DNA of 64,000 nt, taken from assembly GCF_036345255.1 (NCBI RefSeq), contig NZ_CP107783.1, forward strand, positions 7,424,001 through 7,488,000, written 5' to 3'. Made by a program: the position numbers and the translations under genes. Source of the DNA: Streptomyces sp. NBC_00569 (GTDB lineage: Bacteria; Actinomycetota; Actinomycetes; Streptomycetales; Streptomycetaceae). The notes under the pieces were generated by a model, which saw only the letters and a list, made by a program, of their open reading frames with translations, ran no database searches and was not told the DNA's origin. This document shows positions 1 through 64,000 of the stretch, piece by piece; position 1 is the stretch's first letter; each line of letters begins with the position of its first letter.

Positions 1-874
1 CGAACCGCACGACGACGCCCGGCTCCGCGGCCAGCGCGTCCACGTCGGTGAAGTTCGACATCAGCGGCACGGCGCACACGGCGACGCGCAGCACGTCCTC
101 GCCGACGGGCGCCGTGGTCTGTGACTCGCGCACGGAGCCGCGCAGCGACACGCGCAGCCCGTCCTCCTCGTCGATGCCGAGTCCGTGCTGGAAGGGGAGC
201 ACTCCGTACGTGGCCCGTCCGGTCAGGTCCTTGAGCATGTCGAGGCCGGGCTCGAGCAGGGAGACGTCCCCGCGGAACTTGTTCACCAGATAGCCGGCCA
301 GCAGCTCCTGGTCCTCGGGCGCGAGCAGCGCCGTCGTGCCGAAGAACGACGCGAAGACGCCGCCGCGGTCGATGTCGCCGACCACGAGCACGGGCAGCCG
401 CGCGGCCCGCGCGATCCCCATGTTGACGATGTCGGTGCGGCGCAGGTTGATCTCGGCGGGAGAGCCCGCCCCTTCACAGATCACGGCGTCATAGCTGCCC
501 CGGAGTTCCTCCAGGCATCCCACGACGGTGTCCAGGAGCGCGGCCTGCCGCCCCCCGTGGTAACCACGGGCGCTCAACTCGCCCACCGGCCTGCCCATGA
601 GCACCACCTGGCTGCTCCGGTCACTGCCCGGCTTCAGCAGTACGGGGTTCATCAGGGCGCTCGGCTCGACGCGGGCGGCCTGCGCCTGCATGGCCTGCGC
701 ACGGCCGATCTCGGCGCCCTCGCGCGTCACGAAGGAGTTGAGGGACATGTTCTGTCCCTTGAACGGCGCGACCTTCACCCCCTGGCGCACCAGCCACCGG
801 CAGATGCCGGCGGTGACGACGCTCTTCCCGGCATCGGACGTGGTCCCTGCCACCAGCAGTCCGCCACCACTCAC
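1..874 (-). CDS. cobQ: Cobyric acid synthase CobQ/CbiP, N-terminal part (runs off left edge)
   Basis: This enzyme amidates four side chains of adenosyl-cobyrinic a,c-diamide, using glutamine and ATP, in cobalamin synthesis. About 291 of the roughly 490 residues normal for the family are present. The N-terminal dethiobiotin-synthetase-like ATPase domain is visible: GTTSDAGKS near residues 9-17, then [10 protein letters not shown], and [12 protein letters not shown] further on. The C-terminal glutamine amidotransferase domain lies outside the window. The start is the GTG at 874-872, which overlaps the stop of cbiB in a GTGA junction, so translational coupling is likely. The gene belongs to the riboswitch-led cobalamin operon. 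Confidence 0.93.
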
Positions 875-1812
875 GACTTCCCCCTCCGCAACAGTGCCCG
901 CCCGGCGACACACACGCCGAGGGCCAGCCAGCTCACGCGCCGCGAGAGCCGCGCCGCCCGCTCGACGTCGGCGGTCTCCACGGACCGGCCCGACGCGTTC
1001 AGCACGGGCCGGTTCTCGACCCGCCCGCCGTACGACAACGTGCCCCCGAGCCGCACCCCGAGCGCCCCCGCGAACGAGGCCTCGACGACACCGGCGTTGG
1101 GGCTCGGGTGCAGCCGCGCGTCCTCGCGCCACGCGGTGAGCGCGCCGCGCGGACGGCCGCCCGCGACCGCGGCGAGCACGCCGGTCAGCCGCGCCCCCGG
1201 CCAGCCGGCCACGTCGTCGAGGCGCGCGGACGCCCAGCCGTAACGGCGGTACCTGGCCGACTTGTGCCCGACCATGGCGTCCAGGGTGTTCACGGCGCGG
1301 AAGGCGACGAGCCCGGGGACCCCGGCGACGGCGCCCCACACGAGCGCGCCCACGACGGCGTCGGAGGTGTTCTCGGCTACGGACTCGACGACGGCCCGCG
1401 CGATCCCGTCCGCGTCCAGGGCCTGCGGGTCACGCCCGCACAGATGCGGCAGCCGCTCGCGTGCCGCGTCCACGTCACCGGCGGCCAGCGCGCCCCCGAT
1501 GGCGCGCGCCTCGCGCCCCAGCGACGTACCGCCGACCACAGCCCAGGTGGCGGCGGCGGTCAGTGCGAGGGAGGCGGCGGGGGAGCGGCGCACGGCGCGC
1601 GCGGCGAGGCCACCGGCGACGGCGGCGCCCCCGGCGCACACGGCGGTGTGCAGCGCGCCCCACCCGCGGTGGTCGCTCCACAGCACTCGCTCGACGGCGC
1701 CCGCGGCCCGCCCGAACGCGGCGACCGGATGCCCGCGGCGCGGATCGCCGAACAGGAGGTCACCGAGGAGTCCGGCGGCGCTGCCGTACGCGAAGACGCG
1801 CTCGGCTCGCAC
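871..1812 (-). CDS. cbiB: Adenosylcobinamide-phosphate synthase CbiB/CobD
   Basis: A polytopic membrane enzyme of 313 aa that attaches the aminopropanol arm to adenosylcobyric acid. The family motif GDPRRGHPV lies near the N-terminus, and [22 protein letters not shown] with [17 protein letters not shown] in the middle are typical of CbiB. I chose the GTG at 1812 because homologues begin close to [10 protein letters not shown] longer frame continues upstream to 1905, but its extra residues look like non-coding leader. The gene follows a cobalamin riboswitch by about 90 bases and overlaps cobQ by four bases, so repression by cobalamin is expected. Confidence 0.92.
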
Positions 1813-1899
1813 GGTCAGCCCGCCGCTACGGCGAACGGAACCCTTGTACTCGTTCTCGGCGGGAGCACCCGCAACTGGCAGCCGCGCATGGCGATATGT

Positions 1900-2085
1900 C
1901 CTCACTCAGGGTGTCCACGCCCTGGTTGGAAGAGACCGGCGGCGAGAGTTCCTGGCTCGCGGGGATCACTCCCCGGTGACAGTGGCGGGACCGCGCCGGA
2001 TTCGCACCGGCTTCCTCTCCTGCTGCCGTAGATGGCCCCGGAAGTCCACCACGCTCCGCGAACGCCCGTCAACTTGCCGTTGACC
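1900..2085 (-). promoter_or_regulatory. Cobalamin (B12) riboswitch
   Basis: Read on the minus strand, this leader contains the cobalamin riboswitch core GCCGGTGCGAATCCGGCGCG (2011-1992), directly followed by GTCCCGCCACTGTCAC. The B12 box AGCCAGGAACTC is at 1957-1946. Both elements are in the standard order and spacing. The outer boundaries are estimated. It sits upstream of cbiB-cobQ and should turn the operon off when adenosylcobalamin is abundant. Confidence 0.93.
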
Positions 2086-2118
2086 TGCGAAGGGAGAGTG
2101 TGCTGAGGCACACACGAA

Positions 2119-2154
2119 GCGGGGTGCGGGACGCCTTCGCGTCCCGCACCCCGC
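2119..2154 (-). terminator. Strong hairpin terminator after the pit operon
   Basis: A perfect 16-bp inverted repeat (2119-2134 with 2139-2154) with a four-base loop CTTC. It lies just past the stop of the small membrane protein gene (2176) and before the cobalamin riboswitch. It probably ends the phosphate-transport transcript and isolates the cobalamin leader. Confidence 0.8.
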
Positions 2155-2175
2155 ACTCCTGCCGGTTACCTCCGG

Positions 2176-2397
2176 TCAGGCGACGATCAGGAAGATCCCG
2201 TACCCGACGGCCGCCGCGCACAGGGCGAAGCAGGCGTACGCGCCGGAGACGGCCAGCGCCGCCGAGTTGCCCTGGGCCGCCGCGGACTCCCGCTTGGTGA
2301 GGCCGACGATGCCGAGGGTGAACAGGCCCACGAGGGCCACCGTGATCACGAGGCTGACTCCGAACACGGAGCCGAGTGCTGCCCAGTCGATGTGCAT
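2176..2397 (-). CDS. Small two-helix membrane protein next to PiT transporter
   Basis: A 73-aa protein with two hydrophobic helices, roughly residues 8-33 and 48-72, joined by a short polar loop (TKRESAAAQGNS). No catalytic motif is visible. It starts 15 bases after the stop of the PiT phosphate transporter on the same strand, and a strong terminator follows it, so the two form one transcript. A role as a small accessory subunit of the transporter is an inference from context only. I know no experimental function. Confidence 0.8.
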   Translation of the reverse strand: MHIDWAALGSVFGVSLVITVALVGLFTLGIVGLTKRESAAAQGNSAALAVSGAYACFALCAAAVGYGIFLIVA

Positions 2398-2412
2398 AGC
2401 GCTGCTGCTTCC

Positions 2413-3687
2413 TTAGACCGTGGCCGGTCGCGCGGGCTCCGCGGAGGGCGGGGCGGGCGAGGCGGGAATGGTGGTCTTCACGTCGGTGTCCAGGCCGGCG
2501 ACCGTGCCGGTGGGCGGCGGGGTGACGGCCGCGATCGCGGTGGTCACGACGCCTGCGGGCTCGTCCGGGACGTCGGCGCCGTCGATGTCGTCGTCCGTGA
2601 CGTTCGTGTGGTCGATCGAGTTGCGCCGCGACAGCGCCCAGATGGTGCCCGCGCCGGCGATCAGGAGCAGCGCGGTGACGGCGACGCCCCACGAGCCCTG
2701 CTTGGTGAGGAACTCGGCGCCCGCACCGACCAGACCGGCGGCCGGCAGGGTCAGGCCCCAGGCGATGAACATGCGGGTCGCGGTCGACCAGCGGACGACG
2801 CCGCCCTTGCGGCCGAGGCCCGAGCCCATCACGGCGCCGGAGCAGACCTGCGTCGTGGAGAGCGAGAAGCCGATGTGCGAGGAGGCGAGGATCGCGGTCG
2901 CGGCGCTGGTCTGGGCGGCGAAGCCCTGCTGCGGCGCGAGGTCCGTGAGGCCCTTGCCCATGGTGCGGATGATGCGCCAGCCGCCGAGGTAGGTGCCGAG
3001 CGCGATGGCCGTACCGGCCGAGACGATGACCCACATCGGGGGGTTCGCACCGGGGTTCAGGACGCCGCCCGTGATCAGGGCGAGCGTGATGATGCCCATC
3101 GTCTTCTGCGCGTCGTTCGTGCCGTGCGCCAGCGAGACCAGGCCCGCGGAGGCGATCTGCCCGGCGCGGTAGCCCTTGGCGGTCGCCTTCTGGTCGGTCT
3201 TGCTGCCTATCCGGTACGTGAGCCGGGTGGCCAGCATCGCGGCGATGCCCGCCACGAGCGGCGCGGCGACGGCCGGGAGGAGGATCTTGGTGACGACGGT
3301 GCCGCCGTCGATCGACGACCAGCCCATCGACATCACGGCGGCACCGATGAGGCCGCCGAAGAGAGCGTGGGAGGAGCTGGAGGGGAGCCCCACCAGCCAG
3401 GTCAGGAGATTCCAGAGGATGGCGCCCACCAGCGCCGCGAAGATGACCTCGGTCTTGAGACCGTCCTCGTTGATGATGCCGCCGGAGATCGTCTTGGCGA
3501 CCTCCACGGAGAGGAAGGCTCCGACGAGGTTCAGCACGGCGGACATGGCCACCGCCGTCTTGGGCTTGAGGGCGCCGGTCGAGATGGTGGTGGCCATCGC
3601 GTTGGCTGTGTCGTGGAAACCGTTCGTGAAATCGAACACGAGAGCGGTGACGATCACGATCCCGAGGAGAAGCGTGATGTGTTCCAT
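2413..3687 (-). CDS. pitH2: Low-affinity inorganic phosphate transporter, PiT family
   Basis: A 424-aa integral membrane H+/phosphate symporter. The two PiT signature repeats are visible: DFTNGFHDTANAMATTI near residues 19-35 and SLAHGTNDAQKTMGIITLA near the middle. The long hydrophilic C-terminal tail is Thr/Pro-rich. The gene pairs with a 73-aa membrane protein downstream. Two direct PHO-box units and a -10 hexamer lie 37-69 bases upstream of the ATG, indicating PhoP control. The symbol follows the S. coelicolor neighbour of the cobalamin genes and is by synteny, from memory. Confidence 0.93.
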   Translation of the reverse strand: MEHITLLLGIVIVTALVFDFTNGFHDTANAMATTISTGALKPKTAVAMSAVLNLVGAFLSVEVAKTISGGIINEDGLKTEVIFAALVGAILWNLLTWLVGLPSSSSHALFGGLIGAAVMSMGWSSIDGGTVVTKILLPAVAAPLVAGIAAMLATRLTYRIGSKTDQKATAKGYRAGQIASAGLVSLAHGTNDAQKTMGIITLALITGGVLNPGANPPMWVIVSAGTAIALGTYLGGWRIIRTMGKGLTDLAPQQGFAAQTSAATAILASSHIGFSLSTTQVCSGAVMGSGLGRKGGVVRWSTATRMFIAWGLTLPAAGLVGAGAEFLTKQGSWGVAVTALLLIAGAGTIWALSRRNSIDHTNVTDDDIDGADVPDEPAGVVTTAIAAVTPPPTGTVAGLDTDVKTTIPASPAPPSAEPARPATV

Positions 3688-3723
3688 TTACCCAGGCTTC
3701 TGTTGGACGTCAGTGGCTCGGCG

Positions 3724-3756
3724 ACCGTAGGCAATCTGAGTGAACGGAAGATGAAC
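3724..3756 (-). promoter_or_regulatory. PHO box plus -10 of the phosphate transporter promoter
   Basis: On the minus strand, GTTCATCTTCC (3756-3746) is followed immediately by GTTCACTCAGA (3745-3735). These are two 11-base direct-repeat units matching the Streptomyces PhoP-box core GTTCAYY. Five bases further on is a -10-like TACGGT (3729-3724). The box replaces the -35 region, the geometry expected for activation. The ATG is 36 bases downstream of the -10. The rest of the 3688-3876 gap shows nothing else I recognise. Confidence 0.75.
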
Positions 3757-3876
3757 TGGGGCGGGCGGTGTGGTGACTCGAAGCGGAGCGCCGCCATTCC
3801 GTTGAGAACGGGGCGGCGGCACGGGGCCGCCCGCGAAGCGGAACGGTGGCCGAATCAAGCGGAAGCGAGCCCTCCG

Positions 3877-4620
3877 CTAGCCGCGGGCGAACCTTCGCAA
3901 CTGGGCCCGCGAACCGTTGAAGAGATTCTGGTCACCCGGCAGTCCGCCGCTGTGGTCGTACTGCCAGAACGTCCAGTACGACCAGCCCGAGGGCAGCGCC
4001 CCGGCGGACTCGTCGTAGCGGGCGAGCCACAGCGCATGGTTGCCCGCGAAGGCCGCGCTGTTGCCCGTGCACGTCTTCCACCAGTGGTAATTGGTGTAGA
4101 TCACCGGCCGGCGGCCCGTCCTGCGGCGCACCTCGTCGCTGAACGACCTGATCCAGGAGACCGTCTTCGCCTTGCTCAGGCCGTAGCACTTCTTCGAGCT
4201 GTACGGGTTGTACTCGATGTCGAGCGCCGGCGGCAGCGTCCAGCCGTCCGCCTGCCACGCACCCCCGTTGCGTACGAAGTACGAGGCCTGCGTCCGGCCG
4301 GACGACTTGTCCGGGAGCGCGAAGTGGTACGCGCCGCGGATGATGCCCGCGCTCCGCGCTCCGTCGTACTGCTGGCCGAAATAGGGATTGCGGTAGGTGG
4401 TGGACTCGGTCGCCTTGACGTAGACGAACCGTGCGCCCTTGCTCCTGGCCTTCCGCCAGTCGACGTTCTTCTGGTGCGACGAGACGTCGTGTCCCTTGGT
4501 GCCGCCCGCCGCGGACGCAGGAGTCTGGGCGAGAGCGGTCCCCCCGAACGTCAGGGCGGCCAGTGATGTCGCGGTCGCGATGTGCGCACGGCGACGGGAC
4601 GGTTTGTTACCACGAGCCAT
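3877..4620 (-). CDS. Secreted GH25 lysozyme (muramidase)
   Basis: A 247-aa secreted hydrolase that cuts the beta-1,4 bond between MurNAc and GlcNAc in peptidoglycan. An N-terminal signal peptide (twin-arginine-like RRR, a hydrophobic core, then ALAQTPASAA) ends near residue 37. The GH25 domain follows: GHDVSSHQKNVDW, FVYVKATESTTY, GAYHFALP, PPALDIEYNPYSSK (the catalytic Asp-x-Glu), PVIYTNYHWW and WTFWQYDHSG. I start at the ATG at 4620, which has a GGGGGA ribosome-binding site six bases upstream; an ATG at 4647 has none. It has no wall-binding repeats, so it is a single-domain enzyme. Confidence 0.92.
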   Translation of the reverse strand: MARGNKPSRRRAHIATATSLAALTFGGTALAQTPASAAGGTKGHDVSSHQKNVDWRKARSKGARFVYVKATESTTYRNPYFGQQYDGARSAGIIRGAYHFALPDKSSGRTQASYFVRNGGAWQADGWTLPPALDIEYNPYSSKKCYGLSKAKTVSWIRSFSDEVRRRTGRRPVIYTNYHWWKTCTGNSAAFAGNHALWLARYDESAGALPSGWSYWTFWQYDHSGGLPGDQNLFNGSRAQLRRFARG

Positions 4621-4811
4621 GTTTTCCCCCGAAATGGCGACGTGCATGACACATCCCGCCGGAGGCTACCGGAAGATCCCTCTATGCCCATCCATTCCCG
4701 GCCAATCGTTTCCAGGCGGGTATTCACGCCTATTCGTGTGCTTCCGGACTCCTGGGCTCCGCACTGAAGTGCCCGGGCCTCACGACCCGCGCGGGCCCGC
4801 CGGACGGCTGG

Positions 4812-4817
4812 CAGGAT
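4812..4817 (+). promoter_or_regulatory. -10-like CAGGAT, six bases before the aldolase ATG
   Basis: CAGGAT is followed by exactly six bases and then the ATG at 4824, with no Shine-Dalgarno sequence. This is the spacing of a leaderless transcript. The remaining 4621-4811 stretch between the divergent muramidase and aldolase genes shows no further gene. Confidence 0.45.
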
Positions 4818-4823
4818 GCGGGC

Positions 4824-5501
4824 ATGGCGGAGGAACCTGGCGGTGCGGAGCAGGGCGCGGACGAGCGGGCGCGGGCGTGGAGCGCGCTCGTGGCGACGGC
4901 CCGGCGCACCGTTGCCGACGGCCTCGTCGTCGGGACCTCGGGAAACGTCTCGGTGCGGATCGGCGACACCGTCCTCGTCACGCCCAGCGGGGTCCCCTAC
5001 GACGAGCTCACCCCCGACGACCTCGTCGCCGTCGGCCTCGACGGCGAGCAGAAGGCCGGGACCCTGACCCCGACCAGCGAACTCCCGATGCATCTCGCGG
5101 TCTACCGCGCCACGCCCGCCCGCGCGGTCGTCCACACCCACGCGGTCCACGCCACCGCCGTCTCCACCCTCGTGCCCGAACTCCCACTCATCCACTACAT
5201 GGCCGCGGCCCTCGGCGGGCCCGTCCGGGTTGCCCCGTATGCGACGTACGGCACCGAGCGGTTGGCCGGGAACGTCCTCGACGCTCTCGAGGAACGGACA
5301 GGCTGCCTGCTCCAGAACCACGGCACCCTCACCTACGGCGACACCCTCGCCGCCGCCTACGACCGCACGGCCCAGCTCGAATGGCTGTGCCGCGTCTGGC
5401 TCACCGCGAGCTCCCACCCGCACCACACCCCGACGCTCCTCACCCGCGACCAGGTGCGCGAGGTGGAGGAAAAGCTGCGCGGCTACGGGCAGCGGGGCTG
5501 A
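4824..5501 (+). CDS. Class II aldolase/adducin family protein (L-fuculose-phosphate-aldolase-like)
   Basis: A 225-aa cytosolic zinc aldolase of the AraD/FucA fold. Family hallmarks are GLVVGTSGNVSVRIGD near residues 31-46, TPSGVPYDEL, TSELPMHLAVYR with the catalytic Glu, the zinc ligands HTHAVH near residue 105, and LLQNHGTLTYG with the third zinc histidine. The likely reaction is reversible cleavage of a sugar phosphate to DHAP and an aldehyde. The exact sugar cannot be read from the sequence, and no sugar kinase or isomerase is adjacent. The start is supported by a -10-like hexamer six bases upstream. Confidence 0.85.
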   Translation: MAEEPGGAEQGADERARAWSALVATARRTVADGLVVGTSGNVSVRIGDTVLVTPSGVPYDELTPDDLVAVGLDGEQKAGTLTPTSELPMHLAVYRATPARAVVHTHAVHATAVSTLVPELPLIHYMAAALGGPVRVAPYATYGTERLAGNVLDALEERTGCLLQNHGTLTYGDTLAAAYDRTAQLEWLCRVWLTASSHPHHTPTLLTRDQVREVEEKLRGYGQRG

Positions 5502-5570
5502 ACCGCCACCCGGCGCCGCCGTGGCCGCGCCCCACTGGCCGGTCGGAGCCCGGGCGCGGACACTGGGACG

Positions 5571-6698
5571 GTGCGCACCGCCAGAGCGACGGCCGCTGCC
5601 GTCACCGCAGTCATCGGTGCCGGCGCGGCCGCGGTCGCGGTCGGCCGGTTGGCCAGCAATGCCGCCCTCAAGGCGCCCGCGGGCCGGCCGCTCCCCACCG
5701 AGCCACGCCTGACCGTCCACGCCACCGCCGCGGGCCAGATCACCCTCACCCGCGACCTGGCCTCCCTGCGCCCGGGCACCTACGGCCTGAGCGGCGACGG
5801 GTTCCACGCCGTGGTCGGGCCCGTCCTCGAGTCCGCCCCGCACGCCGCGCACGCCGTCGTGCGACGCCTGGAGCGCGTCACCCACGGCTCACTCGAATCC
5901 GGTGCCAAGGCCTGGCTCACGCCCCAGGTCCACATCGGTGACCCCAAGGCGGCGCTCGGCCTCGACCACGCAGACATCGACATCCCCGGCGAACTGGGCG
6001 CACTCCCCGCCTGGTTCGTCCCCGGCGCCCGCGACACCTGGGTCATCACCGTCCACGGCCTGGGCACCACCCGCGAGCACCCCATGGTCCTCATGGACTT
6101 CCTGCACCGCCAGCGCTTCCCCGTGCTCGACCTCGCCTACCGCGGCGACCTCGGCGCCCCCCGCTCCCCGGACGGCCTCGGCCACCTCGGCGAGACGGAG
6201 TGGCGCGACCTGGACGCCGCGATCCGCTACGCCGTGCGCTACGGCGCGCAGCGCGTCATCGTGCACGGCTGGTCGACCGGCGCCGCCATGGCACTGCACG
6301 CGGCGGCCCATTCCGCTTTGCGGGACCGCATCTCCGGACTCGTCCTCGACTCACCCGTCCTCGCGTGGGGCGTGACGCTGCGTGCCCTCGCCGGAGCCCG
6401 CGGCATCCCCGGCCCCCTGCTGCCGCTCGCGGTCCGCGCCGCCCAGGGCCGCACCGGGCTGCACGGCGACCGCCTGGACACCGCCGCCCACCCGGACACG
6501 CTCAAGGTCCCCACGCTCGTCATGCACGGCCCCGACGACGAGATCGCCCCCTGGGCCCTGTCCCGCGAACTGGCCGCCCGGCGACCCGATTTGGTCACCC
6601 TCCACACTGTCGGCAACGCCCCGCACGGAGCCATGTGGAACGCGGACCCACACACGTACGAGGAGACGCTGCGCCGCTTCCTCACCCCCCTCATGTAG
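5571..6698 (+). CDS. Membrane-anchored alpha/beta hydrolase
   Basis: A 375-aa protein. The N-terminus carries one hydrophobic segment (about residues 6-28), probably a membrane anchor or uncleaved signal. The alpha/beta-hydrolase domain starts around residue 150. The oxyanion region is VITVHGLGTTREHP, the nucleophile elbow is HGWSTGA, the acid is in VMHGPDDEIAPW and the final His in NAPHGAMWN. The substrate is unknown. GTG 5571 is chosen because GACACT lies exactly six bases upstream, a leaderless arrangement. It follows the aldolase by 69 bases on the same strand. Confidence 0.85.
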   Translation: MRTARATAAAVTAVIGAGAAAVAVGRLASNAALKAPAGRPLPTEPRLTVHATAAGQITLTRDLASLRPGTYGLSGDGFHAVVGPVLESAPHAAHAVVRRLERVTHGSLESGAKAWLTPQVHIGDPKAALGLDHADIDIPGELGALPAWFVPGARDTWVITVHGLGTTREHPMVLMDFLHRQRFPVLDLAYRGDLGAPRSPDGLGHLGETEWRDLDAAIRYAVRYGAQRVIVHGWSTGAAMALHAAAHSALRDRISGLVLDSPVLAWGVTLRALAGARGIPGPLLPLAVRAAQGRTGLHGDRLDTAAHPDTLKVPTLVMHGPDDEIAPWALSRELAARRPDLVTLHTVGNAPHGAMWNADPHTYEETLRRFLTPLM

Positions 6699-6878
6699 CT
6701 CCGCCGCAGCTCCGGCGGACCCACCGGAACCGCCCGCCGGCCGCACGGGACAGATGCGCAGGAAGGCCCGCGTAGACCCCCGGCGTGCGCCGGTCCGCGG
6801 ACCCTCCCGCGACGCCCGCAAAGAGCCCCGGAACCATTCCGTTTGGGTTTTCGGACCGTCAACCGGAAGACTGCCCCC

Positions 6879-8294
6879 GTGACGTCCCGTATCCCGCGCG
6901 ACTCCAGGCTCCGACTTGTCCGCCCGCGCACCCTCGCCGCCGCCCCCGTGCGGGCAGACGGAGTGGTGACCCAGGCTCGCCCGCCCCGCCCGGCGCCCCG
7001 CCCGCCGGAGGGCACCCCACCACCGGCGGAGCTGGCCCGCATGGCCCGCCGCGGCCTGGCCGACGCCGTCCGCGTGGCCCGCTGGGCCGACGCCGTCCTC
7101 AGCCCCGGCAGCGGCCACGGCGCCCCCGACGGCAGGGGCGCCCTGTCCGCGCCCACCGCCGAACGCGCGGCGGCCGACCTGGAGCTGACCCCGCGACAGG
7201 TCCGCGCCGACTGGGACACCGCACGCCTCGCGGGCCTCGTCGAGGTGCACGGCGACAGCGCGCGCCCCGGCTGGCGCCTGCGCGCCTGGGACCGCGACGA
7301 CACCGCCGTGCTGCGCGGCTGGGTCGCGCTCTTCGACGCCTGGTCCCTGGCCCACCCCGCCGGCGAGAGCCTCGAGGCCGCCGCGGTCGCCGAGGTCGTC
7401 GAGGCGATGCCCCAGGTGCTCTCCCTCCTCCAGCTCTCCGCCGGCCCGGTCCCCGTCCCGCAGCTCCTCGACCTGCTCGGCCAGCGCGTCGAGGAACTGC
7501 GCACGGAGCGCTGCGAGATCCCCTACGGTCCGCAGCCCGAGCGCACCGGACCCGCGACCGGCACCACCGGCGCCGACCTCCCCCCGCTCCTCGACTGGGC
7601 CCTGCACGGCCTCGCCGCCGTCGGCGCCCTCACCTACGCCGACGGCCAGGCGACCCTCACGCCGCTCGGCAGCTGGGCGGTCTGGGTCAAGCTGGAGCAG
7701 ATCTGCGTCGCCGCCCAGTCCCCGGCGGGCAACATCGAGCAGTCCGCCGAGGACATGCTCAGAGGCTGCGCACGGCTGCGCCCGAACGCGGCCCGTGCCG
7801 AGTACCGCGCCTGGCTCGCCGCCCGTCCCGTCGGCAGCGCCGTCACCGAGCTGATCGTCGCCGCCCGTGGCGAGGACGCCCTGCTGCGCGGCCTCGCCTT
7901 CGAGGCGCTGCGCGTCGTCGGAGCCCCCGCCGAGCCGGTCGTCCGATCCGTCGCCGAGGAGCCGCCCCTGCGCCCCTACGCGCTGCTGTGGCTCGCCGAG
8001 TACGAAGGCGCCGATCCCGAGGACGTCCACATGGTGCTGACCCGCGAGGAGACCACCTGGCTGTGGGTGGACACCGCGGCGGCCGTCGCCGACCACGGCG
8101 AGGCCCAGCTCCTCGTGCGCCATCTGGAGTCCGCCGTGCAGCCCACCGTGCCGGCACTGCTCGACGAGGTCCGGGCGGCCGGGCATCCGCGTACCGTGCA
8201 GGTCCTCGTGGCGCTGGCCGCGGCGCACCCGGATCCGGCGCTCGCCAAGGCCGTCCGCCGGGCCGCCTTCCAGGTGCACACCGGAGGCGCGTGA
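6879..8294 (+). CDS. Uncharacterised 471-aa protein, probable helical-repeat/winged-helix
   Basis: I do not recognise a named family. The protein is soluble, with no signal or membrane helix. After a basic, proline-rich N-terminus (about 60 residues) comes a region with helix-turn-helix character (ERAAADLELTPRQVRADWDTARLAGLVEVHG, roughly residues 100-130), reminiscent of a winged-helix module. The C-terminal third (from GEDALLRGLAFEALRVVG) resembles HEAT-like helical repeats. The frame extends upstream to a TTG at 6843. I prefer GTG 6879, where the sequence becomes compositionally normal. Homologues in Streptomyces are annotated hypothetical, as far as I recall. Confidence 0.75.
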   Translation: MTSRIPRDSRLRLVRPRTLAAAPVRADGVVTQARPPRPAPRPPEGTPPPAELARMARRGLADAVRVARWADAVLSPGSGHGAPDGRGALSAPTAERAAADLELTPRQVRADWDTARLAGLVEVHGDSARPGWRLRAWDRDDTAVLRGWVALFDAWSLAHPAGESLEAAAVAEVVEAMPQVLSLLQLSAGPVPVPQLLDLLGQRVEELRTERCEIPYGPQPERTGPATGTTGADLPPLLDWALHGLAAVGALTYADGQATLTPLGSWAVWVKLEQICVAAQSPAGNIEQSAEDMLRGCARLRPNAARAEYRAWLAARPVGSAVTELIVAARGEDALLRGLAFEALRVVGAPAEPVVRSVAEEPPLRPYALLWLAEYEGADPEDVHMVLTREETTWLWVDTAAAVADHGEAQLLVRHLESAVQPTVPALLDEVRAAGHPRTVQVLVALAAAHPDPALAKAVRRAAFQVHTGGA

Positions 8295-8309
8295 CACCGC
8301 GCCCCGCGA

Positions 8310-8720
8310 TCAGGCCGGTATCTCCGGCGCGTAGGTCCCGAAGCTCCACACGTTGCCCTCGGCGTCCTTGGCCATGTAGTCCCGGGAGCCGTAGTCCTGG
8401 TCCGTCGGGGGCATCAGGATCTGAACGCCGTGCTCGACGGCGCGGCGGTGATGGGCGTCGACATCGTCCACGACGACATAGATCCCGGTCGGTCCCGCTC
8501 CCCGCATGGCCTCGTCGAAACGGCCGCCGCGGCCCTTCGAGCCGAGCATCACCGCGCCGTTCCCGTACGTCAGCTCGGCGTGCATCACCGAGCCGCCCTC
8601 GCCCTCGTGCACGGCCGCGGCGGTGAAGCCGAACGCCGAGGTCAGCTGCTCGATCGCGGCCTTCGCGTCGGCGTACAGCAAGGACGGGTAGAAACTCGCG
8701 CGCCCCTTCGTACCGCTCAC
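8310..8720 (-). CDS. VOC (glyoxalase/bleomycin-resistance fold) family protein, PhnB-like
   Basis: A 136-aa protein of the vicinal-oxygen-chelate fold. Visible features are FYPSLLYADAKAAIEQLTSAFGF at the N-terminus, VMHAELTYGNGAVMLGS in the middle, and VVVDDVDAHHRRAVEHG ... DYGSRDYMAKDAEGNVWSFGTY at the C-terminus, with the usual DxxGNxW motif. Such proteins bind a metal and act as dioxygenases, isomerases or drug binders; the substrate here is unknown. The start is GTG 8720, eight bases after AAGGAG; a GTG nine bases upstream is too close to that site. It converges on the preceding gene with a 15-base gap. Confidence 0.85.
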   Translation of the reverse strand: MSGTKGRASFYPSLLYADAKAAIEQLTSAFGFTAAAVHEGEGGSVMHAELTYGNGAVMLGSKGRGGRFDEAMRGAGPTGIYVVVDDVDAHHRRAVEHGVQILMPPTDQDYGSRDYMAKDAEGNVWSFGTYAPEIPA

Positions 8721-8810
8721 CGTGCTCACTCCTTCTTCGCCGGTCGGAATGTGCTGCCCGATCCAGACTGGCACCCGGCACCGACAATCCGCCCCGTGAG
8801 GCGGGCCCGC

Positions 8811-9689
8811 TCACCGGAACGTGTTGCACCGCGCCATGTCGCCGCTGCGGTAGCCCTCGTAGAACCACTGCTGCCGCTGCTGGGCCGAGCCGTGCGTCCA
8901 GGTCTCCGGCGTCACCCGGCCCTGGAACCTCTCCTGGATCCGGTCGTCGCCGACGGCGGCCGCCGCGTCCAGGCCGTCCCGGATGTCCGCTTGGGTGAGG
9001 TTCGTGATCAGGGGCTTGCCCGTCTTGTCGTCGGGCGTCGTCGTCGCGTGGTGCGCCCAGACCCCGGCGTAGCAGTCCGCCTGGAGCTCGACCCGCACCG
9101 CGTTGCTGTTCCGGCCCGTACGCCCGTCCTGGGAGCGCTGGAGCGTCCCCATCAAGTTCTGCACGTGGTGCCCGTACTCGTGCGCCACCACGTAGGCCTG
9201 CGCGAAGGGACCGCCGCTGGAGCCGAACTTGGTGCGCAGCTCGTCGAAGAAGCCCAGGTCCAGATAGACCTTGCGGTCACCCGGGCAGTAGAAGGGCCCG
9301 ACCGCCGAGGTCGCCGTGCCGCACGCGGTGGCGACCTGGCCGGTGAAGAACACGGTCTGTGCGGGGGAGTAGGTGCCCCCGCGGTCGCGGAACTCCTGAC
9401 GCCAGTAGTCCTGGACGCTGTTGACGACCGCCACGATGCGGCAGTCCTCCTTGTTGTTCGCGTCCTGCCCCGTACGGCAGTCCTGGCTGACCTGGGCCGC
9501 GGACGAGACGCTGGTGTCGGGTTCGCCACTGCCGGAGGAGAGGCCGAATTCGTTCGTGCCGAAGAAGAGGCCGACCAGGAGGGCGAGCAGGCCCGCGAGG
9601 CCGCCGCCGACGGTCCGCCGGCCGCCGGGGACCCGGCGCCTGTCCTGGACCTCGGAGGTGTCCAGGTCGGCGTCGTCGTCGAACTGCAT
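8811..9689 (-). CDS. YpfJ-type neutral zinc metallopeptidase
   Basis: A 292-aa membrane-anchored protein of the COG2321 'putative neutral zinc metallopeptidase' family. A short cytoplasmic N-terminus rich in Asp and Arg is followed by one transmembrane helix (about residues 28-45). The zinc-binding motif HEYGHH is at residues 170-175. Several cysteines (DCRTG, DCRIV, ACGTA, YCPGD) suggest extracytoplasmic disulfides. C-terminal [13 protein letters not shown] provides the likely third zinc ligand, and [16 protein letters not shown] is a family hallmark. The physiological substrate is unknown. It is a single-gene unit reading away from the ABC-F gene. Confidence 0.88.
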
Positions 9690-9818
9690 GGCCGCACCGC
9701 CCTCTGCTGCACGTCAGGGGCGGCGGCCCGCCGCCCATCGCCCACTATCGAACAGTTCGTGGCGGTCTGCCCCTCGGCCCGGGAACGGCAGGGCGGAAAA
9801 CTGTTTGCATCGCCCCGT

Positions 9819-9824
9819 TAGACT
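9819..9824 (+). promoter_or_regulatory. -10 element TAGACT of the ABC-F transcription unit
   Basis: TAGACT lies six bases before an ATG at 9831, so the transcript probably begins at that ATG (leaderless). No good -35 is visible at the standard distance. It is the best promoter candidate for the ABC-F gene, whose own GTG is 90 bases downstream. Confidence 0.55.
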
Positions 9825-9830
9825 TGGCCC

Positions 9831-9854
9831 ATGGCCATTCTCCGCATGCACTAG
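9831..9854 (+). CDS. Seven-residue leader peptide MAILRMH upstream of ABC-F
   Basis: ATG GCC ATT CTC CGC ATG CAC TAG encodes MAILRMH. It is positioned as the first, leaderless cistron of the ABC-F transcript. The stop codon overlaps the left arm of a weak six-base inverted repeat (9854-9859 with 9883-9888). Short upstream ORFs are known to control ABC-F antibiotic-resistance genes by ribosome-mediated attenuation. That this one does so is an inference. Chance occurrence is possible because the ORF is so short. Confidence 0.4.
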   Translation: MAILRMH

Positions 9855-9913
9855 ACGGCTCATCGCCCTCAGTAGCCCTTCCGCCGTCCATATCCCTGCT
9901 CAGGAGTCTGTCC

Positions 9914-11512
9914 GTGATCACCGCTTCCGGCATCGAGCTGCGCGCCGGCGCCCGCATCCTCATCGAGAACGCCACCTTCCGTATCGCCAAGGGCGACCGC
10001 ATCGGCCTGGTCGGACGCAACGGCGCGGGCAAGACGACGCTCACCAAGTGCCTCGCCGGTGAGGGCACCCCGGCCGGAGGTCAGATCGCCCGCTCCGGAG
10101 AGGTCGGCTACCTGCCGCAGGACCCCCGCACCGGCGACCTCGACGTCCTGGCCCGCGACCGCATCCTGTCCGCGCGCGGCCTCGACACCCTGATCCAGAA
10201 GATGCGTGACAACGAGCAGCGCATCGCCAACGGCACGGGCGCCACGCGCGCGAAGGCGCTCAAGCAGTACGAGCGCCAGGAGACGGAGTTCCTCACCAAG
10301 GGCGGATACGCCGCCGAGGCCGAGGCCGCCACCATCGCCGCCGCGCTCAACCTGCCCGACCGCGTGCTCGGCCAGCCCCTGCACACGCTCTCCGGCGGAC
10401 AGCGCCGCCGTATCGAGCTGGCCCGCATCCTCTTCTCCGACGCGGACACCCTGCTCCTCGACGAGCCCACGAACCACCTCGACGCCGACTCCATCGTCTG
10501 GCTGCGCGACTACCTGAAGTCGTACCGCGGTGGCTTCATCGTGATCTCCCACGACGTCGACCTCGTCGAGACGGTCGTCAACAAGGTGTTCTACCTGGAC
10601 GCGAACCGCTCCCAGATCGACGTCTACAACATGGGCTGGAAGCTCTACCAGCAGCAGCGCGAGGCCGACGAGAAGCGCCGCAAGCGCGAGCGCCAGAACG
10701 CCGAGAAGAAGGCCGCGGCCCTCAACTCCCAGGCCGACAAGATGCGCGCCAAGGCGACCAAGACCGTCGCCGCGCAGAACATGGCCAAGCGCGCCGACCG
10801 GCTGCTCGCCGGGCTCGACGCGGTCCGCGTCTCCGACAAGGTCGCCAAGCTGCGCTTCCCCGAGCCCTCCCCGTGCGGCAAGACGCCGCTGATGGCCGAG
10901 GGCCTGTCGAAGTCGTACGGCTCCCTGGAGATCTTCACCGACGTCGACCTGGCCATCGACAAGGGCTCGCGCGTCGTCATCCTCGGCCTCAACGGCGCGG
11001 GCAAGACCACCCTGCTCAAGCTGCTCGGCGGGGCCGAGAAGCCGGACACCGGCGAGATCATCGAGGGCCACGGCCTCAAGCTCGGCTACTACGCGCAGGA
11101 GCACGAGACCCTCGACCCGGAGCGCACGGTCCTGGAGAACATGCGCTCCGCCGCCCCCGACCTGGACCTGGTCGAGGTGCGCAAGACGCTCGGTTCGTTC
11201 CTGTTCTCCGGGGACGACGTCGACAAGCCGGCCGGTGTCCTGTCCGGCGGTGAGAAGACCCGCCTCGCGCTCGCCACGCTCGTCGTGTCGTCCGCGAACG
11301 TCCTGCTCCTCGACGAGCCCACGAACAACCTCGACCCGGCCAGCCGCGAGGAGATCCTCGGCGCGCTGCGCACCTACAAGGGCGCCGTCGTCCTCGTCAC
11401 CCACGACGAGGGCGCCGTGGACGCGCTCCAGCCGGAGCGGATCATCCTGCTGCCCGACGGCGTCGAGGACCTCTGGGGCCAGGACTACGCGGATCTGGTC
11501 AGCCTCGCCTGA
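9914..11512 (+). CDS. ABC-F family ATP-binding protein (translation factor type)
   Basis: A 532-aa soluble protein with two ABC ATPase domains and no membrane part, the hallmark of ABC-F ribosome-associated factors. Domain 1 has Walker A GRNGAGKTT, signature LSGGQRRR and Walker B LLLDEPTNHLD. The charged linker (ADEKRRKRERQNAEKKAAAL and onward) is the P-site tRNA interaction motif. Domain 2 has GLNGAGKTT, LSGGEKTR and LLLDEPTNNLD. GTG 9914 is preceded by AGGAG at seven bases. The family includes EttA-like factors and antibiotic-protection proteins; which type this is cannot be decided here. A leaderless mini-ORF precedes it. Confidence 0.93.
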   Translation: MITASGIELRAGARILIENATFRIAKGDRIGLVGRNGAGKTTLTKCLAGEGTPAGGQIARSGEVGYLPQDPRTGDLDVLARDRILSARGLDTLIQKMRDNEQRIANGTGATRAKALKQYERQETEFLTKGGYAAEAEAATIAAALNLPDRVLGQPLHTLSGGQRRRIELARILFSDADTLLLDEPTNHLDADSIVWLRDYLKSYRGGFIVISHDVDLVETVVNKVFYLDANRSQIDVYNMGWKLYQQQREADEKRRKRERQNAEKKAAALNSQADKMRAKATKTVAAQNMAKRADRLLAGLDAVRVSDKVAKLRFPEPSPCGKTPLMAEGLSKSYGSLEIFTDVDLAIDKGSRVVILGLNGAGKTTLLKLLGGAEKPDTGEIIEGHGLKLGYYAQEHETLDPERTVLENMRSAAPDLDLVEVRKTLGSFLFSGDDVDKPAGVLSGGEKTRLALATLVVSSANVLLLDEPTNNLDPASREEILGALRTYKGAVVLVTHDEGAVDALQPERIILLPDGVEDLWGQDYADLVSLA

Positions 11513-11541
11513 CCCTCCGGCGCCCGCGTCCGGGCCCGCAC

Positions 11542-11636
11542 GATCACGGTCGGCCGTCAGCGCGGCTTGATCGAAAGGCTGATCCACTCGGTATGGATCA
11601 TTCGGCCGATCCGTGATCCATCATCTGAGTGAGATC
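11542..11636. promoter_or_regulatory. Cluster of seven GATC sites upstream of gbn
   Basis: GATC starts at 11542, 11569, 11581, 11596, 11608, 11615 and 11633. At this GC content about 0.2 copies would be expected in 95 bases. The spacings are irregular. The downstream gene encodes Gbn, a GATC-binding nucleoid protein, so this is a probable autoregulatory binding array. An eighth site is at 11863, 40 bases before the gbn start. The rest of the 11513-11905 gap has no convincing gene. Confidence 0.7.
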
Positions 11637-11905
11637 TCCTCGTACCGCGGTGTGTCCTACACGGATTTCGTCGCCGCACCGGCGCCGGGGCCCTTGTGTT
11701 GACGGACAACGCGCTGACCTGGCCCTTCGCGGACAACGCCGTTTCCGGCCTCGTCGAGGTGTGCCCGGAACCCTCCGTTCCGCTCGTGTCGACCGCTTCC
11801 CGACCGCACAAGCTCGTCGTACGGACCTTGCCGAATGGGTGGCCAGGAAGCCCGGGAGGGGTGATCATGAGAAGTCCAGAGCGCACTTCCCATGAGGAGG
11901 CACGG

Positions 11906-12130
11906 GTGGCCGAGACTCTGAAGAAGGGCAGCCGGGTAACCGGCGCCGCGCGCGACAAGCTCGCGGCAGACCTGAAGAAGAAGTACGACTCCGGTGCGAG
12001 CATCCGAGCGCTGGCCGAAGAAACCGGCCGCTCGTATGGGTTCGTGCACCGGATGCTCAGTGAGTCGGGAGTCACGCTGCGAGGTCGCGGCGGGGCTACA
12101 CGCGGCAAGAAGGCGACCGCGGCCGGCTGA
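11906..12130 (+). CDS. gbn: GATC-binding nucleoid-associated protein Gbn
   Basis: A 74-aa basic protein with a single helix-turn-helix: LAADLKKKYDSGASIRALAEETGRSYGFVHRMLSESGV covers roughly residues 18-56, followed by a Gly/Arg/Lys-rich tail. It matches what I remember of SCO1839 (Gbn) of S. coelicolor, an actinobacterial nucleoid protein that binds GATC-containing sites and affects development. The same neighbours (ABC-F gene, enoyl-CoA hydratase) support this. GTG 11906 follows GAGGAGG at five bases; longer readings to 11696 lack support. Its upstream region is packed with GATC, suggesting autoregulation. Confidence 0.9.
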   Translation: MAETLKKGSRVTGAARDKLAADLKKKYDSGASIRALAEETGRSYGFVHRMLSESGVTLRGRGGATRGKKATAAG

Positions 12131-12259
12131 CCCGGGCAGTGCACAGGCTTCGATGGTGACCACCCGGTCGGTCCGCCGACCGGCCGGTTGGTTACTGTGC
12201 AGTAGTTTCGAGGGCGTCGACACGTCCTCGTCCGACTGCGCACACCATCGGAGGCACAC

Positions 12260-13072
12260 ATGGCTTCGCCCGACAGCGGATCCGGCTCGCTCGCGCCGGT
12301 ACTCGACAAGGACGGGGTCCGCCTCACCGTCGACGGCTCCATCGCCACGGTGACGCTGACCAACCCGGACAAGCGCAACGCCCAAAGTCCTGCTCTGTGG
12401 CGGGCGTTGGCCGACGCCGGGAAGTCCCTGCCGGGCAGCGTGCGCGTCGTCGTACTGCGCGCGGAGGGACTCTCGTTCTCCGCGGGCCTCGACCGTCAGG
12501 CGTTCACGCCCGAGGGTTTCGACGGCGAGCCGTCCTTCATCGACCTGGCGCGCGGCTCCGACGACGTGCTCGACGACACCATCGCCGAGTACCAGGAGGC
12601 GTTCACCTGGTGGCGGCGCAGCGACATCATCACCGTCGCCGCGGTGCAGGGACACGCGATCGGCGCGGGCTTCCAGCTCGCCCTCGCCTGCGATCTGCGG
12701 ATCGCCGCCGAGGACGTGCAGTTCTCCATGCGCGAGACCAGCCTCGGTCTGGTGCCCGACCTCACCGGCACGCATCCGCTCGTCTCCCTCGTGGGATACG
12801 CGCGCGCCCTGGAGATCTGCGTCACCGGCCGCTACGTCCACGCCGACGAGGCCGGCCGCATCGGCCTGGCCAACCTCGTGGTGCCCGCCGACCAGCTCGA
12901 CGCCGCCGCGCGTGACCTCGCCGGAGCGCTCATCGCCGCGCCCCGCGACGCCGTCATCGAGACCAAGGCCCTGCTCCAGGGCGTCTCCGGACGCTCGTAC
13001 GAGGAGCAGCGCACCGCCGAGCGCGCCGCTCAGGGACGCCGGCTCCGGGACCTGGCGGGCCTCGGCGACTGA
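12260..13072 (+). CDS. Enoyl-CoA hydratase/isomerase family protein
   Basis: A 270-aa crotonase-fold protein. LRAEGLSFSAGLDRQAF supplies the first oxyanion-hole segment, and VQGHAIGAGFQLALACDLRIA supplies the second with the CoA-binding Gly. MRETSLGLVPDLTGTHPLVSLVGYARALEICVTGR follows. One usual catalytic Glu position is occupied by Leu-Val (SLGLVPD), and the second carries Asp, so isomerase or hydratase activity cannot be assigned from residues alone. The ATG is preceded by GGAGG. The upstream 12131-12259 stretch contains its promoter, but no clear consensus is visible. Confidence 0.88.
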   Translation: MASPDSGSGSLAPVLDKDGVRLTVDGSIATVTLTNPDKRNAQSPALWRALADAGKSLPGSVRVVVLRAEGLSFSAGLDRQAFTPEGFDGEPSFIDLARGSDDVLDDTIAEYQEAFTWWRRSDIITVAAVQGHAIGAGFQLALACDLRIAAEDVQFSMRETSLGLVPDLTGTHPLVSLVGYARALEICVTGRYVHADEAGRIGLANLVVPADQLDAAARDLAGALIAAPRDAVIETKALLQGVSGRSYEEQRTAERAAQGRRLRDLAGLGD

Positions 13073-13116
13073 CGCGACCCACGCACGGCCCACGCATGAC
13101 CCGGGCCGGACGGCCC

Positions 13117-13851
13117 TCAGTGCACGGCGGTCACCAGAACGGCCACTGACGGATGATCCGCCAGGGCCTCGGTGACCGCCGTCCGCACGTCCCGCGCCAC
13201 ATCGAGCACCCGCCGCCCGCCCGACACGGCCAGTTCGATCCGCACATGCCGGCGCGGCAGGGCGGCCGCCGCGTCCTCGGGACGCTCCCCGATGTGCACC
13301 GCACGCCCCAGGCCGCCCAGCGAACCGGTCAGCCGCGTCACCCCCGGCACGGAGAGCGCGGCCTGCCCGGCCCGTTCCTCGTCGCTGTCACCCCTTGCCT
13401 GCCGGCTGTCCGCGACGTCGGCCTCCGCGTCCACCGAGGCGGGCTGGGCCTGCGTACCGTCGAGCAGCGCCGTCACCAGCAGATCCACCTGGTCCACCAC
13501 GAGTCCGAGCCCGTCGGACGCCGCGTCGTTCAGTGCCGCGCGCAGCCGGGACGCGGCCGTGGGCAGCGGTTCGTCCGGCGCCGCGGCGCACTCCGCGACG
13601 ATTCTCAGCGGCCCCGGCGGCAGGGCACTCGGTGGCGCGGGCACCGCGGACTCGTAGGAGCCGTCGGGGTCGGCGAGCTCGATCCGCAGGCTCTCCAGCC
13701 GGACTCCCGGCACCGATTGGGCTGTCCGGCGCAACGCCGACCGCGCCGCCGATTCGGCCAGCCAGCACCCGTCCCGCGGCCCTCCGAGCGGTACCAGCCT
13801 GCCGAGCCCGAGCTGGTGCCGTACTGCCTGCGTCCATTGGTCAGCGCTCAT
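13117..13851 (-). CDS. 'Nucleopolyhedrovirus P10 family' protein, Asp23-related
   Basis: A 244-aa protein. In Streptomyces the name 'nucleopolyhedrovirus P10 family' is used for this group, but nothing viral is visible. Both halves look like weak Asp23-like modules: VPGVRLESLRIELADPDG ... RIVAECAA in the N-terminal half, and VPGVTRLTGSLGG ... HVRIELAVSGGRRVLDVARDVRTAVTEAL in the C-terminal half. It is transcribed divergently from the Asp23 operon, 117 bases away. I start at ATG 13851 (MSADQW), since the 15 residues upstream look non-coding. A role with the Asp23 proteins at the membrane is inferred. Confidence 0.8.
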   Translation of the reverse strand: MSADQWTQAVRHQLGLGRLVPLGGPRDGCWLAESAARSALRRTAQSVPGVRLESLRIELADPDGSYESAVPAPPSALPPGPLRIVAECAAAPDEPLPTAASRLRAALNDAASDGLGLVVDQVDLLVTALLDGTQAQPASVDAEADVADSRQARGDSDEERAGQAALSVPGVTRLTGSLGGLGRAVHIGERPEDAAAALPRRHVRIELAVSGGRRVLDVARDVRTAVTEALADHPSVAVLVTAVH

Positions 13852-13968
13852 TGCCCCAGCCTGCCGCATCCATGGCGCGCGGCCGGGCAACCGCACTTAG
13901 TGTGGTCGAAAGAGCAGTGACTCCCAGAGAACGACCTGAGAGAACCTCTTCGAAAGGGACGACCCGCG

Positions 13969-14430
13969 ATGAGCGACACCGCAGAGAAGCCGGGCGAAGC
14001 GACCGGGGGCAGGACCAGTGTGACCAAGCGGGGCGGCGGGTCCGCCGCGACGCGAGGACGCACCACCATCGCCGACGGTGTGGTCGAGAAGATCGCCGGC
14101 CTCGCCGCGCGGGACGTCATGGGCGTGCACGCGATGGGCAGCGGTCTGTCCCGCACCTTCGGAGCCGTACGCGACCGGGTGCCCGGCGGCGGCAAATCCG
14201 TGTCGCGAGGGGTGAAGGCGGAGGTCGGAGAGGTACAGACGGCGCTGGACCTGGAAATCGTCGTGGAGTACGGGGTGTCGATCGCCGACGTAGCCCGCGA
14301 CGTGCGCGAGAACGTGGTCGCGGCCGTCGAGCGCATGACCGGCCTCGAGGTCGTCGAGGTCAACATCGCGGTGAGCGACGTGAAGCTGCCCGACGAAGAG
14401 GACGAGGAGCCGGAATCCCGGCTTCAGTGA
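13969..14430 (+). CDS. Asp23/Gls24 family envelope stress protein
   Basis: A 153-aa cytosolic protein of the alkaline shock family. The core reads TTIADGVVEKIAGLAARDVMGVHAMG, then VQTALDLEIVVEYGVSIADVARDVRENVVAAVERMTGLEVVEVNIAVSDVKLP. It has a disordered, Thr/Gly-rich N-terminus of about 25 residues and an acidic C-terminus. In Firmicutes Asp23 is tethered to the membrane by AmaP, which is encoded at the end of this same operon. The ATG is preceded by an AAAGGGACGACCCGCG ribosome-binding region. It is the first gene of a five-gene unit ending at 16249. Confidence 0.93.
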   Translation: MSDTAEKPGEATGGRTSVTKRGGGSAATRGRTTIADGVVEKIAGLAARDVMGVHAMGSGLSRTFGAVRDRVPGGGKSVSRGVKAEVGEVQTALDLEIVVEYGVSIADVARDVRENVVAAVERMTGLEVVEVNIAVSDVKLPDEEDEEPESRLQ

Positions 14431-14469
14431 CCACCCGCCCGCGAGCTTGCCCTTGAGGAGGAGCGCTCG

Positions 14470-14655
14470 ATGAACCTGGCCGTGATCGGCATGATCGCCG
14501 GAATGGCTCTCGCATTCGCCGGATACTTCGGCGGCTTCGGGGCCTTCCTGCTGGTGGCGGCGCTCGGCGCCGTCGGCTTCGTCGCAGGCCGGTTCCTCGA
14601 GGGGGACCTGGAGCCCGGCGATTTCTTCCGCTCGCGCGGCGACCGGCGGCGGTGA
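14470..14655 (+). CDS. Small glycine-rich membrane protein of the Asp23 operon
   Basis: A 61-aa protein with two closely spaced hydrophobic helices (about residues 3-20 and 23-43) separated by a Gly turn, then a charged C-terminus (EGDLEPGDFFRSRGDRRR). It resembles the small DUF2273-like membrane proteins found beside Asp23/AmaP genes, but the match is by size and context. GAGGAGGAGCGCTCG lies immediately before the ATG, a strong ribosome-binding site. It starts 39 bases after the first asp23 gene and three bases before the second. Confidence 0.85.
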   Translation: MNLAVIGMIAGMALAFAGYFGGFGAFLLVAALGAVGFVAGRFLEGDLEPGDFFRSRGDRRR

Positions 14656-14658
14656 CCG

Positions 14659-15003
14659 GTGGCGACACAGGTCGCGCCCGCCGACCGCGGTGCGACCCGG
14701 ATCGCCGACCGGGTCGTCGCGAAGATCGCCGCACAGGCGGCGCGTGAGGCGCTGCCCGCCGTTCCGGCGGACAGCAGCGCCCCGCACGCCACCGTCTCCG
14801 TGCGCCACGACATCGCCCATGTGCGGATCAGTCTCGAACTGGACTATCCCGGTGACATCGGAACGCAGTGCGGCGCCGTGCGTCGCCGAGTCGCCGAGCG
14901 GGTAAAGGCGTTGGCGGGGATGGAGGTGCCCGAGGTGGCCGTCCAGGTGGAGCGGCTGCACTCGGAGCACGATCGCGGCGCGGCACAGCGGAGGATCCGA
15001 TGA
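14659..15003 (+). CDS. Second Asp23/Gls24 family protein
   Basis: A 114-aa Asp23-family protein. GATRIADRVVAKIAAQAAREAL is the first conserved block, and ATVSVRHDIAHVRISLELDYPGDIGTQCGAVRRRVAERVKALAGMEVPEVAVQVERL the second. It lacks the long N- and C-terminal extensions of the first Asp23 gene. The start is GTG, three bases after the previous stop. Its own stop overlaps the next start in ATGA. Two different Asp23 paralogues in one operon suggest a heteromeric coat under the membrane, which is inference. Confidence 0.9.
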   Translation: MATQVAPADRGATRIADRVVAKIAAQAAREALPAVPADSSAPHATVSVRHDIAHVRISLELDYPGDIGTQCGAVRRRVAERVKALAGMEVPEVAVQVERLHSEHDRGAAQRRIR

Positions 15004-15665
15004 GCGAGCCCACACAGCCCCTGCCCGTCGTCGAACGCGGGCAGGGCGAGCTCGACCAGTTCGGCCAGTCGGGGTCCGCGGCCTCCTACAAGGCGCTGCC
15101 CACGCCGGAGGGCGAGCACGGCACCGGCCACCGCTTCTGGTCGTCGCGCCGGATCCCCGCCGCACTGGTGGCCATCGTGCTCCTCGGCGGCTCCGGGATT
15201 CTGCTCTACGACATCGCCGCCGTGCGCGCGGGCCACACCGCGATGCACTGGCGGCGCGCCCTCGCCCGCGAACTCGCCGAGCGGCCCCTGGACAACGTCT
15301 GGGTGCTGGTCGGCGCCGGGGTGGCCGCCGCGCTCGGGCTGTGGCTGATCGTGCTGGCCGTGACGCCCGGCCTCCGCGCCGTCCTGCCGATGCGCCGTGC
15401 CCACACCGACGTACGGGCCGGACTGCACCGCGACGCGGCCGCCATGGTCCTGCGGGACCGGGCCATGGAGGTGGCGGGCGTGCAGTCCGTACGCGTACGG
15501 ATGAAGCGCTCCAAGGCCCAGGTGCGGGCCGTCTCGCACTTCCGTCGACTCGACGACGTACGCGCCGATCTGGATGCCGTGATCGGCGAGACCGTCAAGG
15601 GACTCGGGCTCACCGCCACGCCTGGCCTGTCCGTACACGTGGCGCGGCCCGGAAAGAAGGGATGA
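15000..15665 (+). CDS. DUF6286-type membrane protein of the Asp23 operon
   Basis: A 221-aa protein. After about 55 polar residues come two transmembrane helices (about 57-78 and 100-122). A cytoplasmic domain follows that again resembles the Asp23 fold: HRDAAAMVLRDRAMEVAGVQSVRVRMKRSKAQVRAVSHFRRLDDVRADLDAVIGETVKGLGL. It overlaps both neighbours by four bases (ATGA at each end), so it is translationally coupled. It is probably a second membrane anchor or partner for Asp23; the function has not been shown. Confidence 0.85.
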   Translation: MSEPTQPLPVVERGQGELDQFGQSGSAASYKALPTPEGEHGTGHRFWSSRRIPAALVAIVLLGGSGILLYDIAAVRAGHTAMHWRRALARELAERPLDNVWVLVGAGVAAALGLWLIVLAVTPGLRAVLPMRRAHTDVRAGLHRDAAAMVLRDRAMEVAGVQSVRVRMKRSKAQVRAVSHFRRLDDVRADLDAVIGETVKGLGLTATPGLSVHVARPGKKG

Positions 15666-16249
15666 GCCCCGTGCTCAGGACCGTGAACCGGGTCGTCGTC
15701 GGCCTCGTCGGGCTGATCCTCGTCGTGGTCGGAGGGTCCGTACTCGCCGTCGGACTCGGTGTGTCCCCGCCGTCCTGGTGGATCTACGACGGGCGGCACG
15801 ACGTGCTGCTGAGCAGGGCGGACCGCTACCGGTGGCGCGGCGAGGGCTGGTGGTGGCCGGCCGTCATCGCGGTGCTCGCCGTCTGTGTGCTGCTCGCGCT
15901 GTGGTGGCTGGTCGCCCAGCTGCGCCGGCGCCGGCTCGCCGAGGTCCTCGTCGACACCGGGGACGGCGAGGGCGCGCTGCTGCGCGGCCGGGCGCTCGAA
16001 GGGGTCCTCGTCAGCGAGGCGGAGTCGCTCGACGGCGTGGAGAGCGCGCGGGTCCGCTTGACCGGGCGGCGCTCCGCACCCCACGTACGCATGGGCCTGC
16101 TCCTCGAACCGCACGCGGAGCCCGGGGCCGCGCTTCAGCGGATCAGTGAGGAGGCCCTGGGCCACGCGCGGGACTCCGCCGGGCTCGCCGCCCTGCCGGC
16201 CGAGGTACGGCTCCGCGCGGTGAAGCACCGCGCGGAGCGTGTGAGTTGA
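15662..16249 (+). CDS. amaP: Alkaline shock response membrane anchor AmaP
   Basis: A 195-aa protein with two transmembrane helices (about residues 8-30 and 60-82) flanking a short extracytoplasmic loop (SPPSWWIYDGRHDVLLSRADRYRWRGEGWWW). The C-terminal cytoplasmic region (RLAEVLVDTGDGEGALLRGRALEGVLVSEAESLDGVESARVRL...) looks Asp23-like. In Firmicutes AmaP holds Asp23 at the membrane. The start overlaps the previous stop in ATGA. The gene ends the operon and converges on the SDR gene, with only 25 bases between stops and no clear terminator hairpin. Confidence 0.87.
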   Translation: MSPVLRTVNRVVVGLVGLILVVVGGSVLAVGLGVSPPSWWIYDGRHDVLLSRADRYRWRGEGWWWPAVIAVLAVCVLLALWWLVAQLRRRRLAEVLVDTGDGEGALLRGRALEGVLVSEAESLDGVESARVRLTGRRSAPHVRMGLLLEPHAEPGAALQRISEEALGHARDSAGLAALPAEVRLRAVKHRAERVS

Positions 16250-16274
16250 CCCGGCAGGCTCGGCGCCCGCCCGG

Positions 16275-17030
16275 TCAGAAGCCGTGCCGGTAGCCGCCGT
16301 CCACCGGGAGCATCACGCCCGTCAGGTACGACGCGGCGGGCGAGAGGAAGAAGGCGGCGGCGCGGCCGAACTCCTCCGGCCTGCCGTAGCGGCGCAGCGG
16401 GATGCGCGCCTCGTTGGCGGCGCGGGTCGCCTCCGGGTCGGCGGACAGGCCATCGAGCTCACGGACCCGGTCCGTGTCGATCCGCGCCGGGAGCAGGCCG
16501 ACGACGCGGATGCCGCGCGGGCCGAGCTCGTCCGCGAGGGACTTCGCGAACCCGGCGAGCCCGGGGCGCAGGCCGTTGGAGATGGTCAGTCCGGGGATCG
16601 GCTCGTGGACGGAGCCGGAGAGCACGAAGCCGATGACACCGCCCTCACCGAGTTCGGCCGCGGCCGAGCGGGCGAGCCGCACCGCGCCGAGGAAGACCGA
16701 CTCGAAGGCCGACTCCCACTGCTCGTCGGTGTTGTCCGCGAGGAAGCCGGGGGCCGGCCCGCCGACGCTGATCAGTACGCCGTCGAAGCCGCCGAAGTGC
16801 TCGCGCGCGGCGTCGATCAGGCGCCGCGCGACGGCGGGGTCGGCGTTGTCGGCGGCGACGCCCACGGCGTTCTCGCCGAGCGCTTCGGCGGCCTCGGCCA
16901 CCCGCTTCTCGTCCCGCCCGGTGATGATCACCTTCGCGCCGTCGGCGACGAGCTCACGCGCGGCGGCGTTGCCCAGGCCGCGGGTGGCGCCGGTGACGAC
17001 GTAGACACGGTCCTTCAGTCCAAGATCCAT
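16275..17030 (-). CDS. SDR-fold oxidoreductase with atypical active site
   Basis: A 251-aa short-chain dehydrogenase fold. The cofactor motif TGATRGLG is near residues 13-20 and the usual VDGGY end is present. The catalytic Tyr-x-x-x-Lys is missing: the segment that should hold it reads GLTISNGLRPGLAGFAKSLADELG, with Asn in place of Tyr. The Ser of LSGSVHEP may be the catalytic Ser. The protein may bind NAD(P) without ordinary dehydrogenase chemistry, or use a variant mechanism. It starts five bases after the GH15 stop, so the two are co-transcribed. Confidence 0.85.
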   Translation of the reverse strand: MDLGLKDRVYVVTGATRGLGNAAARELVADGAKVIITGRDEKRVAEAAEALGENAVGVAADNADPAVARRLIDAAREHFGGFDGVLISVGGPAPGFLADNTDEQWESAFESVFLGAVRLARSAAAELGEGGVIGFVLSGSVHEPIPGLTISNGLRPGLAGFAKSLADELGPRGIRVVGLLPARIDTDRVRELDGLSADPEATRAANEARIPLRRYGRPEEFGRAAAFFLSPAASYLTGVMLPVDGGYRHGF

Positions 17031-17035
17031 GGGGC

Positions 17036-18862
17036 CTATCCTGCCTCGCCCGTCCCGAACAGGGTGAAGGCGGTCCCCACCAGGCCGATATGACTGAAGG
17101 CCTGAGGGAAGTTCCCGAGCTGGCGCCCCGACACGGGGTCGTACTCCTCGGCGAGCAGTCCCACGTCGTTGCCGAGCGCGCAGAGCCGGTCGAACAGGTC
17201 GCGGGCCTCCTTCGTGTGCCCCGTCAGATGCAGCGCGTCCGCGAGCCAGAACGAGCAGACGAGGAACGTGCCCTCGCGGCCGGGAAGTCCGTCGACGCCC
17301 GTCGCCTCGGCGCTGTAGCGGCGCACCAGGCCGTTGTCGGAGAGCTCGTCGCGGACCGCCTTGACGGTGCCGATGACGCGCGGGTCGTCCGGCGGCAGGA
17401 AGCCGACGCGGGGGATGATCAGCAGGGACGCGTCGAGCTCCGTCGAGCCGTAGTACTGGGTGAACGTGTTGCGTTCCGCGTCGTATCCGCGCTCCAGCAC
17501 GTCATGGTGGATGTCGTCGCGCAGCCGCCTTATGGCGTCGAGATCGCCCGGCAGATCGGGCTCGTCCTCGAGGACCTTGACGATGCGGTCGGCGGCCACC
17601 CACGCCATCACCTTGGAGTGCACGAAGTGCCGGCGCGGCCCACGCACCTCCCAGAGCCCCTGGTCGGGCCGGCGCCACGCGGTGCTCAGGAATTCCACGA
17701 GGGCCAGCTGGAGCCGCCACGCGTGCGGCTCGGACGGCATACCCGCGAGCCGTGCCAGGGCCAGCGAGTCGATCACCTCTCCGTACACGTCCAGCTGGAG
17801 CTGGTGCACGGCGTCATTGCCCGCGCGTACGGGGACGGAGTGGCTGTATCCGGCCAGCCACGGGAGTTCGGTCTCGGGCAGGCGGCGCTCGCCCGAGAGC
17901 CCGTACATGATCTGCAGGTCCGCCGGGTCGCCCGCGACCGCGCGCAGCAGCCAGTCCCGCCACGCCTTGGCCTCGTCGAGATAGCCGGCCGACACGAGCG
18001 CGCCGAGGGTGAGGGTCGAGTCGCGCAGCCAGCAGTACCGGTAGTCCCAGTTGCGCACGCCGCCGATCTCCTCCGGCAGCGACGTGGTGGGCGCGGCGAC
18101 GATCCCGCCGGTGGGTTCGAACGTGAGCGCCTTCAGGGTGAGCAGGGAGCGCAGGACCGCGTCCTTGTGCGGACCCTCGTAGCGGCACTGCGCCGACCAC
18201 TCCTCCCACTCCTCCTCGGAGCGGCGCAGGGAGTCGAACGGGTCGATGAGGCCGGGGCGCGGCTCGTGCGACGGGTGCCAGGTCAGCACGAACGCGACGG
18301 ACTCGCCCTCCTCGACGGTGAACTCGGAGTGGGTGGTGAGGTCCTTGCCCCAGGTGCGTACGGGGGGTTCGCTGCGCAGCCACATCGAATCGGGCCCCGC
18401 GACGGCCACGCGGTGGCCGTCGGACTTGCGCATCCACGGCACGATCGACCCGTAGTCGAAGCGCAGGCGCAGAGTGCCGCGCATCGTGACGCGGCCCCTG
18501 AGCCCCTCGACGACACGTACGAGGTCGGGGGCCTTGTCGCGCTGCGGCATCAGGTCGGTGACCCGCACGCTGCCCTCGTCGGTGTCCCACTCCGTGTCGA
18601 GGACGAGGGTGCCGGGGCGGTAGGAGCGGCGGGTGCAGTCGCCCGCGGCCTTCGGGGCGAGCTGCCAGTGGCCGTTCTCCTCCTTCTTGCCCACGAGCGC
18701 GGCGAAACAGGCCGCCGAGTCGAAGCGGGGGAGACAGAGCCAGTCGACGGAGCCGCCGCGAGAGATGAGGGCGGCCGTCTGCTGGTCGCCGATGAGCGCG
18801 TAGTCCTCAAGGGGTCGGTGCACGTGAGCCGGGTTCCCGGCGGAGCGGGCCGCCAATCCCAC
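17036..18862 (-). CDS. Glycoside hydrolase family 15 protein (glucoamylase/trehalase type)
   Basis: A 608-aa cytosolic protein of the GH15 group that includes actinobacterial trehalases and glucodextranases. The N-terminal beta-sandwich begins RPLEDYALIGDQQTAALISRGGSVDWLCLPRFDS. The (alpha/alpha)6 barrel contains NWDYRYCWLRDSTLTLGAL with the substrate-binding WLRD, and CSFWLADALHLTGHTKEARDLFDRL near the end. There is no signal peptide. Actinobacterial members often hydrolyse trehalose, but the substrate cannot be fixed here. The start is GTG 18862, with no ribosome-binding site visible. Confidence 0.9.
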   Translation of the reverse strand: MGLAARSAGNPAHVHRPLEDYALIGDQQTAALISRGGSVDWLCLPRFDSAACFAALVGKKEENGHWQLAPKAAGDCTRRSYRPGTLVLDTEWDTDEGSVRVTDLMPQRDKAPDLVRVVEGLRGRVTMRGTLRLRFDYGSIVPWMRKSDGHRVAVAGPDSMWLRSEPPVRTWGKDLTTHSEFTVEEGESVAFVLTWHPSHEPRPGLIDPFDSLRRSEEEWEEWSAQCRYEGPHKDAVLRSLLTLKALTFEPTGGIVAAPTTSLPEEIGGVRNWDYRYCWLRDSTLTLGALVSAGYLDEAKAWRDWLLRAVAGDPADLQIMYGLSGERRLPETELPWLAGYSHSVPVRAGNDAVHQLQLDVYGEVIDSLALARLAGMPSEPHAWRLQLALVEFLSTAWRRPDQGLWEVRGPRRHFVHSKVMAWVAADRIVKVLEDEPDLPGDLDAIRRLRDDIHHDVLERGYDAERNTFTQYYGSTELDASLLIIPRVGFLPPDDPRVIGTVKAVRDELSDNGLVRRYSAEATGVDGLPGREGTFLVCSFWLADALHLTGHTKEARDLFDRLCALGNDVGLLAEEYDPVSGRQLGNFPQAFSHIGLVGTAFTLFGTGEAG

Positions 18863-18913
18863 CGAGGGCCGGGCGGGTGAGGGCGAATGCGCGTGCGGAG
18901 GTGGCCCCGGGTC

Positions 18914-19708
18914 CTACACCGTGGCGGGTTCGGGGCCCGCGGGGGTCTCCTCGGCCGACGCCGCCTCGGCGCGGTCACGGCGCTCGCGCCGGACCAGCAC
19001 GACGAAGCCGACGGGCACGGCCGCGGCGAACAGCCACCACTGGACCGCGTACGCCATGTGCGGGCCGATGTCGCTGTGGTTGGGCGTGGGGATCAGCTGG
19101 GGGGTGTCGCCCTTCGGGTCGGGCGACGTCTGCTCGATGAAACCGCCGAGGACCTGTTTGCCGAGCGCCTTGGCCTGCTGGCCGCTGCTGATCAGCATGA
19201 TCTGACGGTCCGGCAGGCCCTTGATGTCCTTGATGCCGCTCGCGGCGGTCGTCTCGTCGGCCATGAGGCGGCCGGTGACGGTGATCTCGCCGCTCGCGGG
19301 CGCAGGGATCTTCGGGAACGCGGTCTGCGCGCCGTCGGCCGGGATCCAGCCGCGGTTGACCAGGAGCACCTTGCCGTCGTCGAGGACGAACGGGGTCAGG
19401 ACGTGGAAGCCGACCTCGTCGTCGGTGTTCGTGCGGCGCCGGACGACGACCTCGTGCGCAGTGTCGAACGTCCCCTTCGCGGAGACCCTGCGGTGGATCT
19501 CGGCCTTGGGAACGGGCTTCCCGGGGGAGGTGAGCTGCTCTGCGGGCAGCGGCTTCGCGGCGAGCGCGGCACCGATCTGATCGTTCTGCGCGACGCGGTG
19601 CTCGTGGCGGTGCAGCTGCCAGAAGCCCAGCTCGATCATCGTGGGGATGAGGAGGAGGGTGATGAGGGTGAGGATCACCCACTGCCGGGACAACAGGAAG
19701 CGGTACAC
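18914..19708 (-). CDS. SURF1 family cytochrome oxidase biogenesis protein
   Basis: A 264-aa membrane protein with two transmembrane helices: FLLSRQWVILTLITLLLIPTMIELGFWQ at the N-terminus, and YAVQWWLFAAAVPVGFVVLVRR near the C-terminus. The extracytoplasmic domain between them carries GFHVLTPFVLDDGKVLLVNRGWIP, a SURF1 hallmark. SURF1 helps insert heme a into aa3-type cytochrome oxidase. GTG 19708 is preferred over TTG 19723 because TACGGT lies exactly six bases before it (leaderless geometry). The start sits on the edge of a perfect 11-bp inverted repeat. Confidence 0.9.
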   Translation of the reverse strand: MYRFLLSRQWVILTLITLLLIPTMIELGFWQLHRHEHRVAQNDQIGAALAAKPLPAEQLTSPGKPVPKAEIHRRVSAKGTFDTAHEVVVRRRTNTDDEVGFHVLTPFVLDDGKVLLVNRGWIPADGAQTAFPKIPAPASGEITVTGRLMADETTAASGIKDIKGLPDRQIMLISSGQQAKALGKQVLGGFIEQTSPDPKGDTPQLIPTPNHSDIGPHMAYAVQWWLFAAAVPVGFVVLVRRERRDRAEAASAEETPAGPEPATV

Positions 19709-19736
19709 CCCACGACCGTACAACTCGGTCGTGGGG
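19708..19736 (-). repeat. Perfect 11-bp inverted repeat over the SURF1 start and -10
   Basis: CCCCACGACCG (19708-19718) and CGGTCGTGGGG (19726-19736) are separated by TACAACT. On the minus strand the -10-like TACGGT (19720-19715) and the first base of the SURF1 GTG lie inside the element. It could be an operator that blocks the promoter or the terminator hairpin of the upstream Cys-rich gene. The sequence alone does not decide. Confidence 0.7.
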
Positions 19737-19763
19737 CGACATCACGGGGGTGTGCCGGAGGAG

Positions 19764-19997
19764 TCAGACCTTGTCGACGATCCCCACCTTCCCCTCCGCG
19801 CGGGAGCAGTGCGCCCCGCAGTACCAGTGCCCGTCGACCTCTACTCCCTGGCCGACGATGCGGCACCGGCAGTGCTCGCAGATCGGCGCCATGCGGTGGA
19901 TGGCGCAGGAGAAACAGTCGAAGACGTGCACCGCGCCCTGCGCGTGCACCTCGAAGGACATTCCGTAGTCGTTTCCGCAGACCTCACAACGTGCCAT
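19764..19997 (-). CDS. Cysteine-rich zinc-ribbon mini-protein
   Basis: A 77-aa protein with two treble-clef-like pairs: CEVCGNDY at the N-terminus and CEHCRCRI in the middle, plus CFSCAIHRMAPIC and CGAHC. The ten or so Cys/His residues suggest two or more zinc sites. I start at ATG 19997 (MARCEVC), because the 21 residues upstream overlap the neighbour and look non-coding. Actinobacterial relatives are sometimes labelled metallothionein or hypothetical; no function is established to my knowledge. It lies between the exonuclease and SURF1 genes on the same strand. Confidence 0.8.
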   Translation of the reverse strand: MARCEVCGNDYGMSFEVHAQGAVHVFDCFSCAIHRMAPICEHCRCRIVGQGVEVDGHWYCGAHCSRAEGKVGIVDKV

Positions 19998-20060
19998 GCG
20001 CCACAGGGTGGGCTTCGCCGTCGCGTGGGGCGAGCGGCGGGCGGGCGAGTCGCCGCGCAA

Positions 20061-21056
20061 TCACCCGTCTGACGCCGGGGCCACGTCCCGCAGGAGCTGC
20101 CCGAAGGCCGCCTCGTCGATGACCGGTGTCCCGTACTGCTTCGCCTTGACGGCCTTCGACGTGTACGAGTCGGGGTCGTTCGTGACGAGGACGCTGGTGA
20201 GCCGGGACAGGCTCGTCGCGATGTGCAGCCCGGCCTCGACGGCGCGGTCCTCCAGGAGTTCGCGGTCCACCGAGGTGTCTCCGGAGAACGCCACCCGCAT
20301 GCCCTGCTTGAGCTGTTTGCCCGGTTCGTACCGTCCGGGGTTCGGGTACGGGCACGGCTGCCGCTTGCGCGACGGGCGCCACGTCCCGCCGCCCCCGTAC
20401 GAGGACGACGACGGGGCCGAGCCCTGGCGGCCGATGCGCGCCGCGCCGTCCGTCCACTCCGTGAGCGGCCTGCACTCGAGCAGGGGCAGCCGCACTCCGC
20501 CGCTCGCGGCGGCCCGCAGGCTCGGCCGGAACGCCTCGGCGAGCACGCGCGCGTCGTCGAGCGCGTGGTGCGCGTTGCGCTGGACGACGCCGAAGTGCGC
20601 GGCGAGGGACTCCAGCTTGTGGTTGGGCAGGGGGAGGCCCAGCTCCTTGGACAGCGCGATGGTGCACAGGCGCTGGCGGACGGGGGCGGTGCGCTCCGCG
20701 CGGGCGTACTCCCGGGCGATCATCGACCAGTCGAAGACCGCGTTGTGGGCGACGAGCACGCGGCCGTCGAGCCGGGTCGCGAACTCCTCGGCGATGTCCT
20801 TGAAGAGGGGCGCGCCTTCGAGCACGTCGTTCGTCAGGCCGTGGATCCAGACGGGGCCCGGGTCGCGCTCGGGGTTGACCAGCGTGTACCAGTGGTCCTC
20901 GACCTCGCCCCGCGCGTCGAGCCGGTAGACGGCTGCGGAGATGATCCGGTCGTCCCGGGAGAGGCCGGTGGTCTCCACGTCGACGACCGCGTATCCCTGC
21001 GGATACGCGGCCGGCCAAGGAGCGGCGGACGCGGCGGTCGTCTGGTCTTCGAGCAT
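20061..21056 (-). CDS. DEDDh 3'-5' exonuclease with C-terminal BRCT domain
   Basis: A 331-aa protein. The exonuclease domain (about residues 20-190) has ExoI AVVDVETTGLSRDDRII, ExoII LVAHNAVFDWSMI, and ExoIII with HHALDDARVLAEAF, the DEDDh set of the DNA polymerase III epsilon family. The C-terminal part (about residues 245-325) reads GMRVAFSGDTSVDRELLEDRAVEAGLHIATSLSRLTSVLVTNDPDSYTSKAVKAKQYGTPVIDEAAF, a BRCT domain. A role in DNA repair or processing is likely. The ATG at 21056 lacks a Shine-Dalgarno site; TATCCT lies eight bases upstream. Confidence 0.9.
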   Translation of the reverse strand: MLEDQTTAASAAPWPAAYPQGYAVVDVETTGLSRDDRIISAAVYRLDARGEVEDHWYTLVNPERDPGPVWIHGLTNDVLEGAPLFKDIAEEFATRLDGRVLVAHNAVFDWSMIAREYARAERTAPVRQRLCTIALSKELGLPLPNHKLESLAAHFGVVQRNAHHALDDARVLAEAFRPSLRAAASGGVRLPLLECRPLTEWTDGAARIGRQGSAPSSSSYGGGGTWRPSRKRQPCPYPNPGRYEPGKQLKQGMRVAFSGDTSVDRELLEDRAVEAGLHIATSLSRLTSVLVTNDPDSYTSKAVKAKQYGTPVIDEAAFGQLLRDVAPASDG

Positions 21057-21117
21057 GGTCCATGAGGATACGGGCCGCGACTGACACCTCCGTCGCCCGG
21101 TCCCGCGACTGCGTCCG

Positions 21118-21747
21118 TTATGTCCGCAACAGGCCTGACACCAGAGCCCTGACGGAGGCGTCGAACACCTTCTCCGGGTCGGCCGGAAGGCTGAGCGCGC
21201 GGGCCAAGAAGGCGTCGCCCTCCGCCGTCCGCGCGCCCCACAGCTCCTCCTCGCCGGGCCGCTGCACGGGCGCGCGCTCGCGTTGACGCTCCACCAGGAC
21301 GTGGCCGACGACATGGAACTGCACCGCGCGTACGACCCCGGCGGCGCGGGTCCCGCGCAGGCCCGCGGCGTGCACCTCGCGCACGAGGACCTGTTGCGCG
21401 GGCAGGAACATCCGCTCGGTCAGGCCGCGTTCGTGGACCATCGCGACGAGATGCGGGTGGTCGCGCAGCTGCCGGCGCAGGGCGCGGGCGACGGAGGCGA
21501 CGCGCTGCTCCGGTGTGGCGCCGCGGGGGCGGATCTCCCCGAGGTCGGCGACGGTGCGCTCGACCAGGGCTTCGAGCAGCGACTCGCGGTTGCCGACATG
21601 CCAGTAGATCGAGGTGACGGCGGTGCCGAGCTCGGCGGCGAGCTTGCGCATCGTCAGGGACTGCGGGCCCTGCTGCTTCACCAGCTTCGCGGCGGCGGCG
21701 AGGACCTGTTCCCTGTCGAGATGTGTGCGCGTGTCTTTACCCTTCAC
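21118..21747 (-). CDS. TetR family transcriptional regulator
   Basis: A 209-aa regulator. The N-terminal helix-turn-helix reads LDREQVLAAAAKLVKQQGPQSLTMRKLAAELGTAVTSIYWHVGNRESLLEALVERTV (about residues 8-65), with the standard TetR spacing. The C-terminal ligand domain has no recognisable motif. It diverges from the acetoacetate-decarboxylase-like gene, and a perfect palindrome lies between the two starts, so it is the likely repressor of that catabolic set and of itself. I start at GTG 21747 (MKGKDTRTHL); upstream reading would cross the palindrome. Confidence 0.88.
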   Translation of the reverse strand: MKGKDTRTHLDREQVLAAAAKLVKQQGPQSLTMRKLAAELGTAVTSIYWHVGNRESLLEALVERTVADLGEIRPRGATPEQRVASVARALRRQLRDHPHLVAMVHERGLTERMFLPAQQVLVREVHAAGLRGTRAAGVVRAVQFHVVGHVLVERQRERAPVQRPGEEELWGARTAEGDAFLARALSLPADPEKVFDASVRALVSGLLRT

Positions 21748-21756
21748 GGAAGCTGT

Positions 21757-21771
21757 TGTAACTGTGTTACA
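21757..21771. promoter_or_regulatory. Palindromic operator TGTAACTGTGTTACA
   Basis: TGTAAC and GTTACA are perfect inverted copies around a three-base centre. The site is 9 bases from the TetR start and 59 bases from the divergent ADC start. Its position is that of a shared TetR operator. The ligand is not predictable from it. Confidence 0.75.
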
Positions 21772-21830
21772 GAGCATCCGCAAGTGCACGCCCGTCCACG
21801 CAAGTCCGCGCCGACGAAGGGTGGTACGAC

Positions 21831-22628
21831 ATGGCACGCATTCGATACGGAGCACGCACGGAGGCGGAGATCTCCGCCGCGCGCACCGCGAGCTCGAAGC
21901 TCCCCGACATCTGGTCCACGGGGGTGGTGGCCGTCTGGGAGAGCGACCCGGACGCGGTCGCCGCGGTACTTCCGCCCCCGCTCAAGCCCACCGAACGCCC
22001 GCTGGTGCGGGCCAACATCAGCAAGGTCGACCTGCCCGGCTACCCCCTGGGCGCCGGCTCGGTCGCCGTCGCCGCCGAGCACGGCGGCGTCGAGGGCTGG
22101 TATCCGCTCGTCATGCCGATGACGCACGAGCGCGCCCTGATCGGCGGCCGTGAGGTCTTCGGCGAGCCCAAGAAGCTCGGCGAGGTGAGCGTCGAGCGCG
22201 ACGGCCTCGTGGTGCGCGCGGCACTCGCCCGGCACGGCATCGCCTTCGTGGAGGTGCGCGGCGCGGTGAGCGGCGCCCTGCCCCTGCCCGAACCGGCGCT
22301 CAAGACGGACTTCTACTTCAAGTTCCTTCCCGCGGTGGACGGTTCGGGCTTCGACATGGAGCCGGTGCTCGTGCACTGTCTGCGCAACGAGAAGGTCCGC
22401 AAGCTGGAGCGGATCACCGGGGACGTGGTCCTGCGGGAGTCGATGTACGACCCGGTCGCCGACCTTCCGGTGCGCGCCGTCGTCGAGCTCACCATCGGCG
22501 AGAAGACGACCGACCAGAAGGGCAGGGTCGTCGAACGCGTCAGCGCGCAGGCCCTGCTGCCGTACATTCACCAGCGCTACGACGACCCGCAGCAGATCCT
22601 CGACGGGCCGCCCGAGGGGAGCCTGTGA
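21831..22628 (+). CDS. Acetoacetate decarboxylase (ADC) family protein
   Basis: A 265-aa protein of the ADC fold. Visible elements are VVAVWESDPDAVAAVLPPPLKPTERPLVRANISKVDLPG, then YPLVMPMTHERALIGGREVFGEPKKLGEVSVERDG, where the lysines of EPKKLG correspond to the Schiff-base/accessory Lys region of ADC, and TDFYFKFLPAVDGSGFDMEPVLV. ADC-like proteins decarboxylate beta-keto acids or catalyse aldol-type reactions. The substrate is unknown. It is the first gene of a coupled set; its stop overlaps the next start by one base. Confidence 0.88.
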   Translation: MARIRYGARTEAEISAARTASSKLPDIWSTGVVAVWESDPDAVAAVLPPPLKPTERPLVRANISKVDLPGYPLGAGSVAVAAEHGGVEGWYPLVMPMTHERALIGGREVFGEPKKLGEVSVERDGLVVRAALARHGIAFVEVRGAVSGALPLPEPALKTDFYFKFLPAVDGSGFDMEPVLVHCLRNEKVRKLERITGDVVLRESMYDPVADLPVRAVVELTIGEKTTDQKGRVVERVSAQALLPYIHQRYDDPQQILDGPPEGSL

Positions 22629-23512
22629 TGCGGCTGGAAGCGGGACAGGTCGCCGTCGTCACGGGCGCGGCGAGCGGCATCGGCCTCGCGATGGCGCGGC
22701 GGTTCGCGGCGGACGGCCTGAAGGTCGTGCTCGCGGACGTCGAGGAGTCCGCCCTGGAGAAGGCCGCGGCCGGCCTGCGCGAGGACGGTGCCACCGTGCA
22801 CGCGCGCGTGGTCGACGTCGGCGACCGAGGGCAGGTCTTCGGCCTCGCGGACGCGGCGTACGAGAAGTTCGGCGCCGTCCATGTCCTGTGCAACAACGCG
22901 GGCGTCGGCTCGGGCGCCGAGGGCCGCATGTGGCAGCACGAACCGAACGACTGGAAGTGGGCCTTCGAGGTCAACGTGTGGGGCGTCTTCCACGGCATCC
23001 AGGCCTTCGTGCCGCGCATGATCGAGGGCGGCGAGCCCGGCCACGTCGTCAACACGTCCTCCGGCGACGGCGGTATCGCCCCGCTGCCCACGGCCTCCGT
23101 GTACGCGGTGACCAAGGCGGCCGTCGTGACGATGACCGAGTCCCTGTACGCGCATCTGAAGGCGGAGCACGCGCGCGTGGGCGCCTCCGTGCTCTTCCCC
23201 GGACCCCACATGCTGCGCACCGGGCTGTGGGAGTCGCACCGCAACCGGCCCGAGCGGTACGCCAAGGAGAGGCCGCGCAGGACCCCCTACCGCAGCCTCG
23301 GCCAGTGGGAGTCCGCGATGAAGGAGGCGGGCAAGGAGGTGGAGTTCACGCCGGTCGAGGAGGTCGCGGACTTCGTCGCCGAGGGCATCGGCGCCGGCCG
23401 CTTCTGGCTGCTGCCGCAGAGCGAGCACAGCGACCGGCAGATCAAGGCCAGGTCCGCCTCGATGCTCGAGCGCGCGAACCCGGCGTACCTGGAGAGCTTC
23501 ATTCTGGACTGA
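22628..23512 (+). CDS. SDR family NAD(P)-dependent oxidoreductase
   Basis: A 294-aa short-chain dehydrogenase. The nucleotide motif is TGAASGIG near residues 13-20, and NNAG is in the middle. The catalytic Ser of VVNTSSGDGG and the YAVTKAA Tyr/Lys are intact, so it is likely active. A longer C-terminus than usual (WESHRNRPERYAKERPRRTPYRSLGQWESAMKEAGKEVEFTP) may shape the substrate site. The ATG at 22628 overlaps the ADC stop and has GAGGGGAG six bases upstream. It probably oxidises or reduces an intermediate handled by the flanking ADC and amidohydrolase proteins. Confidence 0.9.
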   Translation: MRLEAGQVAVVTGAASGIGLAMARRFAADGLKVVLADVEESALEKAAAGLREDGATVHARVVDVGDRGQVFGLADAAYEKFGAVHVLCNNAGVGSGAEGRMWQHEPNDWKWAFEVNVWGVFHGIQAFVPRMIEGGEPGHVVNTSSGDGGIAPLPTASVYAVTKAAVVTMTESLYAHLKAEHARVGASVLFPGPHMLRTGLWESHRNRPERYAKERPRRTPYRSLGQWESAMKEAGKEVEFTPVEEVADFVAEGIGAGRFWLLPQSEHSDRQIKARSASMLERANPAYLESFILD

Positions 23513-23522
23513 AGGGCATGTG

Positions 23523-24815
23523 ATGACCGACCAGGATCCCTACCTGATCATCTCCTCCGACTGCCACGCCGGGCTGCCCACCGAGGAGTACCGGCCCTAT
23601 CTGGACAGCCGTTTCCACCGCGCCTTCGACGAGTTCCTCGGCGAGCGGGGCGCCCGCCGCGAGGAGGCGACGCGGCTCGGCATCCGCAACGACGAGTTCG
23701 CCGCCAAATGGTTCGCCGACAACTCGGAAGGACTGCGCGGCGGTTGGGACGCCGCACAGCGCCTCAAGGAGCTGGACGGCGACGGGGTGGCCGCCGAGGT
23801 CGTCTTCCCCGACGCGGACGCCGTGGACAGCCGGACGGCCGCGCCCTTCGGCGTGGGGCTCGGGCTCTCCGGTGACCAGGACCCGGAGCTCGGCATGGCG
23901 GGCGCCCAGGCGCACAACCGCTGGCTCGCCGACTTCGTGTCCGAACACCCCGAACGGCACTGCGGGGTGGCCCTGTTGCCCATCACCGGCGAGGTGGACC
24001 GCGTCGTCGCCGAGGTCCACCGGGCCAAGGAGTCGGGGCTCGGCGCGCTGATGATCCCCTCCATGTGGGTCGACAAGGCGCCCTACCACGACCGGCGTTA
24101 CGACCCCGTGTGGGCCGCGGCGGCGGACTGCGCGATGCCCGTGGTCACGCACTCCGGGGCGGCGCCCCGCCACGAGTACGGCGACCACCTCGGGATCTAT
24201 GTCTCCGAAGTGACGTGGTGGCCCGCGCGGCCGCTGTGGTTCATGCTCTGGTCGGGCGTCTTCGAGCGCCACCCGGGCCTGAAGTTCGGCGTCGCGGAGT
24301 CGGGCTGCTGGTGGCTGCCCAACCTGCTGTGGTTCATGGACCGCCTCTATCTGGGCGCGCACGGCGGCAAGAAGCTCTCGCCGTTCGCGGAGCTGAAACG
24401 CTCCCCGCACGAGTACCTGGACCGCCAGGTGTTCATCTGTGCCACCAACACCAAGCGCCGCGAACTCGCCCAGCGCTACGAGATCGGCGTCGACAACATC
24501 CTCTGGGGCAGCGACTTCCCGCACCCCGAGGGCACCTGGCCCGACACGCGCACGTGGCTGAAGAAGACCTTCCACGACATCCCGGTGGCGGAGACCCGGC
24601 GCATGCTGGGGCTCGCCGCCGCCGAGGTCTTCGGCTTCGACACGGGGAAACTGGCCCCGCTGGCCGCCCGCATCGGACCGACCCCCGCCGAACTCGGCCA
24701 AGACGCAGACGACGCGGCCCAGTCGGCCGTCGAGGCCTCCTGGGCGCGCTCGCGTGAGGTGGGCCGCCACTGGCTGACCGATCACGACTTCCCCACCCTG
24801 GGGGTGACCTCATGA
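23523..24815 (+). CDS. Amidohydrolase-2 family metal-dependent hydrolase/decarboxylase (first of two)
   Basis: A 430-aa TIM-barrel protein of the amidohydrolase-2 (ACMSD-like) family. N-terminal SSDCHAGLPTEEYRPYLD contains the metal-site Asp-x-His; VVTHSGAAPRHEYGD gives the central His; and WGSDFPHPEGTWPDT near the C-terminus carries the final metal Asp. The family includes decarboxylases and C-C or C-N hydrolases. It begins ten bases after the SDR stop, with GAAGGG as a ribosome-binding site, and its stop overlaps the next start in ATGA. The substrate is unknown. Confidence 0.88.
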   Translation: MTDQDPYLIISSDCHAGLPTEEYRPYLDSRFHRAFDEFLGERGARREEATRLGIRNDEFAAKWFADNSEGLRGGWDAAQRLKELDGDGVAAEVVFPDADAVDSRTAAPFGVGLGLSGDQDPELGMAGAQAHNRWLADFVSEHPERHCGVALLPITGEVDRVVAEVHRAKESGLGALMIPSMWVDKAPYHDRRYDPVWAAAADCAMPVVTHSGAAPRHEYGDHLGIYVSEVTWWPARPLWFMLWSGVFERHPGLKFGVAESGCWWLPNLLWFMDRLYLGAHGGKKLSPFAELKRSPHEYLDRQVFICATNTKRRELAQRYEIGVDNILWGSDFPHPEGTWPDTRTWLKKTFHDIPVAETRRMLGLAAAEVFGFDTGKLAPLAARIGPTPAELGQDADDAAQSAVEASWARSREVGRHWLTDHDFPTLGVTS

Positions 24816-26038
24816 GCGAGCGCTACACCGTGATCTCCGCGGACTGCCACGCGGGAGCCGATCTCCTCGACTACCGGCCCTACTTGGAGTCCCGCCACCA
24901 CGACGCCTTCGACGCGTGGGCGGCGAGCTACGTCAATCCGTACGCCGACCTGCTCGCGGACACCGCCGACCGGAACTGGAACTCGGACCGGCGCATCGCC
25001 GAGCTCGAACAGGACGGCATCGTCGCGGAGGTCGTCTTCCCGAACACGATCCCGCCGTTCTTCCCGTCCGCGTCCCTGATGGCCCCGGCCCCGACGCGCG
25101 AGGAGTTCACGCGGCGCTGGGCGGGGCTGCGCGCCCACAACCGCTGGCTCGCCGACTTCTGCGCCGCCGCCCCGGGACGCAGGGCGGGCGTCTTCCAGAT
25201 CCTTCTCAACGACGTCGACGAGGCAGTCAAGGAGATCAGGTGGGCCGCGGCCGCAGGGCTCACCGGCGGGCTGCTGCTGCCCGGCACACCGCCCGGCTCG
25301 GGCCTTCCCGAGCTGTACTCGGCCGCGTACGACCCGATCTGGGCGACCTGCGCCGAGCTCGGCGTGCCGGTCAACCACCACGCGGGCTCGGCGTCCCCGC
25401 CGCTCGGCGACGAACCGGCCGCGCGCGCCGTGTTCATGGTCGAGACGACGTGGTTCTCGCACCGGGCCCTGTGGCACCTGGTGTTCGGCGGCGCGTTCCG
25501 CCGTCACCCCGGCCTGAAGCTGGTCCTGACCGAACAGGGCTCGGGCTGGATCCCCGGGGTCCTGGACATGCTGGACTACTACCACGGGCGTCTGGTGGCC
25601 GCGGCGACACGGGCGAGCACGGCGGAGTCCAAGTTCGGCGCGGGGCTGGCCGATTCGATGGGCAAGGGGCCATCCGAGGTGTGGCGGGAGAACTGCTACG
25701 TGGGGGCCAGTTTCATGCGCCCGCACGAGGTGCCGCTGCGCGACCGTATCGGCCTCGACAAGATCATGTGGGGCAGCGACTACCCGCACGACGAGGGCAC
25801 GTACCCGTACACCCGCGAAGGGCTGCGGATCGCGTACGCGGGGCTGCCGCGCGACGAGGTCGCCGCGATGGTCGGCGGCAACACGGCCCGCGTCTACGGC
25901 TTCGACCTCGGCCTGCTCGACCCGATCGCGGCCCGCGTCGGGCCGACCGTCCAGGAACTGGACGAACTCCTCGACGAGGCGCCGAAGGACGCGACAAGTC
26001 CGGTGTTCGCCCGGGGAGGGTCGGTCCGGATCTGGTGA
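24812..26038 (+). CDS. Amidohydrolase-2 family protein (second, paralogous)
   Basis: A 408-aa paralogue of the preceding gene. SADCHAGADLLDYRPYLESRHHDAFDAWAASYVNPYADL is at the N-terminus, VNHHAGSASPPLGDE in the middle, and WGSDYPHDEGTYPYTREGL at the C-terminus. All metal-ligand motifs are present. The two proteins share the same layout but differ enough to have different substrates or to form a heteromer. The start overlaps the previous stop by four bases, so translation is coupled. The stop is 22 bases before the VIT-family gene. Confidence 0.88.
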   Translation: MSERYTVISADCHAGADLLDYRPYLESRHHDAFDAWAASYVNPYADLLADTADRNWNSDRRIAELEQDGIVAEVVFPNTIPPFFPSASLMAPAPTREEFTRRWAGLRAHNRWLADFCAAAPGRRAGVFQILLNDVDEAVKEIRWAAAAGLTGGLLLPGTPPGSGLPELYSAAYDPIWATCAELGVPVNHHAGSASPPLGDEPAARAVFMVETTWFSHRALWHLVFGGAFRRHPGLKLVLTEQGSGWIPGVLDMLDYYHGRLVAAATRASTAESKFGAGLADSMGKGPSEVWRENCYVGASFMRPHEVPLRDRIGLDKIMWGSDYPHDEGTYPYTREGLRIAYAGLPRDEVAAMVGGNTARVYGFDLGLLDPIAARVGPTVQELDELLDEAPKDATSPVFARGGSVRIW

Positions 26039-26060
26039 CCGACGGTGCGATGCTCGTCGG

Positions 26061-26783
26061 GTGACTGACGATGTGCAGGACGAACCGCACGATGAGTCCC
26101 ACGGCGGCGCGCTCGGAGCGCGGCTCAACTGGCTGCGCGCCGCCGTGCTCGGCGCCAACGACGGCGTGGTCTCCACCGCCGGGCTGGTCGTCGGCGTGGC
26201 CGGCGCCACCGAGGACCGCAGCACGCTCCTGACGGCGGGCCTCGCCGGGCTGCTCGCCGGCTCCATGTCGATGGCCGCGGGGGAGTACGTCTCCGTGTCC
26301 ACGCAGCGCGACTCGCAGAAGGCGGCGCTCGCGCAGGAGAAGCGGGAGCTGCGCGAGTACCCGGAAGCCGAACTCGTGGAGCTGACGGGGCTGCTCGAGG
26401 ACCGAGGGCTCAGCCCCGAAGTGGCGCGGGAGGCCGCCGAGCAGCTCACCTCGCGCGACGCGCTGCGGGCGCACGCGCGCGTGGAGCTCGGCATCGACCC
26501 CGACGACCTCACCAACCCGTGGCACGCCGCCTGGGCGAGCTTCCTCGCCTTCACCGTGGGGGCGCTGCTGCCGTTGCTCGCGATCGTCCTGCCGCCCGGA
26601 GCCTGGCGGCTGCCCGTCACCGTGGTCTCCGTGCTCGCGGCGCTCGCCCTCACCGGCTGGAGCAGCGCCCGGATGGGCTCGGCGGCGGTGCGGCCCGCGG
26701 TGTGGCGGAACATGGCGGGCGGGGCCCTCGCGATGGCCGTGACGTACGGGGCGGGGTCGCTCCTGGGGGCGGCCGGGGTCTGA
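26061..26783 (+). CDS. VIT1/CCC1 family iron/manganese transporter
   Basis: A 240-aa membrane protein with about five transmembrane helices. Hallmarks are RAAVLGANDGVVSTAGLVVGVAGA in the first helix, and GLLAGSMSMAAGEYVSVSTQRDSQKAAL with the conserved metal-binding Glu. A cytosolic charged loop (KRELREYPEAELVELTGLLEDRGLSPEVAREAAEQLTS) carries possible metal ligands. The family moves Fe2+ or Mn2+ out of the cytosol. GTG 26061 has GATGCT exactly six bases upstream, so it may have its own leaderless promoter rather than belong to the amidohydrolase operon. Confidence 0.92.
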   Translation: MTDDVQDEPHDESHGGALGARLNWLRAAVLGANDGVVSTAGLVVGVAGATEDRSTLLTAGLAGLLAGSMSMAAGEYVSVSTQRDSQKAALAQEKRELREYPEAELVELTGLLEDRGLSPEVAREAAEQLTSRDALRAHARVELGIDPDDLTNPWHAAWASFLAFTVGALLPLLAIVLPPGAWRLPVTVVSVLAALALTGWSSARMGSAAVRPAVWRNMAGGALAMAVTYGAGSLLGAAGV

Positions 26784-26895
26784 GCGAACGCGCGGGAACC
26801 GGCGGAGATCAATGGAGGAAGGCACCAACAACGAGCGGTGTACCGCAGGTAATACTTGTCGGTAACACCGTCTAGCCGTGGCCCGTCCGCGCCTC

Positions 26896-26901
26896 TACGG
26901 T
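26896..26901 (+). promoter_or_regulatory. -10 TACGGT, six bases before the sterol-desaturase-like ATG
   Basis: TACGGT is followed by GCAGGC and then ATG 26908. A leaderless start is likely, and it selects 26908 over the in-frame start at 26878. An imperfect inverted repeat (GGTGT...ACACC, about 26832-26870) lies just upstream and might bind a regulator. Confidence 0.5.
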
Positions 26902-26907
26902 GCAGGC

Positions 26908-27810
26908 ATGTCGCCGAACCTGCCCGATGTCGTGCTCTGGTCGATCCCGGCCTTCGTGCTGCTCACCGTCGTCGAGATCGTGAGCGTACGCATCCATCCC
27001 GACGACGACGCCGCAGGCTACGAGACCAAGGACGCCGCGACGAGCATCGGCATGGGGCTCGGCAGCCTCGTCTTCGACTTCCTGTGGAAGATCCCGATCG
27101 TCGCGATCTACACGGCGGTCTACGAGCTGACACCGCTGCGCGTGCCGATCCTGTGGTGGACGATCCCGCTGATGCTCCTCGCGCAGGACTTCTTCTACTA
27201 CTGGTCGCACCGCGGGCACCACGTCATCCGCATCCTGTGGGCCTGCCACGTCGTGCACCACTCCAGCCGCAAGTTCAACCTGTCGACCGCGCTGCGCCAG
27301 CCGTGGACGAGCCTGACGGTGTGGCCGTTCTACCTGCCGCTCATCGCATGCGGCGTGCACCCGGCCGCGCTCGCGTTCTGCTCGTCGGTGAACCTCGTCT
27401 ACCAGTTCTGGATCCACACCGAGCGCATCGACAAGCTGCCCCGCGCCTTCGAGTTCGTCCTCAACACCCCCTCCCACCACCGCGTCCACCACGCCTCCCA
27501 GGGCGGCTACCTGGACCGCAACTTCGGCGGCATCCTCATCGTCTGGGACCGCCTCTTCGGGTCCTTCGTGGCCGAGGTCGAGCGCCCGGTGTTCGGCCTG
27601 ACCAAGAACATCAGCACGTACAACCCGCTGCGGGTCGCCACGCACGAGTACGCGGCCATCGCCAGGGACGTGAAGGCGGCCGGCAGCTGGCGTGAGCGCG
27701 GCGGCCGGGTGTTCGGCGGGCCGGGGTGGCAGCCGAAGGACGCGCCCGCACCGGTTCCGGCCCCCGCTGCGGGCCAGACCACCGAGAAGGCAGCCGAGGG
27801 CACCGCGTGA
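26908..27810 (+). CDS. Sterol desaturase/fatty acid hydroxylase family protein
   Basis: A 300-aa integral membrane di-iron protein. The histidine clusters are WSHRGHH, HVVHHSSRKFN and HRVHH, in the order and spacing of the fatty acid hydroxylase superfamily. Four or so transmembrane helices surround them. It probably hydroxylates or desaturates a lipid; streptomycetes lack sterols, so a hopanoid, carotenoid or fatty acid is more likely. The Pro/Ala-rich C-terminal tail (about 40 residues) is disordered. Its stop overlaps the next GTG start by three bases. Confidence 0.9.
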   Translation: MSPNLPDVVLWSIPAFVLLTVVEIVSVRIHPDDDAAGYETKDAATSIGMGLGSLVFDFLWKIPIVAIYTAVYELTPLRVPILWWTIPLMLLAQDFFYYWSHRGHHVIRILWACHVVHHSSRKFNLSTALRQPWTSLTVWPFYLPLIACGVHPAALAFCSSVNLVYQFWIHTERIDKLPRAFEFVLNTPSHHRVHHASQGGYLDRNFGGILIVWDRLFGSFVAEVERPVFGLTKNISTYNPLRVATHEYAAIARDVKAAGSWRERGGRVFGGPGWQPKDAPAPVPAPAAGQTTEKAAEGTA

Positions 27811-28532
27811 CGCCGACTCCGGCCCCGGTGCCGGCAGAGGCGCCGGTACCCGCCCGTGAGCGCGCGGCGCGCCTCCTGCTCGCCGCCTTCGCCCTGGCGA
27901 CCGCCGTCGACCTGATCGCCGTGCTCGCCGGGACCGACATCGTCCACACCGCTGCCAAACCGCTCCTCATGCCGCTGCTCGCCGCGTACGTCGTCGTGCG
28001 CCGCGGCCCCCGGCTCCTGACCGCCGCGCTGCTCCTCGGGTGGGGCGGTGACGTGCTGCTCCTCTTCGACGCCGACATCGCGTTCCTCGCGGGCATGGGG
28101 TCCTTCGCCGCCGGACACGTCTGCTACCTCGTGCTCTTCAAGCGCGCGGGCACACCACGCGCCCGTGGCGCCCTGCTCGCGGCCGCGTACGGCATCGCGC
28201 TCGTGACGACCGTGGTGCTCCTGTGGCCCGACCTGCCGGCCGACATGCGCGGGCCCGTCGCCGGTTACAGCCTGCTCCTGACCGCCATGGCGTACGGCTC
28301 CTCACGCCTGGGCGCCACGGCGGGATGGGGCGGCGCGCTCTTCCTGCTGTCGGACACCCTCATCGCGACCGGCGTCGCCGACTGGCCGCAGCCCCCTCGG
28401 CCCGACTTCTGGGTGATGCTCACCTACCTCGCCGCCCAATACCTGCTGGCGCGCGGCGTGCTCGGACACCCCCTCGACGCGCGGGCCGTACCGGTGGCGG
28501 CGTACCGTGAAAGGCGCACGACCACCACCTGA
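27807..28532 (+). CDS. YhhN family membrane protein (lysoplasmalogenase-like)
   Basis: A 241-aa protein with seven or eight predicted transmembrane helices. Family features are HTAAKPLLMPLLAAYVV, LLGWGGDVLLLF, GMGSFAAGHVCYLVLF and GGALFLLSDTLIA. Vertebrate TMEM86 members hydrolyse lysoplasmalogens; bacterial function is poorly defined. The start is GTG 27807, overlapping the preceding stop in GTGA, so it is coupled to the desaturase-like gene. Together they suggest a lipid-modifying pair, which is inference. Confidence 0.85.
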   Translation: MTPTPAPVPAEAPVPARERAARLLLAAFALATAVDLIAVLAGTDIVHTAAKPLLMPLLAAYVVVRRGPRLLTAALLLGWGGDVLLLFDADIAFLAGMGSFAAGHVCYLVLFKRAGTPRARGALLAAAYGIALVTTVVLLWPDLPADMRGPVAGYSLLLTAMAYGSSRLGATAGWGGALFLLSDTLIATGVADWPQPPRPDFWVMLTYLAAQYLLARGVLGHPLDARAVPVAAYRERRTTTT

Positions 28533-28590
28533 GGCGTCCCGCACGCGATCCGTCAGCGGCGCCTGTGACCAGCACGAAGGACCCCCACTC

Positions 28591-29634
28591 ATGCGCGCCA
28601 CCACCATCCATGCCCCGTTCGACATGCGCGTGGAGGACGTGCCGGAGCCGGTCGTCCAGCTCCCCACCGACGCCGTCGTCAGGGTCCTGCGGGCCTGTAT
28701 CTGCGGCAGCGACCTGTGGGCCTACCGCGGTGAGGCGGCCCGCCAGCCCGGCCAGCGCATCGGACACGAGTTCCTCGGCATCGTCGAGGACACCGGCTCC
28801 GAGGTGGCCGGCGTCCGGCGCGGCGACCTGGTCGTCGCCCCCTTCATGTGGTCGGACGGGGTCTGCGACTACTGCACCGAGGGCCTCACCACCTCCTGCG
28901 AGCACGGCGGCTTCTGGGGCGCGGTCGGTTACGACGGCGGCCAGGGCGAAGCGGTCCGCGTCCCGTACGCGGACGGCACCCTCGTCCAGTTGCCCGCCGA
29001 CGCGGCCTCCGACGAGCACCTCCTGTCGGCGCTGCTCACGCTCTCCGACGTCATGGGCACCGGCCACCACGCCGCGCTCGGAGCGGGTGCGCGCGCGGGC
29101 GCCACGGTCGCCGTCGTCGGTGACGGCGCCGTCGGCCTGTGCGCGGTCCTCGCCGCCAAGCGGCTCGGCGCCGAGCGGATCATCGCGCTCGGCCGGCACC
29201 AGGTCCGTACCGACATCGCGCGCCGCTTCGGCGCCACCGACGTCGTCGCCGAGCGCGGTGACGCGGCGATCGAGGCCGTCCGTGAGCTGACCCGCGGCCA
29301 GGGCGCCCATGCCGTGATCGAGGCCGTCGGCACCGAGCAGTCCATGAGCACGGCCGTGAGCATCACCCGCGACGGCGGCGCCATCGGCTTCGTCGGCGTG
29401 CCGCACGGCAGCGGCACCGGTCTCGACCTCAGCGTCATGTTCGACCGGAACATCGCCCTGCGCGGCGGCGTCGCACCCGTGCGCACGTACATCCCGCAGC
29501 TGCTGCCCGACATCCTCGACGGCACGATCGACCCGTCGCCCGTCTTCGACCTGACCGTCGGCATCGAGGGGGTCCCCGACGGTTACAAGGCGATGGACCA
29601 GCGCACCGCGCTCAAGGTGCTCGTCACGAACTGA
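28591..29634 (+). CDS. Zinc-dependent alcohol dehydrogenase family protein
   Basis: A 347-aa medium-chain dehydrogenase. The catalytic zinc ligands are in CICGSDLW and RIGHEFLG; the structural zinc lobe GVCDYCTEGLTTSC has three visible cysteines. The Rossmann motif is VAVVGDGAVGLCA near residues 170-182. The substrate is unknown; relatives are annotated IMP dehydrogenase or threonine-dehydrogenase-like with little support. The start at ATG 28591 has AAGGA about ten bases upstream. It converges on copD with an 18-base gap. Confidence 0.9.
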   Translation: MRATTIHAPFDMRVEDVPEPVVQLPTDAVVRVLRACICGSDLWAYRGEAARQPGQRIGHEFLGIVEDTGSEVAGVRRGDLVVAPFMWSDGVCDYCTEGLTTSCEHGGFWGAVGYDGGQGEAVRVPYADGTLVQLPADAASDEHLLSALLTLSDVMGTGHHAALGAGARAGATVAVVGDGAVGLCAVLAAKRLGAERIIALGRHQVRTDIARRFGATDVVAERGDAAIEAVRELTRGQGAHAVIEAVGTEQSMSTAVSITRDGGAIGFVGVPHGSGTGLDLSVMFDRNIALRGGVAPVRTYIPQLLPDILDGTIDPSPVFDLTVGIEGVPDGYKAMDQRTALKVLVTN

Positions 29635-29652
29635 CGTCCCGCGCGCGGGGGT

Positions 29653-30684
29653 TCACGACCAGCGGATCGGGAGCGGCAGCGCGGTCAGGACGGCCGACAC
29701 CGCGACCACCACGCCCAAGGCGGCTACCTCCGCGCGCGCGGGCACGTACGCGGCCCCCAGGTCGCGGTGGCGCAGCCGCCCCCGCGCGGCCAGCGCGAAC
29801 ACGGAGACGACGGCCACGAGGATCACCTTCGCCAGCAGGGTGCGCCCGTAGGCCGTCGTCACCAGCTGGTCGAGGACCGTGCTCACCGGCATCCGGCGCA
29901 GCGTGCTGCACACACCGGTCGCCGTGATGGCGGCGAGCAGGACGGCCGCCACGCGCGCGTAGAGCCCCAGCAGCGCGGCTCCCGCCCCGGGAGCCGTCGT
30001 ACGCCAGCGGCGCAGCGTCCGCAGGACGTGCAGCAGACCGCCCACCCACAGCGCGGCACACGTCAGATGGACGACGGTCAGGGCCGAGCCCAGATACGCC
30101 GTGTGCTCGGCCGGCGGATGGGCGCGCAGCGCCTCCGCCACCACGACGGCGGCCAGCGGCGCGAGCGCGGTCGCCGGGCGCCGCGACCGGGCGCACAGGG
30201 CCGCCACCACGAACGCGTTGACCTCGACGAGGGCGAGGCTGCCGTCCCTGGTCCCGTAGAGCCCGGCGATGTCCAGGTCGGAGAGCGCGTGCGGCACGAG
30301 GTTGCCGTTCGCCACGATCGACGCGAGCCCCAGTGCGGCCAGGAACCCCGCCCAGGGCGCGTACGCCGACCAGCTGCGCGGCTCGTCCGCGGACGGCGCC
30401 CCGGGCACCCGCCGGGCCAGCCGCGCCACGAACAGCTCGCCCGCCTGTACGCAGAGGGCGGCGAACAGGACCGTCCGAAGGAGCGCCACGCCGGTGACCC
30501 CGGGCGCCGCCGCCTCCCCCGTGCCGTCAAGGGCGGCGGAGGGCCCGAGCAGGGGGATCACCGCGGCCGCGGCCACGAGGACGAGCGCGAGGACGGCGCG
30601 TGCGGTGGCGGGCCGTCGGGCGGGAAGGGCGGGGTCGTCCCCACCGGGGGCGGGCGCCTCGGCGGTCGGTCGTATGGAACTCAC
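29653..30684 (-). CDS. CopD family membrane protein
   Basis: A 343-aa protein with about nine transmembrane helices. The C-terminal half has the CopD domain: SALTVVHLTCAALWVGGLLHVLRTL, then YARVAAVLLAAITATGVCSTLRRM and YGRTLLAKVILVAVVSVFALAARGRLRH. CopD proteins are linked to copper import or resistance. No periplasmic CopC domain is fused and none is adjacent. The start is GTG 30684, with GAAGAT exactly six bases upstream (leaderless pattern); a longer frame to 30720 is possible. The N-terminal 30 residues are polar and Pro/Ala-rich. Confidence 0.85.
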   Translation of the reverse strand: MSSIRPTAEAPAPGGDDPALPARRPATARAVLALVLVAAAAVIPLLGPSAALDGTGEAAAPGVTGVALLRTVLFAALCVQAGELFVARLARRVPGAPSADEPRSWSAYAPWAGFLAALGLASIVANGNLVPHALSDLDIAGLYGTRDGSLALVEVNAFVVAALCARSRRPATALAPLAAVVVAEALRAHPPAEHTAYLGSALTVVHLTCAALWVGGLLHVLRTLRRWRTTAPGAGAALLGLYARVAAVLLAAITATGVCSTLRRMPVSTVLDQLVTTAYGRTLLAKVILVAVVSVFALAARGRLRHRDLGAAYVPARAEVAALGVVVAVSAVLTALPLPIRWS

Positions 30685-30768
30685 CGCATGATCTTCGCCA
30701 GGTGTGACAGATCCGGGCAAGTCCAGGAAAACAACTGGCGCAGTGTCATTCCGCCTGAGCGGCCGGCT

Positions 30769-32175
30769 TCAGCCATGCCGCCACTCGGGCGAGTCGGCAC
30801 CCCAAAGCCCGGGCGGGCGCTCCCAGTTGACGGGTCCTCCGGTGAAGCCGGCCGGCGGCAGCGCGTGCCGCAGCCGTCCCGCGGCACTGTCGGTCTCCGT
30901 GAGCCAGCGCGCCGGGTTCTCGGCGTCGTACGTCTCCGTGACCGCGGTGGGCCCGTGCGGGAGCTTCCGCGTCAGCCAGTGCGCGGTCCGGGCGAGCGCC
31001 GCCCGCAGCGCGCGCGTGCCGCCCTCGTCCAGCTGCTCGGTGACGGCGCGCAGCACGGCCGCCGCCAGGAGATAGCCCGTGCCGTGGTCCAGGGCCTGCG
31101 CGGGCAGCGCCCCCGGCCGCTCCACGGACCCCTCGACGACCGCGATGCCCGTGGCCACCTGCACCACGCTGTCGAAGCCGCGCCGCTCGCCCCACGGCCC
31201 GTACGCGCCCCACGCGGACAGCTGCGCCACGACGAGCCCCGGCCTGCGCGAGGCCAGCGCCTCGGGGGTGAGGCTGAACCGGTCGAGCGCGCCGGGCCGG
31301 TAGCCGGTCACGACAACGTCCGCGCCCGCGAGGAGGTCCTCGAAGGCGCGCCGGTCCGCCGCGCCCGTCAGATCGAGCCGTGTGGACCGCTTCCCGAACC
31401 CGGTGTCCGCGTGCGCCTCCGGATCCTCCGGCAGCTGCGGGGCGTCGACGCGCAGCACGTCCGCGCCGAACAGCGCGAGGGTGCGCGTGGCGACGGGACC
31501 GCCGGTGACCCGCGTCAGGTCGAGGACACGCAGGCCGGACGCGGGCAGCAGCGGGTCACCCGTGAGCGGGGGCAGAGAACGGGGCGCCGCCTTGTCGAGG
31601 CGCTCACGGTCGAGCAGCGACCGCCCGGCGATCGCCACTGCCTGAGGGTGCGCGGCCCATTCCTCCGTGGTGCGCAGGGCGACGGCCAGGCCCCCGGCGG
31701 CGTACACGGTCTCCTCGGCCTCGGCGGCCGACCGCTCCGCGAGCAGCGCGGCGACCCGCTCCACGGAGGCGTCGTCGCCGAGCCCGAGCGCGGCCAGGAG
31801 CCGTGCCCGGTGGTGCGGATAGTTGGCATGGGTGCGCAGCCACCCGTCCGCCGTGCGCCAGAACCGGGACAGCGGCGCGAAGTTGACCGTCGCCCGCCCG
31901 TCGATCAGCAGATGCCGCTCACTGACGAACGCGGTGGCCAGGGCGCCGTCGTCGAGGACCACGCGGGGTACGGGCCGTCCGGTGCGCCGGGCGGCCAGCT
32001 CGGCCGCGGCCAGCGAGCACGCGCCCACGCACGCGCGTGCCAGGTCGATCACGGGCAGCCGCGCGGGCAGCGCCCCCTCCCTTGCCACGGACGTGATGTG
32101 CGAGGTCAGGGCCGGGTCGCCGCCGAGCGCCGCCCAGGCCGCCCGCGTTCCCTCACCCACCGGTGCATGTGTCAT
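30769..32175 (-). CDS. CaiB/BaiF family CoA-transferase with rearranged domain order
   Basis: A 468-aa class III CoA-transferase-like protein. The segment usually at the N-terminus, GLRVLDLTRVTGGPVATRTLALFGADVLRVDAPQ, starts near residue 240. It is followed by GFGKRSTRLDLTG, VVVTGYRPGALDRF and FDSVVQVATGIA. The first 230 residues (FAPLSRFWRTADGWLRTHANYPHHRARLLAALG...) resemble the part normally found later. The order is therefore swapped relative to CaiB. ATG 32175 has GATAGT exactly six bases upstream. The CoA substrate is unknown. Confidence 0.82.
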   Translation of the reverse strand: MTHAPVGEGTRAAWAALGGDPALTSHITSVAREGALPARLPVIDLARACVGACSLAAAELAARRTGRPVPRVVLDDGALATAFVSERHLLIDGRATVNFAPLSRFWRTADGWLRTHANYPHHRARLLAALGLGDDASVERVAALLAERSAAEAEETVYAAGGLAVALRTTEEWAAHPQAVAIAGRSLLDRERLDKAAPRSLPPLTGDPLLPASGLRVLDLTRVTGGPVATRTLALFGADVLRVDAPQLPEDPEAHADTGFGKRSTRLDLTGAADRRAFEDLLAGADVVVTGYRPGALDRFSLTPEALASRRPGLVVAQLSAWGAYGPWGERRGFDSVVQVATGIAVVEGSVERPGALPAQALDHGTGYLLAAAVLRAVTEQLDEGGTRALRAALARTAHWLTRKLPHGPTAVTETYDAENPARWLTETDSAAGRLRHALPPAGFTGGPVNWERPPGLWGADSPEWRHG

Positions 32176-32209
32176 GCGGGCACTATCGCGCACGGCCCGA
32201 GGAACGACA

Positions 32210-32242
32210 CAGGTGGGCCGGACGAAGCCGTCGGCCCACCTG
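32210..32242 (-). terminator. Terminator hairpin after the first subtilisin gene
   Basis: CAGGTGGGCCG (32210-32220) and CGGCCCACCTG (32232-32242) form a perfect 11-bp stem with an 11-base loop. It lies 20 bases past the stop of the subtilisin gene on the minus strand and upstream of the CoA-transferase gene. Confidence 0.7.
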
Positions 32243-32261
32243 AACTGTCATGCCTGCGCGG

Positions 32262-33809
32262 CTACTTGGTCACCGCGTCCAGGGCGTCGGCCATGCCGTG
32301 CCCGTAGAAGCCGTTCTTGTTCTTGCCGCCCTCGCACACCGCGTCGACCTTGCCGTCGCCGTCGATGTCGTACGGGTCGGTGCACGGCGTGGCGTCGGCC
32401 TGCGCGTACAGGAGCGCCTTCACCGCCGCCGCGGAGGCGTGCGGGTGCGTCGACTTGATCAGCGCGGCGACGCCGGCGACGTGCGGGGACGCCATCGACG
32501 TACCGGCCATGTAGCCCCACTTGCCGCCGGGCAGCGGGCCGAGGATCAGGCCGCTCGTGGCGGGCGGCGCCGGCGTCTGGTACGCCGTCGAGTCGCCGCC
32601 GGGGGCCGCGATGTCGATGATGCCCTGACCGTAGTTGGAGAACGACGACTTGAGGCCCTTGGCCCCGGTCGCCGCGGTCGTGACGACGCCCGGCAGCTGC
32701 GTCGGGATGTCGAAGCACTTGGACGGGTCGACGACCCGGTCGCCCGGGGTCGTGTCGTTCGGGCTCGACGGGTCGGTGATCTCGTCGGAGGCGAGGTCGT
32801 AGTTCTCGTTGCCCGCCGCCGCGACGTTCACGGCGCCCTTCTTCTCCGCGTACTGCGAGGCCCGCGCGACGGCCTTCACCAGGGCCTTCTGTTCCGGGTC
32901 GTCCGTGCAGTTGAAGTACCACGGGTCGGTGTAATAGCTGTTGTTGGTGACGTCGACGCCGTGCTCGGCCGCGAACACGAAGCCGCACACCACGGCCTCC
33001 GTGTAGAAGAAGCCGTCCGGGTTGCCCACCTTGATGCCCGAGACCTTCACGCCGGGCGCGACCCCCGTGATGCCGACGCCGTTCTTGGCGCCCGCGATCT
33101 CACCCGCGACATGCGTGCCGTGCGGGCTCTCCGAGGCGCTGGGGCGCCAGGAGCCGTCCGTCGTGTCCGGCTTGCCCGAGACACAGTTCGCGGACGCCCC
33201 GCGGTCGAAGTTCGGCGCGATGTCCGGGTGGGTGTCGTCGACGCCGGTGTCGATCACCGCGACGGTGACCTTCCTGCTGCCGAGCGACTTCTCGTGCGCC
33301 TTGTCCGCCTTGATGGCGGGCAGGTCCCACTGCAACGGCTCCAGCGGGTCCTGTCCGGCGGCGGCCTGACCGGTCGTGGCCGCCAGCTGGGCTGCGGTCA
33401 GTGCCTTCGGGGTGCCGAGGTCGGCCGTGGACTGGGCGGGCAGCGGCGCGGTGCGCGTGGCACCCGCCGAGTCGACCCCGCGGGCCTTGCGGATCGTCTT
33501 CGCGAAGTCCGGGTTCGAAGAGTGCGCGACGATGACGCCGATCTTGTCGTACGCGATGACGACGGTGCCGCCGGCCTTGGTGATCTCCTTCTGGACGGCG
33601 GCCGAAGTGCCGTGTCCGGAACGCACGTTGACCACGTAGCTGAGCGAGGGGCCGTCCGTGGCGACCGGGGCCTGAGGGGCCTGCGGGGCCTGACCCGCGG
33701 CCGACGCGGTCGCGTTCGGCAGGAACGCGAGCGCCGTGGCCATGGCCATCCCGGCCGGTACGGCTATCGAACGGCGGATGGAACGGGAGCGCGCGAGGGG
33801 CGCCGTCAT
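32262..33809 (-). CDS. Secreted S8 (subtilisin-like) serine peptidase
   Basis: A 515-aa exported protease. The signal peptide (RSIRRSIAVPAGMAMATALAFLPNATASA) ends near residue 37. An I9-like propeptide (YVVNVRSGHGTSAAVQKEITKAGG...) is followed by the catalytic domain: Asp in VAVIDTGVDDTHPDI, His in SPHGTHVAGEIAG and Ser in MAGTSMASPHVAGVAAL. Close to the C-terminus is DIDGDGKVDAVCEGGK, an EF-hand/dockerin-like calcium loop. AGGAG precedes the ATG by six bases. It lies directly downstream of a close paralogue, so the pair arose by tandem duplication. Confidence 0.94.
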   Translation of the reverse strand: MTAPLARSRSIRRSIAVPAGMAMATALAFLPNATASAAGQAPQAPQAPVATDGPSLSYVVNVRSGHGTSAAVQKEITKAGGTVVIAYDKIGVIVAHSSNPDFAKTIRKARGVDSAGATRTAPLPAQSTADLGTPKALTAAQLAATTGQAAAGQDPLEPLQWDLPAIKADKAHEKSLGSRKVTVAVIDTGVDDTHPDIAPNFDRGASANCVSGKPDTTDGSWRPSASESPHGTHVAGEIAGAKNGVGITGVAPGVKVSGIKVGNPDGFFYTEAVVCGFVFAAEHGVDVTNNSYYTDPWYFNCTDDPEQKALVKAVARASQYAEKKGAVNVAAAGNENYDLASDEITDPSSPNDTTPGDRVVDPSKCFDIPTQLPGVVTTAATGAKGLKSSFSNYGQGIIDIAAPGGDSTAYQTPAPPATSGLILGPLPGGKWGYMAGTSMASPHVAGVAALIKSTHPHASAAAVKALLYAQADATPCTDPYDIDGDGKVDAVCEGGKNKNGFYGHGMADALDAVTK

Positions 33810-33912
33810 GGTGTCTCCTGGGTTCGTTGCGTTCGGGATGCGTGGAGCGGCAGGCAGCCGGAGCCGCCCCGGGTACCTCTGGTGCAGGGCTGCTCGGCGG
33901 GTCGCGTCAGGG

Positions 33913-35454
33913 TCACTTCTTGACGGCGTCGAGCGCGTCGACGATGCCGAAGCCGTAGAAGCCGTTGACGTGCTTCCCGCCCTCGCAGGTGGCGTCGACG
34001 ACACCGTCGCCGTCCCCGTCGTACGGGGCCGAGGGGCAGCCCGGGTTGTCGGCCTCGGCCTTGAGCAGGGCCTGGAGCTGGGCCGGAGTGGCCCTCGGGT
34101 GCGTCGACTTGAGCAGCGCGGCGACCCCGGCGGCGTGCGGCGACGCCATCGACGTGCCCTGGAGGAAGCCGTACTGGCCGCCCGGCATCGTCGACAGGAT
34201 GCGGCCGTTCTTCGACGGGGTGTCCGGGAACTGGAACTTGTCTCCGCCCGGCGCCGCGATGTCGATGACACCCTTGCCGTAGCTGGAGTAGTACGCCTTG
34301 GCACCCGTCGGGCCCGAGGCGCTGACGGTGACGACGCCCGGCAGCTGCGTCGGGATGTCGAAGCACTTGTGCGGGTCGATCGTGCGGTGGACCGGCGTCG
34401 AGTCGTCGGGGCTGGAGTCGTCGACGAGCGCGTCCGAGTCCAGGTCGTCGTTGGAGTTGCCGGCCGACGCCAGGTTGAGGGTGCCCTTCTTCTGGGCGTA
34501 CAGCTGGGCCCGGTCGACCGCGTCGACGATGGCCTTCTGGTCGGGGTCGTCCATGCAGTTGTAGAGCCAAGGGTCCACGTAATAGCTGTTGTTGGTGACC
34601 TCGACGCCGTGGTCGGCGGCGAACACGAAGGCGCAGACCACGTTCTCCGGGTAGAAGAGGCCGTCGTGGGGGTCGCTGACCTTGATGCCCGCGACCTTCA
34701 CACCGGGAGCGACCCCGGCGACGCCTATGCCGTTGCGGGCCGCGGCTATCTCACCGGCGACGTGCGTGCCGTGGTAGTCCTCGGCCGGGTCGTAGGGTCG
34801 CCACGCGCCGGGCGAGGTGTCCGCCTTGCCGCCGACACAGTTCGCGGACTGCGAGGCGGAGAAGTTCGGGGCGAGGTCGGGGTGGGTGTCGTCGACGCCC
34901 GTGTCGATGACACCGACGGTGACGTCGCGGCTGCCCGGGTTGATCTTCGCGGCCTTGTCGGCGCCGATCGCCCGCAGATCCCACTGGTCGGCCTCGAGTG
35001 GCTCGGCGCCCGAATCGGCTTTCGCCGCAAGGGACTTGGCCTGCGCCTTCGACAGGACCTGGGCGGCACCCTCGTCCGTGGTGCCGGCGGCGACCAGCGG
35101 GGACGTACGCGTGGCGCCCGCCGACTGCACCCCCTTGACGGCGCGGATCTGCCGGCCGAAGTCCGGGTTCGACGCGTGGACGACGATCACGCCGATCCGG
35201 TCGTACGAGGCCACGACGGTCCCGCCGGCCTTGTCGATCGCCTTCTTCACCGACGCGAGGGTGCGGTGGTCCGTCCTGGTGTTCACGACGTACGCGAGTG
35301 CCCCTGCGTCGGCGGTGGCCGAACCGGCAGTGGCGGCGGGGGAGTCGGCGGGTGCGGCCGACGCGGCGCCGGGCAGGAAGCCGAGGGACGCGGTGAGCGC
35401 GAGGCCGAGCGGCAGGGTGAGCGCCAGCCGGCGTCTGGAGCGCAGATGAGCCAT
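33913..35454 (-). CDS. Secreted S8 (subtilisin-like) serine peptidase, tandem paralogue
   Basis: A 513-aa exported protease with the same layout as its downstream neighbour. It has a signal peptide (RRRLALTLPLGLALTASLGFLPGAASAA) and a propeptide (YVVNTRTDHRTLASVKKAIDKAGG). The catalytic Asp is in VGVIDTGVDDTHPDL, the His in YHGTHVAGEIAA and the Ser in LQGTSMASPHAAGVAAL. The C-terminal calcium-like loop is DGDGDGVVDATCEGGK. The two genes are separated by 103 bases with no strong hairpin seen, so they may share a transcript or have separate promoters. Confidence 0.94.
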   Translation of the reverse strand: MAHLRSRRRLALTLPLGLALTASLGFLPGAASAAPADSPAATAGSATADAGALAYVVNTRTDHRTLASVKKAIDKAGGTVVASYDRIGVIVVHASNPDFGRQIRAVKGVQSAGATRTSPLVAAGTTDEGAAQVLSKAQAKSLAAKADSGAEPLEADQWDLRAIGADKAAKINPGSRDVTVGVIDTGVDDTHPDLAPNFSASQSANCVGGKADTSPGAWRPYDPAEDYHGTHVAGEIAAARNGIGVAGVAPGVKVAGIKVSDPHDGLFYPENVVCAFVFAADHGVEVTNNSYYVDPWLYNCMDDPDQKAIVDAVDRAQLYAQKKGTLNLASAGNSNDDLDSDALVDDSSPDDSTPVHRTIDPHKCFDIPTQLPGVVTVSASGPTGAKAYYSSYGKGVIDIAAPGGDKFQFPDTPSKNGRILSTMPGGQYGFLQGTSMASPHAAGVAALLKSTHPRATPAQLQALLKAEADNPGCPSAPYDGDGDGVVDATCEGGKHVNGFYGFGIVDALDAVKK

Positions 35455-35714
35455 GGGATCTCCACATCATCCGTCGTATATGGAAAAGCCCGAACACAGT
35501 TGGTGCCCGGGCAGGTACATGACGCGTGGTGCTCGGGTGAACGTATCCCGGGTCCTCGCAGGCCAGCAATGAAATCCCAAAGAAAGCGCATGACCGGGCA
35601 ACGCAGTTGAACCGGTGTGCGCGTGCCCCCGTGACGTTGAGCAGGGGGCATGCGCACGATCCTCGCCCCCTGTCGGATCACGCCGGGTGGCCCTACCATC
35701 GCCTCCCGGCCCAG

Positions 35715-35728
35715 GTGATCCAGATCAC
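35715..35728. promoter_or_regulatory. Crp-like palindrome GTGATCCAGATCAC upstream of DUF485-actP
   Basis: A perfect six-base inverted repeat with a two-base centre. It resembles the Streptomyces Crp half-site pattern GTG-N6-GNCAC, with one mismatch. It also contains two GATC sites. It lies 75 bases before the DUF485 start. The rest of the 35455-35789 intergenic region contains the start regions of both divergent units and no additional gene I can support. Confidence 0.5.
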
Positions 35729-35789
35729 TGTGAGGTCTGAGAACCACATGTCCGTTTCACCCGCCGCACCCGCACCGCGAGGAGACTCC

Positions 35790-36158
35790 GTGGCCACCGA
35801 TGCACCGCCACCGTCGAAAAGCGGGCCCCGCAACCAACCCGCACCGCCCTCCACGGAGGAATTCATCGCGGAGCAGGAGAGCGCGGAGTTCGCCGAACTG
35901 CGCCACGCGCACCGCTCGTTCGCCTTCCCTCTGACCGTCGCCTTCATCGCCTGGTACCTGCTGTACGTACTGCTGTCGAACTACGCGGGCGACTTCATGG
36001 GCACCAAGCTCTTCGGCAACATCAATGTCGCGCTGGTCCTCGGCCTCGCCCAGTTCCTGACCACGTTCCTCATCGCCTGGTGGTACTCCCGCCACGCTGC
36101 CACCAAGCTCGACCCCAAGGCCGAGGCGATCAAGTCCCGGATGGAGGGCGGCGCATGA
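35790..36158 (+). CDS. DUF485 membrane protein, partner of acetate symporter
   Basis: A 122-aa protein with two transmembrane helices (FAFPLTVAFIAWYLLYVLLSNYA and NVALVLGLAQFLTTFLIAWWYSRHA). The segment EFAELRHAHRSFAFPLT is the DUF485 hallmark. DUF485 proteins sit directly before acetate/cation symporters (YjcH-ActP in E. coli) and are thought to assist them. GTG 35790 follows GAGGAG at five bases; an in-frame ATG at 35748 is an alternative. Its stop overlaps the symporter start in ATGA. Confidence 0.9.
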   Translation: MATDAPPPSKSGPRNQPAPPSTEEFIAEQESAEFAELRHAHRSFAFPLTVAFIAWYLLYVLLSNYAGDFMGTKLFGNINVALVLGLAQFLTTFLIAWWYSRHAATKLDPKAEAIKSRMEGGA

Positions 36159-37783
36159 GCCCCGCAGTCACGCAGGTAATCGCCGTGGGTGAGGCGAGCG
36201 AGCACCGGCCGCTCATCATCTCCCTGTTCGCGGTGTTCGTCCTCGCCACCCTGGTGATCACCGTCTGGGCGGGCCGTCAGACGAGGAGCGCCTCCGACTT
36301 CTACGCGGGCGGGCGCCAGTTCACCGGCTTCCAGAACGGACTCGCCGTCTCCGGCGACTACATGTCCGCGGCCTCGTTCCTCGGCATCGCCGGAGCGATC
36401 GCCCTCTTCGGCTACGACGGCTTCCTCTACTCCATCGGCTTCCTCGTCGCGTGGCTCGTCGCCCTGCTCCTGGTCGCCGAGCCGCTGCGCAACTCCGGCC
36501 GCTACACGATGGGCGACGTCCTCGCGTACCGGATGCGCCAGCGCCCGGTCCGCACCGCGGCCGGCACCTCCACGATCGTCGTCTCGATCTTCTACCTGCT
36601 CGCGCAGATGGCGGGCGCGGGCGTCCTCGTCTCGCTGCTCCTCGGCATCACGTCCGACGCGGGCAAGGTCGGCATCGTCGCCCTCGTCGGCGTCCTGATG
36701 ATCGTGTACGTCACCATCGGCGGTATGAAGGGCACCACCTGGGTCCAGATGGTCAAGGCCGTGCTCCTGATCGCGGGCACGATCCTGCTCACCTTCCTGG
36801 TCCTGTTGAAGTTCAACTTCAACATCTCCGACCTGCTCGGCAAGGCGGCGTCCAACAGCGGGAAGGGCGCCTCGTTCCTGGAGCCGGGACTCAAGTACGG
36901 CGCCACGTCGACGTCGAAGATCGACTTCATCTCGCTCGGCATCGCGCTCGTCCTCGGCACCGCGGGACTGCCGCACATCCTGATCCGCTTCTACACGGTC
37001 CCCACCGCCAAGGCCGCCCGTAAGTCCGTGAACTGGGCGATCGGCATCATCGGCGCGTTCTACCTGATGACGATCGCGCTCGGCTTCGGTGCCGCCGCCC
37101 TCATCAAGCCGGAAGAGATCATCGCGTCCAACCCGGCGGGCAACACCGCGGCGCCGCTGCTCGCGCTGCACCTCGGCGGGGTCGACTCGTCGTGGGGCGC
37201 GATCCTCCTCGCGACGATCTCGGCGGTCGCCTTCGCCACGATCCTCGCGGTCGTCGCGGGCCTGACCCTCGCCTCGTCCTCCTCGTTCGCGCACGACATC
37301 TACGCGAACGTCATCAAGAAGGGCAAGGCCTCCGAGAAGCAGGAGATGAAGGCGGCCCGCTGGGCGACCGTCTTCATCGGCATCGTCTCCATCGGCCTCG
37401 GCGCCCTCGCCCGCGACCTGAACGTGGCCGGCCTGGTCGCGCTCGCCTTCGCGGTCGCCGCCTCAGCCAACCTGCCGACGATCCTCTACAGCCTCTTCTG
37501 GAAGCGCTTCACCACCCAGGGCGCGCTCTGGTCGATCTACGGAGGCCTCTTCGCGGCGGTCTTCCTGGTGCTGTTCTCGCCGGTCGTCTCCGGCAACCCG
37601 AAGACGTCCATGTTCAAGGGCGTCGACTTCCACTGGTTCCCCTTGGACAACCCGGGCATCATCTCGATCCCGGTCGGCTTCCTGCTCGGCTGGCTCGGCA
37701 CCGTCCTGTCCAAGGAGAAGGCGGACGCCGGCAAATACGCGGAGCTCGAAGTCCGCTCCCTCACCGGTACGGGAGCCCACTGA
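36155..37783 (+). CDS. actP: Sodium:solute symporter, acetate/cation symporter ActP-like
   Basis: A 542-aa membrane protein of the SSF family with about 13 transmembrane helices. Hallmarks are SASDFYAGGRQFTGFQNGLAVSGDYMSAASFLG near residues 45-78, GTAGLPHILIRFYTVPTAKAARKSVNWA, and SAVAFATILAVVAGLTLASSSSFAHDIYANV. The pairing with DUF485 strongly suggests uptake of acetate or a related monocarboxylate. Start and DUF485 stop overlap by four bases. A Crp-like site upstream fits carbon control. A hairpin follows the gene. Confidence 0.9.
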   Translation: MSPAVTQVIAVGEASEHRPLIISLFAVFVLATLVITVWAGRQTRSASDFYAGGRQFTGFQNGLAVSGDYMSAASFLGIAGAIALFGYDGFLYSIGFLVAWLVALLLVAEPLRNSGRYTMGDVLAYRMRQRPVRTAAGTSTIVVSIFYLLAQMAGAGVLVSLLLGITSDAGKVGIVALVGVLMIVYVTIGGMKGTTWVQMVKAVLLIAGTILLTFLVLLKFNFNISDLLGKAASNSGKGASFLEPGLKYGATSTSKIDFISLGIALVLGTAGLPHILIRFYTVPTAKAARKSVNWAIGIIGAFYLMTIALGFGAAALIKPEEIIASNPAGNTAAPLLALHLGGVDSSWGAILLATISAVAFATILAVVAGLTLASSSSFAHDIYANVIKKGKASEKQEMKAARWATVFIGIVSIGLGALARDLNVAGLVALAFAVAASANLPTILYSLFWKRFTTQGALWSIYGGLFAAVFLVLFSPVVSGNPKTSMFKGVDFHWFPLDNPGIISIPVGFLLGWLGTVLSKEKADAGKYAELEVRSLTGTGAH

Positions 37784-37794
37784 CCTCGGGATTC

Positions 37795-37842
37795 GGACGG
37801 CCGCCTCGCGGACCCTCGTACGGATCTACGAGGCGGCCGTCC
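37795..37842 (+). terminator. Terminator after actP
   Basis: GGACGGCCGCCTCG (37795-37808) pairs perfectly with CGAGGCGGCCGTCC (37829-37842), a 14-bp stem with a 20-base loop. It lies 11 bases past the actP stop. A TAGGCT -10 candidate for moaA follows near 37887. Confidence 0.65.
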
Positions 37843-37927
37843 CGCTCCCGTGGGATCAGGGGCACCCCGGTGTCGGACCCATCACGTAGGCTCGCACTAT
37901 CAGATCCGCATCGGAGAGGGGGCCCAC

Positions 37928-38917
37928 GTGCTGATCGACACTTATGGCCGAGTGGCCACCGACCTCCGCGTCTCGCTGACCGACCGGTGCAATCTCCGGT
38001 GTACGTACTGCATGCCCGAAGAGGGCCTCCAGTGGCTGGCCAAGCCCGATCTGCTCACGGACGACGAGATCGTCCGGCTCATCCGGATCGCCGTCACCCA
38101 GCTCGGCATCACGGAGGTCAGGTTCACCGGCGGCGAGCCCCTGCTGCGCCCCGGCCTCGTCGGCATCGTGGAGCGCGTGGCCCAGTTGGAGCCGCGCCCC
38201 CAGATGTCCCTGACGACGAACGGGATCGGGCTCAAGCGCACCGCCGCCGCCCTCAAGCAGGCCGGCCTCGACCGGGTCAACGTCTCGCTGGACACCCTGC
38301 GCCCCGACGTCTTCAAGACCCTCACGCGGCGCGACCGCCACAAGGACGTCATCGCCGGCCTCGAAGCCGCGAGCGAAGCCGGCCTCACCCCCGTCAAGGT
38401 CAACTCCGTGCTGATGCCGGGGCTGAACGACGACGAGGCACCCGAACTCCTGGCCTGGGCCGTCGAGCACGACTACGAGCTGCGCTTCATCGAGCAGATG
38501 CCGCTGGACGCCCAGCACGGCTGGAAGCGCGACGGCATGATCACCGCCGGTGACATCCTCGCGTCCCTGCGTACGCGCTTCGACCTCGCGCCCGAAGGCT
38601 CCGGCGAGCGGGGTTCCGCCCCCGCCGAGCGCTGGCTGGTGGACGGCGGACCGCAGCGCGTCGGCGTCATCGCCTCCGTCACCCGCCCGTTCTGCTCGGC
38701 CTGCGACCGCACCCGGCTCACCGCCGACGGACAGGTGCGCACCTGCCTGTTCGCCAGCGAGGAGACGGACCTGCGCGCGGCCCTGCGCTCGGACAGCGGG
38801 GACGACGAGATCGCCCGTATCTGGAAGCTCGCCATGTGGGGCAAGAAGGCCGGCTCCGGCCTGGACGACCCGACGTTCCTCCAGCCCGAGCGCCCGATGT
38901 CCGCGATCGGCGGCTGA
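37928..38917 (+). CDS. moaA: GTP 3',8-cyclase MoaA
   Basis: A 329-aa radical-SAM enzyme that converts GTP to 3',8-cyclo-7,8-dihydro-GTP, the first step of molybdenum cofactor synthesis. The SAM cluster is CNLRCTYC near residue 19, followed by FTGGEPLLR. The second iron-sulfur cluster is supplied by PFCSACDRTRLTADGQVRTCLF. The C-terminal Gly-Gly tail (SAIGG), needed for activity, is present. GTG 37928 has GAGAGGGGG a few bases upstream. No other moa/moe gene is in the window. Confidence 0.96.
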   Translation: MLIDTYGRVATDLRVSLTDRCNLRCTYCMPEEGLQWLAKPDLLTDDEIVRLIRIAVTQLGITEVRFTGGEPLLRPGLVGIVERVAQLEPRPQMSLTTNGIGLKRTAAALKQAGLDRVNVSLDTLRPDVFKTLTRRDRHKDVIAGLEAASEAGLTPVKVNSVLMPGLNDDEAPELLAWAVEHDYELRFIEQMPLDAQHGWKRDGMITAGDILASLRTRFDLAPEGSGERGSAPAERWLVDGGPQRVGVIASVTRPFCSACDRTRLTADGQVRTCLFASEETDLRAALRSDSGDDEIARIWKLAMWGKKAGSGLDDPTFLQPERPMSAIGG

Positions 38918-38926
38918 CCCGGGGCC

Positions 38927-39148
38927 TCAGCCCTCGTGGTCCCCGGACTCCCAGTCCTTCAGCGCGACGACATCCTTCAGAAAGCCGCGCACGCCGAGGA
39001 ACTGGGAGAGATGCTCGCGGTGTTCGTCGCACGCGAGCCACGTCTTGCGCCGCTCCGGCGTGTGCAGCTTCGGGTTGTTCCAGGCGAGCACCCAGACCGC
39101 GTCGACGCGGCAGCCCTTGGCGGAACAGATCGGGTTTTCGTCACTCAC
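38927..39148 (-). CDS. Small zinc-finger-like protein, 73 aa
   Basis: The protein reads SDENPICSAKGCRVDAVWVL, then AWNNPKLHTPERRKTWLACDEHREHLSQFLGVRGFL. The pairs CSAKGC and CDEHREH could form one zinc site. Orthologues are, as I recall, often labelled 'acetone carboxylase' in databases, but at 73 aa and with no such motif that name is not supportable. GTG 39148 is chosen because the frame further upstream is compositionally non-coding. It converges on moaA with a 9-base gap. Function unknown. Confidence 0.75.
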   Translation of the reverse strand: MSDENPICSAKGCRVDAVWVLAWNNPKLHTPERRKTWLACDEHREHLSQFLGVRGFLKDVVALKDWESGDHEG

Positions 39149-39344
39149 AGGTACCGCCCCAAACACATACGCGCCCAAACAAAGGCGACGCCGAGCAGCC
39201 ACGGGGGGAGCTGCCCGGCGTCGGTCCGTCGCTCCGACGGGGGATGCGGAGCGCGTACGAAGTATGTCATGGGGGACCGGCCGCCCGGCACCGGAACTAC
39301 ATGATTGATCTGAGCTTTTATTGAGCTTTGCGGATCGCCGGTGG

Positions 39345-39731
39345 TCAGCCGCGGTCACCGAAGTGATCACTCCGAGCGTCGTCGTGCGCGCCGGTGCTGT
39401 CCCGCGGAACGGACTCCGCGGAGGCGTCGGCGGCGGGCGGCGTGATCATCGGCCGCACGGGCGTGGTGACGAAGGTCGACGGCAGCGAACGGACGTTCTC
39501 CCGGCCCGCGTTGGCGATCACCACGGCGACGTAGGGGAGCAGCAGGCCGAGCACCAGGGCCACGATCGCCACCGGGCGTTCGACGTTCCACAGGGCCGCG
39601 CCGAGGATCACGGCGAGGGTGCGGACCGACATCGAGATGACATAGCGGCGCTGCCGGCCACGGACGTCGTCGGCGAGACTCTGCCTCGCCCCGGTGATCC
39701 GGAAGACCTCGCCGCTGCTCTGCTTCCGCAT
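39345..39731 (-). CDS. DUF3099 membrane protein
   Basis: A 128-aa protein. The N-terminal FRITGARQSLADDVRGRQRRYVISMSVRTLAVILG is the DUF3099 signature. Two transmembrane helices cover about residues 29-75, and the C-terminus is a polar tail. I choose ATG 39731 (MRKQSSGE), with an AGGTGGTGG region upstream. The function of DUF3099 is unknown. It diverges from the YeaQ-like gene. Between this gene and the 73-aa zinc gene (39149-39344) I see nothing convincing. Confidence 0.85.
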   Translation of the reverse strand: MRKQSSGEVFRITGARQSLADDVRGRQRRYVISMSVRTLAVILGAALWNVERPVAIVALVLGLLLPYVAVVIANAGRENVRSLPSTFVTTPVRPMITPPAADASAESVPRDSTGAHDDARSDHFGDRG

Positions 39732-39946
39732 CACACACCACCACCTGCCTGCCATGCCGGACTCTCCCCGGTCCGGACTTCTTCCACGGTACGCCCGGCT
39801 TCCCTCGCGTTCGAGACCGGGGCGGGCCCGGCCTGTGCGTACGCGCTGCCCCGTACCGCGTACGGGTGCGCCCGACATGCGCTGTATGGCGGACAAGCCG
39901 AGACTGGGCGCAGATGCGCACAGCGCGCCACAGAGGAGGCGACGAC

Positions 39947-40222
39947 ATGAGCTGGTTGTGGGCGATCATCGTGGGTCTGGTGCTCGGACTGATCGCGAAG
40001 GCGATCCTGCCGGGCAAGCAGCAGATCCCTCTGTGGCTGACCGTGATCTTCGGAATCATCGGCAGCGTGCTGGGTAACACGGTCGCCACCTGGATCGGCG
40101 TCAACGACACCAAAGGCATCGACTGGACCCGCCACCTGCTCCAACTCGCCGGAGCCGTGCTCATCGTGTGGCTGGGAGACATGGCCTGGGTGGCCCTGCG
40201 ACGCAACAAACAGCGCGTCTGA
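39947..40222 (+). CDS. GlsB/YeaQ/YmgE family stress-response membrane protein
   Basis: A 91-aa protein with three transmembrane helices: MSWLWAIIVGLVLGLIAKAILPG, the typical opening of this family, then PLWLTVIFGIIGSVLGNTVATWIG and LLQLAGAVLIVWLGDMAWVAL. Members are induced by stress, but their mechanism is unknown. GAGGAGG is nine bases before the ATG. Its stop codon lies inside the left arm of the very strong terminator that separates it from the convergent tyrS. Confidence 0.88.
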   Translation: MSWLWAIIVGLVLGLIAKAILPGKQQIPLWLTVIFGIIGSVLGNTVATWIGVNDTKGIDWTRHLLQLAGAVLIVWLGDMAWVALRRNKQRV

Positions 40223-40280
40223 GACAGCCGGAAGGGCGGCCACGCACCAGGTGCGCGGCCGCCCTTCCGGCTGTCTCAGA
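40218..40280. terminator. Bidirectional terminator, 24-bp perfect stem
   Basis: Arms 40218-40241 and 40257-40280 are perfectly complementary over 24 bases. Inside them is a second six-base pairing (CGCACC and GGTGCG, 40243-40248 with 40250-40255). The left arm begins within the YeaQ-like stop codon. It serves both the plus-strand gene and the minus-strand tyrS, which ends at 40302. Confidence 0.9.
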
Positions 40281-40301
40281 GCGTGTTCGAAGACTGTGCG
40301 C

Positions 40302-41570
40302 TCAGGCGCTGACGACCTCGATCGCCGCCAGGTTCTTCTTGCCGCGGCGCAGCACGAGCCAGCGCCCGTGCAGCAGCTCGTCCGCGGCCGGCACCGCGTC
40401 CTCGGCGGCGACCTTCACGTTGTTCACGTACGCGCCGCCCTCCTTCACCGTGCGCCGGGCGGCCGACTTGCTCGCCACGAGACCGACCTCGGCGAGCAGG
40501 TCCACGACCGGGCCGAGCGCGTCGACCTTGGCGTGCGGCAGCTCGGACAGGGCGGCCGCCAGGGTCGCCTCGTCCAGCTCACCCAGGTCACCCTGCCCGA
40601 ACAGCGCCTTGGACGCGGCGATGACGGCGGCGCACTGGTCGGCGCCGTGCACCAGCGTCGTCAGCTCCTCGGCCAGGGCCCGCTGAGCGGTCCGCGCCTG
40701 CGGCCGCTCCTCGGTCTGCCGCTCCAGGTCCTCGATCTCCTCACGGGACTTGAAGCTGAAGATCCGCAGGAACTTGGACACATCGCGGTCGTCGGCGTTC
40801 AGCCAGAACTGGTAGAAGGCGTACGGGGTGGTCAGCTCGGCGTCGAGCCAGACCGTGCCGGACTCCGTCTTGCCGAACTTGGTGCCGTCCGCCTTGGTGA
40901 TCAACGGAGTGGCCAGCGCGTGCACCGACGCCTCGGGCTCGACCCGGTGGATCAGGTCGGTGCCCGCGGTGAGGTTTCCCCACTGGTCACTGCCGCCGGT
41001 CTGCAGCGTGCAGCCGTACCGACGGTTCAGCTGCATGAAGTCCATGCCCTGAAGGATCTGGTAGCTGAACTCGGTGTAGCTGATGCCCGCGTCGGAATTG
41101 AGCCGTCGGGAGACGGCCTCCTTGGCGATCATCTTGTTGACCCGGAAGTACTTGCCGATGTCCCGCAGGAAGTCGATCGCCGACAGACCCGAGGTCCAGT
41201 CCAGGTTGTTGACCATGCGGGCGGCGTACGGGCCCTCGAAGTCGAGGAACCGCTCGATCTGCCCGCGCAGCCGCTCGACCCACAGCGCCACCGTCTCCGG
41301 GGCGTTCAGCGTCCGCTCGGCGTTCGGCTTCGGGTCGCCGATCAGGCCGGTGGCCCCGCCGACCAGGCCCAGCGGGAGGTTCCCCGCGAGCTGGATGCGG
41401 CGCATGGTGAGGATCTGGACCAGGTTGCCGAGGTGGAGACTCGGCGCGGTCGGGTCGAACCCGCAATAGAACGTGAGGGGACCGTCCGCGAACGCCTTGC
41501 GCAATGCGTCCTCGTCAGTGGACAGGGCCAGCAGGCCGCGCCACTGAAGTTCGTCGACGATGTCCGTCAC
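40302..41570 (-). CDS. tyrS: Tyrosyl-tRNA synthetase
   Basis: A 422-aa class I synthetase that charges tRNA-Tyr. The HIGH motif appears as HLGN near residues 46-49 (FDPTAPSLHLGNLV), and the KMSKS motif as KFGKT (ITKADGTKFGKTESG), the form usual in TyrRS. QVTGGSDQW-like TGGSDQWGNLTAG binds tyrosine. The C-terminal S4 RNA-binding domain includes SKSAARRTVKEGGAYVNNVKV. The length matches bacterial TyrZ/TyrS. No T-box leader is visible in the short upstream gap. Confidence 0.97.
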   Translation of the reverse strand: MTDIVDELQWRGLLALSTDEDALRKAFADGPLTFYCGFDPTAPSLHLGNLVQILTMRRIQLAGNLPLGLVGGATGLIGDPKPNAERTLNAPETVALWVERLRGQIERFLDFEGPYAARMVNNLDWTSGLSAIDFLRDIGKYFRVNKMIAKEAVSRRLNSDAGISYTEFSYQILQGMDFMQLNRRYGCTLQTGGSDQWGNLTAGTDLIHRVEPEASVHALATPLITKADGTKFGKTESGTVWLDAELTTPYAFYQFWLNADDRDVSKFLRIFSFKSREEIEDLERQTEERPQARTAQRALAEELTTLVHGADQCAAVIAASKALFGQGDLGELDEATLAAALSELPHAKVDALGPVVDLLAEVGLVASKSAARRTVKEGGAYVNNVKVAAEDAVPAADELLHGRWLVLRRGKKNLAAIEVVSA

Positions 41571-41622
41571 GGTTCTCGTATCTCCTCGGATGACTTGGAT
41601 GCTGCCCGACCAGGTTACGGGG

Positions 41623-43017
41623 TCATACGCCCTGGCTGACCGAGCTCATGTTGAAGTCCGGCACCCGAAGGGCCGGCATCGCAGCCCTAGTGAACCAGTC
41701 GCTCCACTCCCTGGGCAGCGTCTTTTCCGTCCGTCCGGCCTCCACCGCGCGCCCCAGCAGGTCGACGGGCGACTCGTTGAACCGGAAGTTGTTCACCTCG
41801 CCCACCACCTCGCCGTCCTCCACGAGGTACACCCCGTCCCGGGTCAGACCGGTCAGCAGCAGCGTCGCCGGATCGACCTCACGGATGTACCAGAGGCAGG
41901 TCAGGAGCAGCCCGCGCCCGGTGGCCGCGACCATCTCGTCCAGGGAACGGTCCTCGCCCCCGTCCAGGATCAGGTTGTCGATCGCCGGCGCCACCGGGAG
42001 ACCGGTGAGGCCCGCGCTGTGCCGGGTCGTCGTCAGATGGGCCAGCTCGCCCTCGCGCACCCAGTCTGTCGCCGTCAGCGGCAGCCCGTTGTCGAACACG
42101 GAGGCGCTGTCGCCCGAGGCGTGCGCGAGGACGAACGGCGCCGACTCCAGGCCCGGCTCGTTCGGGTCGCTGCGCAGTGACAGCGGGAGCTCGGTCAGCC
42201 GCTCGCCGACGCGCGTGCCGCCGCCCGGCCTGCTGAAGACGGTCCGGCCCTCGGCGGCGTCCCGGGCCGCGGACGACCACAGCTGGTAGATCAGCAGGTC
42301 GGCGACCGCGGTCGGCGGCAGCAGCGTCTCGTAACGGCCCGCGGGCAGCTCGATGCGGCGGCGCGCCCAGTCGAGGCGCTGCGCCAGCTCGGCGTCGAGC
42401 GCGCCCGGGTCGACGTCCTTGAAGTCGCGCGTCGAGCGCCCCGCCCAGGCCGAGCGCGTCCGGTCCGGGGACTTCGCGTTCACCTCCAGCGTCCCGTTCG
42501 GCTGGTCGTGGCGCAGGCGCAGGCCCGTCGACGTACCGAGATAGCTGGAGACGAGCTCGTGGTTGGCGAAGCCGTACAGCTCACGCCCTCCCGCGCGGGC
42601 GCGGGCGAACGACTCGCCCAGGGCCGGGGCGAAGTCCGCGAAGACGGCCGACGAGGTCTCGGCGGGCGCGTCCGTGAAGTCGGGGGAGTGCGGCATTCCG
42701 GAGACCAGCGGCCCGGCGTCCTCGGCGGGCGCCGCGCCCCGGGCGGCGGCCTCGGCGGCCCGCACCAGCGGTTCGAGGTCGTCCGTGGTCACGGCCGAGC
42801 GGGAGACGACCCCGGAGGCCGTGCCCTCCTTGCCGTCGACGGTGGCGATGACCGTGAGGGTGCGCCCGCGCGTGACTCCGTTCGTCGTGAGCGCGTTGCC
42901 CGCCCAGCGCAGATTGGCGGTGGACTGCTCGTCGGCGATGACCACGCAGCCGTCGGCCGTGGACAGTTCGAGGGCACGCTCGACGATCTCGTGCGGCTTG
43001 TTCGTACGAGGACTCAT
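41623..43017 (-). CDS. pmbA: Metallopeptidase-related protein TldE/PmbA
   Basis: A 464-aa member of the TldD/PmbA family without the HEXXH zinc motif, so it is the non-catalytic E-type subunit. The TldD-TldE heterodimer processes peptides, for example microcin and CcdA in E. coli. Conserved parts include ANLRWAGNALTTNGVTRGRTLTVIA at the N-terminus and NLILDGGEDRSLDEMVAATGRGLLLTCLWYIREVDPATLLLTGLTRDGVYLVEDGEV near the C-terminus. ATG 43017 is chosen; GTG 43026 overlaps the tldD stop and is an equally possible start. It is the second gene of the tldD-pmbA operon. Confidence 0.9.
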   Translation of the reverse strand: MSPRTNKPHEIVERALELSTADGCVVIADEQSTANLRWAGNALTTNGVTRGRTLTVIATVDGKEGTASGVVSRSAVTTDDLEPLVRAAEAAARGAAPAEDAGPLVSGMPHSPDFTDAPAETSSAVFADFAPALGESFARARAGGRELYGFANHELVSSYLGTSTGLRLRHDQPNGTLEVNAKSPDRTRSAWAGRSTRDFKDVDPGALDAELAQRLDWARRRIELPAGRYETLLPPTAVADLLIYQLWSSAARDAAEGRTVFSRPGGGTRVGERLTELPLSLRSDPNEPGLESAPFVLAHASGDSASVFDNGLPLTATDWVREGELAHLTTTRHSAGLTGLPVAPAIDNLILDGGEDRSLDEMVAATGRGLLLTCLWYIREVDPATLLLTGLTRDGVYLVEDGEVVGEVNNFRFNESPVDLLGRAVEAGRTEKTLPREWSDWFTRAAMPALRVPDFNMSSVSQGV

Positions 43018-43022
43018 AGGGC

Positions 43023-44546
43023 TCACCGTCCGGCCTCCTGCGTGGTGTTCAGAATGTTCACGCCCTTGAAGAGGGCGGACGGGCAGCCGTGCGACACCGC
43101 AGCGACCTGCCCCGGCTGGGCCTTTCCGCAGTTGAACGCGCCGCCCAGTACGTACGTCTGCGGGCCGCCGACCGCCGCCATCGAACCCCAGAAGTCGGTG
43201 GTCGTGGCCTGGTAGGCGACGTCGCGCAGCTGCCCGGCGAGCCGGCCGTTCTCGATGCGGTAGAACCGCTGCCCCGTGAACTGGAAGTTGTAGCGCTGCA
43301 TGTCGATCGACCAGGAACGGTCGCCCACGACGTAGATGCCGCGGTCGACGCCCCCGATCAGGTCCTCGGTCGACAGGCCGCCCGGGTCCGGCTGGAGCGA
43401 CACGTTCGCCATCCGCTGGACGGGCACATGGCCGGGGGAGTCCGCGTACGCGCAGCCGTTCGACCGGTCGAAGCCCGTCAGCTTCGCGATGCGGCGGTCC
43501 AGCTGATAGCCGACGAGCGTCCCGTCCCTGACCAGGTCCCAGGACTGCCCCGCCACGCCCTCGTCGTCGTACCCGATGGTCGCGAGGCCGTGCTCGGCGG
43601 TGCGGTCACCCGTCACGTTCATGATCTCGGAGCCGTACCTGAGCTTGCCGAGCTGGTCGAACGTGGCGAAGGACGTGCCCGCGTACGCCGCCTCGTAGCC
43701 GAGCGCCCGGTCCAGCTCGGTCGCGTGGCCGATGGACTCGTGGATGGTCAGCCACAGGTTGGACGGGTCGACCACCAGGTCGTACAGGCCCGCCTCGACG
43801 CTGGGCGCCCGCATCTTCTCGGCGAGCAGCTCCGGGATCTCGGCCAGCTCGCGGTCCCAGTCCCAGCCGGTCCCGGTGAGGTACTCCCAGCCCCGGCCCA
43901 CCGGTGGCGCAAGCGTCCGCATGGAATCGAACTCGCCGCTCGAACCGTCCACGGCGACCGCCGTCAGCTGCGGATGCAGCCGCACCCGCTGCTGCGTCGT
44001 CACCGTCCCCGCCGTATCGGCGTAGAACTTGTTCTCGTGCACGGTGAGCAGCGAGGCGTCCACATGGTCGACGCCGTTCGCACCGAGCAGCCGAGCACTC
44101 CAGTCGGCGAGCAGCCCGGCCTTCTCCTCGTCCGGCACGGCGAACGGATCGATCTCGTACGAGGACACCCACGTCCGGTCCTCGTGCACCGGCTCGGCGG
44201 CCAGCTCCACTCTCTCGTCCGAACCCGCGGCCTTGATCACCTGTGCCGACAGCTTCGCCATCGCGACGGCCTGCGACGCCACCTTCGCGGCCGCGTCCAT
44301 CGTCAGATCCACGCCCGACGCGAAGCCCCATGTGCCGCCGTGTACGACGCGCACCGCGTACCCGAGGTCCGTGGTGTCCGACGAGCCCGCGGGCCGCGCG
44401 TCCCGCAGCCGCCGCTCCGCGCTGCGCACCCGCTCCATGCGGAAGTCCGCGTGGTCGGCGCCGAGAGCCCGCGCGCGGGCCAGCGCGGCATCGGCGAGGG
44501 CCCGCAGCGGCAGCGCCGTGAAGGCTTCATCGATCGAATGGGGCAC
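43023..44546 (-). CDS. tldD: TldD zinc metallopeptidase subunit
   Basis: A 507-aa catalytic subunit of the TldD/TldE protease. The zinc-binding HESIGH is in WLTIHESIGHATELDRALGYE, slightly past the middle. MNVTGDRT and GYDDEGVAGQ are family blocks, and the C-terminal GGAFNCGKAQPGQVAAVSHGCPSALFKGVNIL is characteristic. The start is GTG 44546, with AGGGAG eight bases upstream; the 27 residues before it look non-coding. In other bacteria the pair matures modified peptides, but no RiPP precursor is visible nearby. Confidence 0.92.
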   Translation of the reverse strand: MPHSIDEAFTALPLRALADAALARARALGADHADFRMERVRSAERRLRDARPAGSSDTTDLGYAVRVVHGGTWGFASGVDLTMDAAAKVASQAVAMAKLSAQVIKAAGSDERVELAAEPVHEDRTWVSSYEIDPFAVPDEEKAGLLADWSARLLGANGVDHVDASLLTVHENKFYADTAGTVTTQQRVRLHPQLTAVAVDGSSGEFDSMRTLAPPVGRGWEYLTGTGWDWDRELAEIPELLAEKMRAPSVEAGLYDLVVDPSNLWLTIHESIGHATELDRALGYEAAYAGTSFATFDQLGKLRYGSEIMNVTGDRTAEHGLATIGYDDEGVAGQSWDLVRDGTLVGYQLDRRIAKLTGFDRSNGCAYADSPGHVPVQRMANVSLQPDPGGLSTEDLIGGVDRGIYVVGDRSWSIDMQRYNFQFTGQRFYRIENGRLAGQLRDVAYQATTTDFWGSMAAVGGPQTYVLGGAFNCGKAQPGQVAAVSHGCPSALFKGVNILNTTQEAGR

Positions 44547-44790
44547 GGATGTTCTCCCTGCTGTCGGAGGCGCTGTCGCCAGAGCTGTCAGGAGCCTCGG
44601 GCACCGGCCGCTCCCGGGTACGGGCACCGGTCAGCCCCGATCATGTCGCGTCGGCGGGCCCCGCGGCCACACTTTTCTGTAGGGACCCGACAGCGACTGT
44701 CCGGCGCCACTGTCGGTGGTCGATTCTCCGTATCCAGGGCGGTACCGATAGGTTTTCGAGGTACCAGACCGCTATCGAAAGGGTGATCCG
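44547..44790. promoter_or_regulatory. Divergent promoter region between tldD and fabG
   Basis: A 244-base gap. It contains two GGTACC sites flanking CGATAGGTTTTCGA (about 44740-44765), and CTATCG shortly downstream (about 44773). CGATAG and CTATCG are inverted copies 30 bases apart just before fabG, a possible operator. No clear -35/-10 pair is visible. Confidence 0.35.
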
Positions 44791-45507
44791 TTGAGCCGCT
44801 CGGTTCTCGTCACCGGAGGAAACCGGGGCATCGGCCTCGCCATCGCCCGTGCGTTCGCCGACGCCGGCGACAAGGTCGCGATCACGTACCGCTCGGGCGA
44901 CGCCGCCGAGCTGGAGAAGGCCGGCTTCCTCGCCGTCAAGTGCGACATCACCGACAGCGAGCAGGTGGAGCAGGCCTACAAGGAGATCGAGGAGAAGCAC
45001 GGTCCCGTCGAGGTCCTCGTGGCCAACGCCGGCGTCACCAAGGACCAGCTCCTCATGCGCATGTCCGAGGACGACTTCACGTCGGTCCTCGACACCAACC
45101 TCACCGGCACCTTCCGGGTCGTGAAGCGTGCCAACCGCGGCATGCTGCGCGCCAAGAAGGGCCGCGTCGTACTCATCTCCTCCGTGGTCGGCCTGCTCGG
45201 CTCCGCGGGACAGGCGAACTACGCCGCGTCGAAGGCGGGTCTGGTCGGTTTCGCGCGCTCCCTGGCCCGTGAGCTCGGGTCGCGCAACCTCACTTTCAAC
45301 GTCGTCGCGCCCGGTTTCGTCGACACCGACATGACCAAGGCGCTCACCGACGAGCAGCGCGAGGGCATCGTGAAGCAGGTGCCCCTCGGCCGCTACGCGC
45401 AGCCCGAGGAGATCGCCGCGACGGTGCGGTTCCTCGCCTCGGACGACGCCTCGTACATCACTGGAGCCGTCATTCCCGTCGACGGCGGATTGGGCATGGG
45501 TCACTGA
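44791..45507 (+). CDS. fabG: 3-oxoacyl-[acyl-carrier-protein] reductase FabG
   Basis: A 238-aa NADPH-dependent reductase of type II fatty acid synthesis that reduces beta-ketoacyl-ACP. The cofactor motif TGGNRGIG is at residues 8-15 and NAGVT in the middle. The catalytic Ser is in LISSVVGLLGS, and Tyr and Lys in YAASKAGLVGF. The C-terminus reads YITGAVIPVDGGLGMGH. The start is TTG 44791, preceded by AAAGGGTGA; no ATG or GTG is available in a suitable place. It forms an operon with fabI five bases downstream. Confidence 0.95.
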   Translation: MSRSVLVTGGNRGIGLAIARAFADAGDKVAITYRSGDAAELEKAGFLAVKCDITDSEQVEQAYKEIEEKHGPVEVLVANAGVTKDQLLMRMSEDDFTSVLDTNLTGTFRVVKRANRGMLRAKKGRVVLISSVVGLLGSAGQANYAASKAGLVGFARSLARELGSRNLTFNVVAPGFVDTDMTKALTDEQREGIVKQVPLGRYAQPEEIAATVRFLASDDASYITGAVIPVDGGLGMGH

Positions 45508-45512
45508 TCACC

Positions 45513-46280
45513 ATGAGCGGAATTCTCGAGGGCAAGCGCGTCCTGATCACCGGTGTGCTGATGGAGTCCTCCATCGCCTTCCACGCCGCGAAGCTGGCCC
45601 AGGAGCAGGGTGCGGAGATCATCCTCACCGCGTTCCCGCGGCCCACGCTGACCGAGCGCATTGCCAAGAAGCTCCCCAAGCCCACCAAGGTCATCGAGCT
45701 CGACGTCACCAACGACGAGCACCTCGGCCGCCTCGCCGAGATCGTCGGCGAGGAGCTCGGCGGCCTCGACGGCGTCGTGCACTCCATCGGCTTCGCGCCG
45801 CAGGACGCCCTCGGCGGCAACTTCCTCAACACCCCGTTCGAGTCGGTCGCCACGGCCATGCACGTCTCCGCCTTCTCCCTGAAGTCGCTGACCATGGCCT
45901 GCCTGCCGCTGATGCAGAACGGCGGCTCGGTCGTCGGCCTCACCTTCGACGCCCAGTACGCCTGGCCGCAGTACGACTGGATGGGCCCGGCCAAGGCCGC
46001 CCTCGAGGCCACCAACCGGTACCTCGCGCGTGACCTCGGCAAGCAGAACGTCCGCTCGAACCTCATCTCGGCCGGCCCGATCGGCTCCATGGCCGCCAAG
46101 TCCATCCCGGGCTTCGGCGAGCTGGCCGCCGTCTGGGACGACCGCGCTCCGCTGGAGTGGGACCTCAAGGACCCGGAGCCGGCGGGCAAGGGCATCGTCG
46201 CCCTGCTGAGCGACTGGTTCCCGAAGACCACCGGCGAGATCATCCACGTCGACGGCGGTCTGCACGCGATCGGCGCCTGA
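45513..46280 (+). CDS. fabI: Enoyl-[acyl-carrier-protein] reductase FabI (InhA-like)
   Basis: A 255-aa NADH-dependent enoyl-ACP reductase, the last step of fatty acid elongation and the orthologue of mycobacterial InhA. It begins MSGILEGKRVLITGVLMESSIAFHAAKLAQEQGAEIILT, very close to InhA. The active-site Tyr and Lys are in YDWMGPAKAALEATNRYLARDLG, and the end reads TGEIIHVDGGLHAIGA. It follows fabG after five bases. A terminator hairpin ends the operon. Confidence 0.95.
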   Translation: MSGILEGKRVLITGVLMESSIAFHAAKLAQEQGAEIILTAFPRPTLTERIAKKLPKPTKVIELDVTNDEHLGRLAEIVGEELGGLDGVVHSIGFAPQDALGGNFLNTPFESVATAMHVSAFSLKSLTMACLPLMQNGGSVVGLTFDAQYAWPQYDWMGPAKAALEATNRYLARDLGKQNVRSNLISAGPIGSMAAKSIPGFGELAAVWDDRAPLEWDLKDPEPAGKGIVALLSDWFPKTTGEIIHVDGGLHAIGA

Positions 46281-46296
46281 TCACCCGTACGTGGCC

Positions 46297-46335
46297 GACG
46301 CCCCGTTCCCCGCACTGCGCGGGGGGCGGGGCGTC
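46297..46335 (+). terminator. Terminator of the fabG-fabI operon
   Basis: GACGCCCCG (46297-46305) pairs with CGGGGCGTC (46327-46335). A nested CCCCGC/GCGGGG pairing fills most of the loop. It is 17 bases after the fabI stop. Confidence 0.7.
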
Positions 46336-46433
46336 ACCCGTTCGGCCCACCGGCCGGGCGGGTGCATGGGGTGGGCACGCAGGCTGAGAAGGCGTTCGTT
46401 CCCCCTCTCCCGTACGGCCGAGGAGGTCCCTTT

Positions 46434-46811
46434 GTGCGCCTTTTCCAGCGCAGTGCCCAGGTACTCGCAGCTTTCGTACTCCTCTTCGCGGTGCCGTACG
46501 ACGCCGCTTCCCGGCCCGCCCGGACCGCGCCCCACGCGCGCGTGGCGGACGGCGGGGACGACCGCGGGACCGAGCCCTTCGGGGCGGACTGCCGGGTGAC
46601 CGTCTCCGGTTCGGACGTGACGGCGTACTGCCACAACCCGTATCCGGCGACCGACGCGGTCAGCCTCCACGTCGAGTGCGACCGCTGGTGGGACATAGAC
46701 AGCGACGGCGGGCAGGTTCCGGCCGAGGCCGCCGAGACCGTGCGGCTCACCGGCCGGTGCTGGAAAGAGGTCAGCTCGGCCTGGATCAGCCACGCCAAGG
46801 TCGACGGCTGA
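46434..46811 (+). CDS. Small secreted protein with conserved cysteines
   Basis: A 125-aa protein of unknown function. A signal peptide (RLFQRSAQVLAAFVLLFAVPYDAASRPA) is followed by a small domain with four cysteines (ADCRVTV, AYCHNPY, VECDRWW, GRCWKEV), which could form two disulfides. The pattern suggests a compact beta domain outside the cell. GTG 46434 follows AGGAGG at seven bases, a strong site that decides the start. It lies alone between fabI and a convergent regulator gene. Confidence 0.75.
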   Translation: MRLFQRSAQVLAAFVLLFAVPYDAASRPARTAPHARVADGGDDRGTEPFGADCRVTVSGSDVTAYCHNPYPATDAVSLHVECDRWWDIDSDGGQVPAEAAETVRLTGRCWKEVSSAWISHAKVDG

Positions 46812-46833
46812 GCGCCGCGCCCGGGCTTTTCGG

Positions 46834-47517
46834 CTACTGAGTGGCGGACGGGATCGGCAGGCACAGGAACGGATAGCGCGCCGCCTCGGCGGCGGCCGCC
46901 TCCGCGTCACCGATCCGGATCGCCTCGAGCAGACCCCTGTGGTCCATGTGGTTCTCGGGCGTCAGCTCCTCGCCCACATCCACGCGCAGGACGTCCCGCA
47001 GGACCTCACCGAGGTCCGCGTACATGGCCGTCATGACGTCGTTGTGCGACGCGGCCACGACCGCCAGGTGGAAGGTCGCGTCGGCGGTCACGAACGCCTC
47101 CGCGTCGCCCGACGCCCAGGCGTCCTCGCGGCGCACCATCAGCGCGTCGAGCTGCTTGAGGTCGCGTTCGGTACGACGCTGCGCGGCGAGGCTCGCGGCG
47201 CTGGACTCCAGCGTCGAGCGCAGCTCGGCGATGTGCCGGGGGTCGGCGTCGGCGAACCTGCGCTGCATCACGCCCGCCAGCTCGCTGGTCGCGACGACGT
47301 AGGTGCCCGACCCCTGCCGGATGTCGAGCAGGCCGTTGTGGGCGAGTGCGCGCACGGCCTCGCGCACCGTGTTGCGCGCGACGCCGAGCTGCTCGACCAG
47401 TTCGGGCTCGGTCGGGATGCGGGAGCCCACCGGCCACTCGCCCGACGAGATCTGGGCGCGCAGCTCGGCGATGACCTGTTCGGAGAGAGCCGAGCGCCTG
47501 GGGGAGGTCAGCGGCAT
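46834..47517 (-). CDS. FadR/GntR family transcriptional regulator (FCD domain)
   Basis: A 227-aa regulator. The N-terminal winged helix reads LSEQVIAELRAQISSGEWPVGSRIPTEPELVEQLGVARNTVREAVRALAHNGLLDIRQGSGTYV (about residues 12-75). The C-terminal FCD domain follows with metal/ligand-binding histidines (FHLAVVAASHNDV, ENHMDHRGLLEAI). It diverges from the CynX/NimT transporter. An inverted repeat in the shared promoter is its likely operator. ATG 47517 is chosen; the upstream residues overlap the operator region. The signal is unknown. Confidence 0.9.
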   Translation of the reverse strand: MPLTSPRRSALSEQVIAELRAQISSGEWPVGSRIPTEPELVEQLGVARNTVREAVRALAHNGLLDIRQGSGTYVVATSELAGVMQRRFADADPRHIAELRSTLESSAASLAAQRRTERDLKQLDALMVRREDAWASGDAEAFVTADATFHLAVVAASHNDVMTAMYADLGEVLRDVLRVDVGEELTPENHMDHRGLLEAIRIGDAEAAAAEAARYPFLCLPIPSATQ

Positions 47518-47604
47518 GACGGTCCTTGGTGCGATGTCCGGGGCGAACCGGGGCGGGCAGAAACGGGCGCGGGCGGGGTGACCGCGCCAAGTGTGACGCA
47601 ATCC

Positions 47605-47638
47605 GATTGGACACCCAATCATCCCATGATTCTAAGAT
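47605..47638 (+). promoter_or_regulatory. Operator GATTGG-ACAC-CCAATC and -10 TAAGAT of the transporter gene
   Basis: GATTGGACACCCAATC (47605-47620) is a perfect inverted repeat of the GntR/FadR type. It covers the -35 position of the promoter. TAAGAT (47633-47638) is exactly six bases before the transporter ATG at 47645. A smaller repeat ATCAT-CCC-ATGAT sits between them. Repression by the divergent FCD regulator is the simplest reading. Confidence 0.7.
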
Positions 47639-47644
47639 GGGGTC

Positions 47645-48937
47645 ATGGCCAGTGAGGAAACCCCGACGATGACACAGACCCCGATACGGACCGAGAGCGC
47701 ACCCGAAGCGAAAACAGCCCCCACGCGCGCGTGGGCCGTGCGCCTGATGATCGTGGGCATCGTCCTTGCGGCCCTGAACCTGCGCCCCGCCATCACCAGC
47801 CTCGGTGCCCTCCTCGAAGAGGTGCGCGACGGGCTCGGCATGAGCGGCAGCGTCGCAGGCCTCCTCACCTCCGTACCCCCGCTCTGTTTCGCGATCTTCG
47901 GGGTGATGGCGCCCCGGCTCGCCCGCCGCTTCGGCCCCGGCGCCGTGGTGTGCGCCGGAATGGCCGCGATCGCCGCCGGTCTGGTGATCCGCCCGTTCAC
48001 CGGCAGCACCGTGGGCTTCCTCGTCGCCAGCGGCCTCGCCCTCATGGGCATCGCGGTCAGCAACGTCCTCATGCCGGTGATCGTCAAACGCTGGTTCCCC
48101 GACCGCGTGGGCTCCATGACCGGCCTCTACTCGATGGCCCTCGCGCTCGGCACCTCCCTCGCGGCGGCCGTGACCGTGCCCATGACGGACGCGCTCGGCG
48201 GCAGCTGGAAGACCGGACTCGCCGTCTGGGCCGCTCTCGCCGTGGCCGCCGTCGTCCCGTGGGTCCCGCTCGTACGCGAACAGGGAGCCGAGAGCGGCAC
48301 CACCGCCGGTACCGCCGATACCCCGAGGCAGGACGACGGCCTGCGCATCACCCGCAGCCGCACCGCCTGGGCGCTCGCCGTCTTCTTCGGCCTCCAGGCC
48401 ACCGCCGCCTACATCACCATGGGCTGGATGGCGCAGATCTTCCGTGACGCCGGAGTCTCCGCGGGCACCGCGGGTGTGCTGCTCGCCGTCACCATGGCGA
48501 TGGGCGTACCGCTCGCCTTCGTCATCCCGCGCCTCGCCACCCGCCTGCCCAGCCAGGGACCCATCGTCATCGCCCTCGGCGTGTGCGGACTCGCCGGTTA
48601 CGCGGGCCTCTACCTCGCCCCGGCCGGTGGGGCCTGGGCGTGGGCCGTCCTCCTCGGCATCTCCAACTGCGCCTTCCCGCTCGCCCTGACGATGGTCGGC
48701 ATGCGGGCGCGGACCGGCGCGGGCGTCGCCAAGCTCTCCGCGTTCGCCCAGAGCACCGGCTATCTGATCTCCATCCCGGGACCGCTGCTCGTCGGCGTGC
48801 TCTACCAGCACAGCGGCGGCTGGGGCGTCCCCATCGCGCTCATGGCGGCCCTCATGGTGCCGCAGATCGTGGTGGGCGTCATCGCGGGACGCAACCGTAC
48901 GGTCGAGGACGAGGCCGCTCCGGCCGGCGCGGTCTGA
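47645..48937 (+). CDS. MFS transporter, CynX/NimT family
   Basis: A 430-aa protein with 12 predicted transmembrane helices and a central cytosolic loop (REQGAESGTTAGTADTPRQDDGLRITRSR). The opening NLRPAITSLGALLEEVRDGLGMSG is the CynX/NimT signature. Named relatives transport cyanate or confer 2-nitroimidazole resistance; the substrate here is unknown. Transcription is probably leaderless from TAAGAT and under the divergent FCD regulator. A short hairpin and a 39-aa partner gene follow. Confidence 0.9.
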   Translation: MASEETPTMTQTPIRTESAPEAKTAPTRAWAVRLMIVGIVLAALNLRPAITSLGALLEEVRDGLGMSGSVAGLLTSVPPLCFAIFGVMAPRLARRFGPGAVVCAGMAAIAAGLVIRPFTGSTVGFLVASGLALMGIAVSNVLMPVIVKRWFPDRVGSMTGLYSMALALGTSLAAAVTVPMTDALGGSWKTGLAVWAALAVAAVVPWVPLVREQGAESGTTAGTADTPRQDDGLRITRSRTAWALAVFFGLQATAAYITMGWMAQIFRDAGVSAGTAGVLLAVTMAMGVPLAFVIPRLATRLPSQGPIVIALGVCGLAGYAGLYLAPAGGAWAWAVLLGISNCAFPLALTMVGMRARTGAGVAKLSAFAQSTGYLISIPGPLLVGVLYQHSGGWGVPIALMAALMVPQIVVGVIAGRNRTVEDEAAPAGAV

Positions 48938-48954
48938 CCTCCGCACGGTGCCCA

Positions 48955-48975
48955 CCCCGGCTCCAGGAGCCGGGG
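48955..48975 (+). terminator. Short hairpin after the CynX/NimT transporter
   Basis: CCCCGGCTCC and GGAGCCGGGG are perfect inverted copies separated by one base, giving in practice an 8-bp stem with a five-base loop. It lies 17 bases past the transporter stop and just before the promoter of the 39-aa gene. Confidence 0.6.
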
Positions 48976-48997
48976 CAAAGGGTGCGAGACTGACCGC

Positions 48998-49117
48998 ATG
49001 TCGCCTGTGCTCGACCCGAACCCCCAGAACGGCCAGAAGAAGCTCCTCATCGTGCTCGGCTCGATGCTGGCCATCACCGTGATCATCGCGGTCATCGCCT
49101 CGATCGCCTCACCGTGA
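48998..49117 (+). CDS. 39-aa single-helix protein (SGM_5486-type transporter-associated)
   Basis: A protein of 39 residues with a polar N-terminus (SPVLDPNPQNGQKK) and one transmembrane helix (LLIVLGSMLAITVIIAVIASIA). It matches what I recall as the 'SGM_5486 family transporter-associated protein', found directly downstream of CynX/NimT transporters in Streptomyces. GAGACT lies exactly six bases before the ATG, suggesting a leaderless transcript. It is easily missed because of its size. A role as a small regulator of the transporter is inferred from position. Confidence 0.75.
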   Translation: MSPVLDPNPQNGQKKLLIVLGSMLAITVIIAVIASIASP

Positions 49118-49118
49118 C

Positions 49119-49154
49119 CATCGACGCCATCGACGCCATCGACGCCATCGACCT
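49119..49154. repeat. 9-bp tandem repeat CATCGACGC, about 3.8 copies
   Basis: CATCGACGC occurs at 49119, 49128 and 49137, and CATCGACCT at 49146. The array starts two bases after the stop of the 39-aa gene. It does not form a strong hairpin. Role unknown. The following 49155-49310 stretch contains a short GGCACCACCAACCCC-type inverted repeat near 49212-49240 and the promoter of the next gene. Confidence 0.7.
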
Positions 49155-49310
49155 CATAGGCGCCATCGCGGCACTGTGACAGCGGTCCCCGGCCCGTTCG
49201 TGGCCGGGGTTGGTGGTGCTGGCACCACCAACCCCTAGGGGGCCAGTGTCAGGGTCAACTGGGTGGATCACCGGATGGGTTGAGGGCCCGGCCTTCCGTA
49301 AATTCGAGAT

Positions 49311-49583
49311 GTGACCGCGAACACCGCGGACCACGGCAGCGAGCATCTCGATGACCCCGGAGGCGTCATGTCGGCCCCTACGCACACCAGGCCCCACCCG
49401 GCCCCAGCGGGCGGCATCGACGTCAGGCTCCCGTGGTGGGCGATCGCCCTGCCCGCGATCACCTTCGCCGTACTCCTGCTCCTGATACTCAACCCGGCCG
49501 ACGCGCACGCAGCGACCGGTGACCCGGCAGTCGGCCAGCTCCTCGACCGCATTCAGCAGGCGGTGCTGCACACGGCCCCGTGA
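49311..49583 (+). CDS. Small membrane protein, 90 aa
   Basis: A protein of unknown function with a polar N-terminus (about 40 residues), one transmembrane helix (WWAIALPAITFAVLLLLILNPADAHA), and a short C-terminus (TGDPAVGQLLDRIQQAVLHTAP). TAAATT is exactly six bases before GTG 49311, favouring a leaderless start there. An in-frame ATG at 49368, with GGAGG, would give 71 aa and could also be used. No recognisable family. Confidence 0.65.
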   Translation: MTANTADHGSEHLDDPGGVMSAPTHTRPHPAPAGGIDVRLPWWAIALPAITFAVLLLLILNPADAHAATGDPAVGQLLDRIQQAVLHTAP

Positions 49584-49668
49584 GCGGCCCGCACGGCGCG
49601 TCACCCGTGCCGGTCGAGCGCGCCAACTCCCTGCGCCCCGTGGCCGGTTTCGTGCGAAGCTGGGACCC

Positions 49669-50187
49669 ATGAGCGTCGCAGAACCCCGCAGGATTGTCCT
49701 TTTCCGGCATGCGAAGGCGGACTGGCCCCAGGTCTCCGACCACGAGAGGCCGCTCGCCGAGAGGGGCCGAAAGGACGCGCCCGTCGCCGGCCGCAAGCTC
49801 GCCGACTCCGGTATCGACCTCGACCTGGCCCTCTGCTCGACCTCCGCGAGGACCCGCGAGACATGGAAGCTCGCCGTCCACGAGCTGCCCCACCGGCCCA
49901 GGACGGTGTACGAGGAGCGGGTCTACGAGGCCTCGCCCGGTGAGCTCATCGCCGTACTGAACGAGACCCCGGACGACGTGCGGAGCGCGGTGCTGATCGG
50001 CCACAACCCCGGGATCCAGGGGCTCGCCGACGTCCTCTCCGGGCAGGCCGAGGGCGACGCGGGGGAGCGGATGGCCCGGCGCGGCTTCCCGACCTCCGCC
50101 TTCGCGGTCCTGTCCTTCACCGGCCCCTGGAAGTCACTCGAGCCGGGCACCGCCACCCTCGTCGACTACTGGGCACCGTCCGAGTGA
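49669..50187 (+). CDS. SixA-like histidine phosphatase
   Basis: A 172-aa protein of the histidine phosphatase superfamily. The catalytic RHAKADW is at the N-terminus (phospho-accepting His in LFRHAK). CSTSARTRETWKLA carries the second Arg pocket, and VLIGHNPGIQGLADVL the second His. SixA in E. coli dephosphorylates phosphohistidine on signalling and PTS proteins. The target here is unknown. ATG 49669 lacks a clear Shine-Dalgarno site. It converges on serB across a shared terminator. Confidence 0.9.
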   Translation: MSVAEPRRIVLFRHAKADWPQVSDHERPLAERGRKDAPVAGRKLADSGIDLDLALCSTSARTRETWKLAVHELPHRPRTVYEERVYEASPGELIAVLNETPDDVRSAVLIGHNPGIQGLADVLSGQAEGDAGERMARRGFPTSAFAVLSFTGPWKSLEPGTATLVDYWAPSE

Positions 50188-50221
50188 CCCGTCGACCGAC
50201 GGCCGGACCCTGACACGCCGA

Positions 50222-50253
50222 CGGGCCCCGATACGCATGGGTACCGGGGCCCG
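50222..50253. terminator. Terminator between sixA-like gene and serB
   Basis: CGGGCCCCG (50222-50230) pairs with CGGGGCCCG (50245-50253), a 9-bp G/C stem with a 14-base loop. It is positioned between convergent genes and can serve both. Confidence 0.7.
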
Positions 50254-50284
50254 CCGCATCAGTGATCGTCCGCGTCGACCGGAG

Positions 50285-51523
50285 TCAGTCGTCGTGGGCG
50301 TCCGCGGCCTCGACCTCTTCGCGGGTGATGCCGAGGAGGTAGAGCACGGTGTCGAGGAACGGCACGTTCACCGCGGTGTGCGCGGCCTCGCGGACCACGG
50401 GCTTCGCGTTGAAGGCGACACCGAGGCCCGCCGCGTTCAGCATGTCCAGATCGTTGGCTCCGTCGCCGATCGCCACGGTCTGCGCGAGCGGCACCCCGGC
50501 CTCCGCGGCGAACCGGCGCAGCAGACGCGCCTTGCCCGCGCGGTCCACGATCTCGCCGGTGACCCGGCCGGTCAGCTTTCCGTCGACGATCTCCAGGGTG
50601 TTGGCCTGGGCGAAGTCGAGCCCGAGCCGGTCCTGCAGATCGTCCGTGACCTGGGTGAATCCGCCCGAGACGACGCCCACTTGATAGCCGAGCCGCTTCA
50701 GGGTGCGGATCAGGGTCCGCGCGCCGGGCGTGAGCCGCACCTCGGCGCGGACCTTGTCGACGACTGACGCGTCGAGCCCCTCGAGCAGCGCGACCCGCGC
50801 GTGCAGCGACTGCTCGAAGTCCAGCTCGCCCCGCATCGCCGCCGCGGTGACCTCGGCGACCTTGTCCTCGCAGCCGGCGTGCGCCGCGAAGAGCTCGATG
50901 ACCTCGTCCTGGATGAGTGTCGAGTCGACGTCCATCACGACGAGGCGCTGGGCGCGCCGGTGCAGTCCGGCCGCGACGACGGCGACATCGACGCCGAGCG
51001 CCGCCGACTCCGTCGCGAGTGCGGTGCGCAGGGGCTCGGTCTCGGTGCCGGAGACGGCGAACTCGACCGCGGTCACGGGGTACTTCGCGAGCCGGAAGAT
51101 ACGGTCGATGTTGCCGCCGGTGCCGGTGATCCTGGCGGCGATGGCGGCCGTCGTCTCCGCGGTCAGCGGGTGGCCGAGCACGGTGACGAGCGAGCGGCCG
51201 AGACCGCGCGGACGGTTGTCGCCGATGCCCGAGATGATCTCGGCCTGCATCCGCATGGACTCCGCCCAGCTGTGGACGGTGGCCCGCAGGTCGCCCTCGA
51301 GACCGGGGGGCGGCTCCGTCACCAGGGCGCACAGGACGATGCGGCCGCGGGTGACGACCTGCTCGATGTCGACGACATCGAGGGAGTAGGCGGCGAGGGT
51401 GTCGAAGAGCCCGGCGGTGATACCGGGTCGGTCCTTGCCGAATATCTTGACGAGGAGCGTCGGGACGTCGTCCGGAACTGCGACCGGGACATCAGCGGGG
51501 TGGCGGGGCTGCGAAGCACTCAT
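50285..51523 (-). CDS. serB: Phosphoserine phosphatase SerB
   Basis: A 412-aa HAD enzyme that makes L-serine from phosphoserine. The N-terminal half has two ACT-like regulatory domains (LLVKIFGKDRPGITAGLFDTLAAYSLDVVDIEQVVTRGR; VTVLGHPLTAETTAAIAARI). The catalytic domain begins VVMDVDSTLIQDEVIELFAAHAG with the two Asp nucleophiles; VVSGGFTQV and VAIGDGANDLDMLNAAGLGVAFNAKP complete the HAD set. Length and ACT arrangement match the actinobacterial SerB2 type. TAACGT nine bases before the ATG is a -10 candidate. Confidence 0.96.
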   Translation of the reverse strand: MSASQPRHPADVPVAVPDDVPTLLVKIFGKDRPGITAGLFDTLAAYSLDVVDIEQVVTRGRIVLCALVTEPPPGLEGDLRATVHSWAESMRMQAEIISGIGDNRPRGLGRSLVTVLGHPLTAETTAAIAARITGTGGNIDRIFRLAKYPVTAVEFAVSGTETEPLRTALATESAALGVDVAVVAAGLHRRAQRLVVMDVDSTLIQDEVIELFAAHAGCEDKVAEVTAAAMRGELDFEQSLHARVALLEGLDASVVDKVRAEVRLTPGARTLIRTLKRLGYQVGVVSGGFTQVTDDLQDRLGLDFAQANTLEIVDGKLTGRVTGEIVDRAGKARLLRRFAAEAGVPLAQTVAIGDGANDLDMLNAAGLGVAFNAKPVVREAAHTAVNVPFLDTVLYLLGITREEVEAADAHDD

Positions 51524-51636
51524 GGTGGTCCCACGTTATCCGGCCCACGTCGCGGCGCGCGGTGGTGGTCCGTGTGGCGGACATGTGGGGCGCCCGCTCC
51601 GACCGGCCGGTTCGCCGTCCACCGCCCGTACTCGGC

Positions 51637-53673
51637 TCAGCCGCGCGGGCCCCTCCGGGGTGGCTGCGGCCCCTCCTCGTCCGGCGCCGACGGTGACCGT
51701 GACGGCGGGCGCGGCAGTGGCGGTGGGGGAGGAGGCGGTGGCGGCACGGGCCATCCCTTGCCGGACCCGGACCCGGAACCCGACCCGGGCCGCCCTCGCG
51801 GACGCGGCGGCACCGGTGGCCTGACCGGCCCCACCATCGTCGGCGCCCCGTACAGATCGTCCGGCAGATCATCCTGCCGATTGCCCGACCGATCGCTCGG
51901 CCTGTTCTCCGACCGATCCTGCGGCCGATCGCTCGGCCTGTTCTCCGACTGATCTTGCGGCCGATCGTTCGGCCTGTTCTCCGACTGATCTTGCGGCCGA
52001 TCGCTCGGCCTGTTCTCCGACCGATCCTGCGGCCGATCGCTCGACCTGTTCCCCGACCGATCGCTCGTCCGATCGCCCGCCCGTTCGTCGGCCAGTTCGC
52101 CCGGCGGCTTCAGATACGGGTTCGTCGCGTCCGGCGACGCCCGGTACGGCGTGCTCGGCCGATACGGCCCCGCCTCCTGGGACGGGACGAGCCCGACGGG
52201 CCGGACCACACCGTCCCCCCGTTCGCGCGGTTCGCCCCGTGCCCACCGCTCCTCCGGTTCCACTCCGCCCCCGCTCAGCGCAGCTGGCGCCGCCCGCCGG
52301 CCCGCCGCCCCCGCCCCGTGAGCCAGCAGCGCTCCCACCGCTCCCGCCCCCGCTCCCCAGGCGGCCCCGAGCAGCAGCGCCATGCCGAGATGTCCGTGCA
52401 GCTCGATGCCGGCCCCGAACGCGTCGAAGCCGAGTACGGACAGCGAGGCGTCCGCCGACACGTCCGTCAGCCGCACGAGCAGCGGGAGGCCGAGCGCCAT
52501 GACGACCCCGAGCCGCAGCGCGCACCTCCCGGCGAAGCCGGCGGCGCCCATCGGCCGCGACCCGGGCCCGCCGGTCACCGCAGGTGTCCGCACGGCGGTC
52601 AGTACGCCCGCGAGCACCGTCATCAGAAGGGTCGCGAAGGCCAACAGCCATATTCTGTCGTCCAGTTCGGCGAGACGGCCCAGCGTCACCGGCTCGTTCG
52701 TGTGCATCCGCAGCAACTCGTCGACCGGGTGGGGAAGGGTCTGCGCGAGAGTGCCCGTCGCCTTGCCGTCCCACGGGACGAAGAGGCCGAGGGGGATGCC
52801 GAGCCACACCCCGTTGGGTGCCCCGAGCAGCGCGGCGCCCGCGATCCGCCGCGGATGGTCGTCGCCGATCATCGCGTACGCCGCTGCCGCGAGCCCCGCG
52901 GCAACCGCTACCGACAACACCGTGACCAGTGACGAAGCGGCGGGACGGACCACCCGGTGCAGCGCGTCGAGGGCGCGCGGGAGCGGCGTCCTGCGCGAGG
53001 CGAGCAGTGCGATCAGCAGGACGCCGATCACCCACGCGGCGCCGCCCAGCAGAGAGGATCCGGTCTCGACGGTGAACCCGACGGTCGCCTTCGCGTCCGC
53101 GAGGCGGCCGATGTGGTCCGGCAGGAGTCCTCCGAGGTCGAGGCCGCCCGGCAGCTTGTCCTTGATGCCGCCCGGCAGATCCCCGTCCGGTATCCGGTCG
53201 AGCCCGAGCTTCCCGCCGTCAATCGTGATGAGGTCGTGACCCGCCCGGGCAAGCCCTGCGAGCATCGCCAGAAACAGTGTGACCACGCTCCCCGCGCGTG
53301 CCGCGAGTTCGGCCGGCGTGACCTCAACTCCCGCCCCACGTAGGGAACGCAGGAAGAACCAGCTGAGCAGCAGAGCGCCCGTGAGGCCCACGCCGAGCGG
53401 CGCGATATCGATGGCCGTGTGGGCCTGCGCGCCGTCCAGTCCGAAGGCTGAGACGTCTCCCGACGGCGTGACTTTCCCACCCACCCCAAGGGCCACCACC
53501 GCGGCCGTCATCGGGCCGAGCGAACCCGCGGAATCCGCTCCGAGCAGATGAAGGCCGGCCGCGGCGACCGTCGCCATCCCGATGAACGCCCAGCTCACGG
53601 AGGCGACCGCGCAGAGCAATACGTCGCTCCAGCGCACGCCCTCGCGCCCGCTCCCCCGGACAACGGTCTCCAT
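51637..53673 (-). CDS. Streptophobe family membrane protein with repeat tail
   Basis: A 678-aa protein. The first 480 residues hold about 12 transmembrane helices with long extracytoplasmic loops, including LGADSAGSLGPMTAAVVALGVGGKVTPSGDVSAFGLDGAQAHTAID. This corresponds to what I know as the 'streptophobe' family, restricted to Streptomyces relatives. The C-terminal 180 residues are hydrophilic. They contain five copies of a 12-residue unit of the form RPQDxSENRPSD, then a polyproline stretch of nine. Function unknown. It diverges from the FHA-ABC gene. Confidence 0.85.
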   Translation of the reverse strand: METVVRGSGREGVRWSDVLLCAVASVSWAFIGMATVAAAGLHLLGADSAGSLGPMTAAVVALGVGGKVTPSGDVSAFGLDGAQAHTAIDIAPLGVGLTGALLLSWFFLRSLRGAGVEVTPAELAARAGSVVTLFLAMLAGLARAGHDLITIDGGKLGLDRIPDGDLPGGIKDKLPGGLDLGGLLPDHIGRLADAKATVGFTVETGSSLLGGAAWVIGVLLIALLASRRTPLPRALDALHRVVRPAASSLVTVLSVAVAAGLAAAAYAMIGDDHPRRIAGAALLGAPNGVWLGIPLGLFVPWDGKATGTLAQTLPHPVDELLRMHTNEPVTLGRLAELDDRIWLLAFATLLMTVLAGVLTAVRTPAVTGGPGSRPMGAAGFAGRCALRLGVVMALGLPLLVRLTDVSADASLSVLGFDAFGAGIELHGHLGMALLLGAAWGAGAGAVGALLAHGAGAAGRRAAPAALSGGGVEPEERWARGEPRERGDGVVRPVGLVPSQEAGPYRPSTPYRASPDATNPYLKPPGELADERAGDRTSDRSGNRSSDRPQDRSENRPSDRPQDQSENRPNDRPQDQSENRPSDRPQDRSENRPSDRSGNRQDDLPDDLYGAPTMVGPVRPPVPPRPRGRPGSGSGSGSGKGWPVPPPPPPPPPLPRPPSRSPSAPDEEGPQPPRRGPRG
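51890..52069. repeat. 36-bp tandem repeat, five copies, rich in GATC
   Basis: Units start at 51890, 51926, 51962, 51998 and 52034, period 36 bases, with a few substitutions. Each unit contains two GATC sites. With flanking sites I count thirteen GATC between about 51855 and 52075. The repeat is in frame and encodes the 12-residue repeats of the streptophobe protein tail. It is not a CRISPR: there are no spacers. Confidence 0.9.
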
Positions 53674-53940
53674 CAGGGCCCCCGATCCGTACGGCCATGT
53701 ATCGGATGTCCCATTTGCGCATGATCCGTAGGCACTTGTGGGTGCTTACCACTCTCCGGGGCTGTTTCTGCCTCGTCAACGGGGCGGGCGTACAGGCGCG
53801 TGGACGGTCTTCACAAGGCCCGCCTCAAGGCCCGACTTTCGGTCAGGGGGCTCCGCCTGAAATAGTTCCCCACGATGTTCGACATCCCTAGACTCCCCAA
53901 GATGGGGGCTAGCTCGGGGGACAACTCAGTGGGGCATGGA
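53674..53940. promoter_or_regulatory. Divergent promoter region with TAGACT before the FHA-ABC gene
   Basis: TAGACT (53889-53894) is a good -10 candidate on the plus strand, giving a start near 53901 and making GTG 53941 the likely first codon. An in-frame ATG at 53875 would lie upstream of this promoter. No further gene is seen in the gap. Confidence 0.5.
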
Positions 53941-56478
53941 GTGCCGGAACTCGTACTGGAATTGAATGGAAGGACCTGGACGCTCGACCCGTCCAGGCCA
54001 TACACCCTCGGACGTGATCCGCAGGGGGACGTCGCGATCGACGATGCCAGGGTGTCCTGGCGTCACGCCACCATCAGCTGGGGCGGCCGCAGTTGGGTCA
54101 TCGAGGATCACGGCTCCACCAACGGCACGTTCGTGCAGGGCCGGCGGATCCATCAGATGGAGATCGGCCCGGGCTCGACGCTGCACCTCGGCAACGCGAC
54201 GGACGGTCCGAGGGTGAGCCTCTCGGGCAGCGCCTCCGGCGCGGCCGTGCCCGCGGCCCAGCAGGCCCAGCAGCAGGCCCATCCGCAGCAGGCGCCGGCC
54301 CAGCAGCCGCACGTGGCGCCGCAGGGTGGCGACCCCGGCTGGGTGCACAAAGCCCCGCCGCAGCAGCAGGTTCCCGCCCAGCAGGGCTGGCAGCAGCCGC
54401 AGCAGGCGCAGAACATCCCGCCCCAGCAGGGGCCCGGCGGTGCCGCGGGGGCCCCGCCGGTGTACGGCGACCGCAGCCCCACCACGTTCCACCAGCTGGC
54501 CCTCGGCCGCGTGATGCGGATCGGCCGTGCCCTCGAGAACGAGCTGGTGGTCTCCGACCTCCAAGTCTCGCGCCTGCACGCCGAGTTCCACGCGACGCCC
54601 GACGGCCGCTACGAGATCCGTGACCTCGGCTCGCACAATGGCACGTACGTCAACGGTATGCCGATCGCCAAGGGCGGCTCCGCGCTGCTCGGCCCGAACG
54701 ACATCGTCGGCGTCGGCCACTCGACGTTCCGCCTCGTCGGCGACCGTCTCGAAGAGTTCGTCGACACCGGTGAGGTCTCCTTCTCCGCCCGCCATCTGAC
54801 GGTGACGGTCGACGGCGGCAAGGACATCCTCAAGGACGTCTCCTTCGGCGTCCCGGAGAAGTCGCTCATCGCGGTCATCGGCCCCTCGGGTTCCGGCAAG
54901 TCCACCTTGCTCAAGGCGCTCACCGGCTACCGGCCCGCCAACAAGGGCGACGTGCTCTACGACAACCGGAACCTGTACAAGCAGTTCGCCGAGCTGCGTC
55001 AGCGCATCGGTCTGGTTCCGCAGGACGACATCCTGCACAAGGAACTGACCGTCAAGAAGGCTCTCAAGTACGCGGCCAAGCTGCGCTTCCCCTCGGACAC
55101 CAGTGAGCAGGAGCGCGAGCAGCGCATCGACGAGGTGCTGCGCGAGCTCAAGCTGGACATCCACAAGGAGAAGAAGGTCACCTCCCTCTCCGGTGGCCAG
55201 CGCAAGCGTGTCTCCGTCGCCCTGGAGCTGCTCACCAAGCCGTCGCTGATCTTCCTGGACGAGCCGACCTCCGGCCTCGACCCGGGCATGGACCGCGACG
55301 TCATGCAGCTCCTGCGCGGCCTCGCCGACGACGGCCGCACGGTCCTCGTCGTCACGCACTCGGTCGCCGAGCTGGCGATCTGCGACAAGCTCCTGGTGAT
55401 GGCGCCCGGCGGTTCGGTGGCGTACTTCGGTCCGCCCGAGGAGGCCCTGAACTTCTTCGGCTACGGCACCTGGGCCGACGTCTTCTCCGCCTTCGAGAAC
55501 TACCGCGACTACGACTGGGCGGGCCGCTGGAAGGGCTCGCAGCACTACCAGATGTACGCCGCGGACATCGACGCCGTCGCCGCACAGTCCGTACACATGC
55601 CGCCACCGCAGGCGATGAAGCCGCCCAAGCCGCAGGGCTGGGGCTCGCAGCTGTGGACCCTGATCCGCCGCTACACGTCGGTGATCGCGTCCGACAAGGG
55701 CTTCCTGGGCCTGATGGTGATCCTGCCCGCGGTCCTCGGTGTCGTCAGCACGGTGATCCCGGCCGACTTCGGCCTGGGCCCGCCGAAGCCGCCGTCCCGG
55801 TTCAACGGCGACGCCGGCACGATCATGCTGATCCTCGCGGTCGGCATGTGCTTCTCGGGCGCGGCCAACTCCGTGCGTGAGCTGATCAAGGAACGCGTGA
55901 TCTACGAACGGGAGCGGGCCACCGGCCTGTCCCGCTCGGCGTACCTGATGTCCAAGGTGATCGTGCTCGGCGTCGTCACGGCCATCCAGGGCGTGATCAT
56001 CTGCGCCATCGGCTTCGTCCCGCGCGACCTGCCGGCCGAGGGTCTGATGATGCCGCCGGCCGTCGAGCTGTGCATCGTGATCATCGCGCTCGGCTTCACG
56101 TCGATGATGTTCGGCCTGGTCATCTCCTCGCTGGTGAAGACCGCCGAGAAGACGATGCCGCTCCTGGTCATGTTCGCGATCGTCCAGGTCGTCTTCACCG
56201 GCATCCTCTTCCAGGTGTACGGCTCGCCGGGCCTGGAGCAGTTCGCCTGGCTGATGCCGTCGCGCTGGGCCATCGCCGGTGCCGGTTCGACGCTCGACCT
56301 CGCGCACCTCATGCCGCCGTGGGACCAGGCGCACCCGAACGACCTGGACCCGCTGTGGGAGCACTCGGTGAGCCAGTGGGGCATCAACCTCGCGATCCTG
56401 ATCGCCCTCGGGGTCCTCTGCGGCTTCGCGGTCGCGCGCCTGCTGCGCCGCCACGAGCCCGAGGTCATGCGCAAGTAG
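53941..56478 (+). CDS. ABC transporter with two N-terminal FHA domains (Rv1747-like)
   Basis: An 845-aa fusion. FHA domain 1 (about residues 1-85) has YTLGRDPQGDVAIDDARVSWRHATI and GSTNGTFVQG. A Gln/Pro-rich linker (about 95-175) follows. FHA domain 2 (about 185-265) has MRIGRALENELVVSDLQVSRLHAEF and GSHNGTYVNG. The ATPase has Walker A GPSGSGKSTLLKAL, signature LSGGQRKRVSVALELL and Walker B LIFLDEPTSGLD (ABCG type). The last third holds six transmembrane helices. Mycobacterial Rv1747 has the same design and is controlled by Ser/Thr kinase phosphorylation through its FHA domains. The exported substrate is unknown. Confidence 0.93.
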   Translation: MPELVLELNGRTWTLDPSRPYTLGRDPQGDVAIDDARVSWRHATISWGGRSWVIEDHGSTNGTFVQGRRIHQMEIGPGSTLHLGNATDGPRVSLSGSASGAAVPAAQQAQQQAHPQQAPAQQPHVAPQGGDPGWVHKAPPQQQVPAQQGWQQPQQAQNIPPQQGPGGAAGAPPVYGDRSPTTFHQLALGRVMRIGRALENELVVSDLQVSRLHAEFHATPDGRYEIRDLGSHNGTYVNGMPIAKGGSALLGPNDIVGVGHSTFRLVGDRLEEFVDTGEVSFSARHLTVTVDGGKDILKDVSFGVPEKSLIAVIGPSGSGKSTLLKALTGYRPANKGDVLYDNRNLYKQFAELRQRIGLVPQDDILHKELTVKKALKYAAKLRFPSDTSEQEREQRIDEVLRELKLDIHKEKKVTSLSGGQRKRVSVALELLTKPSLIFLDEPTSGLDPGMDRDVMQLLRGLADDGRTVLVVTHSVAELAICDKLLVMAPGGSVAYFGPPEEALNFFGYGTWADVFSAFENYRDYDWAGRWKGSQHYQMYAADIDAVAAQSVHMPPPQAMKPPKPQGWGSQLWTLIRRYTSVIASDKGFLGLMVILPAVLGVVSTVIPADFGLGPPKPPSRFNGDAGTIMLILAVGMCFSGAANSVRELIKERVIYERERATGLSRSAYLMSKVIVLGVVTAIQGVIICAIGFVPRDLPAEGLMMPPAVELCIVIIALGFTSMMFGLVISSLVKTAEKTMPLLVMFAIVQVVFTGILFQVYGSPGLEQFAWLMPSRWAIAGAGSTLDLAHLMPPWDQAHPNDLDPLWEHSVSQWGINLAILIALGVLCGFAVARLLRRHEPEVMRK

Positions 56479-56496
56479 CGTGACCCGCGCACGGAT

Positions 56497-56530
56497 GAAG
56501 GGCGGCACCCCGCACGGGGTGCCGCCCTTC
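56497..56530. terminator. Bidirectional terminator between FHA-ABC and transglycosylase genes
   Basis: GAAGGGCGGCACCCCG (56497-56512) pairs perfectly with CGGGGTGCCGCCCTTC (56515-56530), a 16-bp stem with a two-base loop. It stands between convergent genes. Confidence 0.88.
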
Positions 56531-56565
56531 GGCGTTCACGAAGACCCTGAGGTCCAGGGAGAGTC

Positions 56566-57294
56566 TCAGTAAGCGCTGTTCACGTTGTCCATCGAGCCGT
56601 ACTTGTCCGCGGCGTAGTTCGCGGCGGCGGTGATGTTGGCGACCGGGTCGTAGATGTTCCACGAGGTACCGGGGACGTGGTACGCGGCGAAGGTCGGCGG
56701 GATGACCTGCAGCAGACCCTTCGACGGGATGCCGTTGATCGCGTTGATGTCCCAGTTGTTGATCGCCTGCGGGTTGCCGGACGACTCACGGAGGATGTTG
56801 CGGTGCAGGCCCTCGTAGGAGCCCGGAATGCCCTTGGACTTCATGATGTCCAGGGACTGGCGGATCCAGCCGTCCAGGTTGTTCGCGTAGATCGGCTTGC
56901 GGGCGGCGGCGCGGCTGGCGGCCTCCCTGACCTGGCGGTCCTTCTCGGCCTTGGCCTTTGCGGCCGTGTCGACCTTCGCCTTCGCCGCGGCCGCGTCGGC
57001 GGCCTTCTTCGTGGCGGCGACCTGCGTGGCCTTCAGCTTGGCGGCCGCGTTCTTGACCTGCTGGTCGACGGTGGCCTGCTGGTTGGTGACGCTGGCGTGT
57101 ACGTCCTTGATCTGGGGCTTGCCGGCCACCTGGAAGGCGACCGGAGCCGCCGACATCGTCTCGGCCTCCGCGTTCGAGTTGCCCGGCACCAGCGTGAACG
57201 CGAGGGCAGCGGCGCCAAGGGTGGCGATACCGGCGATCGAGTACTTGTGGGTCTTCGTCAGGGGACTATGACCGGAGAAGCTGAGCTTGGACAT
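56566..57294 (-). CDS. Secreted lytic transglycosylase (SLT domain)
   Basis: A 242-aa exported protein. The signal peptide (KYSIAGIATLGAAALAFTLVPGNSNAEA) is followed by an Ala/Lys-rich coiled region (about residues 65-135: AKLKATQVAATKKAADAAAAKAKVDTAAKAKAEKDRQ). The SLT domain at the end reads RNILRESSGNPQAINNWDINAINGIPSKGLLQVIPPTFAAYHVPG, with the catalytic Glu in RESSGNP. It cuts peptidoglycan to give 1,6-anhydro ends. ATG 57294 is chosen (MSKLSFSGHS), with a GAAGAGG region upstream. Its leader may be structured. Confidence 0.92.
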   Translation of the reverse strand: MSKLSFSGHSPLTKTHKYSIAGIATLGAAALAFTLVPGNSNAEAETMSAAPVAFQVAGKPQIKDVHASVTNQQATVDQQVKNAAAKLKATQVAATKKAADAAAAKAKVDTAAKAKAEKDRQVREAASRAAARKPIYANNLDGWIRQSLDIMKSKGIPGSYEGLHRNILRESSGNPQAINNWDINAINGIPSKGLLQVIPPTFAAYHVPGTSWNIYDPVANITAAANYAADKYGSMDNVNSAY

Positions 57295-57440
57295 GGAGGA
57301 CCTCTTCGAATCGGGGAAGTCGCTCACCGGTCCAAGCAGGACCGTTCATGTTTCGGTCATGAACGCCGCGGGTAGAGGCCCACGCTGTCGAGCAACGAGA
57401 GCCATTGTTAGCGGCCGCAAAATTGCGTGGCAAAGGTGTG

Positions 57441-57544
57441 ACGTACGAAGCCGGGTAGTGGATCAGGCCCCCCGGCGAGGTCGATTTCCCCCCTCCTGCC
57501 CCGGTAACGCTGCCCCCAGCTAATTCCTAGCCGCCTTCGTACGT
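57441..57544 (-). ncRNA. Possible structured 5' leader of the transglycosylase gene
   Basis: On the minus strand ACGTACGAAG (57544-57535) and CTTCGTACGT (57450-57441) are exact complements enclosing 84 bases, which would close a multi-branched RNA. The interior is G-rich (GGGGGCAGC, GGGGCAGGAGGGGGG). The element lies about 150 bases before the ATG. Actinobacterial cell-wall hydrolase genes can carry c-di-AMP (ydaO) riboswitches, but I could not match the conserved ydaO positions here. The remaining bases of 57295-57588 show nothing else. Confidence 0.35.
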
Positions 57545-57588
57545 GATGTGCGCCCTATGCGCGGGCTCACATCGGGCACGTAACGACC

Positions 57589-58671
57589 TCACCAAGCGTT
57601 GCCACTGCAACGCGCTGTGTGACCAGATTTATCGGGAAGTATGAGGTGGACGTCCCCGAACTCATGCCACAGGTAAAAATGTCCCAATGCTTCCGTATAT
57701 GTACTGGTAATTGCCTCGACTCCTGCGATGGCCTCCAGCATCAACAGATGCGACGCCTCAGGCTCGTGCAGCCCGGTGAGCAGGCCGTCCACCACCCGCA
57801 CACCCCGCTCGGGCGTCACCACGAGGTCCGTCCAGCCCGCGACCGCCCGCACCACCCCGTCCCGCCCGGCGGCCGACTCCACGGCCCGTACGGCCGTCGT
57901 ACCGACCGCCACCACCCGGCCGCCCCCGGCCCTCGCCGCGTTGATCAGCCGTGCCGACGCCTCCGGCACCTCGAACCGCTCCGGATACGGCGGCTCGTGC
58001 GACTCCGCCGACGCCACCCCTGTGTGCAGCGTGACGGGCGCGAACTGCACACCCCTGCTGACCAGCTCCGCCACCAGCCGCGCGGTGAACGGACGTGCCG
58101 CACTCGGCATCTCCGCACTCCCCGCGCCGTCCGCGTACGGCAGCGCGAACACCGTCTGATAGACGGAGAGCGGCTGATCGCGCTCCGTATAGGAGTAGCG
58201 GATGGGCCTGCCGTGCCGCCGCAGCAGCGCGGGCACGTCCCCCGTGACCCGCACCCACCACAATCGCGCCCCACCGCCCGCCTGCGGCTCCTCCCATACG
58301 AGGCGCACATCCCCGGGGAGCACTGCCGCCGTCCCCTTCGGACCGCCCGCACGCGGGCGCGTGGTGCCACGCCCGTCCGGGTTTCGCAACTCGACGGCCC
58401 ATCGCCCGTCATCGCCACGCGTGGAGAAATGCACCACCACGCGCGCGTGCCCGATCTGCCCGTCGACCGCGGCGGCCAGCGTCGGCGACGTATTGACCAC
58501 GAGCAGATCCCCGGCCCGCAGTTCTCCCGGCAGCTGTGCGAAGTCCCGGTGCGTGACCTCCGTGCCGCGCGAGACGAGCAGCCGCACCGCGTCCCTGTCC
58601 AGACCGGGCCCACGCTGCTCCGCCGGCACCCGGGCCGACAACTCCTCCGGTACGCGCACCGCGATCGTCAC
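57589..58671 (-). CDS. queA: S-adenosylmethionine:tRNA ribosyltransferase-isomerase QueA
   Basis: A 360-aa enzyme that in other bacteria transfers the ribosyl part of SAM to preQ1 in tRNA, giving epoxyqueuosine. The family blocks are LLVVNTSPTLAAAV, ERDQPLSVYQTVFA, EMPSAARPFTARLVAEL, VQFAPVTLHTGVAS, AVGTTAVRAVESAA and EALGHFYLWHEFGDVHLIL. The start is GTG 58671, which overlaps the SDR stop in GTGA. No other queuosine gene is in the window, so either the pathway is scattered or this member has another role. Confidence 0.9.
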   Translation of the reverse strand: MTIAVRVPEELSARVPAEQRGPGLDRDAVRLLVSRGTEVTHRDFAQLPGELRAGDLLVVNTSPTLAAAVDGQIGHARVVVHFSTRGDDGRWAVELRNPDGRGTTRPRAGGPKGTAAVLPGDVRLVWEEPQAGGGARLWWVRVTGDVPALLRRHGRPIRYSYTERDQPLSVYQTVFALPYADGAGSAEMPSAARPFTARLVAELVSRGVQFAPVTLHTGVASAESHEPPYPERFEVPEASARLINAARAGGGRVVAVGTTAVRAVESAAGRDGVVRAVAGWTDLVVTPERGVRVVDGLLTGLHEPEASHLLMLEAIAGVEAITSTYTEALGHFYLWHEFGDVHLILPDKSGHTARCSGNAW

Positions 58672-59369
58672 CGTGCCTCCAGAAGAAGAGAGGGAGCGGC
58701 ATACCGCCCGCTGTCCGGCCGCTCGTCGAGCAGCCGCAGGAACGCCGGCACCACGGTTTCCGGCAGCGGCCGGTCCGAGTCGTCGTCGAGCGGCGCCGCC
58801 GCCCGGTAGAGATCCGTGCGCATGTCACCCGGATCCACCGCCCACACCCGCAGCCCCGGCTCCTCCACCGCGAGGACCGCGGACAGCTGGTCGAGCGCGG
58901 CCTTGGAGGCCCCGTAGCCGCCCCAGGTCTCGTACGCCTCCGCCGACGCGTCCGAGCTCACCGAGACGACCGCGCCCCCGGCCGTCTCCCGAAGCAGCGG
59001 CAGCGCCTCCTGCACCAGCCCGAGCGCCGCCACGACATTGACCTCCAGCGCCCGCCGCAGCCCCTCCACCGGCAGCGCGTCGAGGCGGACCAGCGGCTCG
59101 GCCCCCAGCGCGCTCGCGTTGTTCACCAGCAGATCGAGACCCCCGAGACTGCGCGCCGCCGCCACCAGCTCCGCGCGGTGCGCCGCGTCCGTGACATCCC
59201 CGGACAGCGCCTCCACCCGCGTCCCGTACTTCCCCGCCTCGTCCGCGGCCTCCCGCAGCATCGCCCCGGACCTGGCGTCGAGCACCAGATCCCAGCCGCG
59301 CCGCGCGAGAGCCACGGCGAGCGCGCGACCGAGCCCCTTCGAAGCCCCCGTGATGATCGCCACCGGCAT
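58668..59369 (-). CDS. SDR family oxidoreductase
   Basis: A 233-aa short-chain dehydrogenase. The cofactor motif is TGASKGLG near residues 8-15, then NNAS, Ser in VVSVSSDASAEAY, and Tyr and Lys in GGYGASKAALDQL. All catalytic residues are present. The end YAAPSLLLEAR lacks the usual Gly-Gly motif. ATG 59369 has GAGGGGACGG upstream. Its stop overlaps the queA GTG, so the two are translationally coupled; a functional link to QueA is not known. Confidence 0.88.
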   Translation of the reverse strand: MPVAIITGASKGLGRALAVALARRGWDLVLDARSGAMLREAADEAGKYGTRVEALSGDVTDAAHRAELVAAARSLGGLDLLVNNASALGAEPLVRLDALPVEGLRRALEVNVVAALGLVQEALPLLRETAGGAVVSVSSDASAEAYETWGGYGASKAALDQLSAVLAVEEPGLRVWAVDPGDMRTDLYRAAAPLDDDSDRPLPETVVPAFLRLLDERPDSGRYAAPSLLLEAR

Positions 59370-59571
59370 GACATCCGTCCCCTCGGGCCCGTCGGGCCGC
59401 CCTTGTGCCGTACGTGCTTCGATCTGCCTCCAACGTAGGAACCGACCCGTCCCGGGCGCCTCGTCCGCGGGCCGCACCTGACCGGGGCCCTTCGCCCTAC
59501 GTCCACCGGACCAGAAGGCGGTCCCCGCAGGCCCGATACGCGCTGTCACACCCCGCCGGTAAGTTGAGGTC

Positions 59572-60717
59572 ATGAGTCACGGCCCACGATCAGGCCTCTC
59601 CGCGGTGAGCTCCGCGCTGCTGGCCATGAGCAGACACCTCGAGGTGCGCGACGTCCTCAAGACGATCGTCGCGTCGGCCCGCGAGCTGCTCGACGCCGAG
59701 TACGCGGCCCTCGGAGTGCCGGACGACCACGGAGGCTTCGCCCAGTTCGTCGTCGACGGCGTCAGCGACGCGCAGTGGAAGGCCATCGGCCCGCTCCCGC
59801 GCCAGCACGGCATCCTCGCCGCGATGTTGCGCGAGGCGAAGACCGAGCGCCTGGGCGACGTGCGCAAGGACCCGCGCTTCGAGGGCTGGCCGTCCGCGCA
59901 CCCCGAGATGTCCGACTTCCTCGGCCTGCCCATCCGTGACGGGGACGAGGTCATCGGCGCTCTCTTCCTCGCCAACAAGAAGTGCCCCAAGCCGCAAGGA
60001 GGTTGCGGCTTCACGAGGGAGGACGAGGAGCTGCTGACGATCCTCGCCCAGCACGCGGCCATCGCCCTGACGAACGCCCGCCTGTACGAACGCAGCCGCG
60101 AGCTCACCATCGCCGAGGAGCGCTCGCGCCTCGCCCACGAACTGCACGACGCCGTGAGCCAGAAGCTCTTCTCCCTGCGCCTGACCGCCCAGGCCGCCGC
60201 GGCCCTCGTCGACCGCGACCCGTCCCGCGCCAAGGGCGAGTTGCAGCACGTGGCGGAGCTGGCCGCCGAAGCCACCGACGAACTGCGCGCCGCCGTGGTC
60301 GAGTTGCGCCCCGCCGCACTCGACGAGGACGGTCTGATCGCCACGCTGCGCACGCAGATCCAGGTACTCGACCGCGCCCACTCGGCCCGCGTCACGTTCG
60401 ACTGCGGCGGCATCCGCGCCCTGCCCGCCTCCCAGGAGGAGGCCATGCTCCGCGTCGCCCAGGAGGCGCTGCACAACGCGCTGCGCCACTCGGGCGCCGA
60501 GCACGTCAGCGTGACGCTCGACAAAAGAGGCCCCGGAGCCGTCCTGCGCGTCAGCGACGACGGCGGCGGCTTCGAACCCAAGGCCGTCCGGCATGCGGGA
60601 CGCCACCTCGGCCTGGTCTCGATGCGTGACCGGTCCAGTGGCGTCGGCGGCCGTCTGACGGTGGAATCGGAGCCCGGCAAGGGCACCACGATCGAGATGG
60701 AGGTCCCCGGTGGCTGA
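59572..60717 (+). CDS. GAF-domain sensor histidine kinase (NarL type)
   Basis: A 381-aa cytosolic kinase. A GAF domain covers about residues 15-170 (RDVLKTIVASARELLDAEYAALGVPDD ... HAAIALTNARLYERS). The dimerisation domain is EERSRLAHELHDAVSQKLFSLRLTAQ, with the phospho-accepting His in HELHD. The HATPase part has EALHNALRHSGAEHV and VSDDGGGFE, VSMRDR. There is no membrane segment. TAAGTT lies exactly six bases before the ATG, so the transcript is likely leaderless. Its end overlaps the response regulator start. The signal is unknown. Confidence 0.92.
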   Translation: MSHGPRSGLSAVSSALLAMSRHLEVRDVLKTIVASARELLDAEYAALGVPDDHGGFAQFVVDGVSDAQWKAIGPLPRQHGILAAMLREAKTERLGDVRKDPRFEGWPSAHPEMSDFLGLPIRDGDEVIGALFLANKKCPKPQGGCGFTREDEELLTILAQHAAIALTNARLYERSRELTIAEERSRLAHELHDAVSQKLFSLRLTAQAAAALVDRDPSRAKGELQHVAELAAEATDELRAAVVELRPAALDEDGLIATLRTQIQVLDRAHSARVTFDCGGIRALPASQEEAMLRVAQEALHNALRHSGAEHVSVTLDKRGPGAVLRVSDDGGGFEPKAVRHAGRHLGLVSMRDRSSGVGGRLTVESEPGKGTTIEMEVPGG

Positions 60718-61354
60718 CAACAGGATCCGGGTGCTGCTGGTCGACGACCACCAGGTCGTCCGCCGAGGGCTGCGCACGTTCCTCGAGGTCCAGGACGACA
60801 TCGAGGTCGTGGGGGAGGCGTCGGACGGCGCCGAGGGTGTCGCCCGTACCGAGGAGCTGAAGCCGGACGTCGTCCTGATGGACGTCAAGATGCCCGTCAT
60901 GGACGGCGTCGAGGCCCTGCGCAAGCTGCGCGAGCTGTCCAACCCCGCGCGCGTGCTCATCGTCACGAGCTTCACCGAACAGCGCACCGTGGTCCCCGCC
61001 CTGCGCGCGGGCGCCGCCGGATACGTCTACAAGGACGTCGACCCGGACGCCCTGGCCGGCGCCATCCGCTCGGTGCACGCGGGCCATGTCCTGCTCCAGC
61101 CGGAGGTGGCGGGCGCCCTGCTCTCGCAGGAGGAGACCGGCGGAGGACAGGGGAGAGGCAATTCTCTGACCGAGCGGGAGCGAGAGGTGCTCGGCCTGAT
61201 CGCGGACGGCCGGTCGAACCGGGAGATCGCCCGCGCCCTCGTCCTCTCCGAGAAGACGGTCAAGACTCATGTGTCCAACATCCTCATGAAGCTCGATCTG
61301 GCGGACCGTACCCAGGCCGCTCTGTGGGCCGTACGCCATGGGGCGGCCGGCTGA
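60710..61354 (+). CDS. NarL/FixJ family response regulator
   Basis: A 214-aa regulator. The receiver domain (about residues 5-120) has VDDHQVV, the phospho-acceptor Asp in VVLMDVKMPVMDG, and the conserved Lys in GYVYKDVDPDALAGAI. The C-terminal LuxR helix-turn-helix reads LTEREREVLGLIADGRSNREIARALVLSEKTVKTHVSNILMKLDLADRTQAALWAV. GTG 60710 lies inside the kinase gene (8-base overlap), so the pair is coupled. Two chaplin genes lie directly downstream and are plausible targets, by position only. The 61355-61550 gap has no other gene. Confidence 0.92.
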   Translation: MADNRIRVLLVDDHQVVRRGLRTFLEVQDDIEVVGEASDGAEGVARTEELKPDVVLMDVKMPVMDGVEALRKLRELSNPARVLIVTSFTEQRTVVPALRAGAAGYVYKDVDPDALAGAIRSVHAGHVLLQPEVAGALLSQEETGGGQGRGNSLTEREREVLGLIADGRSNREIARALVLSEKTVKTHVSNILMKLDLADRTQAALWAVRHGAAG

Positions 61355-61550
61355 ACGACGCCGCGGCTGCGGCACGGCACGAGGCTTCGCCGGGCCGGGC
61401 GAGGGGACGGCATCGGATGGTTCCGTTCCGGGCTGAGATTCATACTGTCGTGTGTATGTCCCTCGGATGGCACATCCTGCGCGAGGCTCCGGCGTTCTCC
61501 AGTGCGTGCTGCGGCGGTTCGTCGCAGTGATCGCCTAGGAGGGTCAAGAA

Positions 61551-61793
61551 GTGAAGAAGCTGAAGAGGGTCGCGGCCGTATCGATGGTCGCCGGTGGGCT
61601 CGTGGCTGCCGGCGCCGGTATGGCCTCCGCCACCGACGCGCACGCGGACGGCCAGGCCGTGCACTCGCCCGGCGTCGTCTCGGGCAACGTGATCCAGGCT
61701 CCGATCCACGTCCCGGTCAACGTCGTCGGCAACACCGTGAACGTCATCGGTCTGCTCAACCCGGCCTTCGGCAACCTCGGCGTCAACCACTGA
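61551..61793 (+). CDS. chpE: Short chaplin, cysteine-free (ChpE-like)
   Basis: An 80-aa secreted amyloid-forming surface protein. The signal peptide (KKLKRVAAVSMVAGGLVAAGAGMASATDAHA) is followed by one chaplin domain: SPGVVSGNVIQAPIHVPVNVVGNTVNVIGLLNPAFGNLGVNH. Most chaplins have two Cys in the domain; this one has none, the known feature of ChpE. Chaplins coat aerial hyphae and spores. GTG 61551 follows AGGAGGG. The position after a two-component pair matches the S. coelicolor chpE locus as I remember it. Confidence 0.93.
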   Translation: MKKLKRVAAVSMVAGGLVAAGAGMASATDAHADGQAVHSPGVVSGNVIQAPIHVPVNVVGNTVNVIGLLNPAFGNLGVNH

Positions 61794-61819
61794 CGTAGCT
61801 TTCAGGTCCACCAGTGACC

Positions 61820-61848
61820 ACCGGCCCCCGGTACCCCCGGGGGCCGGT
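61820..61848 (+). terminator. Hairpin between the two chaplin genes
   Basis: ACCGGCCCCCGG (61820-61831) pairs with CCGGGGGCCGGT (61837-61848), a 12-bp stem with a five-base loop. It is 26 bases after the chpE stop, so the second chaplin likely has its own promoter within 61849-61975. Confidence 0.75.
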
Positions 61849-61991
61849 CCCGTTTCCGGCCCGGCCGCGGAGCAGTTGATCCGAACGGGCGCATCGCCGC
61901 TCCCGCCCGTGTCATCAGCCTCGCCCACCCGTTGCACAGCGTGCACCCCCGTGGCTGGGGTCGAATCGCCATAGCTGGAGGAATACTTCTC

Positions 61992-62231
61992 ATGAACATC
62001 GCCAAGAAGGCCGCCCTGGCCGTCGCCGTCGCCGGTCTCGCCGCGGGCGCTTCCGCCGGAGCCGCTTTCGCGGACTCGGGCGCCGAGGGCCTGGCAGCCA
62101 ACTCCCCGGGTGTGGGCTCGGGCAACCTGGTGGAGGTCCCGGTCCACGTTCCGGTCAACGCCACGGGCAACAGTGTCAACGTGATCGGCCTGCTGAACCC
62201 GACGTTCGGCAACGCCTCCACGAACAGCTGA
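61992..62231 (+). CDS. Second short chaplin, cysteine-free
   Basis: A 79-aa protein. It has a signal peptide (NIAKKAALAVAVAGLAAGASAGAAFA) and one chaplin domain: NSPGVGSGNLVEVPVHVPVNATGNSVNVIGLLNPTFGNASTNS. It also lacks the two chaplin cysteines. It is clearly homologous to the preceding gene (VPVNxxGNxVNVIGLLNPxFGN) but diverged in the signal peptide and N-terminus. GGAGGA is nine bases before the ATG. The tandem pair suggests local duplication of the chpE-type chaplin. Confidence 0.92.
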   Translation: MNIAKKAALAVAVAGLAAGASAGAAFADSGAEGLAANSPGVGSGNLVEVPVHVPVNATGNSVNVIGLLNPTFGNASTNS

Positions 62232-62241
62232 CACACCCCCA

Positions 62242-62279
62242 GGAAGGGCCCCGCGGACACAGATCCGCGGGGCCCTTCC
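62242..62279 (+). terminator. Terminator after the second chaplin
   Basis: GGAAGGGCCCCGCGGA (62242-62257) pairs perfectly with TCCGCGGGGCCCTTCC (62264-62279), a 16-bp stem with a six-base loop, ten bases past the stop. Confidence 0.88.
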
Positions 62280-62349
62280 CCCGTGTTACGTCACTCCCGA
62301 GCGCCTGAGAGCGCCGGCGCCCCGCGCCTCAACGCCCTACGTCGCGGCC

Positions 62350-63138
62350 TCACCGGCCCCCGCGCTCCCGCTCCTCCACGAAAGCGTTGTACGCCGCGAC
62401 CTGCGCCCGCCGGGCCGTCCGCTCCACCGGACGCAGCGCCTCCGACCGCGCCGCCATCTCCGAGGCGCTCACGGCCCCGCCGTGTCCGCTCTCGTACGCC
62501 ACCGAGATCAGCAGCCCGACGCGTTGCGCCAGCTCCAACACCCTTACCGCGCGCGGCGGATAACCCGGCGCGAGAACCTCACGCCCCCGCTCGGCCCGCG
62601 CCCGGTACGCGTCCACCGCCGCCTCGGCCACAGGGCCCGACCCGGCGACGTCGAGCCGCGAAAGCACGGTCGTCGCGTCCCGCAGCGCCTCCGCCAGCTC
62701 CCGCTCGGCCTCACTGAGGGAAGGCACGTCAGCAGGGGGCGCCTCCCGCACGGGTAGGCAGTGCCACAGGACGTCCACATGGACGTCGCCGGCGGGCCCG
62801 GCCTCGTACACCTCGGGCACGAGCCCGAGCGCGGCCCCCTCGCATACGACGGCCTCCTCCGCGTCGAGGGCGCGCGCGTTGAACTCGGGAGGACCGCTCA
62901 GGCCGAGGGGGTGGCCCGGCGCGGGCAGCGCCACCCGCAGCCCGGTCGCCCCCAGCGTGCGCAGCCGCCCCAGGGCGAGCGTCAGCCCCACCGGCGCCGA
63001 CTCGCCGGGCAGCCCCTCCACCCGGTGCACCGCGTCCTCGCCGACTATGGCGAGCGCGGCGTCATCGGGAGCGACAAACCCGGCCAAAAGGGCATTTCCC
63101 CATGCGGCCAGCCGACCTGAGCGTGGTTCCGAAAGCAT
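62350..63138 (-). CDS. Uncharacterised 262-aa protein
   Basis: I do not recognise a named family. It is soluble with no signal or membrane helix. The N-terminal half is Ala/Gly/Val-rich and alternates beta and alpha (ALLAGFVAPDDAALAIVGEDAVHRVEGL; GLTLALGRLRTLGATGLRVALPAPGHP). The C-terminal half is helical and charged (EAERELAEALRDATTVLSRLDV; ERTARRAQVAAYNAFVEERERGG). TAGGGT lies seven bases before ATG 63138. It diverges from the ABC ATPase gene. Streptomyces relatives are annotated hypothetical, as far as I know. Confidence 0.75.
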   Translation of the reverse strand: MLSEPRSGRLAAWGNALLAGFVAPDDAALAIVGEDAVHRVEGLPGESAPVGLTLALGRLRTLGATGLRVALPAPGHPLGLSGPPEFNARALDAEEAVVCEGAALGLVPEVYEAGPAGDVHVDVLWHCLPVREAPPADVPSLSEAERELAEALRDATTVLSRLDVAGSGPVAEAAVDAYRARAERGREVLAPGYPPRAVRVLELAQRVGLLISVAYESGHGGAVSASEMAARSEALRPVERTARRAQVAAYNAFVEERERGGR

Positions 63139-63167
63139 GGGCTCCACCCTAAAGACCGGCCGATGGA

Positions 63168-63195
63168 TTGGAGCGGTCGACCGGTGGCGTAGGTT
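63168..63195 (+). promoter_or_regulatory. Promoter TTGGAG-16-TAGGTT of the ABC ATPase gene
   Basis: TTGGAG (63168-63173) and TAGGTT (63190-63195) are separated by 16 bases, close to the housekeeping consensus. The expected transcript start is near 63202, about 60 bases before ATG 63263. Confidence 0.55.
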
Positions 63196-63262
63196 TTCCC
63201 TTGGGGGATGCGTCCACAAGACGCACGCGACTGCCGAGACTGCAATGGGAGACAACGCGCTC

Positions 63263-64000
63263 ATGAGCGATGTACTGGAGCTGGTGGACGTATCCGTGGT
63301 CCGCGAGGGCCGGGCTCTGGTGGACCAGGTCTCCTGGTCGGTCAAGGAAGGTGAGCGCTGGGTCATCCTCGGCCCGAACGGCGCCGGCAAGACGACCCTC
63401 CTGAACGTCGCCTCCAGCTACCTCTTCCCCAGCCAGGGCGCCGCCACGATCCTCGGCGAGACCCTCGGCAAGCCCGGCACCGACGTCTTCGACCTGCGCC
63501 CGCGCATCGGCGTCGCCGGCATCGCGCTCGCCGAGAAGCTCCCCAAGCGCCAGACCGTCCTGCAGACGGTCCTCACCGCCGCGTACGGCATGACCGCCGG
63601 CTGGCACGAGGACTACGAGGACATCGACGAGCAGCGCGCCCGCGCCTTCCTCGACCGCCTCGGCATGACCGAGTACGTGGACCGCAAGTTCGGCACGCTC
63701 TCCGAGGGCGAGCGCAAGCGCACCCTCATCGCCCGCGCCCTCATGACCGACCCCGAGCTCCTCCTCCTCGACGAGCCCGCCGCCGGCCTCGACCTCGGCG
63801 GCCGCGAGGACCTCGTACGCCGTCTCGGCCGCCTCGCCCGCGACCCGATCGCCCCCTCGATGATCATGGTCACGCACCATGTCGAGGAGATCGCCCCCGG
63901 CTTCACCCACGTCCTCATGATCCGCCAGGGCAAGGTCCTCGCCGCGGGCCCCCTGGAGCTGGAGCTGACCTCCCGCAACCTCTCCCTCTGCTTCGGCCTC
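63263..64000 (+). CDS. ABC transporter ATP-binding protein (runs off right edge)
   Basis: 246 residues are visible. Walker A is LGPNGAGKTTLLN near residues 34-46. The signature LSEGERKRTLIARAL has Glu in place of the second Gly of LSGGQ, and Walker B is LLLLDEPAAGLD. MVTHHVEEI is the H-loop. No membrane subunit is visible in the window. Single ATPases of this type (ModF/YlmA-like) are often soluble with unclear partners. ATG 63263 (MSDVLELVDV) is chosen; an in-frame ATG at 63245 is possible. The C-terminus is missing at the window end. Confidence 0.9.
   Translation, partial: MSDVLELVDVSVVREGRALVDQVSWSVKEGERWVILGPNGAGKTTLLNVASSYLFPSQGAATILGETLGKPGTDVFDLRPRIGVAGIALAEKLPKRQTVLQTVLTAAYGMTAGWHEDYEDIDEQRARAFLDRLGMTEYVDRKFGTLSEGERKRTLIARALMTDPELLLLDEPAAGLDLGGREDLVRRLGRLARDPIAPSMIMVTHHVEEIAPGFTHVLMIRQGKVLAAGPLELELTSRNLSLCFGL

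Follow-up and report, generated by a model that had tools for sequence, protein, structure and literature searches.

Conserved Gbn sites upstream of gbn in Streptomyces and more distant relatives point to likely self-regulation of this nucleoid protein gene

The Escherichia coli nucleoid proteins H-NS, Fis and IHF are abundant, bind DNA and are autoregulated, with binding sites in the promoter regions of their own genes.

In Streptomyces coelicolor the nucleoid protein Gbn (SCO1839) recognises GATC, its best site being GATCWT, and its binding to promoters was reported to be, in general, mildly suppressive (Du et al. 2022, PMC9239103). Self-binding upstream of gbn is already published for this species. 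The text of PMC9239103 lists gbn among the Gbn-bound promoters, and the ChIP summit of SCO1839 was placed at -326 at 25 h and at -324 at 48 h with enrichments of 67.75- and 58.18-fold, which are the highest in a Table 1 restricted to genes discussed in the text. In addition, an EMSA probe of the gbn region extending from -561 to -239 and carrying eight GATC was bound in vitro (PMC9239103). Transcription of gbn is higher when hupA and hupS are both mutated (PMC11472566), and knockouts of gbn and of the nearby ccr1 have no effect on each other's transcription (PMC11272600). In the open-access literature we found neither a test or report of gbn autoregulation nor a comparison of gbn promoter expression in the presence and absence of Gbn; words starting with "autoregul", "feedback" or "self" are absent from the main text of PMC9239103, and its Table 1 lists no fold change for gbn, which is the gene deleted.

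The gbn locus and its GATC array

The window analysed here is a stretch of 64,000 nt of Streptomyces sp. NBC_00569 (GCF_036345255.1, NZ_CP107783.1, positions 7,424,001-7,488,000, forward strand). Upstream positions are counted from the GTG of gbn at 11906.

9824..11512, plus strand: ABC-F ATPase gene upstream of gbn (NF000355 above its cut-off; start codon uncertain; stop codon 11510-11512)
11766..11782, no strand assigned: inverted repeat CGGAAC-N5-GTTCCG, seen in the Streptomyces alignment with the consensus CGGAAT....GATTCCG
11906..12130, plus strand: gbn, SCO1839-family GATC-binding nucleoid protein (74 codons from GTG, by translation)

The product of gbn is a 74-aa protein matching Pfam HTH_58 at E 2.3e-33 over residues 5-66, which places it in the Gbn/SCO1839 family of small single-HTH actinobacterial proteins, and a Gbn match was present in 295/295 genomes of the genus, in one of them (G079) at E 9.9e-4 only. 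Below threshold, Gbn also matched NCBIfam HTH_Cbp1, which describes a CRISPR repeat-binding protein, at E 1.5e-8 and with 34.7 bits for a cut-off of 140. At 59 of the 82 distant loci described below the ABC-F gene precedes gbn, the gap between the two being measurable and shorter than 600 bp. In the window the two genes are separated by 393 bp. For the gbn promoter of S. coelicolor an AtrA site has been predicted, without coordinates (PMC9239103, section 10), and the inverted repeat at 11766-11782 is a candidate counterpart of it in this 393-bp stretch. Between the array and gbn, positions 11714-11723 read CTGACCTGGC, which is near-invariant in Streptomyces.

The preliminary description reported seven GATC sites in 11542..11636, and this is borne out: the sites are at 11542, 11569, 11581, 11596, 11608, 11615 and 11633, with the spacings of 27, 12, 15, 12, 7 and 18 correctly given. 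The array begins 30 bp past the ABC-F stop codon, whose last base is 11512, and occupies -364 to -270, so that "directly upstream" of gbn holds only in a loose sense. Its chance expectation had been put at about 0.2 and was too low, as the measured background is 0.55-0.57 GATC per 95 bp (384 GATC in the 64,000 bp of the window, i.e., 0.57, and 0.55 in an 800-kb sample of this genome). In the 864 kb of sample and window together, this array is the sole GATC cluster with seven inside 95 bp. A scan of the whole 10.3-Mb genome for close GATC triplets gave 423 places, and among the matches listed, which extend to about 2.5 Mb, there are at least two other seven-GATC runs (G000:C1:729334-729403 and 805602-805659). 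The GATC array upstream of gbn is exceptional in the genome, not unique, and a search of the same genome for a second copy of the 131-bp array region returned a single occurrence. The run at G000:C1:729334-729403, which lies outside the window, differs from the gbn array in that its seven GATC follow a strict, near-helical-phase period of 11 bp. Within the window, positions 51889-52076 hold a tandem array of a 36-bp unit (5.2 copies, 92% matches) with two GATC in its consensus.

Retention of the sites within and beyond Streptomyces

We aligned 165 Streptomyces loci with MAFFT, of which 159 were non-identical over 400 bp, and scored exact GATC in aligned columns. The set consists of 77 of the best 80 matches, the 30 best of the genus search, 28 loci from the class and order searches and 30 weaker matches picked by eye; one row (L076) is named only as an actinobacterium, the near kin L032, L064 and L065 are omitted, and second gbn-like copies in Streptomyces genomes fall outside the counts. 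The eight intergenic sites and the array core are as follows, with no strand assigned except for the last.

11542..11545 (-364): GATC, rare, 3/159 loci
11569..11572 (-337): GATC, variable, 65/159 loci
11580..11620: conserved core of the array, with TGATCCA / TGGATCA / TGATCCA alternating at 11581, 11596 and 11615
11581 (-325): core array GATC, 134/159 loci
11596 (-310): core array GATC, reading GATCATT, 151/159 loci
11608..11611 (-298): GATC, variable, 28/159 loci
11615 (-291): core array GATC, 148/159 loci
11633..11636 (-273): GATC within AGATCT, variable, 81/159 loci
11863..11869 (-43), plus strand: proximal Gbn box GATCATG, its GATCAT in a -10-like slot, 159/159 loci

The seven-site array is a conserved three-site core plus variable extras. 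It had been suggested to examine whether the GATC sites are conserved among orthologous upstream regions; the three-site core and the proximal box are kept, whereas the array of seven as such is not. All eight intergenic sites are present in 2/159 loci, the present locus included, and all array sites are absent in 4/159. The eighth site, at 11863, lies outside the coordinates of the preliminary description and is the best conserved of the eight. Only 11596 and 11863 are full GATCWT sites (both GATCAT), the other six being GATC only, and these two are the best kept (151/159 and 159/159). Two Actinacidiphila loci retain a GATC pair with the 19-bp core spacing, and in the one Kitasatospora locus only one GATC is present at this place.

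The irregular spacings had also been taken to include near-helical-turn distances that could support cooperative binding. This we find unsupported, since the conserved core spacings of 15 and 19 bp are not whole turns and those of 12 and 7 bp depend on two variable sites, 11569 and 11608; moreover, an EMSA with four motifs in 50 bp yielded three binding events, interpreted as possible steric hindrance (PMC9239103).

The inverted TGATCCA/TGGATCA repeats of the core might instead form an RNA hairpin serving as an ABC-F terminator or leader attenuator. They comprise 7-bp inverted repeats at 11580-11600 and 11594-11620, starting 68 bp past the end of the ABC-F stop codon, and double changes that keep the pairing are seen in 11 of 1,113 cells for the first repeat and in 6 of 1,113 for the second. 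Broken pairs, however, are found in 142 and 77 cells respectively, far above the pair-keeping changes, no terminator pattern was detected, no Rfam match was obtained at E up to 1, and with a fold z-score of -1.86, 10/200 shuffles folded equally well. Furthermore, a conserved palindromic protein site would pair just as well. On the ratio of broken to kept pairs, the fold score and the lack of an Rfam match up to that E value, we rejected the RNA structure as very improbable.

Across Streptomyces the sequence around the -43 site is itself near-invariant, so that within the genus the site is inseparable from its neighbours, and distant relatives were needed. The distant set, obtained by class and order searches, contains 82 loci from 30 families in 53 "genus" rows, namely 52 genera and one second copy from one genome (L207, g11b). 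It leaves out G392 (no upstream DNA), G307 (internal stop) and second copies in G412, G398, G375 and G364. The gbn start was extrapolated where the protein match began past residue 1, family f6 being the most affected, and the genera are related and hence not independent, making family counts the safer ones.

Within 120 bp upstream of gbn, GATCWT on either strand was found in 43/53 genus representatives, compared with 11/53 in the adjacent 120 bp, 2, 6 and 6 of 53 in three further upstream stretches, 3/53 inside gbn and 2/52 after it; by family the figures are 24/30 as against 0 to 4 in the control stretches. Retention of GATC beyond the neighbouring sequence, which the preliminary description had proposed to look for, is thus seen at the -43 box. 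Plus-strand GATCAT precedes gbn in 35/53 representatives, while among 206 other gene fronts of the Streptomyces sp. NBC_00569 genome, defined by crude ORF calling, 19 carry GATCWT and 2 carry plus-strand GATCAT. An enriched-word search given no motif returned GATCAT as the top plus-strand hexamer (38/56 sequences, 3.05 expected from shuffles), and once GATC was masked the most widely common hexamer reached at most 11/53 genera and 8/30 families. GATCWT is absent from these 120 bp in 10/53 representatives, and the rows without the box tend to have a more divergent Gbn, a trend only (P = 0.056).

Plain GATC counts call for caution. The 150 bp upstream of gbn hold 189 against 90.8 in shuffles, and upstream coding stretches likewise exceed their shuffles (176 against 111.6), with CATG in excess in both; given this excess in the coding controls, we relied on GATCWT and on position controls. 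Outside the proximal box, GATC counts in the distant genus representatives are 74 against 45.1 expected, and 35 against 23.3 by family, so that additional sites are a weaker general feature. Eight loci of one genus (L168-L175, family f3, genus g3) have a GATC set of their own at -155, -126 and -113 besides -43, which suggests that arrays arise separately in other lineages. Selective retention, as looked for in an autoregulatory operator, is found for both groups of sites, in the distant set for the proximal box and within Streptomyces for the three core sites.

GATCATG ends in ATG and could be kept as a start codon context, either for a Gbn extended in frame at its N-terminus or for a short ORF upstream. 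In the window this ATG (11867) shares the frame of gbn and is preceded by GGAGGGG, and the frame is likewise shared in 114/159 Streptomyces loci and in 14 of the 26 distant genera that have GATCATG. The frame differs in the other 45/159 and 12/26, a stop is met in 4 of the 14 distant in-frame cases, and a GGAG-, GAGG- or AGGA-type word stands within 10 bp before the ATG in only 2/26 distant genera. Both the extension and the upstream ORF were rejected, the frame not being maintained across loci, and we regard either as highly implausible. Neither the hairpin nor the start codon accounts for the retention of GATCAT.

It is also conceivable that the GATC sites are bound and yet non-regulatory, acting as a docking site for the nucleoid protein or as a sink that buffers free Gbn, with gbn transcription unaffected. 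Gbn-bound regions number more than 2,800, the mutant shows changes in few of the bound genes, the protein barely alters DNA conformation in vitro (PMC9239103), and four of the seven array sites are variable. Docking throughout the genome, however, needs no such retention as that of GATCWT before gbn in 24/30 families, where masked hexamers reach at most 8/30, and we consider this explanation rather improbable.

A promoter-like partner of the proximal box

The proximal box has a partner upstream.

11840..11845, plus strand: TGGCCA, -35-like element 17 bp before GATCAT (letters re-read in the window)

T(A/G)GC is found exactly 23 bp before GATCAT in 23/35 genera, other offsets having a mean of 0.27 genera, and it is missing from this position in 12/35. 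With the downstream half relaxed, TRGC-N19-nAnnAT is present in 28/53 genus representatives (shuffles: mean 0.3, maximum 2), and each of the other TRGC spacers from 10 to 29 occurs in at most 5. The slot of these 28 genera contains GATCAT in 23, GAAGAT in 3 and CATGAT in 2. Taken as hexamers, TGGCCA (11840-11845) and GATCAT (11863-11868) are separated by a 17-bp spacer, and in the Streptomyces alignment both ends of the TGGC/GATCAT pair are near-invariant and the spacer is variable. In distant genera the box lies at -23 to -91 from the gene start, a variation that would fit a promoter with leaders of different length. Each hexamer agrees with the sigma-70 consensus TTGACA/TATAAT, whose spacer is 16-18 bp, at 4/6 positions, 8/12 in total; a promoter and terminator scan of the region, whose limit for promoters was 9/12, reported nothing. 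TRGC is not a standard -35. The pair is described here as promoter-like and not as a promoter.

In the window, 11823-11845 is a mostly near-invariant stretch (GGACCTTGCCGAATGGGTGGCCA) that ends in the -35-like TGGC; related GAGTGGC or AAGTGGCC is seen in other families, including where the slot has no GATC. TRGC-N19-GATCAT was rejected as a general promoter class, as it occurs in 0/206 other gene fronts of the same genome and shows no spacer-19 peak in 864 kb.

An alternative is that GATCAT owes its conservation to a role as core promoter element, or to binding by another regulator, and resembles the Gbn motif only secondarily. The exact spacing of TRGC agrees with this, as does the slot in 5 of the 28 genera with the composite, where GAAGAT or CATGAT still conforms to nAnnAT; one genome of family f26 (L206) keeps TGGC together with CATGAT in a slot without GATC. 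Against it stand the 23 of 28 slots with GATCAT, the 12/35 genera that have GATCAT and lack TRGC at -23, and the rarity of the composite in its own genome noted above. We consider this alternative unlikely.

Proposed self-regulation of gbn

Based on these data we propose, with fair though not high confidence, that Gbn regulates its own gene, repressing its own promoter at the proximal box, and that Streptomyces adds the upstream array. The conserved TRGC-N19-GATCAT element, which would probably be the main gbn promoter, carries the proximal box GATCATG (11863) in its -10-like half. Gbn bound to the box would block RNA polymerase and so cap the level of Gbn. The Streptomyces upstream group, i.e., the core at -325, -310 and -291 with its lineage-specific extras, would add binding capacity 230-320 bp further up, and may either strengthen repression or hold Gbn near the promoter, raising local occupancy. 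The effect of hupA hupS and the predicted AtrA site are other inputs to gbn. In this scheme we infer the occupancy of the -43 box, the repression and the role of TRGC/GATCAT as promoter; upstream binding is published only for S. coelicolor (PMC9239103).

The self-regulatory array of the preliminary description is therefore upheld in part: self-regulation is likely, the evidence for it being the three-site core and the -43 box and not the count of seven. The comparison between genomes gives it better support, and the best evidence is the separate site at -43. Of the seven array sites, one is a full GATCWT. Occupancy of the upstream region by Gbn, which had been suggested as a check, was already on record for the related S. 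coelicolor, and the coincidence of the published summit (-326/-324) with the conserved core array counts in favour of self-regulation (PMC9239103). Several observations count against it. The S. coelicolor summit is at the array and not at -43, gbn expression goes up in aerial growth while Gbn remains bound, and only 9.5% of strongly promoter-bound genes changed in the gbn mutant compared with 6.9% overall, indicating that binding often has no visible effect (PMC9239103). To these we add the 10/53 representatives without GATCWT, the 12/35 genera without TRGC at -23, and the non-standard -35 half with an 8/12 sigma-70 agreement of the window pair that falls below the limit of the scan.

More tentatively, and with somewhat greater doubt than confidence, we suggest that across the Actinomycetes the gbn promoter uses a Gbn site as its -10, the rigid TRGC-N19-GATCATG being special to gbn and forming a built-in self-limiting switch that predates the families in the comparison. 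If this is true, polymerase and Gbn read the same six bases.

The S. coelicolor work concerns the same gene and the same intergenic place, for which it gives the eight GATC in -561 to -239, the summit and the binding in vitro. The published account differs from the present one in that it neither tests nor names autoregulation in its main text, makes no comparison between species and draws no particular attention to the -43 box or to the spacing of TRGC (PMC9239103).

Since Gbn binds thousands of sites and few bound genes respond to its loss, clean Gbn regulatory targets are scarce, and a site kept before gbn in most of the sampled genera makes a strong candidate for a genuine operator of Gbn. 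The proximal box makes autoregulation testable by a single small mutation and, independently of ChIP, allows the Gbn motif to be estimated as around GTGATCATGG.

Gbn differs from H-NS, Fis and IHF of E. coli in being a small HTH_58 protein with a sequence-specific site of 4-6 bp, and its repression of gbn is a proposal. What it has in common with these proteins is its abundance, its binding to DNA and the presence of its sites in the promoter region of its own gene.
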